Part shown: in pieces, positions 1 through 64,000 of the stretch
Layout: every line of letters begins with the position of its first letter
How positions within the stretch are numbered: position 1 is the first letter of the stretch
Translations under genes and position numbers: made by a program
Assembly: GCF_001723355.1 (NCBI RefSeq)
Contig: NZ_LPWE01000013.1
Span: 186,001-250,000 of the forward strand
Direction: 5' to 3'
Source of the DNA: Methyloceanibacter stevinii
GTDB lineage: Bacteria > Pseudomonadota > Alphaproteobacteria > Rhizobiales > Methyloligellaceae
DNA: 64,000 bases
The notes under the pieces: model-generated
Seen by the model: only the letters and a program-made list of their open reading frames with translations
The model's database searches: none
Told to the model about the DNA's origin: nothing

Positions 1-55
1 CCTGCCCGGCTCCGGCAGTGGCCTGAGCGCTTGGCTGCTCGTCGCGATCGGTCAT
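1..55 (-). CDS. N-terminal fragment of an unknown protein, cut by window edge
   Basis: An ATG at 55-53 on the minus strand follows a purine-rich stretch (GGAAAGGG, about 4-9 nt upstream) that can serve as a ribosome binding site. It opens 18 codons to the window edge, beginning MTDRDEQPSAQATAGAGQ. The peptide is hydrophilic with no signal peptide. Too little is visible to name a family. The call rests only on the start context, so it may be chance. Confidence 0.3.
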   Translation of the reverse strand, partial: MTDRDEQPSAQATAGAGQ

Positions 56-405
56 GTTCACCCTTTCCGGAACTTCCGCGGCCAAACCGTGTTGCGTGCG
101 CGCCCGATAAAGTCGCGGCGCATCAGCGCAAACGTAGTAGAGCGCCCGGCCGTGAATGACAACGCGCGATCGGCGTCAGTGCGCGAGCGACAGGGCGAGC
201 CGGCCCGGTAACCGGTCGTTAGGACTTCGACCGCCGAAAGCGCCCTGCAGGCCTGATCTGTCCCAGGGTGGCACGCTTCGGCGCATTCGATTCAACTTGT
301 ATGCAACTTGCGCTCGTCTTGCCGGCGCCCGTCCGTATCGTCCCAGGAGCGGATGTCCGGCAACTGCATAGGGAGCAGCGCCGGCTTGGGGTCTAGGGGG
401 AAACA
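56..405. other. Intergenic region upstream of first autotransporter
   Basis: About 350 bases with no convincing gene. Short open frames on both strands are Arg/Pro-rich frame shadows. The only clear signal is the purine-rich ribosome binding site (AGGGGG) just before the autotransporter ATG at 406. No good -35/-10 pair was seen. Confidence 0.5.
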
Positions 406-3400
406 ATGTCCAAGCTGTCAGCACGGGTACCCGTGCTGCTGTCGTTGCTCGTGGCCGCGGTCGCGGGCGGCAGCCAGCATGCCTATGCCGATTGCACAGG
501 CACGGCCCCCAACTTCGAATGTTCCGGCGGCAGCGCGGAGCAGGCCATCGACGCCGACAATGCGACAGTCGTCACGCTCCCCGGTTTCAGCGTCTCCGCG
601 ACCGACCAGAGCGCGCTCTCGATCTCCGGCAAGGGCCAAATCTCCTATACGGACGCGAATGCATCCTCCCTTGCTTCAGTGCTGGAGACGGCACTGTCCG
701 CGTCCTCCACCGGCAACGACGGCTCAACGCCGGGCGGCGTTGACGTCAGCACGGACGGAATGCTCAGCGGCGCGGTCGGCATCGACGCCACCAACTACGG
801 AACGGGTTCGCTGAGCATCGACGCCCTCGGCGCAGTCGAAGGCACGAACGGAAACGCGATCACCGCGCTCAACAGAAATGCGAATGGCGGGGGGCTCTCG
901 ATCGTCACCACAGAGACGGTAGTGGCCAAGCGCACCGGCATCAGCGCCACCAATTACGGAACCGGCCTGCTGAGCATCGACACAAGCGCCGGCGTCACCG
1001 GCGAGACCGGCATCGAAGCCGTGAATCGCGGCGCCGGTTCACTCGCGGTGGACGCGCACGGACCGGTCACGGGCACGCTGTACAACGGCATTTCGGCGAC
1101 GAATTTCGGCACTGACCTTTCGATCACTACAGAGGATGCCATCTCGGGCGCCATCACAGGCATCAAGGCCAGCAATTTCGGTCTTGGATCGACGACGATC
1201 GAGACCGGCGGAACGGTCGACGGACAAAGCGCTCACGGGATCGAGGCCATCAACGAGAACGCAAACTCGGACAGCCTGACCGTCATTGCCAAAGGCGCCG
1301 TGACCGCGAGCCAGACAGGCATCAGCGCCACAAATCACGGCAAGGGCCTGCTCACCGTGCAAACGATGAGCTCCGTCAGCGGTGAGACCGGCATCGATGC
1401 TGCCAGCGAAGGTGCAGGTTCCCTGTCGATCGACGCAGGCGGAACGGTCACCGGCACCAGTTCCAACGGCATCGCCGCCAAGACCTACGGCACCGATCTT
1501 TCGGTCACGACCACGGATACGGTTACTGGCGCGCGCGCAGGCATCGCCGCGACGAACTACGGGACCGGTACCTTGACGATCGACACGCAGGGCGACGTCA
1601 GCGGGACCAGCGGTTCTGGCATTCAGGCGTCGAACACGGCCGGCACGGATCTTTCGGTTCTGACCGCCGCGGGAACCACCGTGAGCGGACAAACCGGACT
1701 CTCCGCGGACAACGGAGGCAGCGGCACGCTGAACCTTGATATCGCCGGCAACATCGAGGGCACCGCCGCAGAGGGCATTTCCGCCATGAACAGCGGGACA
1801 ACGTCGATGATCGCGACGCAAACCGGATCGAGCGTCCGCGGCGCCACCACGGGCCTGCGGACCGTTCACGAAGGGGCAGGCGCGTTGACCTTGGATATCG
1901 CGGGCGCCGTGGAGGGGTTAGGCGGCGAAGGTCTCTACGCCACCAGCAGCGGCTCGGAGGCGATCACCCTGAACACGACGGGAAATATCTCCGGGACGAC
2001 GGACGGCGTCTATCTGGGCCATGGCGGCGGCGGCGCGATCAATGTCGACATCGGCAGCGGCAGCACCGTGTCGAGCGTCGGCACGAATGCCGACGACTTC
2101 GCGATCGAGACCTCGGGGGGCCGGACGAACCTTGTCGTCAGCGGCACGCTGAGCGGCGGTGCCGGCGGCGCGGCGAAGTTCGATCGAAGCGAGACCAACG
2201 CGTTCAACGACCGGATGGAGCTGCATCCGACCGCGGCCGTCACCGGCAAGGTCCTCGCGGGTCCGGGCATAGACACCTTGGCCTTCGCAGGCGGGGGGCA
2301 CGGCACATTCGATCTCGACGACATCGACACCGGCGACCGGACGAAGCAGTTCCAGGAATTCGAGATTTATCAGATCGACAGCGGCACGTGGAGTTTCGAC
2401 GGCACCACGCCATACACCTTCACGCTCAACGGCGGTACGCTGAAGGGCACCGGCACGTTCGGTGAGCTGATTTCGAACGGCGGCACGATCTCGCTCGGCA
2501 ACTCGATCGGGAGCATGACGATAAACGGCGACTTGACCCTGCGCAGCGGCTCCGTGTTCGAAGTCGAAGTCAACGCGGATGGTCGAAACGACACGGCCAT
2601 CGTCAACGGCTCCGTAAACCTCACGGGCGCGACATTGCGCGTTCTGGCCCAGAAGGGCAGCTACAAGACGCGCACCAACTACACGATCATCGAGAATGAC
2701 GGGTCCGACGCCGTCAACGGCAAGTTCGCACGGCTCGAAACCAACTACGCGTTCCTGACACCAAGCGTCGTCTATGACGGCGGCGACGGCAACGACGTGG
2801 TGCTGACCCTCCTGCGGACGGTCGTACCGACCACGGGAAGCGGCAGTGGCGCTGGCGGAAGCGGCACGGGCGGCGTCAGCTATCTCAGCTTTTGCTCGGT
2901 CGCCGAGACCAAGAACCAATGCAATGTGGCGGAGGCGCTCGATGCGTTTCCGGCCGACAATGCGCTCTTCTACTCGGTCCTGACTCAGACGGAGGAGGGC
3001 GCGCGCGAAGCCTTCAATGCGCTGTCGGGTGAGATCCACGCGACGGTCGCAGGCACGCTGGTGGACGACAGCCGCTATGCGCGCGACGCCGTCATGGGCC
3101 GCCTTATGCAGGCGAACCACCGCGGCGGGGCACTCGGCTCCAGCGGGCCGCTCGTCGCCAGTTACGGCAACCAAGACATGATGCTCGGCGGGACGGGCTA
3201 CTACGACGGCAAGACGCTTGTCGATCAGCCGCAGCCGCTGGCCTTCTGGACCCAAGGCTTCGGCGCCTGGGGCGACTTCGGCGGCAACAAGAACGCAGCC
3301 TCCGCCGATCGCAATCTCGGCGGCTTCATCTCCGGTATGGATGCGAACATCGATGACACCTGGCGCGTCGGTGTGGCGACGGGTGCGTCCTTCTCCGATG

Positions 3401-4065
3401 TGAGCGTCGACCAGCGTTACAGCACCGCGAACGTGCAGAGCTACTATCTTGGCGGCTATGCCGGCGGCATGGCCGGTGACTTCGCGCTGCGCGGCGGCGG
3501 CCTGTGGGCCTGGAGCGAAGTCGAGACATCGCGCGCCGTTGTCTTCCCGGGCTTCTACGAACGTCAGAATGCAAGTTACGACGCGGACACGGGCCAGCTC
3601 TTCGGCGAGGTTGCCTACCCGACGCAAATGAACGGCGTCGATCTCGAGCCCTTTGCAGGTCTCGCCTATGTGTCCGTCGAGAGTGGCGGCTTCACCGAGA
3701 AGGGCGGGGCGGAAGCGTCCTTGCACGGCACGAATTTCTCTCAAGACGTGGGCTACACGACGCTGGGTATTCGCGCCGCGAAGACCGTGATGTGGGGCGA
3801 TATGGAAGTGACCCCGCATACGGAAGTGGCTTGGCTCCATGCCTTCAACGACGTTACGCCGGGCGCGTCGCTCGCTTTTGCTACGACGGGCACAGGGTTC
3901 GACGTGTCGGGCGTGCCGCTGGCGGAAAACTCGGCGTTGCTGGACGCGGGCCTCGACTTCGCGATCAGCGACCAGCTCTCCGCCGGTGTCTCCTACTCGG
4001 GCCAGTATGCGGACAACGTTTCCGACAACGCCGTCAAAGGCCGCCTGACCTGGCTGTTCAATTAG
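406..4065 (+). CDS. Large autotransporter (type V secretion), intact copy
   Basis: A 1219-residue protein expected to insert a C-terminal beta-barrel in the outer membrane and display its passenger. Residues 1-28 form a signal peptide ending HAYA before DC. About 85-640 is a degenerate beta-helix passenger of roughly 20-residue units of the kind G-I-x-A-x-N-x-G-x-G-x-L-x-I. Next comes an autotransporter-associated strand region with an APGNSIG-like turn (LGNSIG). About 825-900 is a two-cysteine linker (FCSVAETKNQC). About 945-1219 is the barrel (AFWTQGFGAWG to the C-terminal TWLFN). The start has AGGGGG-AAACA-ATG and shares MSKL with the third autotransporter at 50384. The passenger function is unknown; adhesion or a surface role is inference. 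A tandem homologue follows 140 bp downstream. Confidence 0.9.
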   Translation: MSKLSARVPVLLSLLVAAVAGGSQHAYADCTGTAPNFECSGGSAEQAIDADNATVVTLPGFSVSATDQSALSISGKGQISYTDANASSLASVLETALSASSTGNDGSTPGGVDVSTDGMLSGAVGIDATNYGTGSLSIDALGAVEGTNGNAITALNRNANGGGLSIVTTETVVAKRTGISATNYGTGLLSIDTSAGVTGETGIEAVNRGAGSLAVDAHGPVTGTLYNGISATNFGTDLSITTEDAISGAITGIKASNFGLGSTTIETGGTVDGQSAHGIEAINENANSDSLTVIAKGAVTASQTGISATNHGKGLLTVQTMSSVSGETGIDAASEGAGSLSIDAGGTVTGTSSNGIAAKTYGTDLSVTTTDTVTGARAGIAATNYGTGTLTIDTQGDVSGTSGSGIQASNTAGTDLSVLTAAGTTVSGQTGLSADNGGSGTLNLDIAGNIEGTAAEGISAMNSGTTSMIATQTGSSVRGATTGLRTVHEGAGALTLDIAGAVEGLGGEGLYATSSGSEAITLNTTGNISGTTDGVYLGHGGGGAINVDIGSGSTVSSVGTNADDFAIETSGGRTNLVVSGTLSGGAGGAAKFDRSETNAFNDRMELHPTAAVTGKVLAGPGIDTLAFAGGGHGTFDLDDIDTGDRTKQFQEFEIYQIDSGTWSFDGTTPYTFTLNGGTLKGTGTFGELISNGGTISLGNSIGSMTINGDLTLRSGSVFEVEVNADGRNDTAIVNGSVNLTGATLRVLAQKGSYKTRTNYTIIENDGSDAVNGKFARLETNYAFLTPSVVYDGGDGNDVVLTLLRTVVPTTGSGSGAGGSGTGGVSYLSFCSVAETKNQCNVAEALDAFPADNALFYSVLTQTEEGAREAFNALSGEIHATVAGTLVDDSRYARDAVMGRLMQANHRGGALGSSGPLVASYGNQDMMLGGTGYYDGKTLVDQPQPLAFWTQGFGAWGDFGGNKNAASADRNLGGFISGMDANIDDTWRVGVATGASFSDVSVDQRYSTANVQSYYLGGYAGGMAGDFALRGGGLWAWSEVETSRAVVFPGFYERQNASYDADTGQLFGEVAYPTQMNGVDLEPFAGLAYVSVESGGFTEKGGAEASLHGTNFSQDVGYTTLGIRAAKTVMWGDMEVTPHTEVAWLHAFNDVTPGASLAFATTGTGFDVSGVPLAENSALLDAGLDFAISDQLSAGVSYSGQYADNVSDNAVKGRLTWLFN

Positions 4066-4205
4066 TTTGAGTACGTTTCGCCGGGCGTTTTGCCACTATT
4101 GCAGCTTGCCGGTTCGCCCACGAATCTGTGAGGGTTGTACCCTGAGAGCTTGACGACACCACCGGGCAGGGTGCGCTCGGGTTCGAGGCTCATTCGGGGG
4201 ACACG

Positions 4206-7200
4206 ATGCGGCGAGGGGGCCTGAGGCAGCGGCTCTTGCTGTCCACGACGATGCTGGCGGGCGCATGCTGGCCTATGGTGGGCGGGCGTACAGCCAACAA
4301 GTCTGCACGGCTGCCGGGTCAGATATTCTCTGCGAAGGCGCCAGTACAGACACACAAGACCTTTCCGGCCGTGATAACGCCACGGTCACGGCGGGCGCCA
4401 CGTTCGAGGTCAAGACGACAACTGGCAACGGCATCACCCTCACAGGCGACGGCCAGCTCACCTATTTGGATGAGAACGTTTCGCCTCTCTTCGCTCCCTA
4501 CTTTGGCCTCTACGTGAACAATTCCGGCAACGACGGAGGCACGCCCGGTGGTGTCACGATCAACACCAATGGCTATCTGAAGGGGAATACCGCGCTCTAC
4601 GTCTACAGTCAGGGGAGCAACGGAACGTCGATCAGCAGTTACAACCAAGCCTACGGCACCTACTACGGCATTCATGCCAAGAACTATGGCGGCGGTCTTT
4701 CGGTCACGACAAGCGGCCCTGTCACCGGAGGTGACTACGGCATCAACGTCAAGCAAGACGGCAGTGGCGCGCTAAGCATCGTAGCCGGCGGCGACGTAAC
4801 GGGCAGCGATGATGTTGGAATTTTTGCTCAGAACGGTGGGGGCTCGTCGTTCGACATTACAACGGCGGCCGGAACGACCGTGTATGGCGGAACCTACGGC
4901 ATCCAGGCGATCAACCTCAGTTCCGGTTCGTCGCTGAAGATAACCGCCGATGGCGATGTCCAGAGCGGCGGCAAGTACGGCATCTACGCCATCAACAATG
5001 GTACCGATCTCACTATAAACAGCGGCGCCGACTCTACGGTTCAGGGCGAGTACGCGATCAAAGCGCAGAACAACGGCAGCGGCGCCACGACTGTCGATCT
5101 ACACGGCAACGCCTACGCGTCCGGAGACGACGCCTACGCTGTCCTCGTGTTCAACGGCTCGGATAGCAGCAGCGCCGGCACAGACCTCACCGTGACGACG
5201 CATGCCGGAGGCATGATCAAGGGTGAGGGCGGTATCAACGCCGGCAACTTCGGCAGCGGCGCGCTCACCATGTCGATCGGGGGCGATGTCCATGCCGACA
5301 AGTTCTACGGGATCACCGCCTACAACGCCGGTACGGATATGGAGATCACCGTGGACGGCAGCGTTTACGGGAGTATGGGTGGTGTGATCGCTACTCAGGC
5401 GGCAAGCGGCTCGATCAAGATTCATGCGAACGGTTATGTCGGCGGTGGGGGTACCGCGATCTATGCAGGGTTCACCAACGGTCTCAGCGGCACCAGCGTT
5501 GAGATCACTACCGGTGCCGCCAGCACCGTAAAGGGTGCCAGCGGTATCGTTGTGGGCGGCAATCCGCCGGGTTCGCCGAAGGATGGCATCACCGTCGTCG
5601 CGAACGGTACTGTAATTGGCAATGGCGGCTCCGGCGGCGGCTGGGGGATTTATGCGCGGAACCAGTCGGACTCTGAGGTCAAGATCGTCACGGGTGCCAA
5701 CTCTTCAATTCAGAGCAGCTACAACGGTGGCATAGGGGCGTCGAACTACGGGGCAGTGAAGATCCAAGCGCTCGGTTCGGTGACGAGCCAATATGGATAC
5801 GGCATCTACGCCTACAATTCCGGGTCCAGCACCACGATCACGACGCGCCGGGAACGTATCGGGTACCAGGGGTATTCTCGCCAAGAACAATGGCGGCGGC
5901 GACATCGACATCACGGTGGGCGGAAATGTGACGGGAACGTCCGGTGCTGGCGTAACCGCGCAAGCGTCGAGTGGCAGCGGTGACATCCACATTACGACAG
6001 CAATTGGCTCGCGGATTTACGGCGCGGGAGGCATCTCGGCTGAGGCAAGCGGTGCCGGAACGGTCCGGATCACGACGCATGGTGTCGTGAGCACCTCGAC
6101 CGGGAGTGCCATCACGGCGGCGACGGCGGGCTCTGCGATCTCAGTCGATGTACATTCCCAATCGGTGATTACCGGCATCGCGGCGACAGGGACCTATGCG
6201 GTTCAAACTGCCGGCGGCCCCACGACGCTGACCGTTCACGGCGCGCTTGACGGCGGCAACGGCGGCGCTGTGCAGTTCGACCAGGGATCTGCATTCGCCA
6301 ATAAGCTGAAGCTCCGCCCTGGCGCCGACATCACTGGCACGGTTTTCGCCGGGCCTGGCAACGAGGACAAGCTCGAATGGGGTGGTTCGGGCTCCAGCGC
6401 GTTCGATCTCAGCGACATCGATACGGGCGCGGGTACACAGCAATACCGCAATTTCGAGAGCTTCGAGATGGAAAGCGGCAATTGGACGTTCACCGGCGGC
6501 ACGACAGTGCCTTTTTCCGTTGTCGGTGGGACGCTCTCCGGAACAGGGACGTTTGGCGACCTGGACATTGTCGGCGCCACGCTCGCCCCCGGCAATTCCA
6601 TCGGCAGCATGCGGGTCAATGGCGCCTTCACGCTATCCGGGGGCGCCGTCTACGAGGTCGAAGTGGACGCGGCAGGGAACGCCGACAAGGTTGTAGTCAA
6701 CGGGACGGTCGATCTCACCGGCTCGACCTTGCGCGTGCTCGCCGCGAACGGCGACTACAAGCAGAGCACCGACTACACGATCATCGCCAACGATGGCGGC
6801 GACGCCGTCCAAGGCCGGTTCGCCACGATCGAGAACGACCTCGCCTTTCTGAAGCCGAGCGTCGACTATTTTGGCGGAGACGGTAACGATGTGGTGCTGA
6901 CGCTGACGCGTCACCACGGTACCCACAATGGCGGCGGCCCGAGCTTCTGCTCGGTCGCCGACACGCAGAACCAATGCCACGTCGCCAAGGCGCTCGATGT
7001 TTTCCCGACGACAAACCCTCTGTTCCTCTCGGTTCTGTTCCAATCCGCCGAGGGTGCGCGGCAGGCGTTCGACGCGCTCTCGGGTGAGATCCATGCGACG
7101 GTGGCGGGAACGCTCGTGGACGACAGCCGCTATGCACGGGACGCGGTGCTGGGGCGCATGATGCAGGCGAGCCATCAAGGCGGAGCGCTGGGGAACGGCG

Positions 7201-8129
7201 GGCCACAGGTCGCAAGTCGCGACGCGACCTACCATGCCGGTGCCATGCGTCTCGGCGGCAACTTCATCGGCGAAGAGACGGCAGCCGAACCCGTATCGCC
7301 ACCGCTGGCGTTTTGGACTCAAGGCTACGGCGCTTGGGGCACGTTTGATGGCGACGGCAATGCCGCCACGGCGGACCGCGATCTCGGCGGCTTCATCTCC
7401 GGCATGGATGCGCGCGTTGGCGGCTCCTGGCGCGTTGGCGTGGCGACAGGCGCGTCTTTCTCCGACGTGAGCGTCGAGCAGCGTTTCAGCGGCGCCAACA
7501 CCAAGACCTACCATCTCGGCGGCTACGTGAACGGCGACGTCGAAGGTGTCGCGTTGCGTGCCGGCGGGCTCTGGGCCTGGAGCGAGATCGAGACCTCCCG
7601 CGCAGTCGTCTTCCCGGGGTTCTACGAACGGCAGAATGCGGACCGATCCGATACGGGCCAGCTCTTCGGCGAGATCGCTTACCCGACCCAAGTGGCGAGC
7701 ATCGAGCTCGAGCCCTTCGGCGGCTTCGCTTACGTTTCCGTCGAGAGTGAGGGGTTCGGCGAGAAGGGCGGCGCGCAAGCGAGCCTGCGCACATCAGGCA
7801 TCGATCAGGACGTGGGCTACACGACCGTGGGTCTGCGCGCGGCCACGACTATGCTGTGGGGCGCCATGCAGGTGACTCCGCACGTCGAAGGCGCCTGGCT
7901 GCACGCGTTCGACGACGTTGCGCCCAGCGCGTCGCTTGTCTTCGCGACGACCGGCGTCGGCTTCGATGTCTCCGGCGTTCCGCTCGCCGAAGATTCCGCG
8001 CTGATCGATGCGGGCCTCGACTTCGCCCTGTCGGATCGACTGTCCGCTGGTGTCTCTTATTCGGGCCAATATGCCGACAGCGTGTCCGACAATGCCGTCA
8101 AAGGCCGCTTCACGTGGCTGTTCAACTAG
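4206..8129 (+). pseudogene. Second tandem autotransporter, interrupted by two frameshifts
   Basis: A paralogue of the preceding gene; about 1307 residues if repaired. The ATG at 4206 has GGGGG-ACACG before it and gives a signal peptide (MRRGGLRQRLLLSTTMLAGA) in frame 3. The mature protein then continues in frame 2 from about 4265 (MLAYGGRAYSQQVCTAAGS), so about one base is missing near 4260-4264. The passenger stays in frame 2 until TTITT at 5845. One extra C near 5846 moves it back to frame 3 (AGNVSGTRGILAKNNGGGD), which runs to the barrel end TWLFN at 8129. The two shifts cancel. The passenger is Gly/Asn-rich beta-helix; the linker (FCSVADTQNQC) and barrel closely match the other two copies. 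It could be a true pseudogene, phase-variable, or a sequencing error. Confidence 0.85.
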
Positions 8130-8202
8130 GTCGAGTCGAGGGTGCACTTGCACCAGTGGTCGTGATACCTGTCTGAAAGCCTCAGCATTTCGGAAGTCTC
8201 CG

Positions 8203-9519
8203 GTGCGCTTCAATCAAACGACGTCCCCCTCGCGACTCGAGTCCGTTCAGGTCGGTTCGCGGCGCTACACGCTCATCGTGCTCACGGCGTATTTCGCGCT
8301 CGCGCATCTCGATCGGCAGGTGCTCGCGGTGACGTTGTCGCCGATTGGACGCGAGTTCGCGCTCAGCGACATCCAGCTCGGACTACTGTCCGGTTTGGCC
8401 TTCGCGGTGCTCTTCTCCACGCTGGGATTGCCGCTCGCCTTGGCGGTGAGCAGTCTCAACCGCCGCAACGTGATCGCCATCACGATCGCTGTATGGAGCG
8501 CCATGACCATGCTGTGCGGACTCGCGCAGAACTTCTGGCAGCTTTTCTTGGCGCGCGTGGGCGTCGGGGTCGGTGAGGCCGGCGCATTACCTGCAAGCCA
8601 CGCCATCATTTCGGACCGCTACGAACCGCGCGAACGCGCCGGCGCAATGGGCGTGTTCATGTCCGGTGCGAACATCGGAACGGCGCTCGCGCTGGTTGGG
8701 GGCGGGTTTGTGGCGCAATTCTTTGGCTGGCGCGCGGCGCTTCTGCTTGCGGGTTTGCCGGGCCTGGTGCTGGCCGTGATCATTCGATTGACCGTGCCCG
8801 AACCGCCTCGGCCGCACGACGATGCCGGCAGGGCCACGCTGCGGCTCTCCTTGTTGTCCGAGACCGTGGCCAAGATCTTTCGGTCGCACCCAATGGCCCT
8901 GATGGTGCTGGCCACCGTCCTGAACACGATCACGACCTTCGGCATGGTCGCCTGGCTGCCGACATTTCTCGTCCGGGAGCATGGCATGGCGTTGTCCGCC
9001 GTCGGCCTGTATCTCGCCGCAGCCATCGGTGTGGCGGGCGCTCTTGGAACGATGTTCGGCGGGCAACTCGCGGGGCGCCTCGCTTTGTGGCGGGCACATT
9101 GGATCGCGTGGACGCCCGCCGTGATTCTCCTCCTCACGAAGCCTTTCGCCATTGCGGGGTTGCTGGCTGGGAGCAAGGCGACCGCACTGTTGCTGTTGCT
9201 CGTCCCGTGCGCTCTCGGCGCCGTCTATATCGCGCCGACGATTGCGGTGCTGCACGCCGCGCTGCGGAGCGAAGAGCGGCCCGTCGGGTCCGCGCTGTTG
9301 TTGTTCGGTATGAACATGATCGGCATGGTCCTCGGACCGCTGATCGTCGGCGCGGTCTCCAACGGCTTCGATCCTTCCGGCGGCAGTCTCGGCGCCGGAT
9401 TGGTCGCGGTCCAAGCCTTCGGGATCACCGGTGCTATCGTGTTTCTTGTGGCTGGTTGGACCATCGGCCCGGCACCGGAAGAGCGCGAGCCACAGCAGGG
9501 TCCAGCAACAAGCACTTAA
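8203..9519 (+). CDS. MFS transporter, spinster-like
   Basis: A 438-residue inner-membrane protein with about 12 hydrophobic segments. Early residues read LDRQVLAVTLSPIGREF followed by LSDIQLGLLSGLAFAV, the first-helix pattern of the spinster branch of the major facilitator superfamily. A second MFS-type motif, RVGVGVGEAGALPASHAI, lies near residue 120. The start chosen is GTG 8203 (VRFNQTTSPSR) with GGAAG 7 nt upstream; the longer open frame overlaps the autotransporter and is Arg/Ser-rich shadow. The C-terminus is short and charged. Such proteins are secondary proton-linked transporters of organic acids, lipids or drugs; the substrate here cannot be read from sequence. Confidence 0.85.
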   Translation: MRFNQTTSPSRLESVQVGSRRYTLIVLTAYFALAHLDRQVLAVTLSPIGREFALSDIQLGLLSGLAFAVLFSTLGLPLALAVSSLNRRNVIAITIAVWSAMTMLCGLAQNFWQLFLARVGVGVGEAGALPASHAIISDRYEPRERAGAMGVFMSGANIGTALALVGGGFVAQFFGWRAALLLAGLPGLVLAVIIRLTVPEPPRPHDDAGRATLRLSLLSETVAKIFRSHPMALMVLATVLNTITTFGMVAWLPTFLVREHGMALSAVGLYLAAAIGVAGALGTMFGGQLAGRLALWRAHWIAWTPAVILLLTKPFAIAGLLAGSKATALLLLLVPCALGAVYIAPTIAVLHAALRSEERPVGSALLLFGMNMIGMVLGPLIVGAVSNGFDPSGGSLGAGLVAVQAFGITGAIVFLVAGWTIGPAPEEREPQQGPATST

Positions 9520-9522
9520 AGC

Positions 9523-9585
9523 GCCGCTAGCTGTTAGCGCAAACGAGCAAGCGCTCAAGCAGCCGCTAGGCGATAGCGCAAACGA
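9523..9585. repeat. Two imperfect 24-bp direct repeats
   Basis: Units at 9523-9546 and 9562-9585 share GCCGCTAG, then three or four variable bases, then TAGCGCAAACGA. They lie just after the MFS stop and before the convergent HU gene. The unit is not long enough to define a mobile element. It might be a protein-binding site or slippage product. Confidence 0.5.
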
Positions 9586-9650
9586 AAAGTACGCCGCCCC
9601 GAAGGACGACGCACTTAACTTCCCTCAATTCCGTGTGCGGACGAGTGCTG

Positions 9651-9941
9651 CTACACCGCGTCCTTGGCCGCCTTGACCGGGCGTGCCTTGATAACCTTCC
9701 GCGCAGGCTTGGCCTTGAACACGGTCGGCTCCTTGGTGAAGGGATTGATGCCTTTACGGGCGCGAACGGCCGGCTTCTTGACGACCACGAATTTGGCGAA
9801 GCCCGGCAGCATGAACTCGCCGTTCTTCTTCATTTCCTTGTAGCCGACGGTCGCAAGGGTCTCGAGAACGTCTTTGACGTCCTTCTTCGTCATGTCGAGC
9901 TGGTCGGCAATCGTTTGGATGAGTGCGGTCTTTGTAAGCAT
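9651..9941 (-). CDS. hup: HU-family histone-like DNA-binding protein
   Basis: A 96-residue small basic nucleoid protein. HU/IHF features are visible: N-terminal helices (MLTKTALIQTIADQL), a central beta segment (GEFMLPGFAKFVVVKKPA), the DNA-clamp arm with RKGINPFTKEP around residues 62-72, and a lysine-rich tail. Usual HU length is about 90; the extra tail (ARPVKAAKDAV) is an alphaproteobacterial-style extension. The start has AGGAG 9 nt upstream (TAGGAGCGCTACATA-ATG). It stands alone between the MFS gene and the AI-2E permease. HU bends DNA and organises the nucleoid. Confidence 0.93.
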   Translation of the reverse strand: MLTKTALIQTIADQLDMTKKDVKDVLETLATVGYKEMKKNGEFMLPGFAKFVVVKKPAVRARKGINPFTKEPTVFKAKPARKVIKARPVKAAKDAV

Positions 9942-10125
9942 TATGTAGCGCTCCTAAAATAGGACGGCGCTCGGAAAAGCCAGTTGGTACAAGCTTTCTT
10001 CGCCGTCCGAGCCAGGTCCGGCTCTTCATACCCATTGAGGGATGGCCGATTCGCACGGCTTTGTCTGCTTTTTTGGAAATGGCCTGTGAGTATTTCGCCC
10101 GTAAATTACAGGCCGAATCGCGTTT

Positions 10126-11256
10126 TCAACGCGCCTTGGACTTGTCCGCGGGAGGCTCGTCGGCCGCCGGCGCGTCGTCGTGGACGGCCGCATTGGGGAC
10201 CACGTCGCTTCGGGCGGCAATGTCCCAGACGGCGATAAACAAGGCCGCGATCAGTGGGCCGACCACCAAGCCGTTCAGGCCCAAAAGCGCGATGCCGCCC
10301 AGGGTCGAGATCAAGACGATGTAGTCGGGCAGGGCCGTGTCCTTGCCGACAAGGTAGGGCCGCAGCAGGTTGTCGACGAGCCCGATCACGCCCGCGCCGA
10401 ACGCCATGAGAATGAGGCCCTTGCCGATGTCGCCGGTGGCGATGAGATAGACCGCGACCGGGAACCACACGATCGAGGCCCCCACCGCCGGCAGCAGCGA
10501 CAGGAAGGCCATCACCACGCCCCAAAGCACGGCGGCATGGATGCCCAGCGCCCAGAAGATGAGACCGCCGAGAAAACCCTGCGCGATGGCGACCAGGATC
10601 GTGCCTTTGACCATGGCACGAACGACGACGGCGATCTTGTCGAACAAGGCATCCTTGTAGTCGGCGGCGAGGGGTACCGCGTGGATGATCTTCTGCGAGA
10701 GCTTGCCGCCGTCGCGCAGAAAGAAATAGAGGAGGTAGAGCATGATGGACGTGCCGAGCAGGACGTTCGCCGTGCCTTGCCCCACAAGGACCGCCTGCGT
10801 CGCGAAGAACTGGCTGCCTTCGGCGAGGAGCGAGATGACGCGCGCCTGCATGTCGGCCACGTCCGTCACCCCGAAATGAGCCAGGAAGTCTGTGGCCCAA
10901 GTCGGCAGCGCATCGAGGAAGCGCTGAAGTATCGTGCCGAGATTGACGTCCCCCGATTGGATATTTTCGTAGAGCGTAGTCGCCTCGCTGACGATCGATG
11001 CGCCCGTGAACGCCACGGGGACCAGCACGATCCCGACGATGCTGAGTAGAGTCAGGAACGTGGCCAAGTTCGGCTGGTTCGGAAGGTGGCCGATGAACCA
11101 CCGCTGCACCGGCGAGAAGACCAAGGCCAGGATCACCGCCCACAGGACGGCGCTGTAGAACGGTAGGAGGATCCAAGCAAAAGCCAGCGACACCAGCACG
11201 AGCAGCAGGACGAACATCTTGTCCTGTAGGGCGCCCCTCTCGACTTCCCGGCTCAT
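10126..11256 (-). CDS. AI-2E family transporter (PerM/YdiK-like permease)
   Basis: A 376-residue polytopic inner-membrane protein. It has hydrophobic segments near 13-45 and 62-85, a long central hydrophilic domain (about 90-150), then a cluster of segments from about 155 to 350. Typical AI-2E family signatures are visible: FFLRDGGKLSQKI around 170-182, KGTILVAIAQGFLGG, and a late LLRPYLVGKDTALPD segment followed by GGIALLGLNGLVVGPLIAAL. The C-terminal 30 residues are charged and disordered. Some family members export autoinducer-2 and others act as Na+/H+ antiporters, so the substrate is open. It is transcribed away from recA. Confidence 0.88.
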   Translation of the reverse strand: MSREVERGALQDKMFVLLLVLVSLAFAWILLPFYSAVLWAVILALVFSPVQRWFIGHLPNQPNLATFLTLLSIVGIVLVPVAFTGASIVSEATTLYENIQSGDVNLGTILQRFLDALPTWATDFLAHFGVTDVADMQARVISLLAEGSQFFATQAVLVGQGTANVLLGTSIMLYLLYFFLRDGGKLSQKIIHAVPLAADYKDALFDKIAVVVRAMVKGTILVAIAQGFLGGLIFWALGIHAAVLWGVVMAFLSLLPAVGASIVWFPVAVYLIATGDIGKGLILMAFGAGVIGLVDNLLRPYLVGKDTALPDYIVLISTLGGIALLGLNGLVVGPLIAALFIAVWDIAARSDVVPNAAVHDDAPAADEPPADKSKAR

Positions 11257-11369
11257 GCGTTGCGCTCCTTGCCTCGGTTGGGCTCAATCATAGTGATTCA
11301 TGGTACGCCACGAAGCGCTTTTCCCAGTGCGGGCCGCGGACCCACCGGCAAATCCGCTCAACGCAGCGA

Positions 11370-11384
11370 GAACATCTTGCGAAC
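11370..11384. promoter_or_regulatory. SOS (LexA) box upstream of recA
   Basis: The sequence GAACATCTTGCGAAC is an exact match to the alphaproteobacterial LexA operator GAAC-N7-GAAC. It lies about 140 bp before the recA start. Its position and perfect match strongly imply that recA is DNA-damage inducible. This is knowledge of the LexA regulon applied to a motif seen here. Confidence 0.85.
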
Positions 11385-11521
11385 ATAGAACAAAGCATGT
11401 ACATTCCCCTTCTAACGCAATCACCGGCTCGCCGAAGCCCACGCGGGTGTGGACGAGGGGCCCGGGGCCGGGCACCGCCATTTACGCAAGCCCTAAGGCT
11501 GTGAAATAAGGAGATTCGTCA

Positions 11522-12664
11522 ATGTCGAACGCCGCGCTGCGCCTTGTAGAGGCAGGAGGGGAAATGGACAAAGAGAAGGCGCTGGAAGCCGCGATCTCCC
11601 AGATCGAGCGGGCTTGCGGCAAGGGCTCCATCATGCGGCTCGGCCAGAACGAGACCGCCGTGGAGGTCGAGTCCATTCCCACGGGCTCCCTCGGGCTCGA
11701 TATTGCACTCGGCATCGGCGGTCTGCCGCGGGGCCGGGTGGTTGAGATTTACGGGCCGGAATCGTCCGGCAAGACGACGCTGGCCCTTCACGTCGTGGCG
11801 GAAGCCAGAAGAAGGGTGGGGTTTTGCGCCTTCGTCGATGCGGAGCACGCGCTCGATACGATCTATGCCCGGAAGCTTGGCGTCGATCTCGAGAATGTCC
11901 TGATTTCCCAGCCCGACACCGGCGAGCAGGCGCTCGAGATCGCCGACACGCTGGTGCGCTCCGGCGCCATCGACGTGCTCGTGGTCGATTCGGTGGCGGC
12001 GCTCACGCCCAAATCCGAACTCGAAGGCGAGATGGGCGACATGCAGATGGGCGCCCAGGCTCGGCTGATGAGCCAGGCCTTGCGCAAGCTCACCGGCTCC
12101 ATCTCCAAGTCGCGCTGCATGGTCATCTTCATCAATCAGATCCGCATGAAGATCGGCGTCATGTTCGGCTCGCCGGAGACCACGAGCGGCGGCAACGCGC
12201 TCAAATTCTATGCCTCCGTGCGTCTCGATATTCGCCGCATCGGTGCCATCAAGGAGCGGGACGAGGTGGTCGGCAACCAGACGCGGATCAAGGTCGTCAA
12301 GAACAAGGTCGCGCCACCCTTCAAGCAAGTCGAATTCGACATCATGTACGGCGAGGGCGTTTCGAAGATGGGCGAATTGATCGATCTCGGCGTGAAGGCG
12401 GGGATCGTCGAGAAATCCGGGTCTTGGTTCTCGTATGACAGCGAGCGCATCGGCCAAGGCGCGAGAACGCGAAGACCTTTCAGGAGCCATCCGGACATGG
12501 CCGAGCGGATCGAGCGCGCCATCCGGCAGAGCGCGGGGCTCGTCGCCGAGCAGATGCTGGAAGGCGAGGGGCTCGAGGATAAGGGCGACGACGGTGAGGC
12601 GCCGGTCGAGGAGGAGACGGTCACGTCCATTTCGGGCGGCGGCCGCAAGAGCAAGCGCGGCTAA
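11522..12664 (+). CDS. recA: Recombinase RecA, with a frame-shifted patch near residue 315
   Basis: A 380-residue RecA: ATP-dependent strand exchange and LexA coprotease. Walker [10 protein letters not shown] is at 78-86; later [21 protein letters not shown]2-region [18 protein letters not shown] and the [13 protein letters not shown] region are all normal. The start ATG 11522 ([10 protein letters not shown]) matches the alphaproteobacterial N-terminus and follows AAGGAG; an internal ATG at 11564 also has a good site. Oddity: the conserved RIGQGRENAKTFL appears as [12 protein letters not shown]. The bases from about 12461 encode RENAKTF perfectly in the next frame, so about one base is lost before and two after the patch, restoring frame. 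Preceded by a LexA box. Confidence 0.95.
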
Positions 12665-13053
12665 GCATGCCGGGTCCGGCCGGGCCGTAAGGGGCCTCCA
12701 GGATCCAATCAATCAGAGATCGCGATGGTTGAGGGCGTCCCGGTGTTCCCGGGGCGCCCGCTGCATTTGGGCGCCCATGATTTGGGGCACCCCGTTTCGT
12801 TGTGACTGCTGGACAGGGCCGGAGCGAGACCGTATGTCTGCCCCGATCGTCTTTCCCGTCGCGATCGCCGAATGGGAGGTCGTGATGCGTCCGGGCCCGG
12901 AGAATCGGTTAGGCTCGGTCGCTGGGTAGGGTCGCAACTCGCAGCAGACACGCGCATTCGAGAGCCGGTCCGTGCGTCCAGGGAGAGGCGTCAGTCGGGG
13001 CCGTCGGCAAAGGTGCTGCGAAGACGGCTGCTGCAACTTTGGGTGCTGCTGAA
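12665..13053. other. Intergenic region between recA and alaS
   Basis: About 390 bases without a supportable gene. The open frames seen are Arg/Ser-rich and lack ribosome binding sites. It contains the strong hairpin listed separately at 12733-12759 and presumably the alaS promoter, which I could not pinpoint. Confidence 0.5.
12733..12759 (+). terminator. GC-rich hairpin after recA, possible terminator
   Basis: GGGCGTCCCGG pairs with CCGGGGCGCCC across a 5-nt loop (TGTTC), an 11-bp stem with one G-T wobble. It lies 69 bp after the recA stop. There is no U-tract behind it, so termination is only plausible. Confidence 0.4.
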
Positions 13054-15842
<2,789 letters not shown>

Positions 15843-15845
15843 GTC

Positions 15846-17021
15846 ATGACCTCGGCCCGCTGGCGCCACTGGCGCCGAAAGGTCCACGAGATTCTGGAAC
15901 TCGGCGGCGACGTCCATCCGGCCGGATACATCGTCAACGGCTTCATCATCGTCCTGATCGTCGCGAACGCGCTCGCCTTTGCGGCCCAGACGGTCGAAGA
16001 ACTCGCCACGCGCTACGACGCCTGGTTCCGCGCCTTCAACGTCTTCTCCGTGATGGTGTTCACCATCGAGTATGCGCTGCGCGTCTGGAGTTCTGTCGAG
16101 ATTCCAGTCCTGTCGCGCATGCCGCCCTGGCGGGCGCGGGCGATCTTCGCCAGCCGCCCGATCATGATCATCGATCTCCTGGCCTTCGCGCCTGGTATCC
16201 TGACGTGGCTGTTTCCGGCGGACTTGCGCTTCCTGAGGCTGCTGCGCGTGCTGCGTCTCTTCAGGCTCGCGCGTTTTTCGCCTGCGTTGCAGACATTGTT
16301 TCGCGTGTGCAAGGAGGAGTCCGGGGCGCTTCTCGGCTCGCTCCTTCTGATGCTCATCCTGCTTCTCTTCGCCTCGACCGGAATCTACTTCCTCGAGCGC
16401 CATGCACAGCCGGAGGCGTTCGGATCGATACCGGCCGCATCCTGGTGGGCATTGGCCACGCTAACGACCGTGGGTTATGGCGACGTCGTTCCCGTGACGC
16501 CTCTCGGCAAGATGTTGGGCGGTGTCGTGATGCTGCTGGGCGTCGGCATGTTCGCATTGCCCGTGGCGATCATCGCCACGGGGTTCAGCCAAGAATCCGT
16601 GCGCCATCAGTTCGTGGCCACATGGTCGATGGTGGCCCGGGTTCCATTGTTCGCGGACATGAGCCGCGCAGAGCTTGCCGATATCACCAAGGTGCTCGAC
16701 ACGCGGAGCTACGATCCGGGCGTCCCTATCGTCCGGGCTGGTGACGTTGGCGAGAACATGTACATCCTCGCGAGCGGGGAAGCGCGTCTTCTACTCGGCA
16801 AAGGCCGGTCGGTGATCCTGAAGGAAGGCGATATCTTCGGCGAGATGGCGCTCCTGGAACACCGGCGGCATGAGCGCGACGTGATCGCTACGACCTATTG
16901 CCGGCTCTACGTGCTCGACAACCGGGCTCTGGCGCGACTTTCGCGGCGCCACCCGGGTCTGCTCGATCGCATTCGGCTCGCGGCGACGGCACAAGACGAA
17001 AACGAAGAGGCGCAGACCTAG
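15846..17021 (+). CDS. Six-TM K+ channel with C-terminal cyclic-nucleotide-binding domain
   Basis: A 391-residue voltage-gated-type potassium channel resembling the MloK1 branch. Segments S1-S3 are at about 28-120. S4 with repeated arginines ([17 protein letters not shown]) is at 128-144, and S5 at about 160-183. The selectivity filter TTVGYGD is at 207-213, then S6 to about 245. Residues about 265-375 form a cNMP-binding fold with [17 protein letters not shown], the phosphate-binding-cassette position. The start lies 3 nt after the corrected alaS stop, so the two are probably cotranscribed. The stop overlaps the convergent icd stop by 4 nt. Whether cAMP or cGMP gates it is not shown. Confidence 0.9.
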
Positions 17022-18247
17022 GCCGCGGCGACGTCTCCGGCCATGGCTACCCGCATGTTCTGGTCGATCTTGTCGATGAAGCCTTCGGTCGAGAGCCAGG
17101 CTTGGTCGGCGCCGACGAGCAAAGCCAGGTCCTTGGTCATAAAGCCCGACTCGATTGTGTCGACGGAGACGGTCTCGATGGTTTTTGCGAACCGGGCGAG
17201 GGCCTCGTTGTTGTCGAGCTTCGCGCGATGCTTAAGCGCGCCGGCCCAGGCGAAGATCGAGGCGGTGGAGTTCGTCGACGTGGCGCGGCCTTCCTGATGC
17301 TGGCGGAAATGGCGCGTGACGGTGCCGTGCGCGGCCTCGGCCAGAACCGTGCTGCCATCCGGCGTCATCAGAACGGACGTCATCAGGCCGAGCGACCCGA
17401 ATCCTTGCGCGACCGTGTCGGACTGGACGTCGCCGTCGTAGTTCTTGCAGGCCCACACATAACCGCCCGACCATTTCAGCGCCGCCGCGACCATGTCGTC
17501 GATCAGCCGGTGTTCGTAGGTGAGGCCGGCTTTGGCAAACGCGTCTTTGAACTCGGTCTCGAAGACTTCCGCGAACAGATCCTTGAAACGCCCGTCATAG
17601 GCTTTGAGGATCGTATTCTTGGTCGAAAGGTACACCGGCATGTTCCGGCTTAGGCCGTAGTTCATGGAGGCGCGCGCAAAGTCGCGGATCGAACTGTCGA
17701 GATTGAACATCCCGAGAGCGACGCCGGAGCCTTCGAACACATGCACTTCGCGTTCGATGGTCTCGCCGTCCTCGCCTTCGAAGGTGATGGTGAGCTTGCC
17801 CTTGCCCGGAACGCGGAAGTCCTGTGCGCGATAGATGTCGCCATAGGCATGGCGGCCGATGACGATGGGCTTGGTCCAGCCCGGAACGAGGCGCGGCACG
17901 TTCTTGCAGATGATGGGCTCGCGGAAGATGACGCCGCCCAGAATGTTGCGGATCGTACCGTTGGGCGAGCGGTACATTCTCTTGAGGTTGAACTCCTCCA
18001 CGCGCGCTTCGTCCGGCGTGATGGTCGCGCATTTCACGCCGACCCCAAATTCTTTGATTGCGTGGGCGGCGTCGACGGTCACCTGATCGTCCGTCGCGTC
18101 GCGGTGTTCGATGCCGAGGTCGAACGGCACAAGCTCCACATCGAGATAGGGCTCGACGAGCTTTTCCTTGATCATGTCCCAAATAACGCGGGTCATCTCA
18201 TCGCCATGCAAATCGGCGATGGGGTTCTCAACCTTGATCTTATCCAC
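17018..18247 (-). CDS. icd: NADP-dependent isocitrate dehydrogenase
   Basis: A 409-residue TCA-cycle enzyme converting isocitrate to 2-oxoglutarate with NADPH. It has the type II (eukaryote-like homodimer) pattern: [18 protein letters not shown] at the N-terminus, [17 protein letters not shown] (substrate-binding), [16 protein letters not shown], and AHGTVTRHF with the following [13 protein letters not shown] at 18247 is chosen because GGAG stands 8 nt upstream and the reading upstream of it is Arg-rich non-coding. Usual length is about 404. The divergent neighbour is the TrmJ-like gene; the stop TAG overlaps that of the K+ channel. Confidence 0.96.
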
Positions 18248-18342
18248 GCAGCAATCTCCAAAAAAATTGGGTGTCGTCCGGGCCCGAAGGCAATGCGCCG
18301 CCGCCCATTGCGGGCCGGGGCTCCCTGTAGCATCGTCCGGCC

Positions 18343-19164
18343 ATGATGGAAACAAATGACCCGGTCGACAAGCCGACGAAAGAGCGCGCCGGTGCGACGC
18401 CCCCTTCGATTGTGCTGGTAAAGCCGCAACTCGGCGAGAATATCGGCTTCGCCGCCCGCGCAATGGGCAATTTTGGGTTGCACGATCTGCGGCTGGTCGC
18501 GCCGCGCGACGGCTGGCCCAACGAGAAAGCACTTGCCGCCGCGGCGGTGGCGGAGCCGATCGCGAGCGGAGCAACGGTCTTCGAGACGCTCGAAGAGGCC
18601 CTGGCCGACTGCAACTACGTTGCGGCCACCACGGCGCGGCCCCGCGAGATGATCAAGCCGGTGCTCAGCCCCGAAACGGCGTCGACGACGCTCCGCAGGC
18701 GGACGCAATCCGGCGAGCGTTGCGCGGTCATGTTCGGCGGCGAGCGCAACGGTCTCGACAACGACTCGATTGCGTTGGCCGACGCCATCATCACCGCGCC
18801 GGTCGATCCGAACTTCGCCTCGCTCAGCCTGCCGCAGGCCGTCCTGCTGTTCGCCTACGAGTGGATGAAGGGAAGCAACCCGGAAGCCCTCGGCCGGGCT
18901 ACGACGTTTGACGGTCCGGCCCGGGAAGGATTGGCGACGCCGGGAACGGTTCCCGCAAGCCGCGCCGCGCTGTTCGGCCTGTTCGAGCACATGGAAGGGG
19001 CTCTGGACGCCGCCGGATTTTTGCGGCCGCCGGAGAAACGGCCGACCATGGTCCGTTCGATCCGGAACATGTTTCATCGGATGGAGTGCACCGACCAGGA
19101 TGTCCGCACATGGCGTGGAATCATCTCTGCGTTCACCAGGCGGCCAACGTCATCAAAGGGTTAG
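18343..19164 (+). CDS. trmJ: tRNA (Cm32/Um32) 2'-O-methyltransferase, TrmJ-like SPOUT enzyme
   Basis: A 273-residue RNA methyltransferase. SPOUT/TrmH features: [20 protein letters not shown] near 22-41 (motif 1), [19 protein letters not shown] near 128-146 (motif 2), and [21 protein letters not shown] near 151-171 (motif 3, knotted AdoMet site). The C-terminal extension with [19 protein letters not shown] fits TrmJ rather than TrmL. It is divergent from icd across 95 bp. Two ATG codons are adjacent at the start, so the first residue is uncertain by one. The exact target nucleoside is inferred from family. Confidence 0.85.
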
Positions 19165-19259
19165 CCGCGTCGCGGACCGTCACAGTTCCGCCCCGTTTCT
19201 CCTGTTGCGATGACCGTCAACAATGGTAGCTTCCGCCAGAATAATGAGAGGGGCGTCCG

Positions 19260-19937
19260 ATGAGAATTGCGTGGGCAAAGCTTGGTGGTGTGGTTGGTGC
19301 TGTCCTGGTGCCGTTGTGCGGAGTGTCGGCCCTTGCGGCTGCACAGACCACTGACGGCCAGCCGGCCATGACGACCCTCGCTGCAGAGGAACTCACACAG
19401 CGCAGCAAGCAGCCGGCACCCAGCCAAAGGGGTGGGCTGAGTGACCGCGGCGTGCGCACGATGTCCATCTACGCGTCCACGCTGATCCCCGACCGCGTCA
19501 AGGGCCCCGACGGCAACATGGTCGACATCGACAAGTCCGATCCGGCCAAATTCCTGATTCCGATGGACACCGCGCGCCGTGTCATCCAGGCTGCGACGCG
19601 GTCCGCCTATGCCGATGTCTGTGATTTGCCCGAGCTCGGCAAGGCGAACTTCCGGACGATGCTGGCAACCGAGCAGGGGAAGCAGAACTGGACTCAGGAG
19701 CAAATCGTGATGATCGAGACGCTGCATCTGTTCGCGACGTCGTTCTTTGCCGGCAAGGCTGCCGTACCGATCGAGCCCGATTCGGCCCCTTCGGACTGGC
19801 AAAACAAGGTCGTGGAGGAGGGCGAAGGCCCGGCGCAGAAACTGGTGCTCCCGCCGGCGCCCGAGTGTCCGCCGGAGCGGAAAGCGCAGGTCGAGGCCGC
19901 CATCAACGCTTATGTGGCCTCTGCCGGAGCCCAATAA
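19260..19937 (+). CDS. Secreted protein of unknown function
   Basis: A 225-residue protein with a clear signal peptide (residues 1-28, ending SALAAA before QTT), so probably periplasmic. A poorly structured Gln/Ser/Pro region follows to about 70. The rest is an alpha-helical domain with one VCDLPELGKANFRTML segment and a single later cysteine near the C-terminus (PPAPECPPERKAQVE). I recognise no named family. ATG 19260 is preceded by GAGAGG about 7 nt upstream. Gene order with rpsD downstream suggests nothing specific. Confidence 0.75.
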   Translation: MRIAWAKLGGVVGAVLVPLCGVSALAAAQTTDGQPAMTTLAAEELTQRSKQPAPSQRGGLSDRGVRTMSIYASTLIPDRVKGPDGNMVDIDKSDPAKFLIPMDTARRVIQAATRSAYADVCDLPELGKANFRTMLATEQGKQNWTQEQIVMIETLHLFATSFFAGKAAVPIEPDSAPSDWQNKVVEEGEGPAQKLVLPPAPECPPERKAQVEAAINAYVASAGAQ

Positions 19938-19973
19938 TCGGCCGAAGGCCCGCCACAGACCTCGAGAGCGGAA

Positions 19974-20003
19974 TTGACATTTTCCGGGTATTCCGTGTAA
20001 CAG
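19974..20003 (+). promoter_or_regulatory. Candidate promoter of rpsD
   Basis: A perfect -35 TTGACA at 19974-19979, an 18-nt spacer, and a weak -10 TAACAG at 19998-20003. It would give a leader of roughly 140 nt before rpsD. The -10 matches consensus at only three positions. Confidence 0.4.
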
Positions 20004-20152
20004 AACGGCTCGGCTCGGCCATTAGGGGCTGAGTGCGGACCGCCGGACGGATTTGGTGGTCCCAGATCAACCACCATCAATAGGTTTTTACGGCAGACGC
20101 GGGCACGTGGACCGCCCGTGGAAAGCCTGATTTGGCTTTGGAGTCTTGACGA

Positions 20153-20770
20153 ATGACGAAACGCATTCACGCCAAGCATAAGATCGATCGCCGGCTTGGC
20201 GAGAATATCTGGGGACGGCCCAAGAGCCCCCAGAACAAGCGCGAGTACGGACCTGGCGAACACGGCCAGCGCCGCCGCGGCAAGCTATCGGATTATGGCC
20301 AGCAGCTTCGCGCCAAGCAGAAGCTGAAGGGCTATTACGGTAACATCACCGAGAAGCAGTTTAAGGCCATCTATCACGAGGCATCGCGCCAGAAGGGCGA
20401 CACCTCCGAGCGGCTCATCGGCCTGCTCGAGCGCCGTCTCGACGCAGCCATTTACCGGGCCAAGTTCGTGCCGACGGTCTTCGCCGCCCGCCAGTTCATC
20501 TCGCATGGTCATGTGAAAGTGAATGGCCGCCGCGTGACGATCCCCTCCTACCGCTTGAAGGAAGGGGATGTGATCGAGGTGCGCGACAAGTCGAAGGATC
20601 TCGGCATGGTGCTGGAAGCTGCCCAGAGCAGCGAGCGCGATGTGCCCGATTATGTCGACGTGGATCACGGGAAGATGGTCGCCACGTTCACGCGTGTGCC
20701 GACGCTCTCGGACGTTCCTTATCCGGTGATGATGGAACCGAACCTCGTCATCGAATTCTATTCGCGCTAA
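20153..20770 (+). CDS. rpsD: 30S ribosomal protein S4
   Basis: A 205-residue primary 16S rRNA-binding protein and assembly initiator. The N-terminus ([18 protein letters not shown]) is the short alphaproteobacterial type. The S4 RNA-binding domain spans about 95-160, with [20 protein letters not shown] and then [18 protein letters not shown]. The length is as expected (205). Here it is monocistronic, away from the large ribosomal-protein operons, as usual in alphaproteobacteria. A strong hairpin follows at 20798. Confidence 0.97.
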
Positions 20771-20797
20771 GCGCGGGACCACATCCAGACGATTTTG

Positions 20798-20828
20798 CGG
20801 CCTGCACCGGTTTTCCGGTGTCAGGCCG
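20798..20828. terminator. Terminator hairpin between rpsD and DUF2182 gene
   Basis: CGGCCTG-CACCGG pairs with CCGGTG-T-CAGGCCG around a TTTT loop, a 13-bp stem with one bulged T. A T-rich stretch (TAATCATTTGTT) follows on the plus strand. It sits between convergent genes and may act in both directions. Confidence 0.65.
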
Positions 20829-20838
20829 TAATCATTTG

Positions 20839-21631
20839 TTAGGCCGCGACGATCAGGGCGGCCCCGGCGGCGATCAGAACGGCGGCCGCCGCCTTCGCCA
20901 GCCCCTCTCCAAAGGGGGCGAGCTTTTCGATCGCCACGAAGACCGACAAGGCGGCGATCCAAACCAGGTTCATCACCCCGCCGACGAACAGCAGCAGCAT
21001 GAGGACGGCACAGCAGCCGACACAGAAGGCACCGTGCCCCAGCCCCATGCGCCAGGCCCCGGCTGGGCCGGGGCGCCAATGCTGGGCGAGGTAGGCCGCT
21101 GGGCCGCGGCAATGATTGAGGCATGCGGTCTTGAGCGGCGTAAGTTGGTAGATTCCGGCTGCGATGAGGAGCACCCCCGACAGAACAGCGCTCCGCGAGT
21201 TCATCATCATCGTCATCAGCTCCGCCCGCTCCAGTGCGAACTGAAGGACGACAGCCAACACGCTGAAAAGAATCCACAAGGTCAGATACCCGCCGGCGAA
21301 CGCGATGACGCAAAGCGGGGCCTCTTTTGTATCGGCTTTCGCATCGGCGCGCTGGACCACCTTGGCATAGAGCAGCGTCATTGGGGCCGCGGAGGGGAGC
21401 ATCATCGCCACCATCATCACCGCCCACATGACGAAGGCGATCACCCAGTAGTAGGGGGTCCAAGGCCAGCTCTCGCCGGCCGGCAGCGTCATAGGCAGCC
21501 ACACCCGCTCATGGCAATGACGCTCATGCCCGTCCCGGCGCGGCTAGGAGGGCAGCCCAGGCCAGAACAATCAGAACCAGCAGCGCGCCGGCAACGACCG
21601 TGTTTTCCCGCCGGAGAAGCGCTTCAAGCAT
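20839..21631 (-). pseudogene. DUF2182 integral membrane protein, start region frame-shifted
   Basis: A predicted metal-binding multi-TM protein of DUF2182. The main frame (20839-21504) contains VMWAVMMVAMMLPSAAPMTL, the Met-rich family hallmark, and later KTACLNHCRGP and GHGAFCVGCCAVLMLL. The N-terminus lies upstream in other frames. ATG 21631 opens MLEALLRRENTVVAGALLVL and the first TM helix, ending LLA; then AGTGMSVIAMSG is in a second frame, and WLPMTLPAGESWPW in the third. Two single missing bases (near 21541 and 21510) explain this. It sits 16 nt after the DUF1326 gene, the usual partner of DUF2182, so they form a two-gene operon. Function unknown; metal handling is inferred from Met/Cys/His content. 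Confidence 0.75.
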
Positions 21632-21647
21632 CGCAAGCGTGGCTGCC

Positions 21648-22280
21648 CTAGGCGTGAACGACGCCCTTGTTCGTCAAGTGGATGTTGGCGAACTGGCCGT
21701 AGCTGTTCTCGAGCGTCAGCGGCATGGGGCCTTGCGCAGTGGAGGAGCCGCTTCCCATTTCCGCGATCAAGTACTCGAAGCCATTGGGCAGATCGATGCG
21801 AGCCCGGTGCTTGTCGCCGGTCACCGGATTACGGATCGGCTCTCCAACCATTTTGACGAAACCGTCGACACGCACCGTGCCGGTCCGTTCCTCCACGTCG
21901 ATCTCGATGTGGATTGGCCGAATCTCGGGCGGCAATACCTCGGTGAAGGTCGCCGCGAAGACGTTCCAGATGGTCTTGCCCGGCTCCGTGTTCTCGCCTG
22001 AAAAGATGGATAGCAGGGCATCGCGCTGTTTTTCGCTCGCGCGCTCGTCGATGATCAGAAATGCGGTTCCGTTGCCTTCGTGAATGGCCTTGGGCCACGA
22101 AAACATACCGACCACGTTCAGTCCGCTAAGATCGACATCACCGAAATGACCGTCCTCGAAACGATAGGCGCCTATCGCGTGGCAGTCCCCGTGGGTTGGC
22201 CGCGCATTGAACTGACAGGGGCAGCCGTAGTCGCAGTTACAGTTGATGAATTCGACACCCTTCAACTCCCAGTCGATCAT
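21648..22280 (-). CDS. DUF1326 domain protein
   Basis: A 210-residue cytoplasmic protein of the DUF1326 family, whose genes are regularly next to DUF2182 genes, as here. The N-terminus carries a dense cysteine cluster (INCNCDYGCPCQF, residues about 12-24) and then THGDCHAIGAY, suggesting metal or cofactor binding. The middle has MFSWPKAIHEGNGTAFLIID. ATG 22280 is chosen because GGAGG lies 7 nt upstream and it starts the domain (MIDWELKGVEFINC); the longer frame upstream is unsupported. The biochemical role is not known. Confidence 0.85.
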   Translation of the reverse strand: MIDWELKGVEFINCNCDYGCPCQFNARPTHGDCHAIGAYRFEDGHFGDVDLSGLNVVGMFSWPKAIHEGNGTAFLIIDERASEKQRDALLSIFSGENTEPGKTIWNVFAATFTEVLPPEIRPIHIEIDVEERTGTVRVDGFVKMVGEPIRNPVTGDKHRARIDLPNGFEYLIAEMGSGSSTAQGPMPLTLENSYGQFANIHLTNKGVVHA

Positions 22281-22382
22281 GGCGACGCCTCCATAGTTTG
22301 AGTGAAGTCCGTCCAAGAGCGAGCATAGGCCGACGACGGATCGAATCAACTCGGATGGGCAAACGGGCAAGAGTGTTGCCGA

Positions 22383-22413
22383 CAAAAAAGCCCGGGAACC
22401 GAAGCTCCCGGGC
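22383..22413 (-). terminator. Intrinsic terminator of the pur-bolA-grxD transcript
   Basis: On the minus strand an 8-bp stem GCCCGGGA/TCCCGGGC (22390-22397 with 22406-22413) with an 8-nt loop is followed by TTTTTT. This is a classic rho-independent terminator 32 bp beyond the grxD stop. Confidence 0.85.
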
Positions 22414-22444
22414 CGATAAATCTGTCTTGGATGCGGTGCGCCGG

Positions 22445-22795
22445 CTAGGCCGTTTGCGTGTCCGCGTTGCTGGCGATGCCCTTGTCCTTGAGCATGTCCT
22501 GCAGTTCGCCCGCCTGGAACATCTCGCGCACGATATCGCAGCCGCCCACGAACTCACCCTTCACGTAAAGCTGCGGGATCGTCGGCCAGTTGGAGAAGGC
22601 CTTGACGCCTTCGCGGACGCTCATGTCGTCCAGGACGTTGATGTCTTCGTAGTCCACGCCGAGGTGGTTCAGGATCTGCGCGACCTGCATGGAGAAGCCG
22701 CATTGGGGCATCGCCTTCGTACCCTTCATGAAGAGTACGATGTCGTTGTTGGCGATCTGCTTGTTGATCCAGTCGTTGACGGCTTGATCTGTCAT
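22445..22795 (-). CDS. grxD: Monothiol glutaredoxin, Grx4 family
   Basis: A 116-residue CGFS-type glutaredoxin that binds a bridging [2Fe-2S] cluster with glutathione and works with BolA in iron-sulfur trafficking. The active site is PQCGFSMQ with C32, followed by the thioredoxin-fold elements [20 protein letters not shown] (cis-Pro and GG-D loop that bind glutathione). The length is normal. It is the last gene of the purC-purS-purQ-purL-bolA-grxD unit, 23 nt after bolA, and directly before the terminator. Confidence 0.96.
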
Positions 22796-22818
22796 TGCTG
22801 GTGTCCTCTCTCGAACGT

Positions 22819-23055
22819 TTATTGCTGGGGAGCGGAAGTCTTCAGAGCGAGCGCATGCAGCACGTCGCCCATATTGCCCTTGAGGGCGTCATAGACCATC
22901 TGATGCTGCTGCACGCGGGACTTGCCGCGAAACTCTTCGGATTCGACGGACGCCGCATAGTGGTCGCCGTCGCCAGCCAGGTCTTCGATTTCAATTTTCG
23001 CATCGGGAAAGCGCTCGAGAATCAGGCGCTCTATATCCGTGGCGGCCATCGCCAT
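22819..23055 (-). CDS. BolA family protein
   Basis: A 78-residue BolA-like protein, partner of monothiol glutaredoxins in Fe-S cluster handling. Conserved features: [20 protein letters not shown] at the N-terminus, [20 protein letters not shown], then [13 protein letters not shown] with the invariant C-terminal His. ATG 23055 follows AGGAG by 9 nt; a second ATG two codons in is possible. The neighbours purL upstream and grxD downstream match a conserved alphaproteobacterial order. It resembles the short BolA2/IbaG-like class more than stress-morphogene BolA1. Confidence 0.92.
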
Positions 23056-23106
23056 TTCAGTCACTCCTAGTCTAGGGTCCACACAATTTAGCGCCGGACC
23101 TCGATC

Positions 23107-25328
<2,222 letters not shown>

Positions 25329-25332
<4 letters not shown>

Positions 25333-26018
25333 TGCAGAGTCTCCACGAGAGAGGAGAACATCTTGGCGCCGTCCGTACCGGATTGGGCCGGATCGATCAG
25401 ACGCTCCGGATGCGGCATCATGCCGAGCACGGTGCCGGTGTCGTTGTAGATGCCGGCGATATTGCCCGTCGAGCCGTTGGGATTGGCCGCCTCGGTGATC
25501 GCGCCGTCCTCTTCACAGTAGCGGAAGGCGATGCGGCCCTCGTTCTCCAGGAGATAGAGCGTGCCCGGATCGGCAAAATAGCAGCCATCCTTATGGGCGA
25601 TTGGGATGCGCACCACCTCGTCCTTCTTGTAATGGTTGGCGAATGCCGTGTCGTCGCGCTCGACGCGCAGGCGCACGTCCTTACAGACGAAGCGCAGGGT
25701 GGCGTTGCGCATCAGGACGCCCGGAAGAAGTCCCGCCTCGGTGAGGACCTGGAAGCCGTTGCAGATGCCGAGTACCGGCGTACCGGCCTCGGCGCGGCGC
25801 ACAACCTCGCGCATGATCGGCGAATGCGCCGCCATGGCGCCGGAGCGCAAATAGTCGCCGTAGGAGAACCCGCCGGGGAGCAGGATCAGATCGCTCTTGG
25901 GCAGCTCGGAGTCGCCGTGCCACACCATCTTGGGCGCGGCGCCCATGGCGCGCTCCAAGGCGACAGCCGCGTCGCGGTCGCAATTCGATCCCGGAAAAAC
26001 GATGACGCTGGCTTTCAT
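25329..26018 (-). CDS. purQ: Phosphoribosylformylglycinamidine synthase subunit PurQ (glutaminase)
   Basis: A 229-residue class I glutamine amidotransferase subunit. The nucleophile Cys lies in [19 protein letters not shown] near residue 85, and the catalytic His/Glu in [12 protein letters not shown] near 205-215. The N-terminus [15 protein letters not shown] is typical. It delivers ammonia to PurL. It is 60 nt downstream of purS and its stop overlaps the purL start. Confidence 0.97.
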
Positions 26019-26078
26019 GAGTCTCGAAGGGCCTCGCTTCTGGCGGAGAACGTCTCCATTGCGCGCGAGGCGCGCCGG

Positions 26079-26324
26079 TTACGCCGCCTCGAGCTCATAG
26101 GCATAGTTCTCAATGATGGTGTTTGCGAGAAGCTGCTTGCACATCCGCTCGATTTCTTCGCGGGCTCGGGTCGGATCGCTCTCGGCGACTTCGACTTCGA
26201 TGAACTTACCCTGCCGGACGCCCTCGACGCCGCCGAAGCCCAAGGCATGTAACGCACCTTCGATGGCTTTGCCTTGCGGATCGAGCACGCCGGGTTTGAG
26301 CGTTATGGTGATGCGTGCCTTCAT
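26079..26324 (-). CDS. purS: Phosphoribosylformylglycinamidine synthase subunit PurS
   Basis: An 81-residue structural subunit that holds the PurL-PurQ complex together. It starts MKARITITLKPGVLDPQGKA and carries ALHALGFGGVEGVRQGKFIE, the family signature. The length is standard. It lies 39 nt after purC and 60 nt before purQ in the same transcript. It is needed only with small-type PurL, as found here. Confidence 0.96.
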   Translation of the reverse strand: MKARITITLKPGVLDPQGKAIEGALHALGFGGVEGVRQGKFIEVEVAESDPTRAREEIERMCKQLLANTIIENYAYELEAA

Positions 26325-26363
26325 GGCTTCCTTCTCAAGTCTTCGGGCTTACTCTCGCGACGC

Positions 26364-27134
26364 CTATTTGGATTGGACCAGGACGGGACCGCTGCGGCCG
26401 GGGGTCGGGTTCTCGGTATGCAGCCCAAGCCGGCGTGCGACTTCCTGATAGGCTTCGACCAGCCCGCCCATGTCGCGGCGGAAGCGATCCTTGTCGAGCT
26501 TGTCCTGGGTGTCGACGTCCCAGAGGCGGCAGCAGTCCGGCGAGATTTCGTCGGCCAGCACGACACGCATCTGGTCGCCTTCCCACAGACGTCCGAACTC
26601 GACCTTGAAGTCGACGAGGCGGATTCCGACGCCGAGGAACAGGCCGGTCAGGAAGTCGTTGATGCGCAGCGCGAGCGACATGATGTCGTCGAGCTCCGGC
26701 GGCGAGGCCCAGCCGAAGGCGGTGATGTGCTCTTCGGAGACCATCGGGTCGTCCAGCTCGTCGGCCTTGTAGTAGAACTCGACGATCGAGCGGGGCAGGG
26801 TGGTCCCTTCCTCTAGCCCTAAGCGCTTGGACAGCGAGCCCGCGGCGACATTGCGGATCACCACCTCGAGCGGAATGATCTCGACTTCGCGAATGAGCTG
26901 CTCGCGCATGTTCAGTCGCTTGATGAAATGGGTGGGCACACCGATCTCATTCAGCCGCTCGAAGATGTACTCGGAGATACGGTTGTTGAGGACGCCCTTG
27001 CCCTCGATACGGTCGTGCTTCTTGTTGTTGAAGGCGGTCGCGTCGTCCTTGAAATGCTGGATGAGCGTGCCCGGCTCGGGCCCTTCGTAAAGGATTTTGG
27101 CCTTGCCTTCGTAAACGCGCCGGCGACGGTTCAT
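26364..27134 (-). CDS. purC: SAICAR synthetase
   Basis: A 256-residue phosphoribosylaminoimidazole-succinocarboxamide synthase, which joins CAIR and aspartate. ATG 27134 ([20 protein letters not shown]) is chosen over the longer frame because AGGACAAG precedes it and the motif begins there. Other marks: [39 protein letters not shown] (signature region), and [10 protein letters not shown] with LADEISPD (substrate site). The C-terminal LGLHTEN is typical. First gene of the pur-bolA-grxD unit. Confidence 0.97.
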
Positions 27135-27441
27135 TTTCTTGTCCTCACTGAGCTGTTCACGACTGTCAAACGCCGACGCGCGCAAAACGGGATAACCCCA
27201 ATGCCGCGCGCCACGTCTCAAATCGCCATCGCTGGAATCGATCTAGAAATCTCGTATCGAGACTAGCCTATGGCGCGAGGGGGTACAACGGGCCGGGGGG
27301 CGGCGCAATGGCTTTCAGGCCTCGCGGGATTTGTTGATTTGCACTGGTTTCTTGGGTATCACCCGCCCTTGAAAGCAGGGTTTCCCCCCATAATTTTAGA
27401 GACGGTGCCCCGTGTTTGGCGGGGCTTTGGAGGCAGCGCCG
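27135..27441. other. Divergent intergenic region, purC / DUF1476
   Basis: About 307 bases between divergent genes. No gene is supported. It holds the promoter candidate for the plus-strand gene listed at 27369 and must also hold the purC promoter, for which I see no confident match. Confidence 0.5.
27369..27396 (+). promoter_or_regulatory. Candidate promoter of the DUF1476 gene
   Basis: TTGAAA at 27369-27374 and TAATTT at 27391-27396 are separated by 16 nt. Both match the housekeeping consensus at most positions. They lie 46 nt before the chosen ATG. Confidence 0.5.
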
Positions 27442-27771
27442 ATGACGAGCTTTAACGATCGCGAAAAGAGCTACGAGAAGAAATTCGCCCTCGACGAGGA
27501 GTTGCAGTTCAAGTCCACGGCCCGCCGGAACAAGCTTCTGGGCCTCTGGGCCGCTGAAAAGATGGGGCTTTCGGGGGACGATGCTCAAGCCTATGCCCGC
27601 GAGGTGGTGAAGGCCGACCTGGAAGAGCCGGGCGAGGAAGACGTTTTCCGCAAGATCCGGGGCGATTTCGACGGCAAAGAGATCGAGCAGTCCGACCACC
27701 AGATCCGCCGCGCCATGGCGGACCTCATGGTCGAGGCGGTGCGGCAAATCGAAGCCGAAGCCAAGGCGTAA
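27442..27771 (+). CDS. F1-ATPase inhibitory zeta subunit (DUF1476)
   Basis: A 109-residue helical, charged protein of DUF1476, known in Paracoccus as the zeta subunit that blocks ATP hydrolysis by F1 in alphaproteobacteria. It begins MTSFNDREKSYEKKFALDEE, the part known to be inhibitory, and continues with QFKSTARRNKLLGLWAAEKM and an EDVFRKIRGDF segment. ATG 27442 has GGAGG 8 nt upstream, so I prefer it to a start 10 codons earlier. It is divergent from purC, a common arrangement in this class. The function is known for the family and inferred here. Confidence 0.88.
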   Translation: MTSFNDREKSYEKKFALDEELQFKSTARRNKLLGLWAAEKMGLSGDDAQAYAREVVKADLEEPGEEDVFRKIRGDFDGKEIEQSDHQIRRAMADLMVEAVRQIEAEAKA

Positions 27772-27841
27772 GACTTCTCCGGGTCCGGCAGGGCCCTTCA
27801 AGACCCGGTCGGGGCCCGATCAGGGCCCCAGGGAGGGAGCT

Positions 27842-28600
27842 ATGGCCAAGGACCTTTTCCGCAGTGCGGCCAAGAAGAAGCAGACGCTTTTCAACGCCTG
27901 GCTGATGATGAACAACCCGCTCGCCGTCGAGTTGATCGGCGAAGCGGGCTGGGACTGCGTCACCATCGATCAGCAGCATGGCGCAGGCGGCAACGAGACC
28001 ATGCTGGCCTGCCTGACGGCGGCCAAGGCGGCGGGGCTTCCCGCGATCGTCCGGGTCGCCAACAACGATCCAGGCCTCGTAGGCCGGGCTCTGGACGCGG
28101 GCGCGCAAGGGGTCATGTGCCCGCTGATCGAGAATGTGGCCGAGGCGGAGAGTTTCGTTCAGGCGGTGAAGTATCCGCCGCGCGGCAACCGCAGCTGGGG
28201 TCCGTACCGGGCCAAGATCGGCGCCTCGGGGGACTATTTCAAAACCGCCAACCGTTTCACGATTGCCTGCCCCCAAATCGAGACCAAAGGGGCGCTCGCT
28301 GATCTCGATGCCATCCTCGGCCTCAAGGGCGTGGACATGGTCTGCTTCGGCCCGAACGACCTCTCCGTGGCGCTCACGGGGGGCATCGATATCTGGGCCA
28401 AGGAGGTCCTGGAGGCGGGCAGAGAGGTCCTGGCCAAGGCTCGTGAGCACGGCGTCATGACCCTCGTTTTCTGCAACGACATCGACTTCGCCAAGCCCCG
28501 GATCAAGGAAGGCTGGGACGTTGTCGCCATCGGCACCGACACCGGCTGGCTCGCTTCGGCGGCTGCGGCCACCCTGGCGGCGGTTGAATCAACCTCTTAG
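27842..28600 (+). CDS. HpcH/HpaI family class II aldolase
   Basis: A 252-residue metal-dependent aldolase of the 2-oxo-acid type (HpaI/macrophomate synthase fold). Catalytic-site equivalents are visible: the VTIDQQHGAG loop (His), PAIVRVANNDPG (pyruvate-binding Arg), PQIETKGALADLDAI (metal Glu) and CFGPNDLSVALTG (metal Asp). GDYFKTAN and GTDTGWLASAA fit the family. The start has GGGAGGGAGCT before ATG. It lies 70 nt after the DUF1476 gene and may be cotranscribed. The natural substrate is unknown; pyruvate-aldehyde cleavage is the family reaction. Confidence 0.88.
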   Translation: MAKDLFRSAAKKKQTLFNAWLMMNNPLAVELIGEAGWDCVTIDQQHGAGGNETMLACLTAAKAAGLPAIVRVANNDPGLVGRALDAGAQGVMCPLIENVAEAESFVQAVKYPPRGNRSWGPYRAKIGASGDYFKTANRFTIACPQIETKGALADLDAILGLKGVDMVCFGPNDLSVALTGGIDIWAKEVLEAGREVLAKAREHGVMTLVFCNDIDFAKPRIKEGWDVVAIGTDTGWLASAAAATLAAVESTS

Positions 28601-28792
28601 GCGCCCCAAGCCAACCGCCTCACAGGATTCGCAGAATCACGAGGACAGCATTCCGCGCCGACCGTTGCATCCTTGCACCAGGCGCGCGCCAAAGTGTCCG
28701 CAAGGCCACGACGAAGGCTGAATTCCCAAGAGTCCTATGCCACTATGTCGGCTTGAGACTCGCCTCGTGTGCGAGCGAAACGGGTGGATCGA

Positions 28793-29344
28793 ATGGGCTA
28801 TTTGCGGACCGTCATTGCTGGATTGATTGGCCTCGTGCTGGGGGCAGGCGTCTTGGCTTCGGGCTCTGCCCAAGCGACCGAGGCAGCCACGGCCACGGCT
28901 CTCAACCTGCGTGATGGTCCCGGCACCGGTTACGCCAAGATCGCCACGATGCCCGCCGGTTCGCCGGTCAAGGTCAAGGGCTGCCGCGACGGCTGGTGCG
29001 GCGTGATCTGGCGCGGGCGAAAGGGGTATGCCAGCCAGCGCGGTCTGGCGCTCGGCTATGCGGATTACGCGGAATTGGTTGAGCCCGAGGTTTGGCCGAT
29101 CTTCCCGGCGTATCCCTACCGGTCCGGCTATTACTCGAAGGCCGACTGGTATTTCGACATGCCGCCTTACACGGCGATCTCGCCCAAATTCTATCGCAAG
29201 CGTTTTCTCATGATGGCCCAGGAGCGGGACCGCTACCGCTACGTGCCTAATATTTTCCGCGGGGGCGGCGGCTACTACGACGACACCCCGGTCGGATACG
29301 TCAACACGCAGGCCGCCGCCGCGGCCCTGAGAGATCCCGAGTAG
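28793..29344 (+). CDS. Secreted protein with bacterial SH3 domain
   Basis: A 183-residue protein. A signal peptide covers about 1-28 (ending GSAQA before TEA). A bacterial SH3 (SH3b) domain covers about 30-85, with NLRDGPGTGYAKIATMPAG and CRDGWCGVIWRGRKGYASQR. The rest is rich in Tyr, Arg and Gly (YYSKADWYFDMPPY) and matches the SH3-Tyr-rich envelope proteins common in Rhizobiales. It probably acts in the periplasm, perhaps on peptidoglycan; this is inference. ATG 28793 starts the signal peptide directly; a GTG at 28769 is possible. Confidence 0.8.
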   Translation: MGYLRTVIAGLIGLVLGAGVLASGSAQATEAATATALNLRDGPGTGYAKIATMPAGSPVKVKGCRDGWCGVIWRGRKGYASQRGLALGYADYAELVEPEVWPIFPAYPYRSGYYSKADWYFDMPPYTAISPKFYRKRFLMMAQERDRYRYVPNIFRGGGGYYDDTPVGYVNTQAAAAALRDPE

Positions 29345-29374
29345 CACCGTGACGCGACTGCGCCGAAGGCGCGC

Positions 29375-30670
29375 TTAGTCCTCGAACACGCGGGCGAAGA
29401 TGTCCTCGACGTGCTTGGTGTGATAGCCGAGATCGAACTGATCGCGGATCGTGTCCTCCGACAGCGCCGCCGTCACATCCGGATCGGCCAAGAGCTCGGT
29501 CAGGAAGTCCTTGTTCTCCTGCCAGACCTTCATCGCATTGCGCTGCACGAGCCGATAGGCGTCCTCGCGGGACACGCCCGCATTCGTCAGCGCCAGCAGC
29601 ACGCGTTGCGAGTGAATGAGGCCGCCGAGCCGGTCCATATTGGCCTGCATGTGCTCGGGGTACACCACCAGCCCCTCGATGACGCCTGTTAGCCGCGTCA
29701 GCGCGAAGTCGAGTGTGACAGTGGCGTCCGGCCCGATCATGCGTTCGACCGAGGAGTGCGAGATATCCCGCTCATGCCATAGCGCCACATTCTCCATGGC
29801 GGGGATGGCATAGCCGCGCACGATGCGGGCGAGCCCGGTCAGGTTCTCCGACAGGACCGGGTTGCGCTTGTGGGGCATGGCGGAAGAACCCTTCTGCCCC
29901 GCCGAGAAGAACTCCTCGGCTTCTAGGACCTCGGTTCGCTGCAAATGGCGGATCTCGGTGGCAACGCGCTCGACCGAGCTGGCGATTACCGCGAGCGTCG
30001 CGAAAAAGGCCGCGTGGCGATCCCGGGGGATCACCTGGGTCGAGATCGGCTCGGGCCGGAGGCCGAGCTTGTCGGCCACATAGGCTTCTACGCGCGGGTC
30101 CACATGGGCGAACGTGCCGACGGCGCCGGAGATGGCGCAGGTGGCGACTTCCTCGCGGGCCCGGATCATGCGTTCGCGATTGCGGGTGAATTCGGCATAG
30201 GCCTGGGCCAGCTTCAGCCCGAAAGTCGTTGGCTCGGCATGAATGCCGTGGCTGCGGCCGACCGTGATCGTGTCCTTGTGCTCGTAAGCGCGTTTCTTGA
30301 GGGCCGCGAGCAGCGCATCGAGATCGGCGATGAGAATGTCCGCCGCCTCGGTGAGCTGCACGTTGAAGCAGGTGTCGAGCACGTCGGAGGAGGTGAGACC
30401 GGCGTGGAGGAAGCGCGCCTCCGGCCCCACATGTTCGGCCACCGAGGTGAGGAAGGCGATCACGTCGTGCTTCACTTCCCGCTCGATCTCGTCGATCCGG
30501 TCGATGTCGAACCCGCCGCGCGCCTTGGCGGCCTCGGCGGCCTCATTCGGAATGAGGCCGAGCTCCGCCATGGCCTCGGCGGCCGTGACCTCGATCTTGA
30601 GCCAAATGCGGAATTTGTTCTCGGGCTCCCAGATGTCCGTCATCTGGGAGCGGCTGTAGCGCGGGATCAT
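29375..30670 (-). CDS. purB: Adenylosuccinate lyase
   Basis: A 431-residue fumarase/aspartase-superfamily enzyme acting twice in purine synthesis (SAICAR and adenylosuccinate cleavage). Conserved regions: LTSSDVLDTCFNVQL, TVGRSHGIHAEPTTFG with the catalytic His, and the signature GQKGSSAMPHKRNPVLSEN with the mobile catalytic Ser. It starts MIPRYSRSQMTDIWEPENKF, the usual N-terminus. It is separate from the purC cluster but nearby. It is downstream of the small membrane-protein gene's end on the opposite side (72 nt apart, same strand). Confidence 0.97.
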   Translation of the reverse strand: MIPRYSRSQMTDIWEPENKFRIWLKIEVTAAEAMAELGLIPNEAAEAAKARGGFDIDRIDEIEREVKHDVIAFLTSVAEHVGPEARFLHAGLTSSDVLDTCFNVQLTEAADILIADLDALLAALKKRAYEHKDTITVGRSHGIHAEPTTFGLKLAQAYAEFTRNRERMIRAREEVATCAISGAVGTFAHVDPRVEAYVADKLGLRPEPISTQVIPRDRHAAFFATLAVIASSVERVATEIRHLQRTEVLEAEEFFSAGQKGSSAMPHKRNPVLSENLTGLARIVRGYAIPAMENVALWHERDISHSSVERMIGPDATVTLDFALTRLTGVIEGLVVYPEHMQANMDRLGGLIHSQRVLLALTNAGVSREDAYRLVQRNAMKVWQENKDFLTELLADPDVTAALSEDTIRDQFDLGYHTKHVEDIFARVFED

Positions 30671-30741
30671 AAGGGTTCAGGCCTTTCTCAGGCCCCGCTC
30701 GACCCCCACGGAGGGCGGGAGAGGGGCCGAGTGCTTACGTC

Positions 30742-31233
30742 CTAGAGTTCAACCGTCCGGGGCTCGCGGATGCCGAACAGCGCGATGTAGACCGCGGCGC
30801 CGATCGCGAGCGCCATGAAGCCGAGCCGCGGCGGAAGCAGCATGTCGAGCAGGAACGTATAGAAGTCATTGAGCGAAGAGGCATAGAGGCCGGCGAGCGA
30901 CCAGTCCACCTGGCTCGGATAAATGGCGTGGATATAGGCGAAGCGCAGGAAGCCGCCGAAGCTGCAGAAAGCCACCAGGAAGATGAATAGGGCGAACAGC
31001 ATCCGGATCAAGAAACCGCGATGGGCCACGAAGCGCTGGCACCACCAGGCCACCAGGGCCGCCAGCAGTCCGGCGAAGCCGACAATGCGAACCGAGTGCT
31101 GGGTCTGCTCGTTGACGAGACTGGTGTTCATATAGTCCCCGACCATCAGGGCCCACGTGGACACGCCGATCACGATGGCGAAAGCCGCCGCGAGAATGAA
31201 CCCGACCACTTTGCTGAATGTCAGCTTTTCCAT
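30742..31233 (-). CDS. Membrane protein of unknown function, four TM segments
   Basis: A 163-residue protein with hydrophobic segments near 10-30 (VGFILAAAFAIVIGVSTWAL), 50-66, 75-97 (MLFALFIFLVAFCSFGGFLR) and 133-153. ATG 31233 follows GGAGGGG by about 7 nt; upstream reading is unsupported. I do not recognise a family. It precedes purB on the same strand and could share its transcript. A small divergent gene begins 146 nt away at 31380. Confidence 0.7.
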   Translation of the reverse strand: MEKLTFSKVVGFILAAAFAIVIGVSTWALMVGDYMNTSLVNEQTQHSVRIVGFAGLLAALVAWWCQRFVAHRGFLIRMLFALFIFLVAFCSFGGFLRFAYIHAIYPSQVDWSLAGLYASSLNDFYTFLLDMLLPPRLGFMALAIGAAVYIALFGIREPRTVEL

Positions 31234-31379
31234 TGCAGCTTCCCCTCCAACCGCTCGATTGCAGGGGGGAATATGCAAGGGAAACGGCTGGACTGCAATG
31301 GATGCGCGCACCCAGGCTTGCCGCTCTTTCCGCTTTGTGGTCCGATCCGCCCCCGAGAAAAGAGAAAGGCGACAAGCTG

Positions 31380-31589
31380 ATGGCATTCGACGACCTCAAG
31401 GCAGAACTCGCGCTGCTGATCAACCAGATGGAAAACCAGCCCGAGGATCGCCACGAGCTCTATGAGCAGGTCCGCGAAAAGCTCAATGAGATGCGTGCTT
31501 TCGGCATGCCGCTGCCCGAGGATCTCGTGCGGCTCGAAGAAGAGCTGGAGGCCGAATTCGCCGCCGCGAAAAAGCCGAAAACCAGCTAG
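31380..31589 (+). CDS. Small conserved-looking helical protein
   Basis: A 69-residue acidic, fully helical protein: MAFDDLKAELALLINQMENQ followed by EDRHELYEQVREKLNEMRAF and PLPEDLVRLEEELEAEF. Periodic Leu/Glu suggests a coiled coil or helical hairpin. ATG 31380 has AAAGG about 9 nt upstream. Small proteins of this form occur in many Rhizobiales without known function (recollection, not tested). Its stop lies 28 nt from the convergent livK stop. Confidence 0.7.
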   Translation: MAFDDLKAELALLINQMENQPEDRHELYEQVREKLNEMRAFGMPLPEDLVRLEEELEAEFAAAKKPKTS

Positions 31590-31617
31590 GCCGCCGAAGC
31601 GGTCCTAGAATTCTCGC

Positions 31618-32742
31618 TTACGAGTTCTCGTCGATCTGCTCGTAGGTCCCGTCCGCCCAGCGATAGACCGCATAAGGCGGCAGGTTCGGGTCGCCCTTGT
31701 CGTCGAACTGGAAATCGCCGATCACCGAGTGGATGGTGCTCTCGTCGAGCGCCTTGACGACGGCCGGCGCATCGGTCGTTCCCGCCTTCTTGGCCGCCTC
31801 GGCCCAGGCTTGGATCGCCGCGTAGGTATAGAGCACGTAACCTTCCGGCGAGATGCCCTTCGCTTCCAGCCGCTTCACGACGTCCTGGGCAGCCGGGTTC
31901 TTCCGCGGGTCCGGGGAGAAGGTCATCAGCGTACCTTCGCCGGCCGGTCCGGTGATGGACCAATATTCCTGGGTCACGAGCGCATCGCCGCCCATCAGCA
32001 CCGTATCCATATCCTGGTCGCGCATCTGGCGCAGGATGAGCCCCGCCTCGGTGTGGTAGCCGCCGAGGAAGAGCGCATCCACATCGGCCAGCTTCAGCTT
32101 GGAGACGAGGGCGGAGTAGTCCTTCTCGCCCGCCGTGATCGATTCCCGGAACACCTCTTGGACACCGTTGGCGTTGAGCGCCTTCTTCACCTCGTTGGCG
32201 AGGCCGCGCCCATAGGCTGTCTTGTCGTCGATGATGGCGATGTTCTTGTCGCCGAAATGCTTGGCGAGATAGGCGCCGGCGACTTCGCCTTGTTTGTCGT
32301 CGCGGCCGCACACCCGGTAGATGTTGGGCCCCGCGCGCTTGTCCGTCAGGGCCGGGTTCGTGGAGGCCGGCGAGATCATTACGAGATTGCTCTCCGCATA
32401 GACGTTCGATGCGGGGATCGACGAGCCGGAGCAGAAATGTCCGGCCACCAGCGCGACATTGTCGCCGGCCATCTGGTTGGCGATCGCGACGGCCTGCTTC
32501 GGGTCGCAGGCATCGTCGCCGACTTCCAGCTTGAGCTTCTTGCCGAGGATCCCGCCCGCGGCGTTGATATCGGCCACGGCCGTCTCGCCGCCTGTAGTCA
32601 TCTGTGTGCCGAGCGATGCGTATTGCCCGGTCTGGGGACCGGCGACAGCGACCTTGATGACGTCGGGATCGTCTTCGCCGTTGCAGCCCGTGAGTGCGAT
32701 CGCGCACACGGCGACGGCGAGCAGTCCAGTCAAACGCATCAT
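31618..32742 (-). CDS. livK: Branched-chain amino-acid-type ABC transporter, substrate-binding lipoprotein
   Basis: A 374-residue periplasmic binding protein. The N-terminus is a lipoprotein signal with lipobox LTGC (Cys20), so it should be membrane-anchored in the periplasm. Type I binding-fold marks: IKVAVAGPQTGQYASLGTQM, AAGGILGKKLKLEVGDDACD, HFCSGSSIPASNVYAE and VMISPASTNPALTD. It is the last gene of the liv set, 94 nt after the DUF6867 gene. The ligand may be Leu/Ile/Val or another amide or amino acid; the sequence does not decide. Confidence 0.9.
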   Translation of the reverse strand: MMRLTGLLAVAVCAIALTGCNGEDDPDVIKVAVAGPQTGQYASLGTQMTTGGETAVADINAAGGILGKKLKLEVGDDACDPKQAVAIANQMAGDNVALVAGHFCSGSSIPASNVYAESNLVMISPASTNPALTDKRAGPNIYRVCGRDDKQGEVAGAYLAKHFGDKNIAIIDDKTAYGRGLANEVKKALNANGVQEVFRESITAGEKDYSALVSKLKLADVDALFLGGYHTEAGLILRQMRDQDMDTVLMGGDALVTQEYWSITGPAGEGTLMTFSPDPRKNPAAQDVVKRLEAKGISPEGYVLYTYAAIQAWAEAAKKAGTTDAPAVVKALDESTIHSVIGDFQFDDKGDPNLPPYAVYRWADGTYEQIDENS

Positions 32743-32836
32743 GCCGGTCTCCCTTCGATGGTTGGCGTCCCGTAACGTAGTGACAGGTCACGCGGTCGCC
32801 AACCCACCCGGTCGCTCAAATAGTGGGCTCTCCAGA

Positions 32837-33199
32837 CTATCGATCTTTCCAGGTGAGGGGGCTCGTCCGCTCATAGAGCCAGTAATACTGCGTGACCATC
32901 TGCGTCGTGCGCATGGTGCGGAAGCCGAGCAGCCCCGCCGCGACAAGGACCGCATAGGTGACGACGTAGTAGTACGGGGACAGCAGGGTGCCGTCGAACA
33001 GCGCGTAATCGAAGAAGCGCACCGCGGCCGCCAATAGCGCCATATAGAAGAACAGCCGCCACAGTGGACGCCAGCCGCGCGCCAGGCCGCGCCCGGCGAG
33101 GAAGGCGGCGGCGCCACCGATGCTGAGCGTCAGGAGCACGAAGACGCGCAAGCCGTCGTCGCTGATCCAAGGTGCAATCGTCTGGGTCGCCGTGCTCAC
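32837..33199 (-). CDS. Small membrane protein of liv operons (DUF6867-like)
   Basis: A 120-residue protein with about three hydrophobic segments (VFVLLTLSIGGAAAFLAG, LFFYMALLAAAVRFFDYALF, YVVTYAVLVAAGLLGF). A conserved-looking tail reads RTTQMVTQYYWLYERTSPLTWKDR in part (MVTQYYWLYE). It starts at GTG 33199, whose GTGA overlaps the livF stop by 4 nt. Genes like it recur between livF and livK in alphaproteobacteria; I recall the family number DUF6867 but cannot verify it. Role unknown, presumably accessory to the transporter. Confidence 0.7.
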   Translation of the reverse strand: MSTATQTIAPWISDDGLRVFVLLTLSIGGAAAFLAGRGLARGWRPLWRLFFYMALLAAAVRFFDYALFDGTLLSPYYYVVTYAVLVAAGLLGFRTMRTTQMVTQYYWLYERTSPLTWKDR

Positions 33200-33953
33200 G
33201 ATGCGGTCGGCTCCTTGGCCGGTGCGGTGGCACCCTCGAGATACGCGTTGCGCACATCCTCGGAGGCCAGCAATTCATCGCCCGTGCCCGTCATGGTGAT
33301 GCGTCCATTGACCATCACGTAGCCGCGGTCCGCTAGCTTGAGCGCGTGATAGGCGTTCTGTTCGACCAGGAACACGGTCAGGCCGTCCGTGTTCAGCTCT
33401 TTAATGGCTTCGAAGATCTGCTTCACCACGAGCGGTGCGAGTCCCAGCGAGGGCTCGTCGAGCAGAAGCAGCTTGGGGCGCCCCATCAGCGCGCGCGCGA
33501 TGGCGAGCATTTGCTGCTCGCCACCCGACAGCGTCCCGCCGCGCTGACTGGCCCGGTCCTTTAGCCGGGGGAAAGCTCGAAGACGCGCGCGACATGCGTC
33601 TCGAGCGTCGGGCGCGTTGGCGATGATGGCGCCCATTTGCAGATTTTCCATCACGGTCATGCGACCGAAGATCCGCCGGCCCTCGGGCGATTGGCAAATG
33701 CCGAGCCGGGCGATCTCATGGGTGGGACGGTGAGTAATGTCCTCACCGTCGAAGACCACGCGGCCGTGGGATGCGCGCGGTCGCCCGCAAATCGTCATCA
33801 TGGTGGTGGACTTGCCCGCGCCGTTGGCGCCGATCAAAGAGACGATCTCGCCGGGGCGGACTTGGATGCTGACATCGTGCAAGACGGGCAGCCGACCGTA
33901 AGCCGCGGTGACGTCTTCGAGCGCAAGGAGCGGCGCAGGTGCGGCGGCGTCAT
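33196..33953 (-). CDS. livF: LivF-type ABC transporter ATPase, N-terminal codons frame-shifted
   Basis: An ATP-binding subunit of the high-affinity branched-chain amino acid importer family. Walker A is SLIGANGAGKSTT, the signature TLSGGEQQMLAIARAL, and Walker B LLLLDEPSLGLAP, followed by the switch His region. The natural start is ATG 33953, overlapping the livG stop as ATGA. Reading from it gives Arg-rich nonsense. The real N-terminus (PLLALEDVTAAYGRLPVLHD) is in the next frame, so one base is probably missing near 33946. Without repair only a TTG at 33882 is available and the first strand would be lost. Confidence 0.88.
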
Positions 33954-34801
33954 GGCCCAGCCTCCATCGCGGCAGCGTCCTCGTCGGAAACGCCGAGATA
34001 CGCCCCGATTACATGGGGATCGTTGCGCACCTCGTTCGGCGTGCCGTCGGCGATCTTCTTGCCGTAGTCGAGCACGATGACATGATCCGAGATGCGCATG
34101 ACGACGCTCATGTCGTGCTCGATGAGGAAGATCGCCGTGCCGTCCTCCTCGCGGATCGATTGCAGCAGCGTGTTGAGCGCCTCACTCTCCCGGGCATTGA
34201 GGCCTGCCGCCGGTTCGTCCAGGCACAACAGCCGGGGCCGCGTACACATGGCCCGTGCGATCTCGAGACGCCGCTGATCGCCGTACGGAAGCCCGGCTGC
34301 CGCCTCGTCCGCGCGAGACAAAAGTCCTATCCGGTCGAGCCAGGACTTGGCGAGATCGATCGCCTCCTGTTGAGCGCGCCCGAACTGGCCAAGGCCGAGG
34401 ATGGCCCCGAAGGAATAACCGGACGCGCGCGACAACTCGTTGTGCTGCGCGACCATGAGATTTTCGAGAACCGTCATGCCGGGAAACAGGCGGATGTTCT
34501 GAAACGTCCGCGCCACGCGGGCGTCGGCGTTGATCTCGTAATCGGAGAGACGCTCAAGATAGAAGGGCGTTCCGTCGTTGGCGCTGAGCGTGAGCATGCC
34601 TTCGGTCGGTTTGTAGAACCCGGTGATGCAGTTGAAGACCGTCGTCTTGCCGGCGCCATTCGGACCGATCAGGGCTGTGATGTCCGCGCCGCCTACGGAG
34701 AACGAGACGTCGTCCACGGCGGTGAGGCCGCCGAACCGCATGGTCAGGCGCTCCACATGGAGGAGGGGATTCTCATCCCAGGGTCTGGCGTCACCGCTCA
34801 T
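33950..34801 (-). CDS. livG: LivG-type ABC transporter ATPase
   Basis: A 283-residue ATPase. It begins [20 protein letters not shown]; Walker [15 protein letters not shown], the LivG-specific insertion [20 protein letters not shown], signature [15 protein letters not shown] (degenerate LSGGQ as usual in LivG) and Walker [16 protein letters not shown] 34801 overlaps the livM stop as ATGA, which fixes the start against a longer frame. It pairs with LivF on the LivHM membrane dimer. Confidence 0.95.
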
Positions 34802-36354
34802 CCGCGCCCCTCGCTGACAAGATCGCCAGAGATGGTTTCTCCGTTGCCGAGAGAGATCGTTGGCGCACGCGACGAGACCAGGCCGCGCGGCCGCCACACC
34901 ATGATGCCCACCATGGCGATGCCGAACAGAAGCATGCGGTACAGAGCCGGGTCGAACTCCTCGCCGAAGACCGCCTGGAGCCCGGCGGTATGGCGCAAGG
35001 CTTCAAACCCGCCGACCATCACGACGGCCGCGATGGCGACGCCGAGCTGGCTGCCCATCCCGCCGAGAACAACGATCGCGAGGATGATCGCCGACTCGAT
35101 GAAGGTGAAACTCTCTGGACTGACGAAACCTTGGCGCGTGGCGAAGAAGCAGCCCGCCAGCCCGCCGAACATGGCGCCGGTGGCAAACGCGCTGAGCTTA
35201 GTCACGGTTGTGTTGATGCCGAGCGAGCGGCAGGCGATCTCGTCCTCGCGCATGGCCTCCCAGGCGCGCCCGACGGGCAGACGCCGCAGGCGCAAGGTCA
35301 CGAGGTTCGTCGCGAACGCCAGAACCAGAATGAGATAGTAGAGAAAGATGAGGGCGTGCAGACCGTCATAGGGAATGCCGAAGAACTTGTTGAAGGTCAT
35401 GCCCTCGGCGAAGGGCGAGAATGGCAAGCCGAAGAAGGTCGGCTTCGGAATGCCGGCAACACCGTTCGGCCCGCCCGTTACGTCCGTCCAGTTGAGAAGA
35501 ACCATACGGACGATCTCGCCGAAGGCCAGCGTGACGATGGCGAGATAGTCGCCGCGCAGGCGCAAGACGGGAAAGCCGAGAATGATGCCCCAGAGCGCCG
35601 CCGCAGCTCCCGCAATCGGCAGACAGATCCAGAACCCGAGACCGAAATACGTTGCGAGCAGCGCGAACGTGTAGGCGCCCACCGCGTAGAACGCCACGTA
35701 ACCGAGGTCGAGCAGCCCCGCGAGCCCCACAACGATGTTCAGCCCCCAGCCGAGCATCACGTAGGTCAGGATGAGGATGGACAGGTCGAACCAATAACGC
35801 AGCGGCAGACCGATCCGGAACATCGACTCGAGCGCGTAGGTCACGATCGGAAAGAACAGGGCGAAGAGGATACCGCCTGCGATGAAGATCTGCGCGTAAG
35901 GCAGATTTGGGAAGCGCTGGACAATGAAGCGCCGCAACAGGCCGAGCCCGACGAAAAGGAGGACGACGGTCCCAAGGAGTTCGTAGACGGGTTCGCCGAC
36001 GATGAGGCCCGTCGCGAGCCAACCGGCGCCGAAGACGAGCGCCACGGCGAGCGTCATCCGATCGCGCCTGTCGAACGGTTCGGTGTTGAAGAGCTTCGCG
36101 AAAGGCGCGGTGAGCGGATACTCGGCCTGCCAAACGAAGAGGTTCAACGCCAGACGGCCGAAGAACACGATTGCGACAACCGTCAGCAACAGGCCCGGCC
36201 GCGGCTCCAGGGTGAGGCCGGTGGCGTCGTCCACCGTGCGCAGGCCCAGCACCAGCGAGAACAGGGCGAAGGCGATAATCGCGGCGAGCAGAGAATCGCT
36301 CAGAGCCGAGACGAGTTTGCGGTCGCGGGTTTTGCCGGTTTCCGCCAACCTCAC
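34798..36354 (-). CDS. livM: LivM-type ABC transporter permease, long form
   Basis: A 518-residue inner-membrane permease. The family core is in the C-terminal two thirds, with [60 protein letters not shown] (the EAA-like coupling loop) and [16 protein letters not shown]. The first about 170 residues add extra TM helices (the DUF3382-type extension known in long LivM proteins). The GTG start at 36354 overlaps the livH stop by 4 nt. Length is above the roughly 330-420 of short LivM. Confidence 0.93.
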
Positions 36355-37265
36355 ACCTTTTCAACCTCGGGCCGCCCAAGCAGACCCGTTGGGAAGAAGA
36401 TGAGCACAATGGCAAGCATCGAGAACGCCGCCACGTCCTTGTACTCGATGGTGAAGTACGCTGACCAGAAAGTCTCGATGAGCCCGATGATGAGCCCGCC
36501 CAGCATCGCGCCGGGGATCGAACCGATGCCGCCGAACACCGCCGCGGTGAACGCCTTGATGCCGACGATGAAGCCGATGAAGAAATCGATGACGCCGTAA
36601 TAGAGGAGATACAGCATGCCGGCGACGGCGGCGAGGCCGGCTCCGAGCACGAAAGTGAGCGAGATCGTGCGGTCAACGTCGACGCCCGACAGCGCGGCCA
36701 TCAGCCGGTCCTGCTCGCAAGCGCGCTGCGAGCGGCCGAGCGCTGTCCGATTGATGAGGAGCCAGAACCCAGCCATCACCAGGACCGTCGTCACGACGAT
36801 CAGGATCTGAATGTTCGAGACGATCACCGTGAACGAGCCTTGGCTGTACAGCTCGTAGCCGCCGGTGATCACGGGCTGCAGCGGCTTCACCCGCGCGCCC
36901 TGCGCAATCTGGATGAAGTTCTGCAGCACGATCGACATGCCGATGGCCGTGATTAGCGGGGCGAGGCGGAAGGAATCGCGTAACGGCCGGTAAGCGACAC
37001 GCTCAACGGTCCAGCCCCACACCGCGGTCAGGCCGATCGCAATGATGAGAACGAGAAGCAGCGCAAGCGGGATCGCGGTGACGCCGATGGCCGTCAGGGC
37101 CAGAAACGCGATCAAGGCGATGAAGGCACCAACCATGAAAACATCGCCGTGGGCGAAATTGATCATGCCGATGATGCCGTAGACCATCGTATAGCCGATC
37201 GCGATGAGGCCGTAGATCGACCCCAGCGTGACGCCATTGATGAGCTGCTGCAGGAAATAAGCCAT
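36351..37265 (-). CDS. livH: LivH-type ABC transporter permease
   Basis: A 304-residue inner-membrane permease, first gene of livH-M-G-F-DUF6867-livK. N-terminal [20 protein letters not shown] and [16 protein letters not shown] are LivH hallmarks. The coupling loop is [20 protein letters not shown], and the C-terminal [20 protein letters not shown] is typical. The start ATG 37265 fits family alignments. Together these genes make a complete importer cassette; the exact substrate is not visible. Confidence 0.95.
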
Positions 37266-37421
37266 GGATGCCTGCTGCGCCTTCCCCCGTTTGGCTGTGC
37301 AGACTCATAACGAGGACACGCGAGCGCGGCACCGTTGGCCCGCTGGCGAGCGGCAATCGGGCCCGCGCGTCAACACCTCGTCTTTTTTAGCAAGAAGGGC
37401 GTGTCCTGTGCATGCCCAAAT

Positions 37422-37664
37422 TCAGAGCAAAAGGTGTGAGCCGTCGCAGAATGGCGGGTCGCCCGTGTCCTTGCAGCCACAGAGCAGCGCGGTTTCCGTG
37501 CGTTCCGCTGTGAACATCAGCGGCTCGATACCCGTCCCCGCATGGGATCCATCGCAAAACGGCTGTTTCTTGCTGCGCCCGCAGGCACACCACGCGTAGC
37601 GTTTGCCCTCTTCGAGCTCAACTTGATAGGGGTTGAGCTGTGGGCGTTCCGGCTCGTCGGTCAT
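37422..37664 (-). CDS. Dual-CDGSH iron-sulfur protein
   Basis: An 80-residue protein with two complete CDGSH motifs: C26, C28, C37 and H41 in [16 protein letters not shown]; and C62, C64, C73 and H77 in [16 protein letters not shown]. Each can hold a [2Fe-2S] cluster with 3 Cys and 1 His ligands, like mitoNEET-related MiNT-class proteins. There is no signal peptide or TM helix, so it is cytoplasmic. The partner and role (redox or cluster transfer) are unknown. It stands alone between livH and fadE. Confidence 0.92.
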
Positions 37665-37982
37665 TCAGTTTTCCCAGCTTTGTTGTCTAACCAGTAGCCG
37701 CGTCCTGCTTAGCCAATTCGGCCTGGAGTGACAAGGAAGGGCTCCCGCCGCGCGTTAACAGGCCCTTGGTTTCTTGGCCTCTAGTCTGCCGTGAATCAGT
37801 GGCGCCGGCGAAATGCGGCAAGGAAACGAATTTTTGGAAGACCCCTTGAGTCGAAAGCCTATCCGCATCATAGAGGTCATGAAGCTGCGTCCGGCCTGCT
37901 TTCGTTCGACTCTCACGCGGACACGAAAGAGGCGGGACCACGCAGCATCGCAGCGGGGGCATTGTGATTCTGGAGGCCGTCT
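37665..37982. other. Intergenic region upstream of fadE
   Basis: About 318 bases between divergent genes with no supported gene. A weak promoter candidate for fadE is TTGAGT at 37846 with CATAGA at 37869 (17-nt spacer). The GGAGG at about 37972 is the fadE ribosome binding site. Confidence 0.35.
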
Positions 37983-40459
37983 GTGGCTGAACTGATCTTT
38001 GCTCTTCTGGCGCTGGCGCTGTTTTTCGCGCTGGCGATGAACCGTGCTTCCTTCCGGACCTGGGCGATCGCCACCGCGATCTACACGCTGGCGCTTCAAA
38101 TCGCCTTCGGATTTCCCGTTTGGTCCTTTGTGGGCTGGCTGGTGGCGGGGCTGCTCTATGCGGCGGGCCTGCCGGCCATCAAGCGCACCTACATCACCAC
38201 GCCCGTGTTTCGCGCGTTGAAGGGCGCGATGCCCTCGATTTCGGAGACAGAGCGGGAAGCGCTAGAGGCCGGCACGACCGGCTGGGATGCGGAACTCTTC
38301 AGCGGACGCCCGGACTTTGCGAAGCTGCGCCGCGTGGCGCCGATCACTCTTACGGACGAGGAGCAGGCCTTCCTCGACGGTCCCACCGAGGAGCTGTGCC
38401 GGAAGATCGACGACTGGCGCATCCGGCACGAGCTTCACGACATTCCCGACGACATCTGGCAGTTCGTGCGCGAGAAGGGCTTTCTCGGCATGCTCATTTC
38501 CAAGGAGCATGGCGGGCTCGGCTTTTCGGCGCAGGCCCAGTCGCTCGTGCTTGGCAAAATCTCGACCAAGAGCCCGGACGTTTGCATCATCGTGATGGTG
38601 CCCAATTCGCTGGGGCCCGGCGAACTGATCGAGAACTACGGCACGGCGCAGCAGAAGGCGCATTACCTGCCGCGGCTGGCTCAGGGCCTCGAGATTCCCT
38701 GCTTCGCGCTCACCGGTCCCTTCTCGGGCTCGGACGCGGCCTCCATGCGAGATGTCGGCGTGGTCACCAAGGGCATGCATGGCGGTGTCGAGACGCTCGG
38801 CATCAAGCTCACCTGGGACAAGCGCTACATCACCCTGGCGCCCAAGGCGACGCTGCTGGGGCTCGCCTTCCGCCTTCTGGATCCGGAAAACCATTTGGGG
38901 CAGGGCGAAGAGGTCGGCATCACGTTAGCGCTGGTTCCGACCGATCATCCCGGCGTCGAGACCGGCCGCCGCCATCTGCCGTCAGGAGCCGCTTTCCCCA
39001 ACGGCCCTACGCGCGGCCGCGATGTCTTCATCCCGATGGAGTGGATCATCGGCGGTCCCGACCGTGCCGGCCAAGGCTGGCCCATGCTGATGAGCTGTCT
39101 CGCAGCGGGACGCGCCGTGTCCCTGCCGGCGACGGGTGCCGCCGCGGCCAAGGCGGTCGCCCGCCACAGCACGGCCTATGCCCGCGTACGCAAACAGTTC
39201 GGACTGCCCATCGGTTACATGGAAGGCGTCGAGGAGCCGCTCGCCCGCATCGTCGAGAACGCTTATGGGCTGGAAGCGGCACGTGCGGTCACGTGCTCCA
39301 TGGTTTCCGCCGGCGAGAAGCCGGCCGTGATCTCCGCGCTGCTGAAATATCTGTCGACCGCGCGCATGCGCGAAAGCGTGAACGATGCGCTCGACATTCA
39401 TGGCGGGCGTGGCATCTGCGATGGGCCGTCGAATTATCTGCAGGCCGCCTATCAGATGGTGCCAGTGGGCATCACGGTGGAGGGCGCCAACATCCTGACG
39501 CGCTCTCTCATCGTGTTTGCGCAAGGCGCGCTGCGCAGTCACCCCTATCTGTTGCCCGAGATCGAGGCCCTGAGCGACGAGGACCGCGCCCAAGGGATCG
39601 AGCGATTCGAGGCGGTGTTTGACGATCATCGCGCCTTTCTCTTGTCGAACGCCACCGGTGCGCTGTTTCACAACGTGACCTTCGGCGCCTTCGCCGCCGC
39701 GCCGCTCGATGCCGGTGACATGAAGCACTGGTGGAAGCAGTTGTCGCGCGCGTCGCGGTCGTTCGCGCTGGTTGCCGATGCGACCGTCGCGCTTCTGGGC
39801 GGCGGCCTGAAGACGAAGCAGAAGATCACCGGCCGCATGGCGGATGCGCTGGCCGAACTTTATCTGCTCTCGTCGATCCTCAAGCGCTATCAGGACGATG
39901 GACGCCAATGGGCGGATCGCAAGCTCGTGGACTATTGCGCGCAGAATTGCCTCGCGCGCTTCGACGCGGCCCTGCGCGGGGTGCTCGACAATTTCCCCAT
40001 CCGCTCGGCCGCCTGGATCATGGGGCCGCTCGTGCTGCCTTTCGGTGTGCGGCGCGGCGCGAGCGATAAGGACGGCAAGGCGCTCGTGCGTCAGGCGCTG
40101 GAGCCGGGCGCGTCCGCGATCGTCTCACCCGGTACATTTATGTTCCGGGCAATACGGACGACGCCCTGGGGCTTCTCGAAGCGGCTTTCGAAAAGACCAT
40201 CGCCAATGAAGAGGCGGAGAAGAAGTTGGAACGCGCGATCCGAAAGGGCGAGGTCCAACGCTTCCATGACCGCGACTGGATCAAGCAGGCCGAGGAGAAG
40301 GGCGTTCTGACATCCGACGAAGCCCGCGAGCTCGCCGAACTGCGCGAGCTGGTCGCCCGCGTCATCGCCGTCGACGACTTCGCGCCCGACGAGATCGCCC
40401 GCAAACCACAGCCGGGCCAGAGCGGCCCGGCCTCCAATCAGCACATCGCCGCCGAGTAG
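37983..40459 (+). CDS. fadE: Acyl-CoA dehydrogenase FadE, C-terminal part frame-shifted
   Basis: First step of beta-oxidation. About 825 residues if repaired, close to E. coli FadE (814). The N-terminus has TM helices (MAELIFALLALALFFALAMN) that anchor it to the inner membrane. The dehydrogenase core shows GFLGMLISKEHGGLGFSAQA, CFALTGPFSGSDAASM and DIHGGRGICDGPSNYLQAAY; a DUF1974-type C-terminal domain follows. The frame breaks near 40110 (EPGAS). The following bases read RDRLTRYIYVPGNTDDALGL and on to AAE-TAG at 40459 in the next frame, so about one base is missing. GTG 37983 has GGAGG upstream. Followed by fadB and a thiolase. Confidence 0.9.
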
Positions 40460-40469
40460 AATTGCACCT

Positions 40470-42478
40470 ATGCCAATCACCATTCCCGACTTGAAAGACT
40501 GGACGTTCACGGTCGACTACGAGCGCATCGCCTGGGCGGTCGCGGACCGCGAAGGCGAGAGCATGAACGCGCTGGGGCGCCGTCCCACCGAGGAGCTGGA
40601 GAAGATCGTCTCGGCGGTCGAGGGCGCCGAGGCTGGGGAGATCAAGGGCCTTGTGCTGATCAGCGCGAAGGATACGAGCTTCATCGCCGGCGCGGACATC
40701 AACGAGTTCGACGCTTACGACACCGAAGACAAGATCAAGGATGCGGTGACGCAGACGCTGGCGCTGTTCGACCGCATTGAGAAGCTGCCGGTCCCTGTGG
40801 TGGCGGCGATCCACGGCTACTGCCTCGGCGGCGGGCTGGAGCTGGCGCTCGCCTGCCACTGGCGGATCGCCGACCGCGAGGAGGGGACGCGGCTCGGCTT
40901 CCCCGAAGTCAAGCTCGGCATCTTTCCCGGCCTCAACGGCACCGTGCGCGCCATTCGCTCGGCAGGTCCCGTCGATGGCATGACCGCCATGCTCACGGCC
41001 AAGATGCTGCGCCCCACGGCGGCGCGCGCCATGGGCCTCGTCGATCAACTCGTCCCCACACGGCATAATCTGCGCTGGGCCGCGCGCAAGGCCGTCCTGA
41101 AGAAGCTGCGGTCCAAGGGCGCGCCGTGGTGGAAGAAGCTCATGGCGAAGCAGCCGGTGCGCGGGTTCCTCGCCAAGCAAATGCGCGAGAAGACGGCCGC
41201 GAAGGTCCGCGAGGAGCATTACCCGGCTCCGTTCCGGCTGATCGATCTGTTCGAGACCTGTGGCGACGATCCGGAAGCGATGCGCCTTGCGGAAACGGAG
41301 ATGTTCGCGCCGCTGATGGTCAGCGACACGTCACGCAATCTCCGCCGCTGTTTCAAGCTGTCCGAAATGCTCAAGAGCTCGGCGCCCAAAGGCTCGGCCC
41401 AAAAGAGCACGTTCAAGCCGCGCAAGGTTCACGTCATCGGCGCGGGCACCATGGGCGGCGACATCGCCGCTTGGTGCGTGGCTTGCGGGATGCAGGCCAG
41501 TCTCCAGGATCTCGACGAAGCACAGATCGACAAGGCGCTGTCGCGGGCCAAGAAGCTGTTCAAGAAGCGCGTGCGCGGGAAGACGGCCTTCGACTCCGCC
41601 GTTGCGCGCTTGATCGCGGACCCGGAAGGCAAGCACATCAAACATGCCGATGTGATCATCGAAGCAGTCGCCGAAAAACTCGAGGTGAAGCAGAATCTGT
41701 TCGCCGATCTGGAAGGCAAGGCGAAGCCCGGTGCGGTGCTCGCGACCAATACGTCGTCGTGAAGCTCGAAGAGATTGCCGCGCCGTTGAAGGATCCCGGC
41801 CGGCTGGTCGGCATTCACTTCTTCAACCCGGTGGCTCAACTGCCGCTCGTCGAGGTCGTGCGTGGCGATGCCACGCGCGAAGAGGAGATCGGCAAGGCCT
41901 GCGCCTTCGTGACCGCGATCAACAAGCTGCCGCTAATCGTCAAGAGCTGCCCAGGCTTCCTCGTGAACCGCGTTCTTGCGCCGTACATGATGGAAGCGGT
42001 CCGGCTCTATCAGGAAGGGCAGCCGCGCGAGAAGATCGATCAGGCCGCGCTGAAGTTCGGCATGCCCATGGGGCCCATGGAGCTCATGGACATGGTCGGC
42101 CTCGATATCTGCAACAAGGTGGGCGAGGAGCTGTCGCTCGCGCCGGAGGGCGAGGGCTCGCAGGACAACGTGCTTGCCAGCCTCGTCAAGCAAGGCAAGC
42201 TCGGCAAGAAGACTGGCCGCGGCTTCTACCAATGGGAAGACGGTAAGCCGAAACGCGAGCCGATGGATTTTTCGGACACGGAGCTGACGCGCTTGGGCGA
42301 GAAGCTTATGGCGCCGCTTCTGGCCGAGGCAGCCCGCGCGGAAGCCGAAGGCGTGGTTGCCGACGCCGATCATGTGGACGCCGGCGTGATCTTCGGGACG
42401 GGCTTCGCGCCGTTCCGGGGCGGCCCGCTGCACTACGCCAAAACGAAGAATGCCGCCGCTGACAAGGAAGCGGCATGA
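40470..42478 (+). CDS. fadB: 3-hydroxyacyl-CoA dehydrogenase / enoyl-CoA hydratase (FadB/FadJ type), frame-shifted
   Basis: A bifunctional beta-oxidation enzyme, about 669 residues if repaired. The crotonase domain is first: SFIAGADINEFDAYD (oxyanion loop), then GYCLGGGLELALACHWRIAD with catalytic Glu region. The NAD-binding domain begins VHVIGAGTMGGDIAAWCVA near 315. ATNTSS is followed directly by TGA at 41760. The next frame continues KLEEIAAPLKDPGRLVGIHF, FFNPVAQLPLVEVV and CPGFLVNRVLAPYM to 42478, so about one base is missing near 41759. It is 10 nt after fadE. Cytosolic, working with the downstream thiolase. Confidence 0.9.
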
Positions 42479-42515
42479 CGCTCACAGGACCCGCCCGGTC
42501 CCGGAAGGAATGTGG

Positions 42516-43844
42516 ATGACGAATACGACTCTACGTCGCGTTGCGGTGCTTGGCGGAGTGAGGACGCCGTTCTGCCGGTCGCACACGGCGTATGCGGAAC
42601 TCTCCAACCTCGACATGCTGATGGCGGCCCTCGCGGGTCTTGCCGAGAAGTTTGCTCTCGAGGGCACGCATATCGACGAGGTGGTCGGCGGCGCCGTGGT
42701 CACGCACGCGAAGGATTGGAACCTGGCGCGCGAAGCGGTGATCGGCAGCCCCTTGGCCGCCACCACGCCCGGCATCACCATGATGCAGGCCTGCGGCACG
42801 AGCCTTCAGGGCGCGCTGGGCATCGCGGCCAAGATCGCGTCGGGTCAGATCGAATGCGGCATCGCCATGGGCTCGGACACGACCAGCGATGCGCCCATTG
42901 TCGTCCAGAAAAAGCTCGCCAAGCGCCTCATCGAGGCCTCCCGGGCCAAGAGCTGGGGCCAGCGCCTCGCTGCCTTCAAGGGCATGAGCCCGGGCGAACT
43001 CGCCCCCGTGCCCCCCCGACACCCGCGAGCCGCGCACGGGCCTCGGGATGGGCGAGCATTGCGAGTTGATGGCTAAGGAGTGGGGCATTTCCCGCGAAGA
43101 CCAGGATCTCCTGGCCTATGAGAGCCATAGAAAGGCTGCGGGCGCCTACGACGACGGCTTCATGGACGATCTCGTCGTGCCCTGCGCCGGCGTTTTCCGG
43201 GACAACAACATCCGCCCGGATATCTCGCTCGAGAAAATGGCCGAACTGAAACCGGCGTTCGACAAGCAGAATGGGACGATTACTGCCGCGAATTCGACAC
43301 CGTTAACCGATGGGGCCTCCACGGTGCTGCTGGCGAGCGAAGAATGGGCGGATTCCAAGGGAATTCCGGTTCAGGCCTATTTAACTTTGGGTCGTACTTC
43401 TGCCGTAGACTATGTCGAAGGTGAGGGGCTCTTGATGGCGCCGACCGTTGCTGTTAGCGATCTATTGCAGCAGGCGGGCGTGGCCCTTCAAGACTTTGAC
43501 TATTACGAGGTGCACGAAGCGTTTGCTGCGCAGGTACTTGCGACGTTGAAGGCATGGGAGTCCGAAGAATATTGCCGGGTCCGGCTGGGGCGTGACGCGC
43601 CGCTCGGGCCCATCGACAGGTCCAAGCTGAATATCGAGGGCTCGTCGATTGCGATCGGACACCCTTTTGCTGCCACGGCGCCCGAATCCTGGCAGTTTTA
43701 GCCAAACTCCTTCATAATAGGGGTGGCAAAAGAGGTTTGATTTCAGTGTGTACCGCGGGCGGAATGGGTGTCGCCGCGATCCTTGAAGGGGTCGGACCAT
43801 CCAACGCAGCGGATGCGGGTTTGAACGAGAGCGCCGAACAATAG
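42516..43844 (+). CDS. fadI: Acetyl-CoA C-acyltransferase (FadI/FadA thiolase), two frameshifts
   Basis: The last beta-oxidation step; 442 residues if repaired. It starts MTNTTLRRVAVLGGVRTPFC after AAGGAA. The nucleophile Cys is in TMMQACGTSLQGALG near 94. One extra C in a seven-C run at about 43011-43017 shifts the frame after GELAPVPP; the next frame carries DTREPRTGLGMGEHCELMAK. Near 43679 about one base is missing: GHPFAATA is followed, in the restored frame, by GARILAVLAKLLHNRGGKRG and the active-site CTAGGMGVAAILEG, ending at TAG 43842-43844. The two shifts cancel. fadA is an equally usable name; length favours FadI. Confidence 0.9.
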
Positions 43845-43917
43845 GTGCTCCACCGCCGGATCGAGTGCCGGGTCCAACGAGACCCGTCGGGGACAGGGAG
43901 TAATTGAGACACTGCCG

Positions 43918-43940
43918 AGGCGCGGTCCGTGACCGCGCCT
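43918..43940. repeat. Perfect 10-bp inverted repeat in the DUF2147 gene leader
   Basis: AGGCGCGGTC and GACCGCGCCT flank a CGT loop, 20 nt before the ATG at 43961. No U-tract follows. It may be the thiolase terminator or a leader hairpin affecting translation of the next gene. Confidence 0.5.
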
Positions 43941-43960
43941 GACCCATGACGGAGGTTCTT

Positions 43961-45055
43961 ATGCGGCACAAAGTTTACTCTGCGGTGATCGGCATGGCCC
44001 TTGCGGCCGTGCTCGTTCCGGCGAGCGCCACCACCGCACAGGCTGGCGATCCCACGGGCTATTGGCGCAAGGCCGACCAAGGCAAATATCCCGCGAAGAT
44101 GCAGCTCTATTACTGCGGCGGGCGCTCCATCTGCGTGAAGATCGCCTGGCTGCAAAATCCCCGCGACAGCAAGGGCCGCGTCTTGCAAGACGTGCGCAAC
44201 GTGAACCCGTCCTTACGCGGGCGCACCATCGAAGGCATGCACATTATCCGCGGCATGAAGCAGGTGAGTGCCAGTCAGTGGAAGGGCACGGTCTACAACC
44301 CCGAGGACGGCAAGACCTATTCGGCGTCTGTCACGCTCGCATCGTCGTCGAAGATCGTCCTCAAAGGTTGTGTCGCCGCGTTCCTTTGCCGCGAGCAGGT
44401 GTGGCTGCGGACATCCGCGCCGCCGCCGCCTGAAGAAGAGAAGAAGCCTGAGCCTCAGGTCGAGGCATCGGCAACACCGGCTCCAGCGCCTGCCGCGCCT
44501 GCAGCTGCCGCCCCGGCGCCCAAAGCCGCAACGGCCTCCGCGGCATCGACCGGGCTGGCAATTGACAATGTTGCCAGCACCGAGATGCAGACGCCGGCGG
44601 CGCCGCAGGGCGGGGCGCCCGGACTGAGCTACCTCAAGGGCGAAAAGGCCAATCAGCACCCTGCGGGCTACACGGGAGAGAGCGTGTCGAGTATGTTCTC
44701 GATGGCGTCCCCGGTCGTCCCCAGCGGTGCGCAGACCTCGGCGCAGCCGGCGCCGGCTCCCAGACCGGCAGCTCCCGCAGCGCCGGCGCAAGCCGCCACC
44801 ACGCCCCAAACGGCGCCCGCACCCGCGTCGCGCCAAGCCTCGATCCAGTCCGAACCGGTCCAGCCCGAGTCAGGTCCGCCGGAAGCCGCCGCATCGGACG
44901 CGCAATCCGCCGCACCAGAGGAGTCTGCCGAGGCTGCTGCCGACACGTTCGACCAGCGGCTGAGTTGGCGCGAACGGCGCCAGATGCGCCGTCAGAAGCG
45001 CCTCAAGGAACTGCAGCAGCAGGGGCAGAACCTCATTCCCTGGATGCGCCAGTAG
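43961..45055 (+). CDS. Secreted DUF2147 protein with long Ala/Pro-rich tail
   Basis: A 364-residue exported protein. The signal peptide covers 1-28 (ending TTAQA before GDPTG). DUF2147 covers about 29-150: GYWRKADQGKYPAKMQLYYC, then MKQVSASQWKGTVYNPEDGK and VLKGCVAAFLCREQVWLR, with conserved Trp, Gly and two Cys pairs. The remaining about 200 residues are low-complexity Pro/Ala/Gln, ending in a basic QMRRQKRLKELQQQGQN stretch. ATG 43961 has GGAGG 5 nt upstream. The function of DUF2147 is unknown; the tail may reach across the periplasm. Confidence 0.82.
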   Translation: MRHKVYSAVIGMALAAVLVPASATTAQAGDPTGYWRKADQGKYPAKMQLYYCGGRSICVKIAWLQNPRDSKGRVLQDVRNVNPSLRGRTIEGMHIIRGMKQVSASQWKGTVYNPEDGKTYSASVTLASSSKIVLKGCVAAFLCREQVWLRTSAPPPPEEEKKPEPQVEASATPAPAPAAPAAAAPAPKAATASAASTGLAIDNVASTEMQTPAAPQGGAPGLSYLKGEKANQHPAGYTGESVSSMFSMASPVVPSGAQTSAQPAPAPRPAAPAAPAQAATTPQTAPAPASRQASIQSEPVQPESGPPEAAASDAQSAAPEESAEAAADTFDQRLSWRERRQMRRQKRLKELQQQGQNLIPWMRQ

Positions 45056-45120
45056 CCGGCCCGGTCTCTCAATCCGGATGTAGCAAGAGCCTTCGCCTGG
45101 GGGCATGAGCGTTGCTGCGT

Positions 45121-46833
45121 CTAAGCGCCTGTCTCCGCGCGGAGAGCCTTCTTGGACAGCTTGCCGATCATTGTCTTGGGCAGTTCGTCGCGGAACTCGA
45201 TCGCCACGGGCAGTTCGAGCTTTGACAGCTTCGGCCGCAAGAACGTCATGAGGTCGACGGCGGTCTCGGTTCTACCGTCGTGCAGGCGCACATAGGCCTT
45301 CGGCGCTTCACCTCGATAGGAGTCGGGGATGCCGACGACACAGCATTCGGCCACGGCCGGATGCTCATGGAGCGCGTCTTCGATGCGGCGCGGATAGACC
45401 TTGAAGCCGGCTGTGTTGATCATGTCCTTGATGCGGTCGACGATGAAGATGAAGCCATCCTCATCCATGTAGCCGACGTCCCCGGTCCGGAAATACTTGC
45501 CGACAAAGACCGCCGCCGTCTCATCCGCTTTGTTCCAGTAGCCGCTCATCACTTGCGGCCCCGCGATGCAGATTTCGCCGGGCTCGCCCATTGGCATTTC
45601 GTGTTCGGGGTTTTCGAGGGAGCGGATCGTGATGTCCGTCCGGGGCAGCGGAAGCCCGATCGAGCCGTCCTTGTGCCCGTCGAACGGATTGCAGGTCGCC
45701 ACGGGCGATGTCTCGCTAAGGCCGTAGCCCTCTACCAACCACCCGCCAATGAACTTCTCGAAGCCCTTCTTGACGTGCATCGGCAGAGCCGCGCCGCCGG
45801 AGATGCAAAATTGCAGTGACGAGAGGTCGAATCTGTCGATATGGCGATGGTGGAGCAGGGCTTGGAACAGGGTAGGGACGCCCGGCATGACCGTGGGCCG
45901 CAACTTGCCGATGAGCTTCAAGGTTCGGCCCAGCTCGAATTTCGGCATGAGGACGATTTCCATGCCGTTGGCGACCCCAAAAGTCATGACCGTCGTCATG
46001 GCGAATACGTGGAACAGCGGCAGTACCCCGAGGATACGGTCCACCACCTCAGGCGGCCGTTGGCCCCACAATCGAACCTGCGCCGTGTTGATGAAGATAT
46101 TGGCGTGACTGAGCATGGCGCCTTTGGGGGTGCCAGTGGTGCCGCCCGTATATTGGAGAACCGCCACGGCCTCCGGCTTGATCGTGGGCCGGACGAAGCG
46201 GCCGTTATTGGCGAGGAGATTGCGTTCGCGCACGATTTTGCGCCGCTGCCGCGACAGACCGACTTTCGCGCGCCGGACTTTGCGCGTCATCATCAGCCCG
46301 ATCTGTTTCAGCGTCGGCAGGAGAGAGGCGAAATCGGCGACCACGGCCCGCCCGAGGGTTCCGTCTGCGAGGAGCGGTTCGATCTTCTTGAACAGCAGAT
46401 GGAGGTCGAGCGTCACCATGATTTCGGTACCGCTGTCCCGGATTTGGAAGGCGAGCTCCTCGACGCTGTACAGCGGGTTGAAATTGACGACGGTGCCGCC
46501 CGCTTTGAGGATGCCGAAATAGTAGATGAGATAGGTCGGGGAGTTCGGAAGCAGCAGCCCGACCCGGACACCCTCCTGTACTCCGAGCGCCGCCAAGCCC
46601 TTGGCCGCACGGTCGGAGAGGGCCCCGATCTCCTCGTAGGTCAGGGTCTTGCCTTCGAAGTAGGTGCACATTCGCGAGCCGTGATGCTCGACCGCCTCGT
46701 CGAGGAGGCTGTGGACGAGGCCGGGCTTGAACTCGGCCGTCCAGGACAATCCAGGAGGATAGGATCTCAGCCAGGGCCGGTCCCGGGCGTCTGGTGCGGC
46801 CTGCTGAGCCGCTGGATTTGCCTTAACGGCCAT
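45121..46833 (-). CDS. fadD: Long-chain fatty acid-CoA ligase (AMP-forming)
   Basis: A 570-residue ANL-superfamily enzyme that activates fatty acids with ATP and CoA. The P-loop-like motif is QYTGGTTGTPKGAMLSHAN; then GYGLSETSPVATCN (A5), YFRTGDVGYMDEDGFIFIVD (A7), DRIKDMINTAGFKVYPRRIE (hinge A8) and late PKTMIGKLSKKALR with the catalytic Lys (A10). Start uncertain: ATG 46833 (MAVKANPAAQQ) lacks a clear ribosome binding site, and ATG 46935 adds 34 basic residues. It supplies acyl-CoA to the fadE-fadB-thiolase set located just upstream on the other strand. Confidence 0.92.
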   Translation of the reverse strand: MAVKANPAAQQAAPDARDRPWLRSYPPGLSWTAEFKPGLVHSLLDEAVEHHGSRMCTYFEGKTLTYEEIGALSDRAAKGLAALGVQEGVRVGLLLPNSPTYLIYYFGILKAGGTVVNFNPLYSVEELAFQIRDSGTEIMVTLDLHLLFKKIEPLLADGTLGRAVVADFASLLPTLKQIGLMMTRKVRRAKVGLSRQRRKIVRERNLLANNGRFVRPTIKPEAVAVLQYTGGTTGTPKGAMLSHANIFINTAQVRLWGQRPPEVVDRILGVLPLFHVFAMTTVMTFGVANGMEIVLMPKFELGRTLKLIGKLRPTVMPGVPTLFQALLHHRHIDRFDLSSLQFCISGGAALPMHVKKGFEKFIGGWLVEGYGLSETSPVATCNPFDGHKDGSIGLPLPRTDITIRSLENPEHEMPMGEPGEICIAGPQVMSGYWNKADETAAVFVGKYFRTGDVGYMDEDGFIFIVDRIKDMINTAGFKVYPRRIEDALHEHPAVAECCVVGIPDSYRGEAPKAYVRLHDGRTETAVDLMTFLRPKLSKLELPVAIEFRDELPKTMIGKLSKKALRAETGA

Positions 46834-47202
46834 TTGTGTGACAGGTGTCTGCCTTGAATTTGCCTTGCGATTCGGATGCTTAGCGGCGCCACGCAATGCG
46901 CTGGGGGAGGCAATTCGCCGCAAGCCCCGATTCATCTAGTATTGTAACACGGGGGTTGGCATAGCGCGTGCGGACAGGCATATGACGCCCACAGAATATG
47001 CTGAAACGAAGGCAGGGGCAGGCGCAAAAACGCCCATTTTGTTAGCGATTAGAGCATATAGTATCGGACATCGAGCGAGCATGGCGCGGCTAGACTCGGC
47101 CAGTTTTTAAGTCTATTCCAATGCCTGACTTGCCCTCGAACTCGCTATGTTTTAGCCAGGGAACATTATATACGGACCCCTCAACGGGGCAGGGAGATTG
47201 AT
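46834..47202. other. AT-richer intergenic region, fadD / ACP divergent
   Basis: About 370 bases between divergent genes, visibly richer in A/T than the neighbours (for example around 47036-47170). A 42-codon frame at 46981 has no ribosome binding site or recognisable motif. GGCAGGGAG at about 47187 is the ribosome binding site of the ACP gene. No confident promoter was found. Confidence 0.45.
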
Positions 47203-47472
47203 ATGGACGAGGTGGCCACCAAGATCATTGAGATTCTGCGGAAGAATATGAAGGATCCCTCCAAGGAGGTTACGCTCGAGACGCCTCTGAGCGACCTGGA
47301 GATTGAATCCCTCGATCTGGCAGTGATCGTCTTTGATATTGAGGATACCTTCGGAATCGAAATTCCCTATAATGCGAACGAAGAAGTCGAAGCGTTCGCG
47401 ACGGTCGGCTCGGTTGTCGATCGCGTGAAGGGAATTATCGCAGAGTCGAAGGCCTCGGGCGCAGCAGCTTAG
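47203..47472 (+). CDS. Dedicated acyl carrier protein
   Basis: An 89-residue acidic four-helix carrier. The phosphopantetheine site is Ser36 in SDLEIESLDLAVIVFDIEDT. Helix II then reads IEDTFGIEIPYNANEEVEAF. It differs from the housekeeping AcpP (DSLDTVE) in having IESLDLAV, as in NodF/AcpXL-type specialised ACPs. The ribosome binding site GGCAGGGAG precedes ATG by about 7 nt. The ketosynthase gene follows 66 nt later, so the two should work as a pair in a specialised acyl chain pathway. Confidence 0.9.
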   Translation: MDEVATKIIEILRKNMKDPSKEVTLETPLSDLEIESLDLAVIVFDIEDTFGIEIPYNANEEVEAFATVGSVVDRVKGIIAESKASGAAA

Positions 47473-47538
47473 ACCAGCCCAACCGCTCGGGAGCTTTCCG
47501 GGGTATCGGCCAGGCTTGGAGTTACGGCTTAGCACTAC

Positions 47539-48777
47539 ATGACACACTCTAACGGACGCAGGCGCGTCGTGGTCACAGGCCAGGGCGTCGTCACGCCTTT
47601 GGGCACGGGCGTTGAAAAGTTCTGGTCTGGATTGAAGGCTGGCTCTTGCGGCATTCGCGAGGTTCAGAGCTTCGAGACCGACGAGCTTTACATCACCATT
47701 GCCGGCGAAGTCCCGGATTTCGACCCTCGAGAGCGCGAGCTGAGCAAGCAGCTCCTGATGGCGGACAAGTATTCGCAATATGCGGGCTGTGCCGCGCGCG
47801 AGGCTGTGGCGCAGTCGGGGCTCGAAACGCCCATCAGCGACGAAGACGCCTATCGTACGGCCTGCATCATCGGGTCCGGTGTTGGCGGCCTGACCACGCT
47901 CGAATTCTCCTACAAGATGCTCTTCAAGGAGAACAAGCGCGCGACCCATCCGCTGACTCTTCTGAAGGCGATCGGCTCGTCTGCCTCGGCGCATGTGAGC
48001 ATCGAATACGGCATCAAGGGCCCGACCTTTGGCGTCGTCAGCGCCTGTTCTACCGCGACCCATTCGATCGGCGTCGTCTACCAGATGATTCGCAGCGGCC
48101 TGATCGACACCGGCGTCGCCGGCGCCGCCGAAGCGTCACTCAACTGGGGTGCCACCCGTGCTTGGCAGGCCATGCGCGTGTTGAGCCCCGACGGACTGTT
48201 TCCCTTTTCCAAGGCGCGCAACGGCACCGTTCTCGCCGAAGGCTCGGGCATTCTGGTGCTCGAAGAATACGAGAAGGCCAAGGCGCGCGGCGCACCGATC
48301 CTGGCCGAGCTCATGGGCTTCGGCATGACGGCGGACGCCGCGGACATGGTGAACCCTTCCATTGACGGCGCCTCGACGGCCATGAAGATCGCGCTGGACG
48401 ATGCGCAGCTCGCGCCGTCCGACATCGACTACGTCAACGCCCACGGCACAGCCACGGCGGTGAACGACGTCAACGAGACCCGCGCGATCAAGCACGTGTT
48501 CGGCAACGCAGCCAACAACCTGTCCATCTCGTCGACGAAGTCCATGCACGGGCACACGCTCGGCGCCTGCGGCGGCATCGAGGCGGCGGCGTCCATCAAG
48601 GCGCTCGAGGAGAACTTCGTGCCGCCGACGATCGGCCTCACGGAGACAGACCCGGAATGCGATCTGGACTACACGCCGAACCAAGGCAAGAAGCGCGACA
48701 TCAACTACGTGATGTCCAATTCGTTCGCCTTCGGCGGCCTGAACGCCGTGCTCGTGTTCGGTCCGAGCCCGGCTTAG
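47539..48777 (+). CDS. Beta-ketoacyl-ACP synthase (KAS II/FabF or NodE type)
   Basis: A 412-residue thiolase-fold condensing enzyme. The catalytic triad is Cys170 in FGVVSACSTATHS, His in YVNAHGTATAVND near 307, and His in STKSMHGHTLGACGGIEAA near 343. The C-terminal NSFAFGGLNAVLVF is typical. It is the partner of the upstream ACP. The layout resembles NodF-NodE or the extra ACP-KAS pair used for very-long-chain or lipid A acyl chains in Rhizobiales; which product is made cannot be told here. Confidence 0.92.
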   Translation: MTHSNGRRRVVVTGQGVVTPLGTGVEKFWSGLKAGSCGIREVQSFETDELYITIAGEVPDFDPRERELSKQLLMADKYSQYAGCAAREAVAQSGLETPISDEDAYRTACIIGSGVGGLTTLEFSYKMLFKENKRATHPLTLLKAIGSSASAHVSIEYGIKGPTFGVVSACSTATHSIGVVYQMIRSGLIDTGVAGAAEASLNWGATRAWQAMRVLSPDGLFPFSKARNGTVLAEGSGILVLEEYEKAKARGAPILAELMGFGMTADAADMVNPSIDGASTAMKIALDDAQLAPSDIDYVNAHGTATAVNDVNETRAIKHVFGNAANNLSISSTKSMHGHTLGACGGIEAAASIKALEENFVPPTIGLTETDPECDLDYTPNQGKKRDINYVMSNSFAFGGLNAVLVFGPSPA

Positions 48778-48804
48778 AGCGGTCGACTACCTCAATTCGG
48801 AATA

Positions 48805-49512
48805 CTAGTTACCGAGCCACGCGAGGGCGCGCTTAAGAAAAGCGTGCCCGTTTTCCCGCTGCCACTCGCCGTGCGCCATGATCACGCGCTCTGCGGGCCA
48901 GCCAAGCACTCTGTCTCGTGCGGCGCGGGCAGTAGCCCGGTCCGTGAAGGACAGACGCCATTCGCGCGGCGCCCCCGGCTTCTTCAGCGTGATGCCGTCG
49001 AGCGCGGCCATGGGCCGCTGCCACCACGACCAATGCTCTTTCAGAAAAGCATCGCTGAAAGCTTCGATGAGATCGGCGAGGATCACGGTCTGGGACGGCC
49101 GGTGGAAGAACACGATCTCGTCCATCATGATCGAGCCCCGGAACCAGGCTTGATCCAGGTCGGGTTGCCAGGCTGAAGGCGGCGTGTCCCCGAGTGGCGC
49201 TTTGAATGGCAGGGCAGGAAAGCGCTTGATGGTGGAGGCCGGTCCCCATAGTGCCGCGTCCGGATAGGCCGCATGCCATCCCGGCAGATAAAGGTGGTGG
49301 ATCTTGTTGGGGCTCACCAGATGGGCGACCCGCCCCAGCGCATCCACCTCGGCCCTGAGATCCTCGTCCAGCTTGACCGGCGACCAGACCCACAGATCGC
49401 CAGTGTCGAAGCGCGCGATCACCATGCGCGTGGGGTAGGGGAAGCTGTAGAAGTCGACGATCGGGCCTTCGGCCAGCCACAGATTATCGCCGACGTGCTC
49501 AAGCATCGTCAT
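48805..49512 (-). CDS. DUF4336 domain protein (metallo-hydrolase-like)
   Basis: A 235-residue cytoplasmic protein. It starts MTMLEHVGDNLWLAEGPIVD and shows MVIARFDTGDLWVWSPVKLD, HLVSPNKIHHLYLPGWHAAY and later MAHGEWQRENGHAFLKRAL. These match DUF4336, distantly related to metallo-beta-lactamase-fold proteins, with His-rich segments but no classic HxHxDH. Its ATG overlaps the stop of the radC remnant (ATGA), so it was once the gene after radC. Function unknown. Confidence 0.8.
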   Translation of the reverse strand: MTMLEHVGDNLWLAEGPIVDFYSFPYPTRMVIARFDTGDLWVWSPVKLDEDLRAEVDALGRVAHLVSPNKIHHLYLPGWHAAYPDAALWGPASTIKRFPALPFKAPLGDTPPSAWQPDLDQAWFRGSIMMDEIVFFHRPSQTVILADLIEAFSDAFLKEHWSWWQRPMAALDGITLKKPGAPREWRLSFTDRATARAARDRVLGWPAERVIMAHGEWQRENGHAFLKRALAWLGN

Positions 49513-49619
49513 ATCAATCCCAGCCCGCGGAAGCTCGTATGGCCTTGCTTGCCGACGATGATGTGATCGTGGATGACGACGCCCAAAGGCTTCGCAGCGG
49601 CGATGATCTGCTTGGTCAT
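49509..49619 (-). pseudogene. radC: radC 3' remnant, truncated at the island edge
   Basis: Only the last 36 codons of a RadC-family (JAB/MPN) gene remain: MTKQIIAAAKPLGVVIHDHI followed by VGKQGHTSFRGLGLI. This is the conserved C-terminal end; the metal-binding HxHPSGDP region and all upstream sequence are missing. The break falls exactly where the duplicated block 49612-50207 begins. The stop overlaps the DUF4336 start, the normal chromosomal arrangement. The remaining radC sequence is not in this window and may lie beyond the right end of the island. Confidence 0.8.
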
Positions 49620-50207
49620 CTCAGAAAATCATTTCTGGTAAATAAGTCATTAAAATCAACAGCGTATACCTTTCAGTAGGATCGATAGATTCAGGGGTTT
49701 TCTTAGAAAAAATCAAGCGCAGCCTTGTCAATCAACGGGTACGATTTCGGCACTTTTCGAAAAGTTGGTAGCTATATGGTAGCTACGGGAGAGCCAATAA
49801 TCGAAGCGATCGAGCAGCGACAGAAGGCCATGTGGCCCGAAGAATAACTGGCCGGCGCCAAGTTCAACCGAAGACATTGGTAGGTGACGAAAAATCAATC
49901 GAACCACACAGCCAACCGCCAGGGGTGCGGCCGCCAGGTGTATCGAGCAGGCTCAATTCCACCTGAACTGATGGAATTGCTGGAGCATGCAAAGGCGGGG
50001 GACGCGGCGCAGCCTTCGACGATAAGTTGGATGTCAGACAGGACGAGAAGCGAGGTACAGCTCGCTCCGTAAGGCAACGCCGCCGCCTCTAGGCCGTGTA
50101 CTCATAAACAGGCATCGGTTGAACCGATGGTGAAAATGTCTGCTTCACCTCCGGCAGCGGACGTGGGGCGAGTCCACCTCAAAGAGTCCGCTGAGTGCCA
50201 ACAGCGG
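49612..50207. repeat. Long direct repeat, copy 1 (island left end)
   Basis: About 596 bp matching 58580-59176 in the same orientation, visibly around 85-90% identical by eye. Both begin TTGGTCATCTCAGAAAATCA and contain an inverted repeat CAGAAA-ATCA-TTTCTG near the edge, a tandem GGTAGCT heptamer pair, a small gene, and a late stretch with CAAAGAGTCC. The first bases are also the end of the radC fragment, as expected if this is an attachment or duplication junction. No transposase or integrase gene is inside. Confidence 0.85.
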
Positions 50208-50383
50208 CCATGCGAGACGGCGGCCGAGCCAGTGACCGTAGCGAAAATGCCACACGGAGTTCAGTTTAGCTCGTTTTGCCCACGGCTTTGCCCACCAATG
50301 GTTGCAATGCTGTCCCAGTCTCTAAAAACTAAACTGGGGGTCTGGAGGCTGATAGGCGGTCCGCTGCGCTTCAGGGGGGAATC
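49620..50383. other. Region between radC remnant and third autotransporter
   Basis: It holds repeat copy 1 and its small gene. From about 50208 to 50383 there is no gene. The start of this region (49620-49770) is markedly AT-rich relative to the flanking chromosome. CAGGGGGGA at 50372-50380 is the ribosome binding site of the autotransporter. Confidence 0.5.
49884..50072 (+). CDS. Small protein of the direct repeat, copy 1 (frame-shifted end)
   Basis: A GTG-started 62-residue protein: MTKNQSNHTANRQGCGRQVY then RAGSIPPELMELLEHAKAGD. It matches the copy at 58852 closely over the first 42 residues. After GDAA one base is missing relative to copy 2; in the next frame the homologous ending (DDKLDVRQDEKRGTARSV) runs to TAG 50092. 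Conservation at protein level in both repeats suggests it was coding. No family recognised. Confidence 0.5.
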   Translation: MTKNQSNHTANRQGCGRQVYRAGSIPPELMELLEHAKAGDAAQPSTISWMSDRTRSEVQLAP

Positions 50384-53082
50384 GTGAGCAAGCTTATGGT
50401 GCGTCGTTTGTTGATGAGCGCGGCTTTCGACAGTCGGTGGGCTGCCATCGTTCTAGCAGTAACACTCGCTGGAACAACGCTGTGGTCATTGCCCGCATCA
50501 TCCCAAAATGCGACGTGGCTTGCCACGCCGGGCTCAAACAATTTCAACACGGACGCCAATTGGAACCCCGCCACCGTACCAACCGGCACTGCTTTCTTCG
50601 ATACGTCAAACACCACGAGCATCAGCATTTCGGCTTCCACTACGATCGGCGGATGGACGTTCAACCCCGGCGCTTCCGCCTTCGACTTCACAAACAGCTC
50701 TGCTCTGGAATTCACTGGCGCCGGGATAAATATCAGCGGGGGAAGTGCTGCAATCACAAACACCCTAACTAGGACCGTTGATTTCTCAAATGCGAGTTCT
50801 GCCGGAAGCCTGATCATAAACAACAACCTCTCGGCATTCGTGAACTTCAACGACGATAGCACTGCCGCTTCCTCAACCATCAACAATAGCGGGCGCGTGA
50901 CGTTTCTCGACACAAGCACCGCCGGTAGTGCGACCATCAACAACAATAATGGTGTCAATTTCGTCGGCAGCAGTACGGCCGGTAATGCGACGATCATAAA
51001 CAACGCGGTAGCTGTGAATTTCAACATTGACGCCACCGCAGGCAACGCCACCATCATTAATAACAGCCTCATACGCTTTCTCGGTAATTCCACCGGGGGC
51101 CAGGCGATGTTCACCACTACATCAGGTGGCATTACGGACTTTTCAGCCAGTAGCGGCCCGCTGGGCAATAGTGAGTTGAGTGCAGGATCCGTGGCTGGAG
51201 CCGGCGATTACTTTCTCGGCGCAAACCAAGTGACTGTTGGTGGCAACGACATTTCTACTGAGGTTGACGGCATTGTCAGCGATTGTGGACCAACCGGTAC
51301 GGAATGTCAGGATACTGGAGCTACTGGGGGGTCGCTCGTTAAGACCGGCACCGGCACTCTTACCCTCTCAGGGATCAACACCTACACTGGTTCGACGGTG
51401 GTCAATCAGGGCGCACTGGTGGTCGATGGCTCGATTGTCTCGACTGTCACTGTCAACAACGGCGGCAGCCTGATGGGTATCGGCACGGTGGGTGGCGTGA
51501 CTATCGCGAATGGCGGCATCTTAGCGCCCGGCAATTCCATCGGAACGCAAACAGTCTCCGGTGATTTGACCTTTGGCGCGGGCGGGATCTTTGAAGTTGA
51601 GGTAGATGCAGCTGGCAACAGCGACCGCGTGATCGTCAACAACATGGGCGCCGTCAATCTGACGGGCGCAACGTTGCGCGTTCTTGCCCAAAACGGCAAT
51701 TACCAGCCGAGCACGGACTACGTCATAATCCAAAAGGATAGCCCCGGCGCTGTCACGGGTACGTTCGCTGATATCACGACCAACTTTGCGTTTCTGACAC
51801 CGTCGGTCGTGTATGACGGTGGTGATGGCAATGACGTGGTGCTGACGCTGTTGCGCACTGTAGTGCCGAACACGGGTGGTGGCGATAGCAGCCCGACCTT
51901 CTTGAGCTTCTGCTCGGTGGCGGAGACGCAGAACCAGTGTGATGTGGCCCATGCACTGGATAAGTTCCCAACCGACAACCCGCTGTTCCTATCTATTCTC
52001 ACCCAAACAGCAGACGGCGCACGCCAAGCCTTCGACGCGCTATCGGGCGAAGTCCATGCGACGGTTGCCGGGAGCTTGGTCGACGATAGCCGCTACGCTC
52101 GTGAAGCGGTCATGGGCCGGCTGATGCAGGCAAGCCACATGAACGGTGCGTTGGGCGCTAATGGGCCGCAAGTTGCGAGCTACAACGACGGTGCCATGCG
52201 CCTTGGCAGCAAGTTCGTCAGCGACGAGATGGCCGCTGCGCCGGAACGGCAACCGCTGGCTTTCTGGACCCAAGGTTATGGCGCCTGGGGTTCATTTGAC
52301 GGCGACGGCAATGCCGCCACGGCAGACCGCGACCTTGGCGGCTTCATATCGGGCATGGACGCGCATATCGGCGGCTCTTGGCGTGTTGGTTTGGCAACAG
52401 GCGCATCCTTCTCAGACGTAAGCGTGGATGCTCGCTACAGCGGGGCCAACACCAAGACCTATCACCTTGGTGGCTACGTCGGCGGCGGTGTCTCCGGCTT
52501 TGCACTGCGTGGCGGGGGTCTATGGGCCTGGACCGAGGTCGAGACCTCCCGCGCCGTCGTGTTCCCGAACTTCTATGAGCGTCAGAAGGCAGACTACGAC
52601 GCCGACACAGGCCAACTCTTTGGTGAAATTGCCTATCCGACAGAGATGGGTGGCGTGGAATTGGAGCCGTTCGCCGGTCTTGCATACGTGTCCGTTGAAA
52701 CCGGCGGCTTCCGCGAGAAGGGTGGTGCGCAAGCATCTCTACGCACTTCCGGCATTGACCAGGAGGTTGGCTACACCACCGTGGGTCTAAGGGCAGCCAA
52801 GACGATGATGTGGGGCGCAATGGCTGTGACCCCTCACATTGAAGCCGCATGGTACATGCGTTTAACGACGTGACGCCGGACGCATCGCTCGCCTTTGCTA
52901 CCACGGGGATCGGCTTTGCCATTGACGGCGTTCCGCTCGCCGAAGACAGCGCGATCTTGGATGCGGGCCTGGACTTTGCGATCAGCGAACGTCTGACGGC
53001 GGGCGTGTCCTACACTGGACAGTGGGCCAACAGCGTCTCCGACAATGGCGTCAAAGGCCGCCTAACCTGGCTGTTCAACTAG
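50384..53082 (+). pseudogene. Third autotransporter, island copy, frameshift in the barrel
   Basis: About 899 residues if repaired. The GTG start at 50384 follows CAGGGGGGA and encodes MSKL like the first autotransporter, supporting it over ATG 50396. The passenger is different: NATWLATPGSNNFNTDANWN, then roughly 19-residue Asn-rich repeats (STAGNATIINN), then a PATR-type strand (LVKTGTGTLTLSGINTYTGS) and APGNSIG. The linker (FCSVAETQNQC) and barrel (AFWTQGYGAWG) nearly match the other copies. At 52853-52854 (IEAAW then HAFNDVTP) one base is missing, so the last about 77 residues are out of frame. Base composition is lower in GC than the two copies at 0.4-8.1 kb. Confidence 0.85.
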
Positions 53083-53203
53083 CTGCTCACGTCCGCTATG
53101 GGTCATGAGCTGACATCAGACAGGCGACGGTTTGCGTCCGCTTGTTGCTGCTAGGCGGACCTTAGTATCCTTTCCCGCCGACCTGCCAAGTCGCCTAGTT
53201 TAA

Positions 53204-53737
53204 CTAACCGTCGTACTCGGACGCTCGTTTCAGGACGTAGGCGAACTGCCTGTGGAACTCTGCTTGCCGTCCAAAACCCGGAAAGTAGACGACAGTTCCG
53301 CGGTTCAAGACGCTGAAGCCGTCACGTACAAGCACAGCGTCTAAGAGCCGACAAACATTGGCTTTGATTATAACCAGTTCTGGCCGGCCCAAACTGTCGA
53401 GGTCCCTGCAAAGCGACGGGTAGTCTCGTTTGATTAGCTCTGTCTTCTTCAAATCAGACAGCTTATTGACGGGCTCATAGGTGGCATCCACCACAACCCA
53501 GCCTTTCGCCTGGAACCTGCGGAGTCCATCTGCTTTTGTTGTGGGAGGATCATTCTTAAAGCCGACGTGCTGCATCAAGGCAGCGAAAAGGGGTTCGCTA
53601 ACCTTTCCGCTGTCGTCATAGAAGTACTTGCCAGAGGCGGGTGGGCTTTCTGCGATAATGGCAAGCTCGACACGCGGCGGCGTGTACGCCTCTCGCAGGC
53701 GCATATAGTACTCGCGTCCTGCCCTTACACTAGTCAT
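53204..53737 (-). CDS. Unrecognised cytoplasmic protein, possible UDG-like fold
   Basis: A 177-residue soluble protein. Notable segments: VELAIIAESPPASGKYFYDD near 23-42, GWVVVDATYEPVNKL near 78-92, ELVIIKANVCRLLD near 118-131, and VVYFPGFGRQAEFHRQFAYV near 148-167. The alternation of hydrophobic strands with a Pro-rich AESPP loop and a late FPxxGRQ loop recalls uracil-DNA-glycosylase-superfamily organisation, but the standard catalytic motifs are not clearly present. I would call it unknown. It is on the island, on the same strand as the excalibur, protease and helicase genes. Confidence 0.6.
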   Translation of the reverse strand: MTSVRAGREYYMRLREAYTPPRVELAIIAESPPASGKYFYDDSGKVSEPLFAALMQHVGFKNDPPTTKADGLRRFQAKGWVVVDATYEPVNKLSDLKKTELIKRDYPSLCRDLDSLGRPELVIIKANVCRLLDAVLVRDGFSVLNRGTVVYFPGFGRQAEFHRQFAYVLKRASEYDG

Positions 53738-53818
53738 CTTCCCACCAGCAGTTTCCGCAGCTGGGCAACACTTACAGCAATTCGCTGCGCTTGGCCCAGG
53801 TTCATCTCATGTCACCTG

Positions 53819-54067
53819 CTAGCGAACTGAATATCGAAATCGCCCATTCGGCCAAGGTTCGCATGACACGCCATCGTTGTCGGCATCGAGATGCGTCCAG
53901 TACCCGGGCTTACCTCGGCGCGCTGGCGCGAGTCCAACGGCTTCTGGGCTAGCGCAGTTTGCATACGCGAACAGATGGCCAAGCGCGGTGTGTACGGGCC
54001 AGGGACTTAGAACGAGATAGAGACCGAGCGCGGTCCCGACGGCGATGGCGAGGTAAGTCCAGCGCAT
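53819..54067 (-). CDS. Excalibur calcium-binding domain protein
   Basis: An 82-residue protein. An N-terminal TM or signal-anchor helix (YLAIAVGTALGLYLVL) is followed by an excalibur domain: NCASPEAVGLAPARRGKPGY, then LDADNDGVSCEP, with the DxDxDGxxCE metal loop and paired cysteines. Expected in the periplasm, anchored in the inner membrane. These domains often accompany extracellular nucleases or surface proteins. Its role here is unknown. Confidence 0.8.
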   Translation of the reverse strand: MRWTYLAIAVGTALGLYLVLSPWPVHTALGHLFAYANCASPEAVGLAPARRGKPGYWTHLDADNDGVSCEPWPNGRFRYSVR

Positions 54068-54168
54068 CTAGAGAATCTAATTGCTCTGGATCACTGCTGC
54101 GTTAACGTCGGGCAGTTCAGAAACCATGGCAGCTAGGGGTCATTAGCGGACATCGGAACAGTTTAGGG

Positions 54169-54942
54169 CTAGTCATCGGTGCCGCGCCGATTGCCTGCGA
54201 TGACTTCGTTGATGAATGACACTGGCCAAACCAAACCGAGTTGTGCGTCTCCGGCGTCCACGGTATGTCGGCGCCCCGAATAAACGCCGATGAAGGCCGT
54301 GGCGGTGGTGGGGCCCATCGAGACGGAGCCGTTGCGGTGTAAATGATAGCCCCAGCTCCGCCTGATTACCGGGGCACCGGACATGCCAGGTCGGGAAGCC
54401 GTGTCCACGAGAAAGTAGTCCGTGGTCAGGCGAGCCAGCTCGGGCTCGGAAGCAACGCTTCCTCGTTTCCACACGGGGAACGCCGGGGGCTCGGCGCCGA
54501 AAGGATAGCCGAGGATGAAGACATCCATACCAATCTGCACGCTGAGATCATCGGAAGTCAGGGTGTTGATCGGGTGTAGGTTGAATGTCGGCTCTTCACC
54601 TGAGAAGGGAAGCGGGAGGGCGACGACATCAATCCGACGTCCAGGATGGACGAGCCACTCCGGATTGCCATCCTTATCACGAATGACGATGTCGAATTGC
54701 TTCTTTCCGAATGTCGGCGTACGGGGGTTGAAGAGGACGCGGAGCTTGTCAGGCCACGCGGCATGTGGGGAGAGGTTCTCTCCGGTCTGAAAGTTGCGGC
54801 ACGTCACTACGTGCCAATTAGTGATCAGATAATAGATTTCATCTGCCCTCCAGATAAATCCGGTTCCGCCGCCCAATAAGGTATCGTTGAAGAACTGCTC
54901 TATTGGCACGGTGGTGAGAGAGAACTGGTCAATCCTGGTCAT
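54169..54942 (-). CDS. Cytoplasmic trypsin-like serine peptidase
   Basis: A 257-residue S1-like protease without a signal peptide. The catalytic triad is His44 in LITNWHVVTCR, Asp105 in GRRIDVVALPL, and Ser188 in TASRPGMSGAPVI. GTGFIWRADEIYYLI precedes the His as in trypsin-2/HtrA-type folds; there is no PDZ domain. The start is ATG 54942. Such cytoplasmic proteases occur in conflict islands and as effectors; the neighbouring helicase-nuclease makes this attractive but unproven. The 278-bp gap to the helicase has an unrelated remnant. Confidence 0.82.
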   Translation of the reverse strand: MTRIDQFSLTTVPIEQFFNDTLLGGGTGFIWRADEIYYLITNWHVVTCRNFQTGENLSPHAAWPDKLRVLFNPRTPTFGKKQFDIVIRDKDGNPEWLVHPGRRIDVVALPLPFSGEEPTFNLHPINTLTSDDLSVQIGMDVFILGYPFGAEPPAFPVWKRGSVASEPELARLTTDYFLVDTASRPGMSGAPVIRRSWGYHLHRNGSVSMGPTTATAFIGVYSGRRHTVDAGDAQLGLVWPVSFINEVIAGNRRGTDD

Positions 54943-54953
54943 GAGGTATCCTC

Positions 54954-55178
54954 ATGAATGGAGGAGGAACTGGAAAGAGCGACATCAAGCTATTCACTGT
55001 GAGCGGCGATACAGTCCGTAAACTCACCGGGACCACCGACATTGTTGAGAAATCCGTTCAGACGTTTTTTGAAGGCGGTGTTTGTGCCGGAAGCTGCAAC
55101 CTCGCCGAACGATGGTGTCGAGGCACAATGAGTGACTTGACCAAACGTTCGGACCAAAACCGTTCTCTCGCGCTCTAG
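54954..55178 (+). pseudogene. N-terminal remnant resembling DUF5655 proteins
   Basis: A 74-codon frame whose first about 40 residues (KSDIKLFTVSGDTVRKLTGT, then DIVEKSVQTFFE) resemble the N-terminus of DUF5655-type nuclease-like proteins (pattern SDIKLF, then EKxxQ). The rest (GGVCAGSCNLAERW) does not fit, so it looks truncated. It lies between the protease and the helicase on the opposite strand. Family recall is from memory and should be tested by search. Confidence 0.35.
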
Positions 55179-55220
55179 CGCAAAGGTCCTCTGCATAATC
55201 TTTGGGGATTACGGCGCAGG

Positions 55221-58145
55221 CTAGGCTGAGGCCATAACGCGGAGCGGCCTGAACCCGCCCCGAACCAAGTGGTCACTTGTAGCAGCGAGGACGTTTGCAA
55301 GCGTTGCGGGCAGATCCCTCTTTCGCAGACCTGGTTGGACAGCTATGAACTCGAATTCTATCTTTGCCGGAGTAGCTTCATCTAAAAGCCGCTCTAAGAA
55401 CGCGACATCGCCCTTAATGAACTGATGAGCGCCGATTCCCTGCGTAAATCGTCTGCGAATGTTTTTTAGGAGTCGCTGCTTGAGTGCCCAAGTCACGGAC
55501 TTAACCGCCTGGCCCGCAATCTCATAAACGTCGTCTACCCGATGTCCGGGCGCGGCTCCGGTTGCGCCTTTGCAGTGGTAGAATTGGATTAACAGCCTCT
55601 CGTCCTGTTCTTCTATCGCTATGAAGTCTGCGATCTCGCCGCTACCGTGATCGTAATACACAACGGTGTGGCCGCTTTCACGAAGGCGATTCCCCAAACC
55701 CTCATGGATGGAAACCATGCCATCTTTAGCTGCTCCAAACTCCCGACATATATCGACTCCAGCTGCCGCCCAGTCGATTGGTTCTATCAGCGCCTCTTCG
55801 AGTGGCGCCGCGTCGTCTGTTTGTGGCTTCAGTAGGTTGGAGCCTTGAAGCAATGCCAGATCGCTCGTGTATAAGTAGGGAATGATCCCATTCAGATAGT
55901 CAATCAAAGGCGTCGCGCTGTGCTCTTGCTCTACGAACGCCTCAGGTTCTGTGGTGCTTGCTGGCTCAAAGAAGCGATCGGTCTCGAAAGAGAAGGTCGT
56001 TTCGTATCGAAATCCGCTCTGATGCCGTAAGACCAACATGACAGTCTGTTCGTCAGATCGAGCGGCATCTACGTCAAGATCGAAATCGAGCAGTTGCGCT
56101 CTTGTCTCTCTTTCCGCGATTTTGAAGCTAATGATGGGTGTAGTGCGGTACACGCTCACCGGCCAATCTACGCCGATTATTCCGAGGGGCAGCTCACTGA
56201 TCTCCTCACCGACGTCCAAGTAGTCCAGACCGGACCCTGTTACTGGTACACGATCACTCGCAATCCGCCTCGCAAGCTTTTCACACCACGCGATAAGGCC
56301 AGGCAGCTTGGAGCTCGTATTGCTCCAAATCTTGGACGCACTGCTCAGTCCTATTGTGACAAGCCCACCATCATCAGATGCCCGCCCAAAAACATGTCCT
56401 CTATGATACAAGCGACCATCGCTTTTCAGGATAGCTTTGTCCGCATTGGAACCGGTGATGATCCGATAGGATTCGGTTGTGCTGGACGCTACGCGGTTTC
56501 TCATTCCGACATTAAAAAACTCTGGTGTGGAAAGATCGTTCAGGGCTCGATTTAGTCGTACGAGCGGCAATGGACGAGGGTTAGCTGCTTGAAATCCAGC
56601 AACGAGTTGCTCATACAAACCCTCGGACCGACGGGAAGCGCAGATGAACAACAAGCCCGTTTCCACGTGCTGATAAAAGATAAACAGGTCTGGCTGCACA
56701 ATCGACAGGCGATCGTCTGTTGTCCATCTCGGTAGACTTATCTCACGTGTGATATAGACGGCCGCATTGTGGGCCTCGCTAAAACTTTCGTAGACAGCCT
56801 GCAACGGCTGGGGAAAAACCAAGGGCGTAGTGAGATCGATCGTCTGATCGAGCTGGTACAGCTTAACGTGATAATAAGGCTCGAGCACGAAGAGCGACAG
56901 ATCCTCCAGATCCTGTGTGCTCAATTCGCCAACCTCGAATGACTCCAATACTTCACGCGTCTCGGCTTCCTCTCGGACACGAGTTGCACTCAAATTCTGG
57001 ACCATGTCCTGCCAAACGGCGCGAGTGTCGTATAAGCGCTCTGCTTCAATCTCGATTTCCGATGGGATTGCCAAAAACGTTGCCGGCCCGATATCTTCGC
57101 CAACAGTTCTGGCGAATCTGCCAATGAATTGAAGGGTCACAGCCAAAGAACGATGCGGAGAATGAATGGCAGCGATCTTAAGACTAGGAAAATTGAAGCC
57201 CTCTCCCAGCATATTGACGCATACGATCCCGTCGAGCTGACCGCCTTGTAAGTCGGCGATTACCTTATTGATGTATCGTAGCGATTTGTCACCGGTGACA
57301 ATCCGAAGCTGCAAGCCCGTATGGACTCTGTAAAGCTCCAGAAGCTCTGTCGCTCGCTTCCTGCTATCAGTTCGCACCATGACATGGTGCCTAAATCCGG
57401 CCTCGCGATCGACAGCCAACTGACGCTCAGTGGCGAGGGCGATCGCTATATCGTGATTCTCGCCACCCGTTGGAGTGACCGGCTGATACGTGATTTCTCC
57501 GAACACGCCGTCTTCAAAAGCGCGTCGAAGATCATAAGCAAAAATAAATCGGCCTCGAATCTCTTTCTGATCCTGACGAAACGGCGTTGCTGTAAAAAGC
57601 AGCCGCTTAGCCTGTGGGAAATGATCAAGAACCCGTTGCCACGTCCTAGCTGGACTGTGGTGGGCCTCGTCAACAAGAACGAGGTCAAAAAGATCCGCCG
57701 CTGGTTCGGGGATTTCAGGATACTCGGGGCTTAGACTTGGGACCGTACCGACGACCACGTCATAGTCCCGCAAAGCTTCCCATTCCTCGGCCGTTGTGAT
57801 GCGCTTCTTTGTGCTTGTTACTCGTGGCGACGGAACTGCATCTCCGACTGCACCCGCTTCACGCAATGTCGCTAGTGTACTGACTTCTTCAGCGATCTGC
57901 TCACGTACAAGCCGGCCCGGCGCAAGGATAAGCACACGAGTGGCCCGCAACACAAAGGCCGTCGAAATCAGTACCGCAGTTTTTCCGGATCCTGTCGGCA
58001 TCGTGATAATGCCAGGATCGGTTCGCATCGCGAAGTGAGATCCAGCAGCGTGGATAGCGCCCAGCTGGGCGCTTCGAAAGCCGGTTCCATCGCCGATTTT
58101 AAGCGGATAGCGGAATGAATCATAGTTGTCAGAAAAATAGCCCAT
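55221..58145 (-). CDS. DEAH-box helicase with C-terminal PD-(D/E)XK-like nuclease segment (copy 1)
   Basis: A 974-residue SF2 protein. Walker A is MPTGSGKT (49-56), then DLVLVDEAHHSPARTWQRV (motif II), LLFTATPFRQDQ (III), CVNMLGEGFNFPSLKIAAIH (V) and TLQFIGRFART (VI). It has a long middle domain of unknown kind (about 400-830). Near 834-860, GSGEIADFIAIEEQDERLL and then IQFYHCK give a D840...(Q)xxxK859 arrangement resembling PD-(D/E)XK, followed by VDDVYEIAGQAVKS and a VQPGL motif. The paralogue at 59223-62502 shares the whole layout. Probably a restriction-like or defence translocase-nuclease (inference). Base composition is lower in GC than the chromosome. Confidence 0.85.
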   Translation of the reverse strand: MGYFSDNYDSFRYPLKIGDGTGFRSAQLGAIHAAGSHFAMRTDPGIITMPTGSGKTAVLISTAFVLRATRVLILAPGRLVREQIAEEVSTLATLREAGAVGDAVPSPRVTSTKKRITTAEEWEALRDYDVVVGTVPSLSPEYPEIPEPAADLFDLVLVDEAHHSPARTWQRVLDHFPQAKRLLFTATPFRQDQKEIRGRFIFAYDLRRAFEDGVFGEITYQPVTPTGGENHDIAIALATERQLAVDREAGFRHHVMVRTDSRKRATELLELYRVHTGLQLRIVTGDKSLRYINKVIADLQGGQLDGIVCVNMLGEGFNFPSLKIAAIHSPHRSLAVTLQFIGRFARTVGEDIGPATFLAIPSEIEIEAERLYDTRAVWQDMVQNLSATRVREEAETREVLESFEVGELSTQDLEDLSLFVLEPYYHVKLYQLDQTIDLTTPLVFPQPLQAVYESFSEAHNAAVYITREISLPRWTTDDRLSIVQPDLFIFYQHVETGLLFICASRRSEGLYEQLVAGFQAANPRPLPLVRLNRALNDLSTPEFFNVGMRNRVASSTTESYRIITGSNADKAILKSDGRLYHRGHVFGRASDDGGLVTIGLSSASKIWSNTSSKLPGLIAWCEKLARRIASDRVPVTGSGLDYLDVGEEISELPLGIIGVDWPVSVYRTTPIISFKIAERETRAQLLDFDLDVDAARSDEQTVMLVLRHQSGFRYETTFSFETDRFFEPASTTEPEAFVEQEHSATPLIDYLNGIIPYLYTSDLALLQGSNLLKPQTDDAAPLEEALIEPIDWAAAGVDICREFGAAKDGMVSIHEGLGNRLRESGHTVVYYDHGSGEIADFIAIEEQDERLLIQFYHCKGATGAAPGHRVDDVYEIAGQAVKSVTWALKQRLLKNIRRRFTQGIGAHQFIKGDVAFLERLLDEATPAKIEFEFIAVQPGLRKRDLPATLANVLAATSDHLVRGGFRPLRVMASA

Positions 58146-58851
58146 CCAATAAGCATAAAGGCGATTCTAGGTAGCAAAAAAGATACATTCTCGCTTTGGC
58201 TGTGCAGAACCAATTTCAGCGCCTCGAGGCCTTATGAAAACGATCATCGCAGAATGGGGTCACAGTGCCGCCGTCCAGATTCCGGCCGCGGTGGTTTTTC
58301 ACGCACGAAGTTCATTATTGCCCCCGTCGCTTTGGGACCGGCCGTTCTTCATGCCAATCGACGCCTGGGAGCGCTCGCAATGCGGTTGCTGATGGATGGC
58401 GACAGGCCTCAATTTCGCCGACAGAGCGATAGATAATTTTGGTCTGGCGCATCACAAAGGAACAGCCTCCGAGTGGTAGCTCCTTGGTAGCTAGATAGGC
58501 AGATCGGCCGGATACGCAAAACACTAAACGACTGGAAATATTGATAAATTCGGCGATAATTCGAGGCTGGTGCCTTTAGTTGGTCATCTCAGAAAATCAT
58601 TTCTGGTAAATAAGTCATTAACATCAACAACTTATGAATTTCAGTAGGATCGATAGATTCAGGGGTTTTCCTAAAAAAAATCAAGCGCGGCCTTGTCAAT
58701 CAACGGGTACGATTTCGGCACTTTTCGAAAAGTTGGTAGCTATATGGTAGCTACGGGAGAGCCAATAATCGAGGCGATCGAGCAGTGACAGAAGGCCATG
58801 CGGCCCGAAGAATAGCTGGCCGGTGCTAAGTTCAACCGAAGAGGTTGGTAG
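58146..58851. other. Region between helicase 1 and repeat small gene
   Basis: It contains a MazE-like remnant (58234), then about 190 bases with no gene, including GGTAGCTCCTTGGTAGCT near 58473-58490, and from 58580 the second repeat copy. No intact gene other than the small repeat protein is present. Confidence 0.5.
58234..58392 (+). pseudogene. MazE-like antitoxin remnant
   Basis: A 52-codon frame from ATG 58234 begins MKTIIAEWGHSAAVQIPAAV, which fits the swapped-hairpin AbrB fold start of MazE antitoxins (xKWGNSxxxRIPxAV). The following residues (VFHARSSLLPPSLWD) do not continue the family, and no MazF toxin follows. It therefore appears truncated by the rearrangement that also placed repeat copy 2. 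Confidence 0.5.
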
Positions 58852-59176
58852 GTGACGAAAAATCAAGAGAACCAGACAGCCAAACGCCAGGGTTGCGACC
58901 GCCAGGTGTATCGTGCAGGTGCAATTCCACGTGAACTGATGGAATTGCTGGAGCATGCAAAAGCGGGGGATGCGGCTGCAGCCTACGACGATGAGTTGGA
59001 TGTCGGGCAGAACGAGAAGCGAGGTACAGCTCGCCCCGTAGGGCAAGGACACCGCCTCTAGGCCGTGTACTCATGAACAGGCGTCGGTTGAACCGATGGG
59101 GAAAAATGTCTGCTTCGCCCCCAGCACCGGACGTGGGGTGATTCCCCTCAAAGAGTCCTCCAAGTGCCATCAGTGG
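58580..59176. repeat. Long direct repeat, copy 2
   Basis: About 597 bp, the partner of 49612-50207 in the same orientation. It starts GTTGGTCATCTCAGAAAATC, so the GGTCATCTCAG edge (revcomp CTGAGATGACC, the radC end in copy 1) is duplicated here without radC. It contains the same inverted repeat, heptamer pair and small gene. The segment between the two copies, 50208-58579, is about 8.4 kb and could be excised or amplified by recombination between them. Confidence 0.85.
58852..59061 (+). CDS. Small protein of the direct repeat, copy 2
   Basis: A GTG-started 69-residue hydrophilic protein: MTKNQENQTAKRQGCDRQVY, then RAGAIPRELMELLEHAKAGD and AYDDELDVGQNEKRGTARPV. It has no TM segment or known motif. 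A GTTGGTAGGTGACG context gives a weak ribosome binding site. Both repeat copies retain the amino-acid pattern with silent changes (for example AAAGCG versus AAGGCG), which favours real coding. Confidence 0.55.
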   Translation: MTKNQENQTAKRQGCDRQVYRAGAIPRELMELLEHAKAGDAAAAYDDELDVGQNEKRGTARPVGQGHRL

Positions 59177-59222
59177 ACGTTCCGTTGTAGTTCGGTCAAC
59201 ACAGCTTTCAGTCTTTCTCACA

Positions 59223-62200
59223 TCAGGCGCTGCAGACCACCTCAAGCTCAATTCCAATTGTTTGCTTTAGGTAAGCGGCCGCGGCGCCCAGAACTACCGA
59301 TTGTTCTCTGGTCAGCTTCGACTTGGAAAGACCGGGTTGGACGATCAATACGGCCGGGCGTACCTCCTGGAACCTTGATGACCGTTGGAATGCGACAAGC
59401 TGTGGCGGCGCACCGTGAAGATAGCTGGTCCGCCCAGGCGTGGGCTTGTGTCGTCTTTCCCGCAGTTGCAGGTGTCTGACAAGCTCTTTGAATCTCCCAG
59501 GCCAGCGAGCAGATCTCACTGCTTGAGATGCGACTTCGACTACGTCGGCAACTCTGGCACCCGGAATCTCGCTGCCTGAGAACTTGCAATGGACGAGAAC
59601 TAGACGGATGAACCCGTCATCATGCTTCATGCAGATCAGGTCCGCGATTTCGTTGGGTCCGTCATCATCGAAGACCAAGGAGAATCCGGCATTGATGAAA
59701 TTCTGTGCCACCGACCACTGGATAGAGTCCAAGCGCCTCGCGCCGTCTTTCCAGAGGGATTCCTTGGTAATATCGACCGATGACCAGTCCCACGGCTCCA
59801 GTCGGTCGCTTGGAATCTCAACCGTGCCTGCGTCCTCCGCTCGAAGCAGGATATTTCCATCAAGCTCGGAGAGGTCGACAAACCGAATGAGTGGAGGATA
59901 GTCGCCGAAGAATGCCGCCAGATCGGATTCCTTCGAACCGATTACAATCTTCGGTGTCCCGTAGAGGCTCTCGATTGTAAAGCCTGCTCTCCCCTCTACA
60001 CGCATGCGAAACTGGCCAACCGGCGTATCCCGTTCGCCGGCTGTGACTTCAAACTCTACGACACCGTCGACGGGCTTGGCGTTTGTGAATTTTATGTCTG
60101 AGTCCAGGAAATCAAATTCGCGGCCGGGGATCCGAATTGAGATTTGATCCTCTGACCTTCCCAGCAGTTCAACAGGCCATTCGATGCTTAAGATGCCGGC
60201 GTCTGGCAACCTCTCCGCATAGTCGGGGATGAGGACGTTGGCGATAATGTCTTTGGTGCTAATGGTGGGATCAACAAGCTTCTCGCCGACGCCGTGTGCC
60301 CATTTGATGAACTTCGGGATTGTACCAGCGGCCTTGGACCAGACGCGGCCCTTGTACGAGCAGCCGATTGTGATCTGTTTGCCATCCTCCCAACCATAGC
60401 CGCTAATATTGGACTTTCGGGATCCCTTCTTCTCCGTCTCGCTTAGTGCCTGCCGGACGTCGACGCCTGTATACATGGCGAAGCTTAGATTCCGCCGTCC
60501 GTGCTTGGTGACGCCGAGATTGTTGAAGACAAGGCGCCCAATCCGGCCGAGCGGCCGAAACATCTCTTCACCGCTCATGCGTTCTTGGGCGCCAACGGCA
60601 TCAGCTAAAGCGCCGTGATCTGATGCTTTGTCGGTAGAGGCCAAATATAGCAGCCGGGTCGCCTGGTCGTGATGAAGGACAAAGAGGTGCCATTCAAGCT
60701 GTCGCATCTCTTGGCTATTCGACCATCTTACCGTCTCGCGGAGTCGAACGGCGAAGTAGAGGGTGTGCTCGGGTTCGTTAAGCCAAACGTCAACAAGCTC
60801 GTACCGATCGGGGAGCCCCTGGAAAAAGCGCTTAGGATGAAACTTAGCGCATCGGTAAAACAGCGTACTGAAAACAGGACGAAGCGAACTTGGCGATATG
60901 CGGTCCTCGCTATGGCTTTTGCTCTCGTCGAAACTCCGGGAATTCTCCAGAAACTTGAGAAACTCTGCGTGCTCATGCGCGGCCTCGGAACTGAATTCGC
61001 GCAGCAACAAGTTCCAATCCGCGTCTCGCTATACAGCCGCTCGAGGGCGTGGGAATTGAAGGCACGGCAATGTTGGCGACCACACTCGCATTGCCGAGGT
61101 CGCCATCTCCGCCGCGAGTGATGCGGCCTACGAACTGCAGGAGTACTGCTAGGCTCTGATGGAGGTCGTGAACAGCCGCAATTTTTAGCTGAGGGATATC
61201 TATGCCCTCACCAAGCATGTTCACGCAGACAACGATCTTGGCCTCTCCGCTACGCACCTTGGCGACACGCTCGTCGTTGTCCTCGATATCCGAATGAATC
61301 AGAATGGGCTTCAAGTCGGCAGCGATACGCTCGTAAATCTCGCAGACTGACTCCGCACGGTCCTTCCGGCCGCATCGCGCAATAACCTGATGGGGGAGTC
61401 CCTTCGCGATATCTTCACGGAGTCGGCCGACCGCGACTTTGGCAATTTCTTCGTCGCCGGCATCGAAATCCACTTTGTAGACCGGCAGGAATTCGATTTT
61501 CTGAAAGTACCCATCCGCCTGCGCTTGCTTTAGTGGATAGGAGTAGATGACCTTGCCATCCACCAATTCGCCATCGCCGCGAAACGGCGTGGCCGTGAAT
61601 TGCAGGACCTTCTTGTCATTGAAAGACTGCCTCAGTATCTGCCATGTCGATGCCTTTACGTGATGTGCCTCATCGACAACGAGCACGTCCATGATGCCCG
61701 CAATTCTATCCAGGAAGTTCGTGGCTGTGCCGCCCGAGAGGGATGAGACGACACCAACGACGACATTGCAGTCCTTGAACAGTTGCAGCTCTGCCTCGTT
61801 CTTGGGCCGGCGGCGGGCAATGCCAACAACTGGATTGGCAATCGAATTTGGGACGACACCAAGCGATCTCAGTTTCCCGAGACTGCGGAATTTTCCAGCT
61901 ATCTGCGACCGGAGGGCTTTGCTGGGAACCGCCACGAGCAGCTTGTTGATCCGCTGCGCAACGAGAATGGCCAACATCGTTTCAGTTTTGCCCGTCCCGG
62001 TCGGCATCACAATTGTTGCCGGCGTACTGGACAGACTCCAATGCGCGCCAACCGCATGAAGCGCTCCAAGTTGTGGTGCCCTCAACCCCTCCTCGGGAAG
62101 GCCTGTGTCGTCTCTTGAGTGATAACTGAAACTGTCTTTCCAAGTTGCCGAGACGCTCTTTGTTCCCAGGGTCTGCTTGGCTCGTTCAATCTCGACATGG

Positions 62201-62502
62201 CTCAGCCATTCGTACACGCCGGGGCAGGTGCCTCGAAGGATTCCGTCGATGCCCACTGGCAATGCGAGCTTCTTTCGCTCTGTGACGATTATGCGCTCTC
62301 CGTTGCTGAGCAGCAGGCAGCGTTCTTTGACTCTCGGAGAGACCTGAATCTCATACTCCCGTTCAACGCACGCCTTTTCACCAGGCCGCAGTAGCTGAAC
62401 GGCTTCTCCGATGTCGTACTTGATGGGTCCGAGTACGAGCTCGGGAAGGTCAATCTCAAGCCTGTCCAGCGCGAGGCGCATCTGCCCGGATCCGCTTACC
62501 AT
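59223..62502 (-). CDS. DEAH-box helicase with C-terminal PD-(D/E)XK-like segment (copy 2), frame-shifted
   Basis: About 1093 residues if repaired, a paralogue of the 55221-58145 protein. ATG 62502 overlaps the DUF2235 stop by 7 nt (ATGGTAA). An extra N-terminal about 110 residues precede MPTGTGKT; then VLVVDEAHHVKASTWQIL, LQFTATPFRGDG, CVNMLGEGIDIPQLKIAAVH and LLQFVGRITR. Near 61075-61010 two single bases seem missing: VANIAVP is followed in a second frame by FNSHALERLYSETR and in a third by DWNLLLREFSSEAAHEH. The C-terminal NEIADLICMKHDDGFIRLV then LVHCK matches copy 1, as do VADVVEVASQAVRS and IVQPGLSKSKL. Probable DNA translocase-nuclease. Confidence 0.82.
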
Positions 62503-63545
62503 GGTTCGGTCCTGTGTTTTTGCGGCAGGTTTTCCGGCATGTAGGTTCCGGCTTTGATGCGATCGAAGACCGATTGATGAATGAGCGAGTTCTCGGGGAT
62601 CGAGCGCGACGCGCCACCGTAAATTTTGAGGCGGAGTTTCCATTTGTCTTCCGGATCCCGGTAGGTCCGCGGCAGATACTCGACAGGCCACCACCAACCG
62701 GTCAACGAGTCATGTAGTCGGGGGCTGCCTATGGACGGTCGGCCGAGCCCCACTAGTCGCTGCAAACGAGCTTGATCGACCAGTAGATTGGGCATTGCCT
62801 CCCTGATCATCCAGTCCAATGCGATATTTGATGGACCGGACTCACTCTCAGAATGTCCCCCGCCGACGTCTGAATGGGTGCCGGCAAACCAGACCTGCTT
62901 GATGTCCTGGAAGCTTCGGCCTTTGCCCCATAGATGCTGACGAAAAAATGCTCTGCGCTCATCGATCGCAATTGCGTGGCGTACCGTCTTGACGATTGCG
63001 TTATTGGTCGTGAAGGGGAGGCTTACCGGGTCGTAAACCCAGCCCACTGACTTCACTGTGTCCCAAAGGCCCAGGAAGTGAATTGAACAGCGCCTAGAGA
63101 AGGCTTTGCGAAATCCGCGATAAATCTCCGGCCGCATCTCGTAACGAAACATCTTGGATGCATAGGGTACGAGGTTGTCGTTACCCGTGTTCAGCAATCC
63201 GCACTTTGCGATTAGGGCCGCAATACCCCTGGCAGTGTATGCCCCGCGACTAAATCCAAAAATGAAGACCCTGTCGCCATCCTCAAAGTAGTCCATGAGG
63301 TAAGTGTATGCTTCTTCGATATCGCGGAGAATTCCAGCGCCAAAGGCGAGGCCCGCTGCTTTGCTCAGGCGCTTGCCCAATCGCGACCAGACCGTCGGAG
63401 CGCTGAGGGTTCCCACGCCTGGATCATAGTACGTGGCTTGCCCATCGCTCTTTTCCAGGACCGAGTAGAGCTTGAGCACGTTGGTGCTGCGCTCTCCGTA
63501 TTCGTTGCTCGTGCCGTCGCAACAAAGAACAATGTTTTTCGCCAC
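62496..63545 (-). CDS. DUF2235 alpha/beta-hydrolase (Tle1/phospholipase-like)
   Basis: A 349-residue hydrolase. It starts MAKNIVLCCDGTSNEYGERS (DUF2235 hallmark) and has the nucleophile elbow IFGFSRGAYTARG with Ser99, then IHFLGLWDTVKSVGWVYDP, and AGTHSDVGGGHSES carrying the expected acid/His positions. There is no signal peptide. The family includes type VI lipase effectors (Tle1) and uncharacterised cytosolic enzymes. GTG 63545 is chosen because the motif starts there; AGGAGG lies about 13 nt upstream, a long spacing. It overlaps the downstream helicase start, so the two are translationally coupled. Confidence 0.85.
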   Translation of the reverse strand: MAKNIVLCCDGTSNEYGERSTNVLKLYSVLEKSDGQATYYDPGVGTLSAPTVWSRLGKRLSKAAGLAFGAGILRDIEEAYTYLMDYFEDGDRVFIFGFSRGAYTARGIAALIAKCGLLNTGNDNLVPYASKMFRYEMRPEIYRGFRKAFSRRCSIHFLGLWDTVKSVGWVYDPVSLPFTTNNAIVKTVRHAIAIDERRAFFRQHLWGKGRSFQDIKQVWFAGTHSDVGGGHSESESGPSNIALDWMIREAMPNLLVDQARLQRLVGLGRPSIGSPRLHDSLTGWWWPVEYLPRTYRDPEDKWKLRLKIYGGASRSIPENSLIHQSVFDRIKAGTYMPENLPQKHRTEPW

Positions 63546-63642
63546 GCCCCGCCGATCGCCTCCTGCCGGATGTCGCTGTCGCAACTTTTGCGGTATTATT
63601 ATCAGACTACACGCAAATTGATAACGGCCCGGGACCATTTCA

Positions 63643-64000
63643 ATGGCAATAACTTGCGAAGACTGCAGTCCCTATCTGTCTGTAACGTTGCTTCGTGGCT
63701 CTGGTGGTCAGACTCCCACGTCGGCTCAGCTGCGGACCGCGATGCGCAAGGTTCTCAAGTTGGCGGCAGCGGCACCCAATAGCCGTGTCTCTTCTCGAGA
63801 CTTTAAGATGCCCGCCGCTCCGAAAGGTCTGCCGGACGGATTGGATGTCTCCTGGTTTCACTATGAGGAGCGACGATCCCCATCCTGGTGCCCTGGCGCC
63901 AACCTTGAGGATCGCACCCACCAGGCGGTCTATATCTTCCGGAAAGCGGACCTGGTCGCAATTTGCTTTTCCGATCCTGCCGCCCGCAATACGGCTGTGC
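63643..64000 (+). CDS. Unrecognised protein, N-terminal part, cut by window edge
   Basis: ATG 63643 opens 119 codons to the window end without a stop, divergent from the DUF2235 gene across about 97 bp. It begins MAITCEDCSPYLSVTLLRGS, with helix-rich RTAMRKVLKLAAAAPNSRVS and later LDVSWFHYEERRSPSWCPGA and AVYIFRKADLVAICFSDPAA. Two early cysteines (CEDC) and a W-C pair could bind metal. I do not know the family. No strong ribosome binding site was seen. Its position suggests it belongs to the same module. Confidence 0.5.
   Translation, partial: MAITCEDCSPYLSVTLLRGSGGQTPTSAQLRTAMRKVLKLAAAAPNSRVSSRDFKMPAAPKGLPDGLDVSWFHYEERRSPSWCPGANLEDRTHQAVYIFRKADLVAICFSDPAARNTAV

Follow-up and report, generated by a model that had tools for sequence, protein, structure and literature searches.

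In the 64,000-nucleotide stretch of Methyloceanibacter stevinii DNA analyzed here (the window), a DUF2235 hydrolase gene and a helicase gene stand side by side on the minus strand, and the initial annotation regarded them as a candidate translationally coupled defence module. We conclude that the reported pair probably does not form a system. Judging from gene content and conservation, the broken frame, the counts of neighbours and the exchange of partners observed at this site and among its relatives, we hold with moderate confidence that an exchangeable defence-island hydrolase lies beside an autonomous, now broken, putative helicase-nuclease in a low-GC island.

The GC content is 0.60-0.65 at 40-49 kb of the window and falls to 0.52-0.57 at 53-64 kb; the site appears to belong to a low-GC defence island. 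Two further genes of this region were absent from the earlier description. One encodes an intact 974-aa helicase-nuclease paralogue without the long N-terminal region (55221-58145, minus strand; 48.5% identity to a Bradyrhizobium plasmid protein). The other, divergent from the hydrolase gene, starts at 63643 on the plus strand, has positions 63643-64000 within the window and continues to 65532 in window numbering (L006:15643-17532). Its 629-aa product is a helicase-less homologue of the C-terminal half of the helicase (hhalign 95.9%, E 6.3e-9, 435 columns). Among 385 genomes of the class, with the best three candidates per genome considered, this protein was found in its own genome only, and single-protein scans of viral contigs gave no confirmed relative. 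The 97-bp gap between the two divergent starts (63546-63642) contains one promoter-like match (63624-63595, minus strand), and the region as a whole has 4 of them, compared with 3.1 in shuffled sequence.

The hydrolase gene (62496-63545, minus strand) looks, from its sequence, like an intact, stand-alone and exchangeable gene. Its reading frame is open up to 63638, and translation probably begins at the GTG at 63545, for a protein of 349 aa. The frame 62496-63638 matched PF09994 (T6SS_Tle1-like_cat) over the full 287-position Pfam profile with an E value of 1.2e-76, and it was the only match to this family in its own genome. The alpha/beta hydrolase domain carries the GxSxG serine and the GxHxD motif of Tle1-like proteins. 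In an alignment of 18 sequences including that of the window, GFSRG (residues 97-101, nucleophile Ser99), D162 and H224-x-D226 are invariant, which confirms the lipase-like hydrolase with Ser99 as first described. Members of the DUF2235/Tle1 family are lipases of type VI warfare, and this family knowledge makes the proposed lipid-attacking role plausible. Carriage by phages or viruses was considered and rejected, as no match was present in 50,697 phage records and no relative was confirmed in single-protein scans of viral contigs.

The stop codon of the hydrolase overlaps the first ATG in the helicase frame (ATGGTAA, 62502 to 62496, minus strand), as had been reported, and an intact relative has an N-terminus compatible with a helicase start near 62502 (residue 13 of L065 aligns at 62454). 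The helicase had also been taken to be one reading frame, but the frame opened by this ATG runs to 60973, and another frame encodes the C-terminal half (59223-61010). Comparison with the intact relatives L065 and L063 by tblastn and three-frame translation placed two changes of the coding frame within 61025-61054, which leave two ORFs and a gene that is broken as sequenced. The overlap would only couple the translation of a broken reading frame. The N-terminal half (60973-62502, minus strand; 59% identity to L065) consists of an N-terminal region and an SF2 motor, and its Pfam matches to ResIII (E 1.2e-21) and Helicase_C (E 2.3e-11) bear out the helicase assignment.

The C-terminal half (59223-61010, minus strand; 62% identity to L065) comprises a middle domain and a nuclease-like end, and lies in one open frame in 78 of 80 helicase relatives. 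We read its terminal segment, from the conserved residues, as PD-(D/E)XK-like with an HxK-type motif. The motif region (59523-59762, minus strand) contains E417, D448-D450, E454, D457, H474-x-K476 and Q496, numbered along ORF 59223-61010. Across 60 aligned sequences, E417, Q431, E454, D457, H474, K476 and Q496 are invariant and D448-D450 nearly so. The nuclease-like segment proposed initially is thus retained for its conserved motif, but it occupies a separate ORF from the SF2 motor. This half matched no family in Pfam or NCBIfam, gave nothing better than E 0.35 in PDB searches and, when its profile was used against the PDB, nothing up to E 1. Among the 385 class genomes, with the best three candidates per genome considered, a profile of the C-terminal half found matches in at least four, its own included. 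The full-length helicase query, with the best two candidates per genome, was too weak for counting.

To follow the helicase beyond this genome, we used 80 loci, the best of a longer list ranked by similarity to a plasmid copy from Caulobacter; flanks of at least 3 kb on both sides were available in 56 of them. The largest cluster of similar neighbour genes occurred at 12 of the 80 loci, in varied places and on varied strands, and no partner gene was conserved across these best 80. The family is widespread, occurring in many bacterial phyla as well as in bins labelled Patescibacteria and archaea. By its sequence it appears to be an uncatalogued single-chain family, with an SF2 motor, a middle domain and an HxK-type PD-(D/E)XK-like nuclease, that has no fixed partner.

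The hydrolase, on the other hand, has close relatives on 18 distinct plasmids, and its neighbours there differ. They are a 620-aa gene, a helicase-less homologue of the C-terminal half of the helicase, on five plasmids, PtuAB on five, MBL/protease genes on four and a caspase-like gene on one, with none of these on the remaining three. A helicase of the window's family lies within 3 kb of DUF2235 on three of the 18. The plasmid loci L014 and L161 share 88.7% nucleotide identity over 2192 nt, through the SAVED-HNH and DUF2235 genes, and their homology stops 25-34 nt short of the 3' end of the DUF2235 gene; PtuAB follows in one and the 620-aa gene in the other. The Septu assignment of such neighbours is based on PADLOC PtuA matches (E 4e-109, 9e-174 and 8e-251). 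Plasmid relatives of both the hydrolase and the helicase are frequently found close to CBASS, Septu, restriction-modification, AbiE or HamA genes, which supports the conflict role suggested for the neighbourhood. None of the tested defence neighbours was seen beside DUF2235 at the 16 class-genome loci examined (of 31), so the association with defence is shown on plasmids only.

A true two-gene module, in which DNA sensing or processing by the helicase-nuclease releases a translationally coupled hydrolase, would account for the ATGGTAA overlap. DUF2235-linked helicases were found in five places (the window, L008, L009, L054 and L010), four of them same-strand, with spacings of 12 bp in L008, 1.0 kb in L009 and about 150 bp in L054. 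Five such places would exceed what scattered genes should give, and clustering in islands may explain them. However, relatives of the two genes seldom lie next to each other, the outcome named beforehand as refuting the module: DUF2235 was present in the flanks fetched for only one of the 80 helicase loci, and there it is the last gene of a protease-MBL-DUF2235 cluster. In L054 DUF2235 belongs to a three-gene cluster that recurs in L157, where the stretch fetched has no helicase match. Each of the five linked helicases has its own position in the helicase tree, the closest tree relatives of each are without DUF2235 in the available flanks, and gene order and spacing vary between sites, with the order reversed at some. 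Since the window helicase is itself broken and its relatives are rarely neighbours of DUF2235, chance company describes the pair better than a novel system of two genes. The survey of 80 loci and the tree of helicases lead us to reject the module, which we consider quite improbable. It might be argued that the frame break arose in sequencing or assembly and that the organism itself has an intact gene. No other break is present, and both halves keep their motifs and 55-63% identity to L065 and L063; two separate frame changes within 30 bases nevertheless speak against an error, and we regard this explanation as rather doubtful.

It is also conceivable that the hydrolase forms its two-gene unit with the divergent 629-aa protein, which would sense foreign DNA while DUF2235 kills. 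The 629-aa protein shares 49.5-52% identity with the plasmid relatives that directly follow DUF2235 on five plasmids, out of seven distinct plasmids with close relatives (three short partial matches left out). The window DUF2235 falls on another branch than the tree-placed plasmid DUF2235s, so that the pairing arose or was kept twice. This amounts to about two independent cases, the window and one plasmid lineage, because the plasmid cases look like a single lineage (three of the five are in the tree, the fourth has 88.8% DNA identity to one of them and the fifth was not placed). Moreover, DUF2235 is split over two frames in L170, the 620-aa gene is cut by a transposon in L156, the Roseibium locus L164 is without DUF2235, and none was seen at the S. 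medicae locus L165, whose gene has lost its N-terminus. DUF2235 is missing in all four distant relatives fetched, and the orientation in the window differs from that on the plasmids. We think this unit unlikely. That the hydrolase is instead a type VI secretion effector (Tle1) directed against other bacteria is suggested by the name of its Pfam family, but the VipB sheath gene (PF05943), the one type VI gene searched for, was not found in its own genome with a positive E. coli control, and we judge this extremely improbable.

If an exchangeable hydrolase does lie beside an autonomous helicase-nuclease, as we prefer, the intact form of the latter would move along invading DNA and cut it, needing no methylase partner. 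When triggered, the DUF2235 hydrolase would attack membrane lipids and thereby stop the infected cell. Its trigger at this site is more likely to be the divergent 629-aa protein than the broken helicase, and that protein may represent the sensor/nuclease half of the helicase-nuclease family without the motor. A wider proposal, which we offer tentatively and hold to be less than likely, is that DUF2235 lipases serve bacterial immunity generally as an exchangeable killing arm, plugged into or retained next to unrelated sensor modules, with downstream modules swapped at the 3' end. As part of the same tentative proposal, the sensor modules would be CBASS, Septu, MBL-protease, caspase-like proteins, and either the helicase-nuclease or its 620-aa relative that lacks the motor. 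If true, this would add to the known immune effectors that attack membranes. The helicase-nuclease family and its motor-less relative, named neither in the 2023 defence library nor in NCBIfam, could matter as well. Among titles and abstract openings of the open-licence literature, partly the best of longer lists, no paper joined DUF2235 to phage defence, and the matches listed held none directly linking Septu or Tle1 with lipase effectors. An excerpt of PMC13236601 describes the exchange of effectors, phospholipases among them, in CARD-NLR variants and does not name DUF2235.

The layout had been described as matching no named system. No PADLOC 2023 model was matched over its full length: the hydrolase and the C-terminal half matched none, the 629-aa protein matched the candidate PDC-S71 partially (E 2.1e-8), and the helicase matched through its motor only, best to PbeA (E 1.4e-16) and also to type IV and type I models. 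PHROGs likewise gave motor matches only. With restriction-type SF2 helicases (type III Res, type I HsdR, type IV and PbeA) the family shares a ResIII-type motor and a nuclease-like domain in one chain, and the 974-aa paralogue is matched by PDB 7clg (E 3.3e-12), which we take to be SauUSI. The window helicase differs in scoring far below the NCBIfam cut-offs (best 46 bits against 600) and in belonging to a family without a fixed partner among the best 80 loci. The helicase half reached 15-33 bits against HsdR cut-offs of 285-729, and the motor of type III Res is present but no methylase was found among seven proteins tested at 53-64 kb. Membership in type I HsdR or type III Res was accordingly not supported. 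With Hachiman (HamAB), a helicase plus nuclease according to an excerpt of PMC12278908, the likeness would be one of working only, in one chain instead of two; HamA (DUF1837) gave hhalign probabilities of 0.4 (one HamA) and 0.1 (five HamA) against the C-terminal half, with 0.2 for the negative control, so that a fused Hachiman was rejected. The window hydrolase shares its whole catalytic domain, serine motif, Asp and GxHxD motif with the Tle1/DUF2235 phospholipases (PF09994), named Tox-ABhydrolase-1 in an excerpt of PMC3482391, and differs from Tle1 in being a short stand-alone protein in an island of a genome without the type VI sheath gene. A search for SAVED in the same genome gave no match, a weak result as the positive control was also silent. 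Septu (PtuAB), not seen beside the DUF2235 of the window, is on the same strand as DUF2235 on three of the plasmids where the two adjoin, and CBASS, represented by cyclase, nucleotidyltransferase or SAVED genes, adjoins DUF2235 on several plasmids.

The DUF2235 hydrolase gene (PF09994, Tle1-like; minus strand, GTG start at 63545) is intact. It encodes 349 aa, and its GFSRG motif, an Asp and its GxHxD motif were invariant in 18 aligned sequences. The initial annotation coupled this gene to an SF2 helicase-nuclease as a candidate new defence module. The overlap of the hydrolase stop with the helicase start (ATGGTAA, minus strand) is present, and an SF2 helicase does begin there, but not in a single reading frame. 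The first frame runs on the minus strand from an ATG at 62502 to a stop at 60973, and the remainder lies in another frame of that strand (61010-59223). Both halves are 55-63% identical to intact relatives from a planctomycete bin (L065) and a Hyphomonadaceae bin (L063), and alignment with these placed two changes of frame inside 61025-61054. As sequenced, the helicase is broken; this may be a reading error or else a true mutation. Intact copies are the rule, as the C-terminal half lies in a single open frame in 78 of 80 relatives. Though real, the overlap is most likely incidental. An intact paralogue of 974 aa is encoded at 55221-58145 (minus strand). Its nearest plasmid relative (48.5%) is on a Bradyrhizobium plasmid (L012), and no DUF2235 was annotated in the stretch around that relative.

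Adjacency of homologues elsewhere was the check set beforehand for the two-gene module, and it proved to be rare. Species genomes were scanned for the helicase, and the best 80 of at least 461 stretches encoding a relative were taken, ranked by likeness to the query, a Caulobacter plasmid copy. Both flanks reached at least 3 kb in 56 of these loci and at least 9 kb in 45. DUF2235 stood in the flanks of one of the 80, in Mesorhizobium jarvisii (L054). There it closes a cluster of three genes (protease-like, metallo-beta-lactamase (MBL)-like, DUF2235) that was also seen in Rhizobium phaseoli and Agrobacterium vitis, and about 150 bp further on comes the helicase. In the host's class, 32 of 385 genomes had a DUF2235 match (E 1e-20) and four a match to the helicase C-terminal half (E 1e-10), both counts including the own genome and with few candidates scored per genome. 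Besides the own genome, only G022 had both; they are separated by more than 1 Mb, and on the helicase side just a short part of the nuclease-like end matched. At the same thresholds, 62 plasmid records matched the C-terminal half and 65 matched DUF2235, with 60 of each among the matches listed; among those listed, nine records, representing five distinct plasmids, were matched by both. The two genes lay within 3 kb on three of the five: the helicase precedes DUF2235 by 12 bp on a Roseovarius plasmid and by 1.0 kb on a Methylocystis plasmid, and on an A. vitis plasmid they are on opposite strands, 2.6 kb apart.

A tree was built of 44 helicase C-terminal halves, taken from 34 of the 80 genome loci, from plasmids and, in two cases, from the window (FastTree, local support). 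In it the copies of the window, L054 and the plasmids L008, L009 and L010 stood apart from one another, although those of the window and L054 fall together in a broader group of 16 rows. No DUF2235 was present in the fetched stretches of the tree-nearest rows (L065, L011, L099, L127 and L164). Because of the single locus among 80, the scattered tree positions and the few shared genomes and plasmids, and with the helicase itself broken, the two-gene module is not supported. To find two uncommon families together at five places is nevertheless more than would be expected from scattered genes; the simplest cause would be clustering in defence islands.

The neighbours of DUF2235 vary. The 28 plasmid DUF2235 rows (at least 37.5% identity, 80% coverage) reduced to 18 distinct plasmids, all fetched, with same-organism duplicates and two Bradyrhizobium plasmids of equal match values counted once. 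A 620-aa protein lay directly downstream on five (L153, L155, L156, L161 and L170). Septu PtuAB genes were near on five others, on the same strand in L009, L014 and L154 and on the other strand in L008 and L152 (assigned by PADLOC for L014, L154 and L008, by BLAST for L009 and L152). MBL/protease genes were found on four (L010, L013, L157 and L159), a caspase-like gene on one (L015), and none of these on three (L158, L160 and L162). The helicase family was within 3 kb on L008, L009 and L010 (3/18), and CBASS genes were near DUF2235 on several plasmids. Of the 31 further genomes of the class that matched DUF2235, 16 had the surroundings fetched, and none of these neighbours was found there, which counts against a general link of DUF2235 with defence.

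Direct evidence that the gene following DUF2235 can be exchanged came from Rhizobium CIAT894 (L014:1-4600) and Rhizobium Khangiran2 (L161:3771-8093). Their sequences are 88.7% identical over 2192 nt spanning a SAVED-HNH gene and DUF2235, and the two DUF2235 proteins are 91.7% identical. The likeness stops short of the DUF2235 gene end by 34 nt in L014 and by 25 nt in L161; beyond the break lie PtuAB in L014 and the 620-aa gene in L161. The protease-like, MBL-LmuA-like and DUF2235 cluster (L010:13501-17647, L157:2147-6116 and L054:5640-9791) has 4-bp gene overlaps in L010 and L157, and we know of no named system for it. On a Methylorubrum plasmid (L159), a subtilase and an MBL gene come after DUF2235. 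On a Bradyrhizobium plasmid (L015:8055-11815), DUF2235 is directly followed by a caspase-like protease and then a 503-aa protein without known identity.

In the window, 97 bp separate the DUF2235 start from that of a divergent 629-aa gene (63643 to 65532, past the window end). The product of this gene shares 49.5-52% identity with the 620-aa proteins encoded directly downstream of DUF2235 on five plasmids. It is homologous to the helicase C-terminal half over 435 columns (hhalign 95.9%, E 6.3e-9) and has the same E...AD...HxK...Q pattern, and on this homology it is a helicase-less relative of the helicase-nuclease. Of its 20 plasmid records, eight were close and full-length, on six plasmids, and one was close but truncated (S. 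medicae, L165); five were distant, of which four were fetched, and six were short partial matches outside the neighbour count. DUF2235 was directly upstream on five of the seven distinct plasmids with close relatives; among these five, DUF2235 is split over two frames in L170 and the 620-aa gene is interrupted by an IS3 transposon in Agrobacterium LN-1 (L156:6190-9388). It was not directly upstream in Roseibium (L164) or in L165, where the N-terminus is lost, and was absent beside all four fetched distant relatives. Since the window's DUF2235 is on a different tree branch from those of L153, L155 and L161, the pairing has about two independent occurrences. We consider it unlikely that the two proteins form a true unit. 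The Roseibium stretch (L164:2804-15377) carries a helicase-nuclease, a PhoD-family phosphatase, an unknown gene, the 620-aa protein and then a nucleotidyltransferase, ThiF, Mov34/MPN and SAVED set; another hydrolase gene is near the spot where DUF2235 stands elsewhere.

The helicase C-terminal half, for which a PD-(D/E)XK-like segment had been proposed, is conserved at several residues. E417, E454, D457, H474, K476 and Q496 (numbered in the 59223-61010 frame) were invariant across 60 sequences, and we read this half as a putative PD-(D/E)XK-like nuclease in which His replaces the usual acidic residue before Lys. No family match was found in Pfam, PADLOC, NCBIfam or PHROGs, and PDB searches reached E 0.35 at best. 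Relatives also occur in bins labelled archaea and Patescibacteria (L093, L094, L057, L066 and L097), L066 (58%) being among the nearest to the window copy; these may reflect horizontal transfer or mis-binning.

The GC content is 0.60-0.65 at 40-49 kb, 0.52-0.57 at 53-64 kb and 0.56-0.59 between. This and the neighbouring genes, among them a trypsin-like protease (54169-54942, minus strand; PADLOC phage-defence candidate PDC-S45, E 1.6e-18), underlie the reading as an island. An 829-aa protein at 50384-52873 (plus strand) reads like an autotransporter, with repeats and a barrel-like end. Neither a type VI sheath gene nor a SAVED domain was found in the own genome, the latter in a search that did not detect its control either.

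An intact helicase-nuclease would act alone on invading DNA, and DUF2235, once triggered, may attack membrane lipids; if there is a trigger here, the 629-aa protein would be a better candidate than the broken helicase. Two parts merit follow-up: the DUF2235 gene, as an exchangeable component, and the helicase-nuclease family, which is uncatalogued and has a motor-less relative. According to two published accounts, DUF2235 domains occur in polymorphic toxin systems as proposed lipid-acting toxins (PMC3482391), and CARD-NLR immune systems exchange their death effectors, phospholipases included (PMC13236601).
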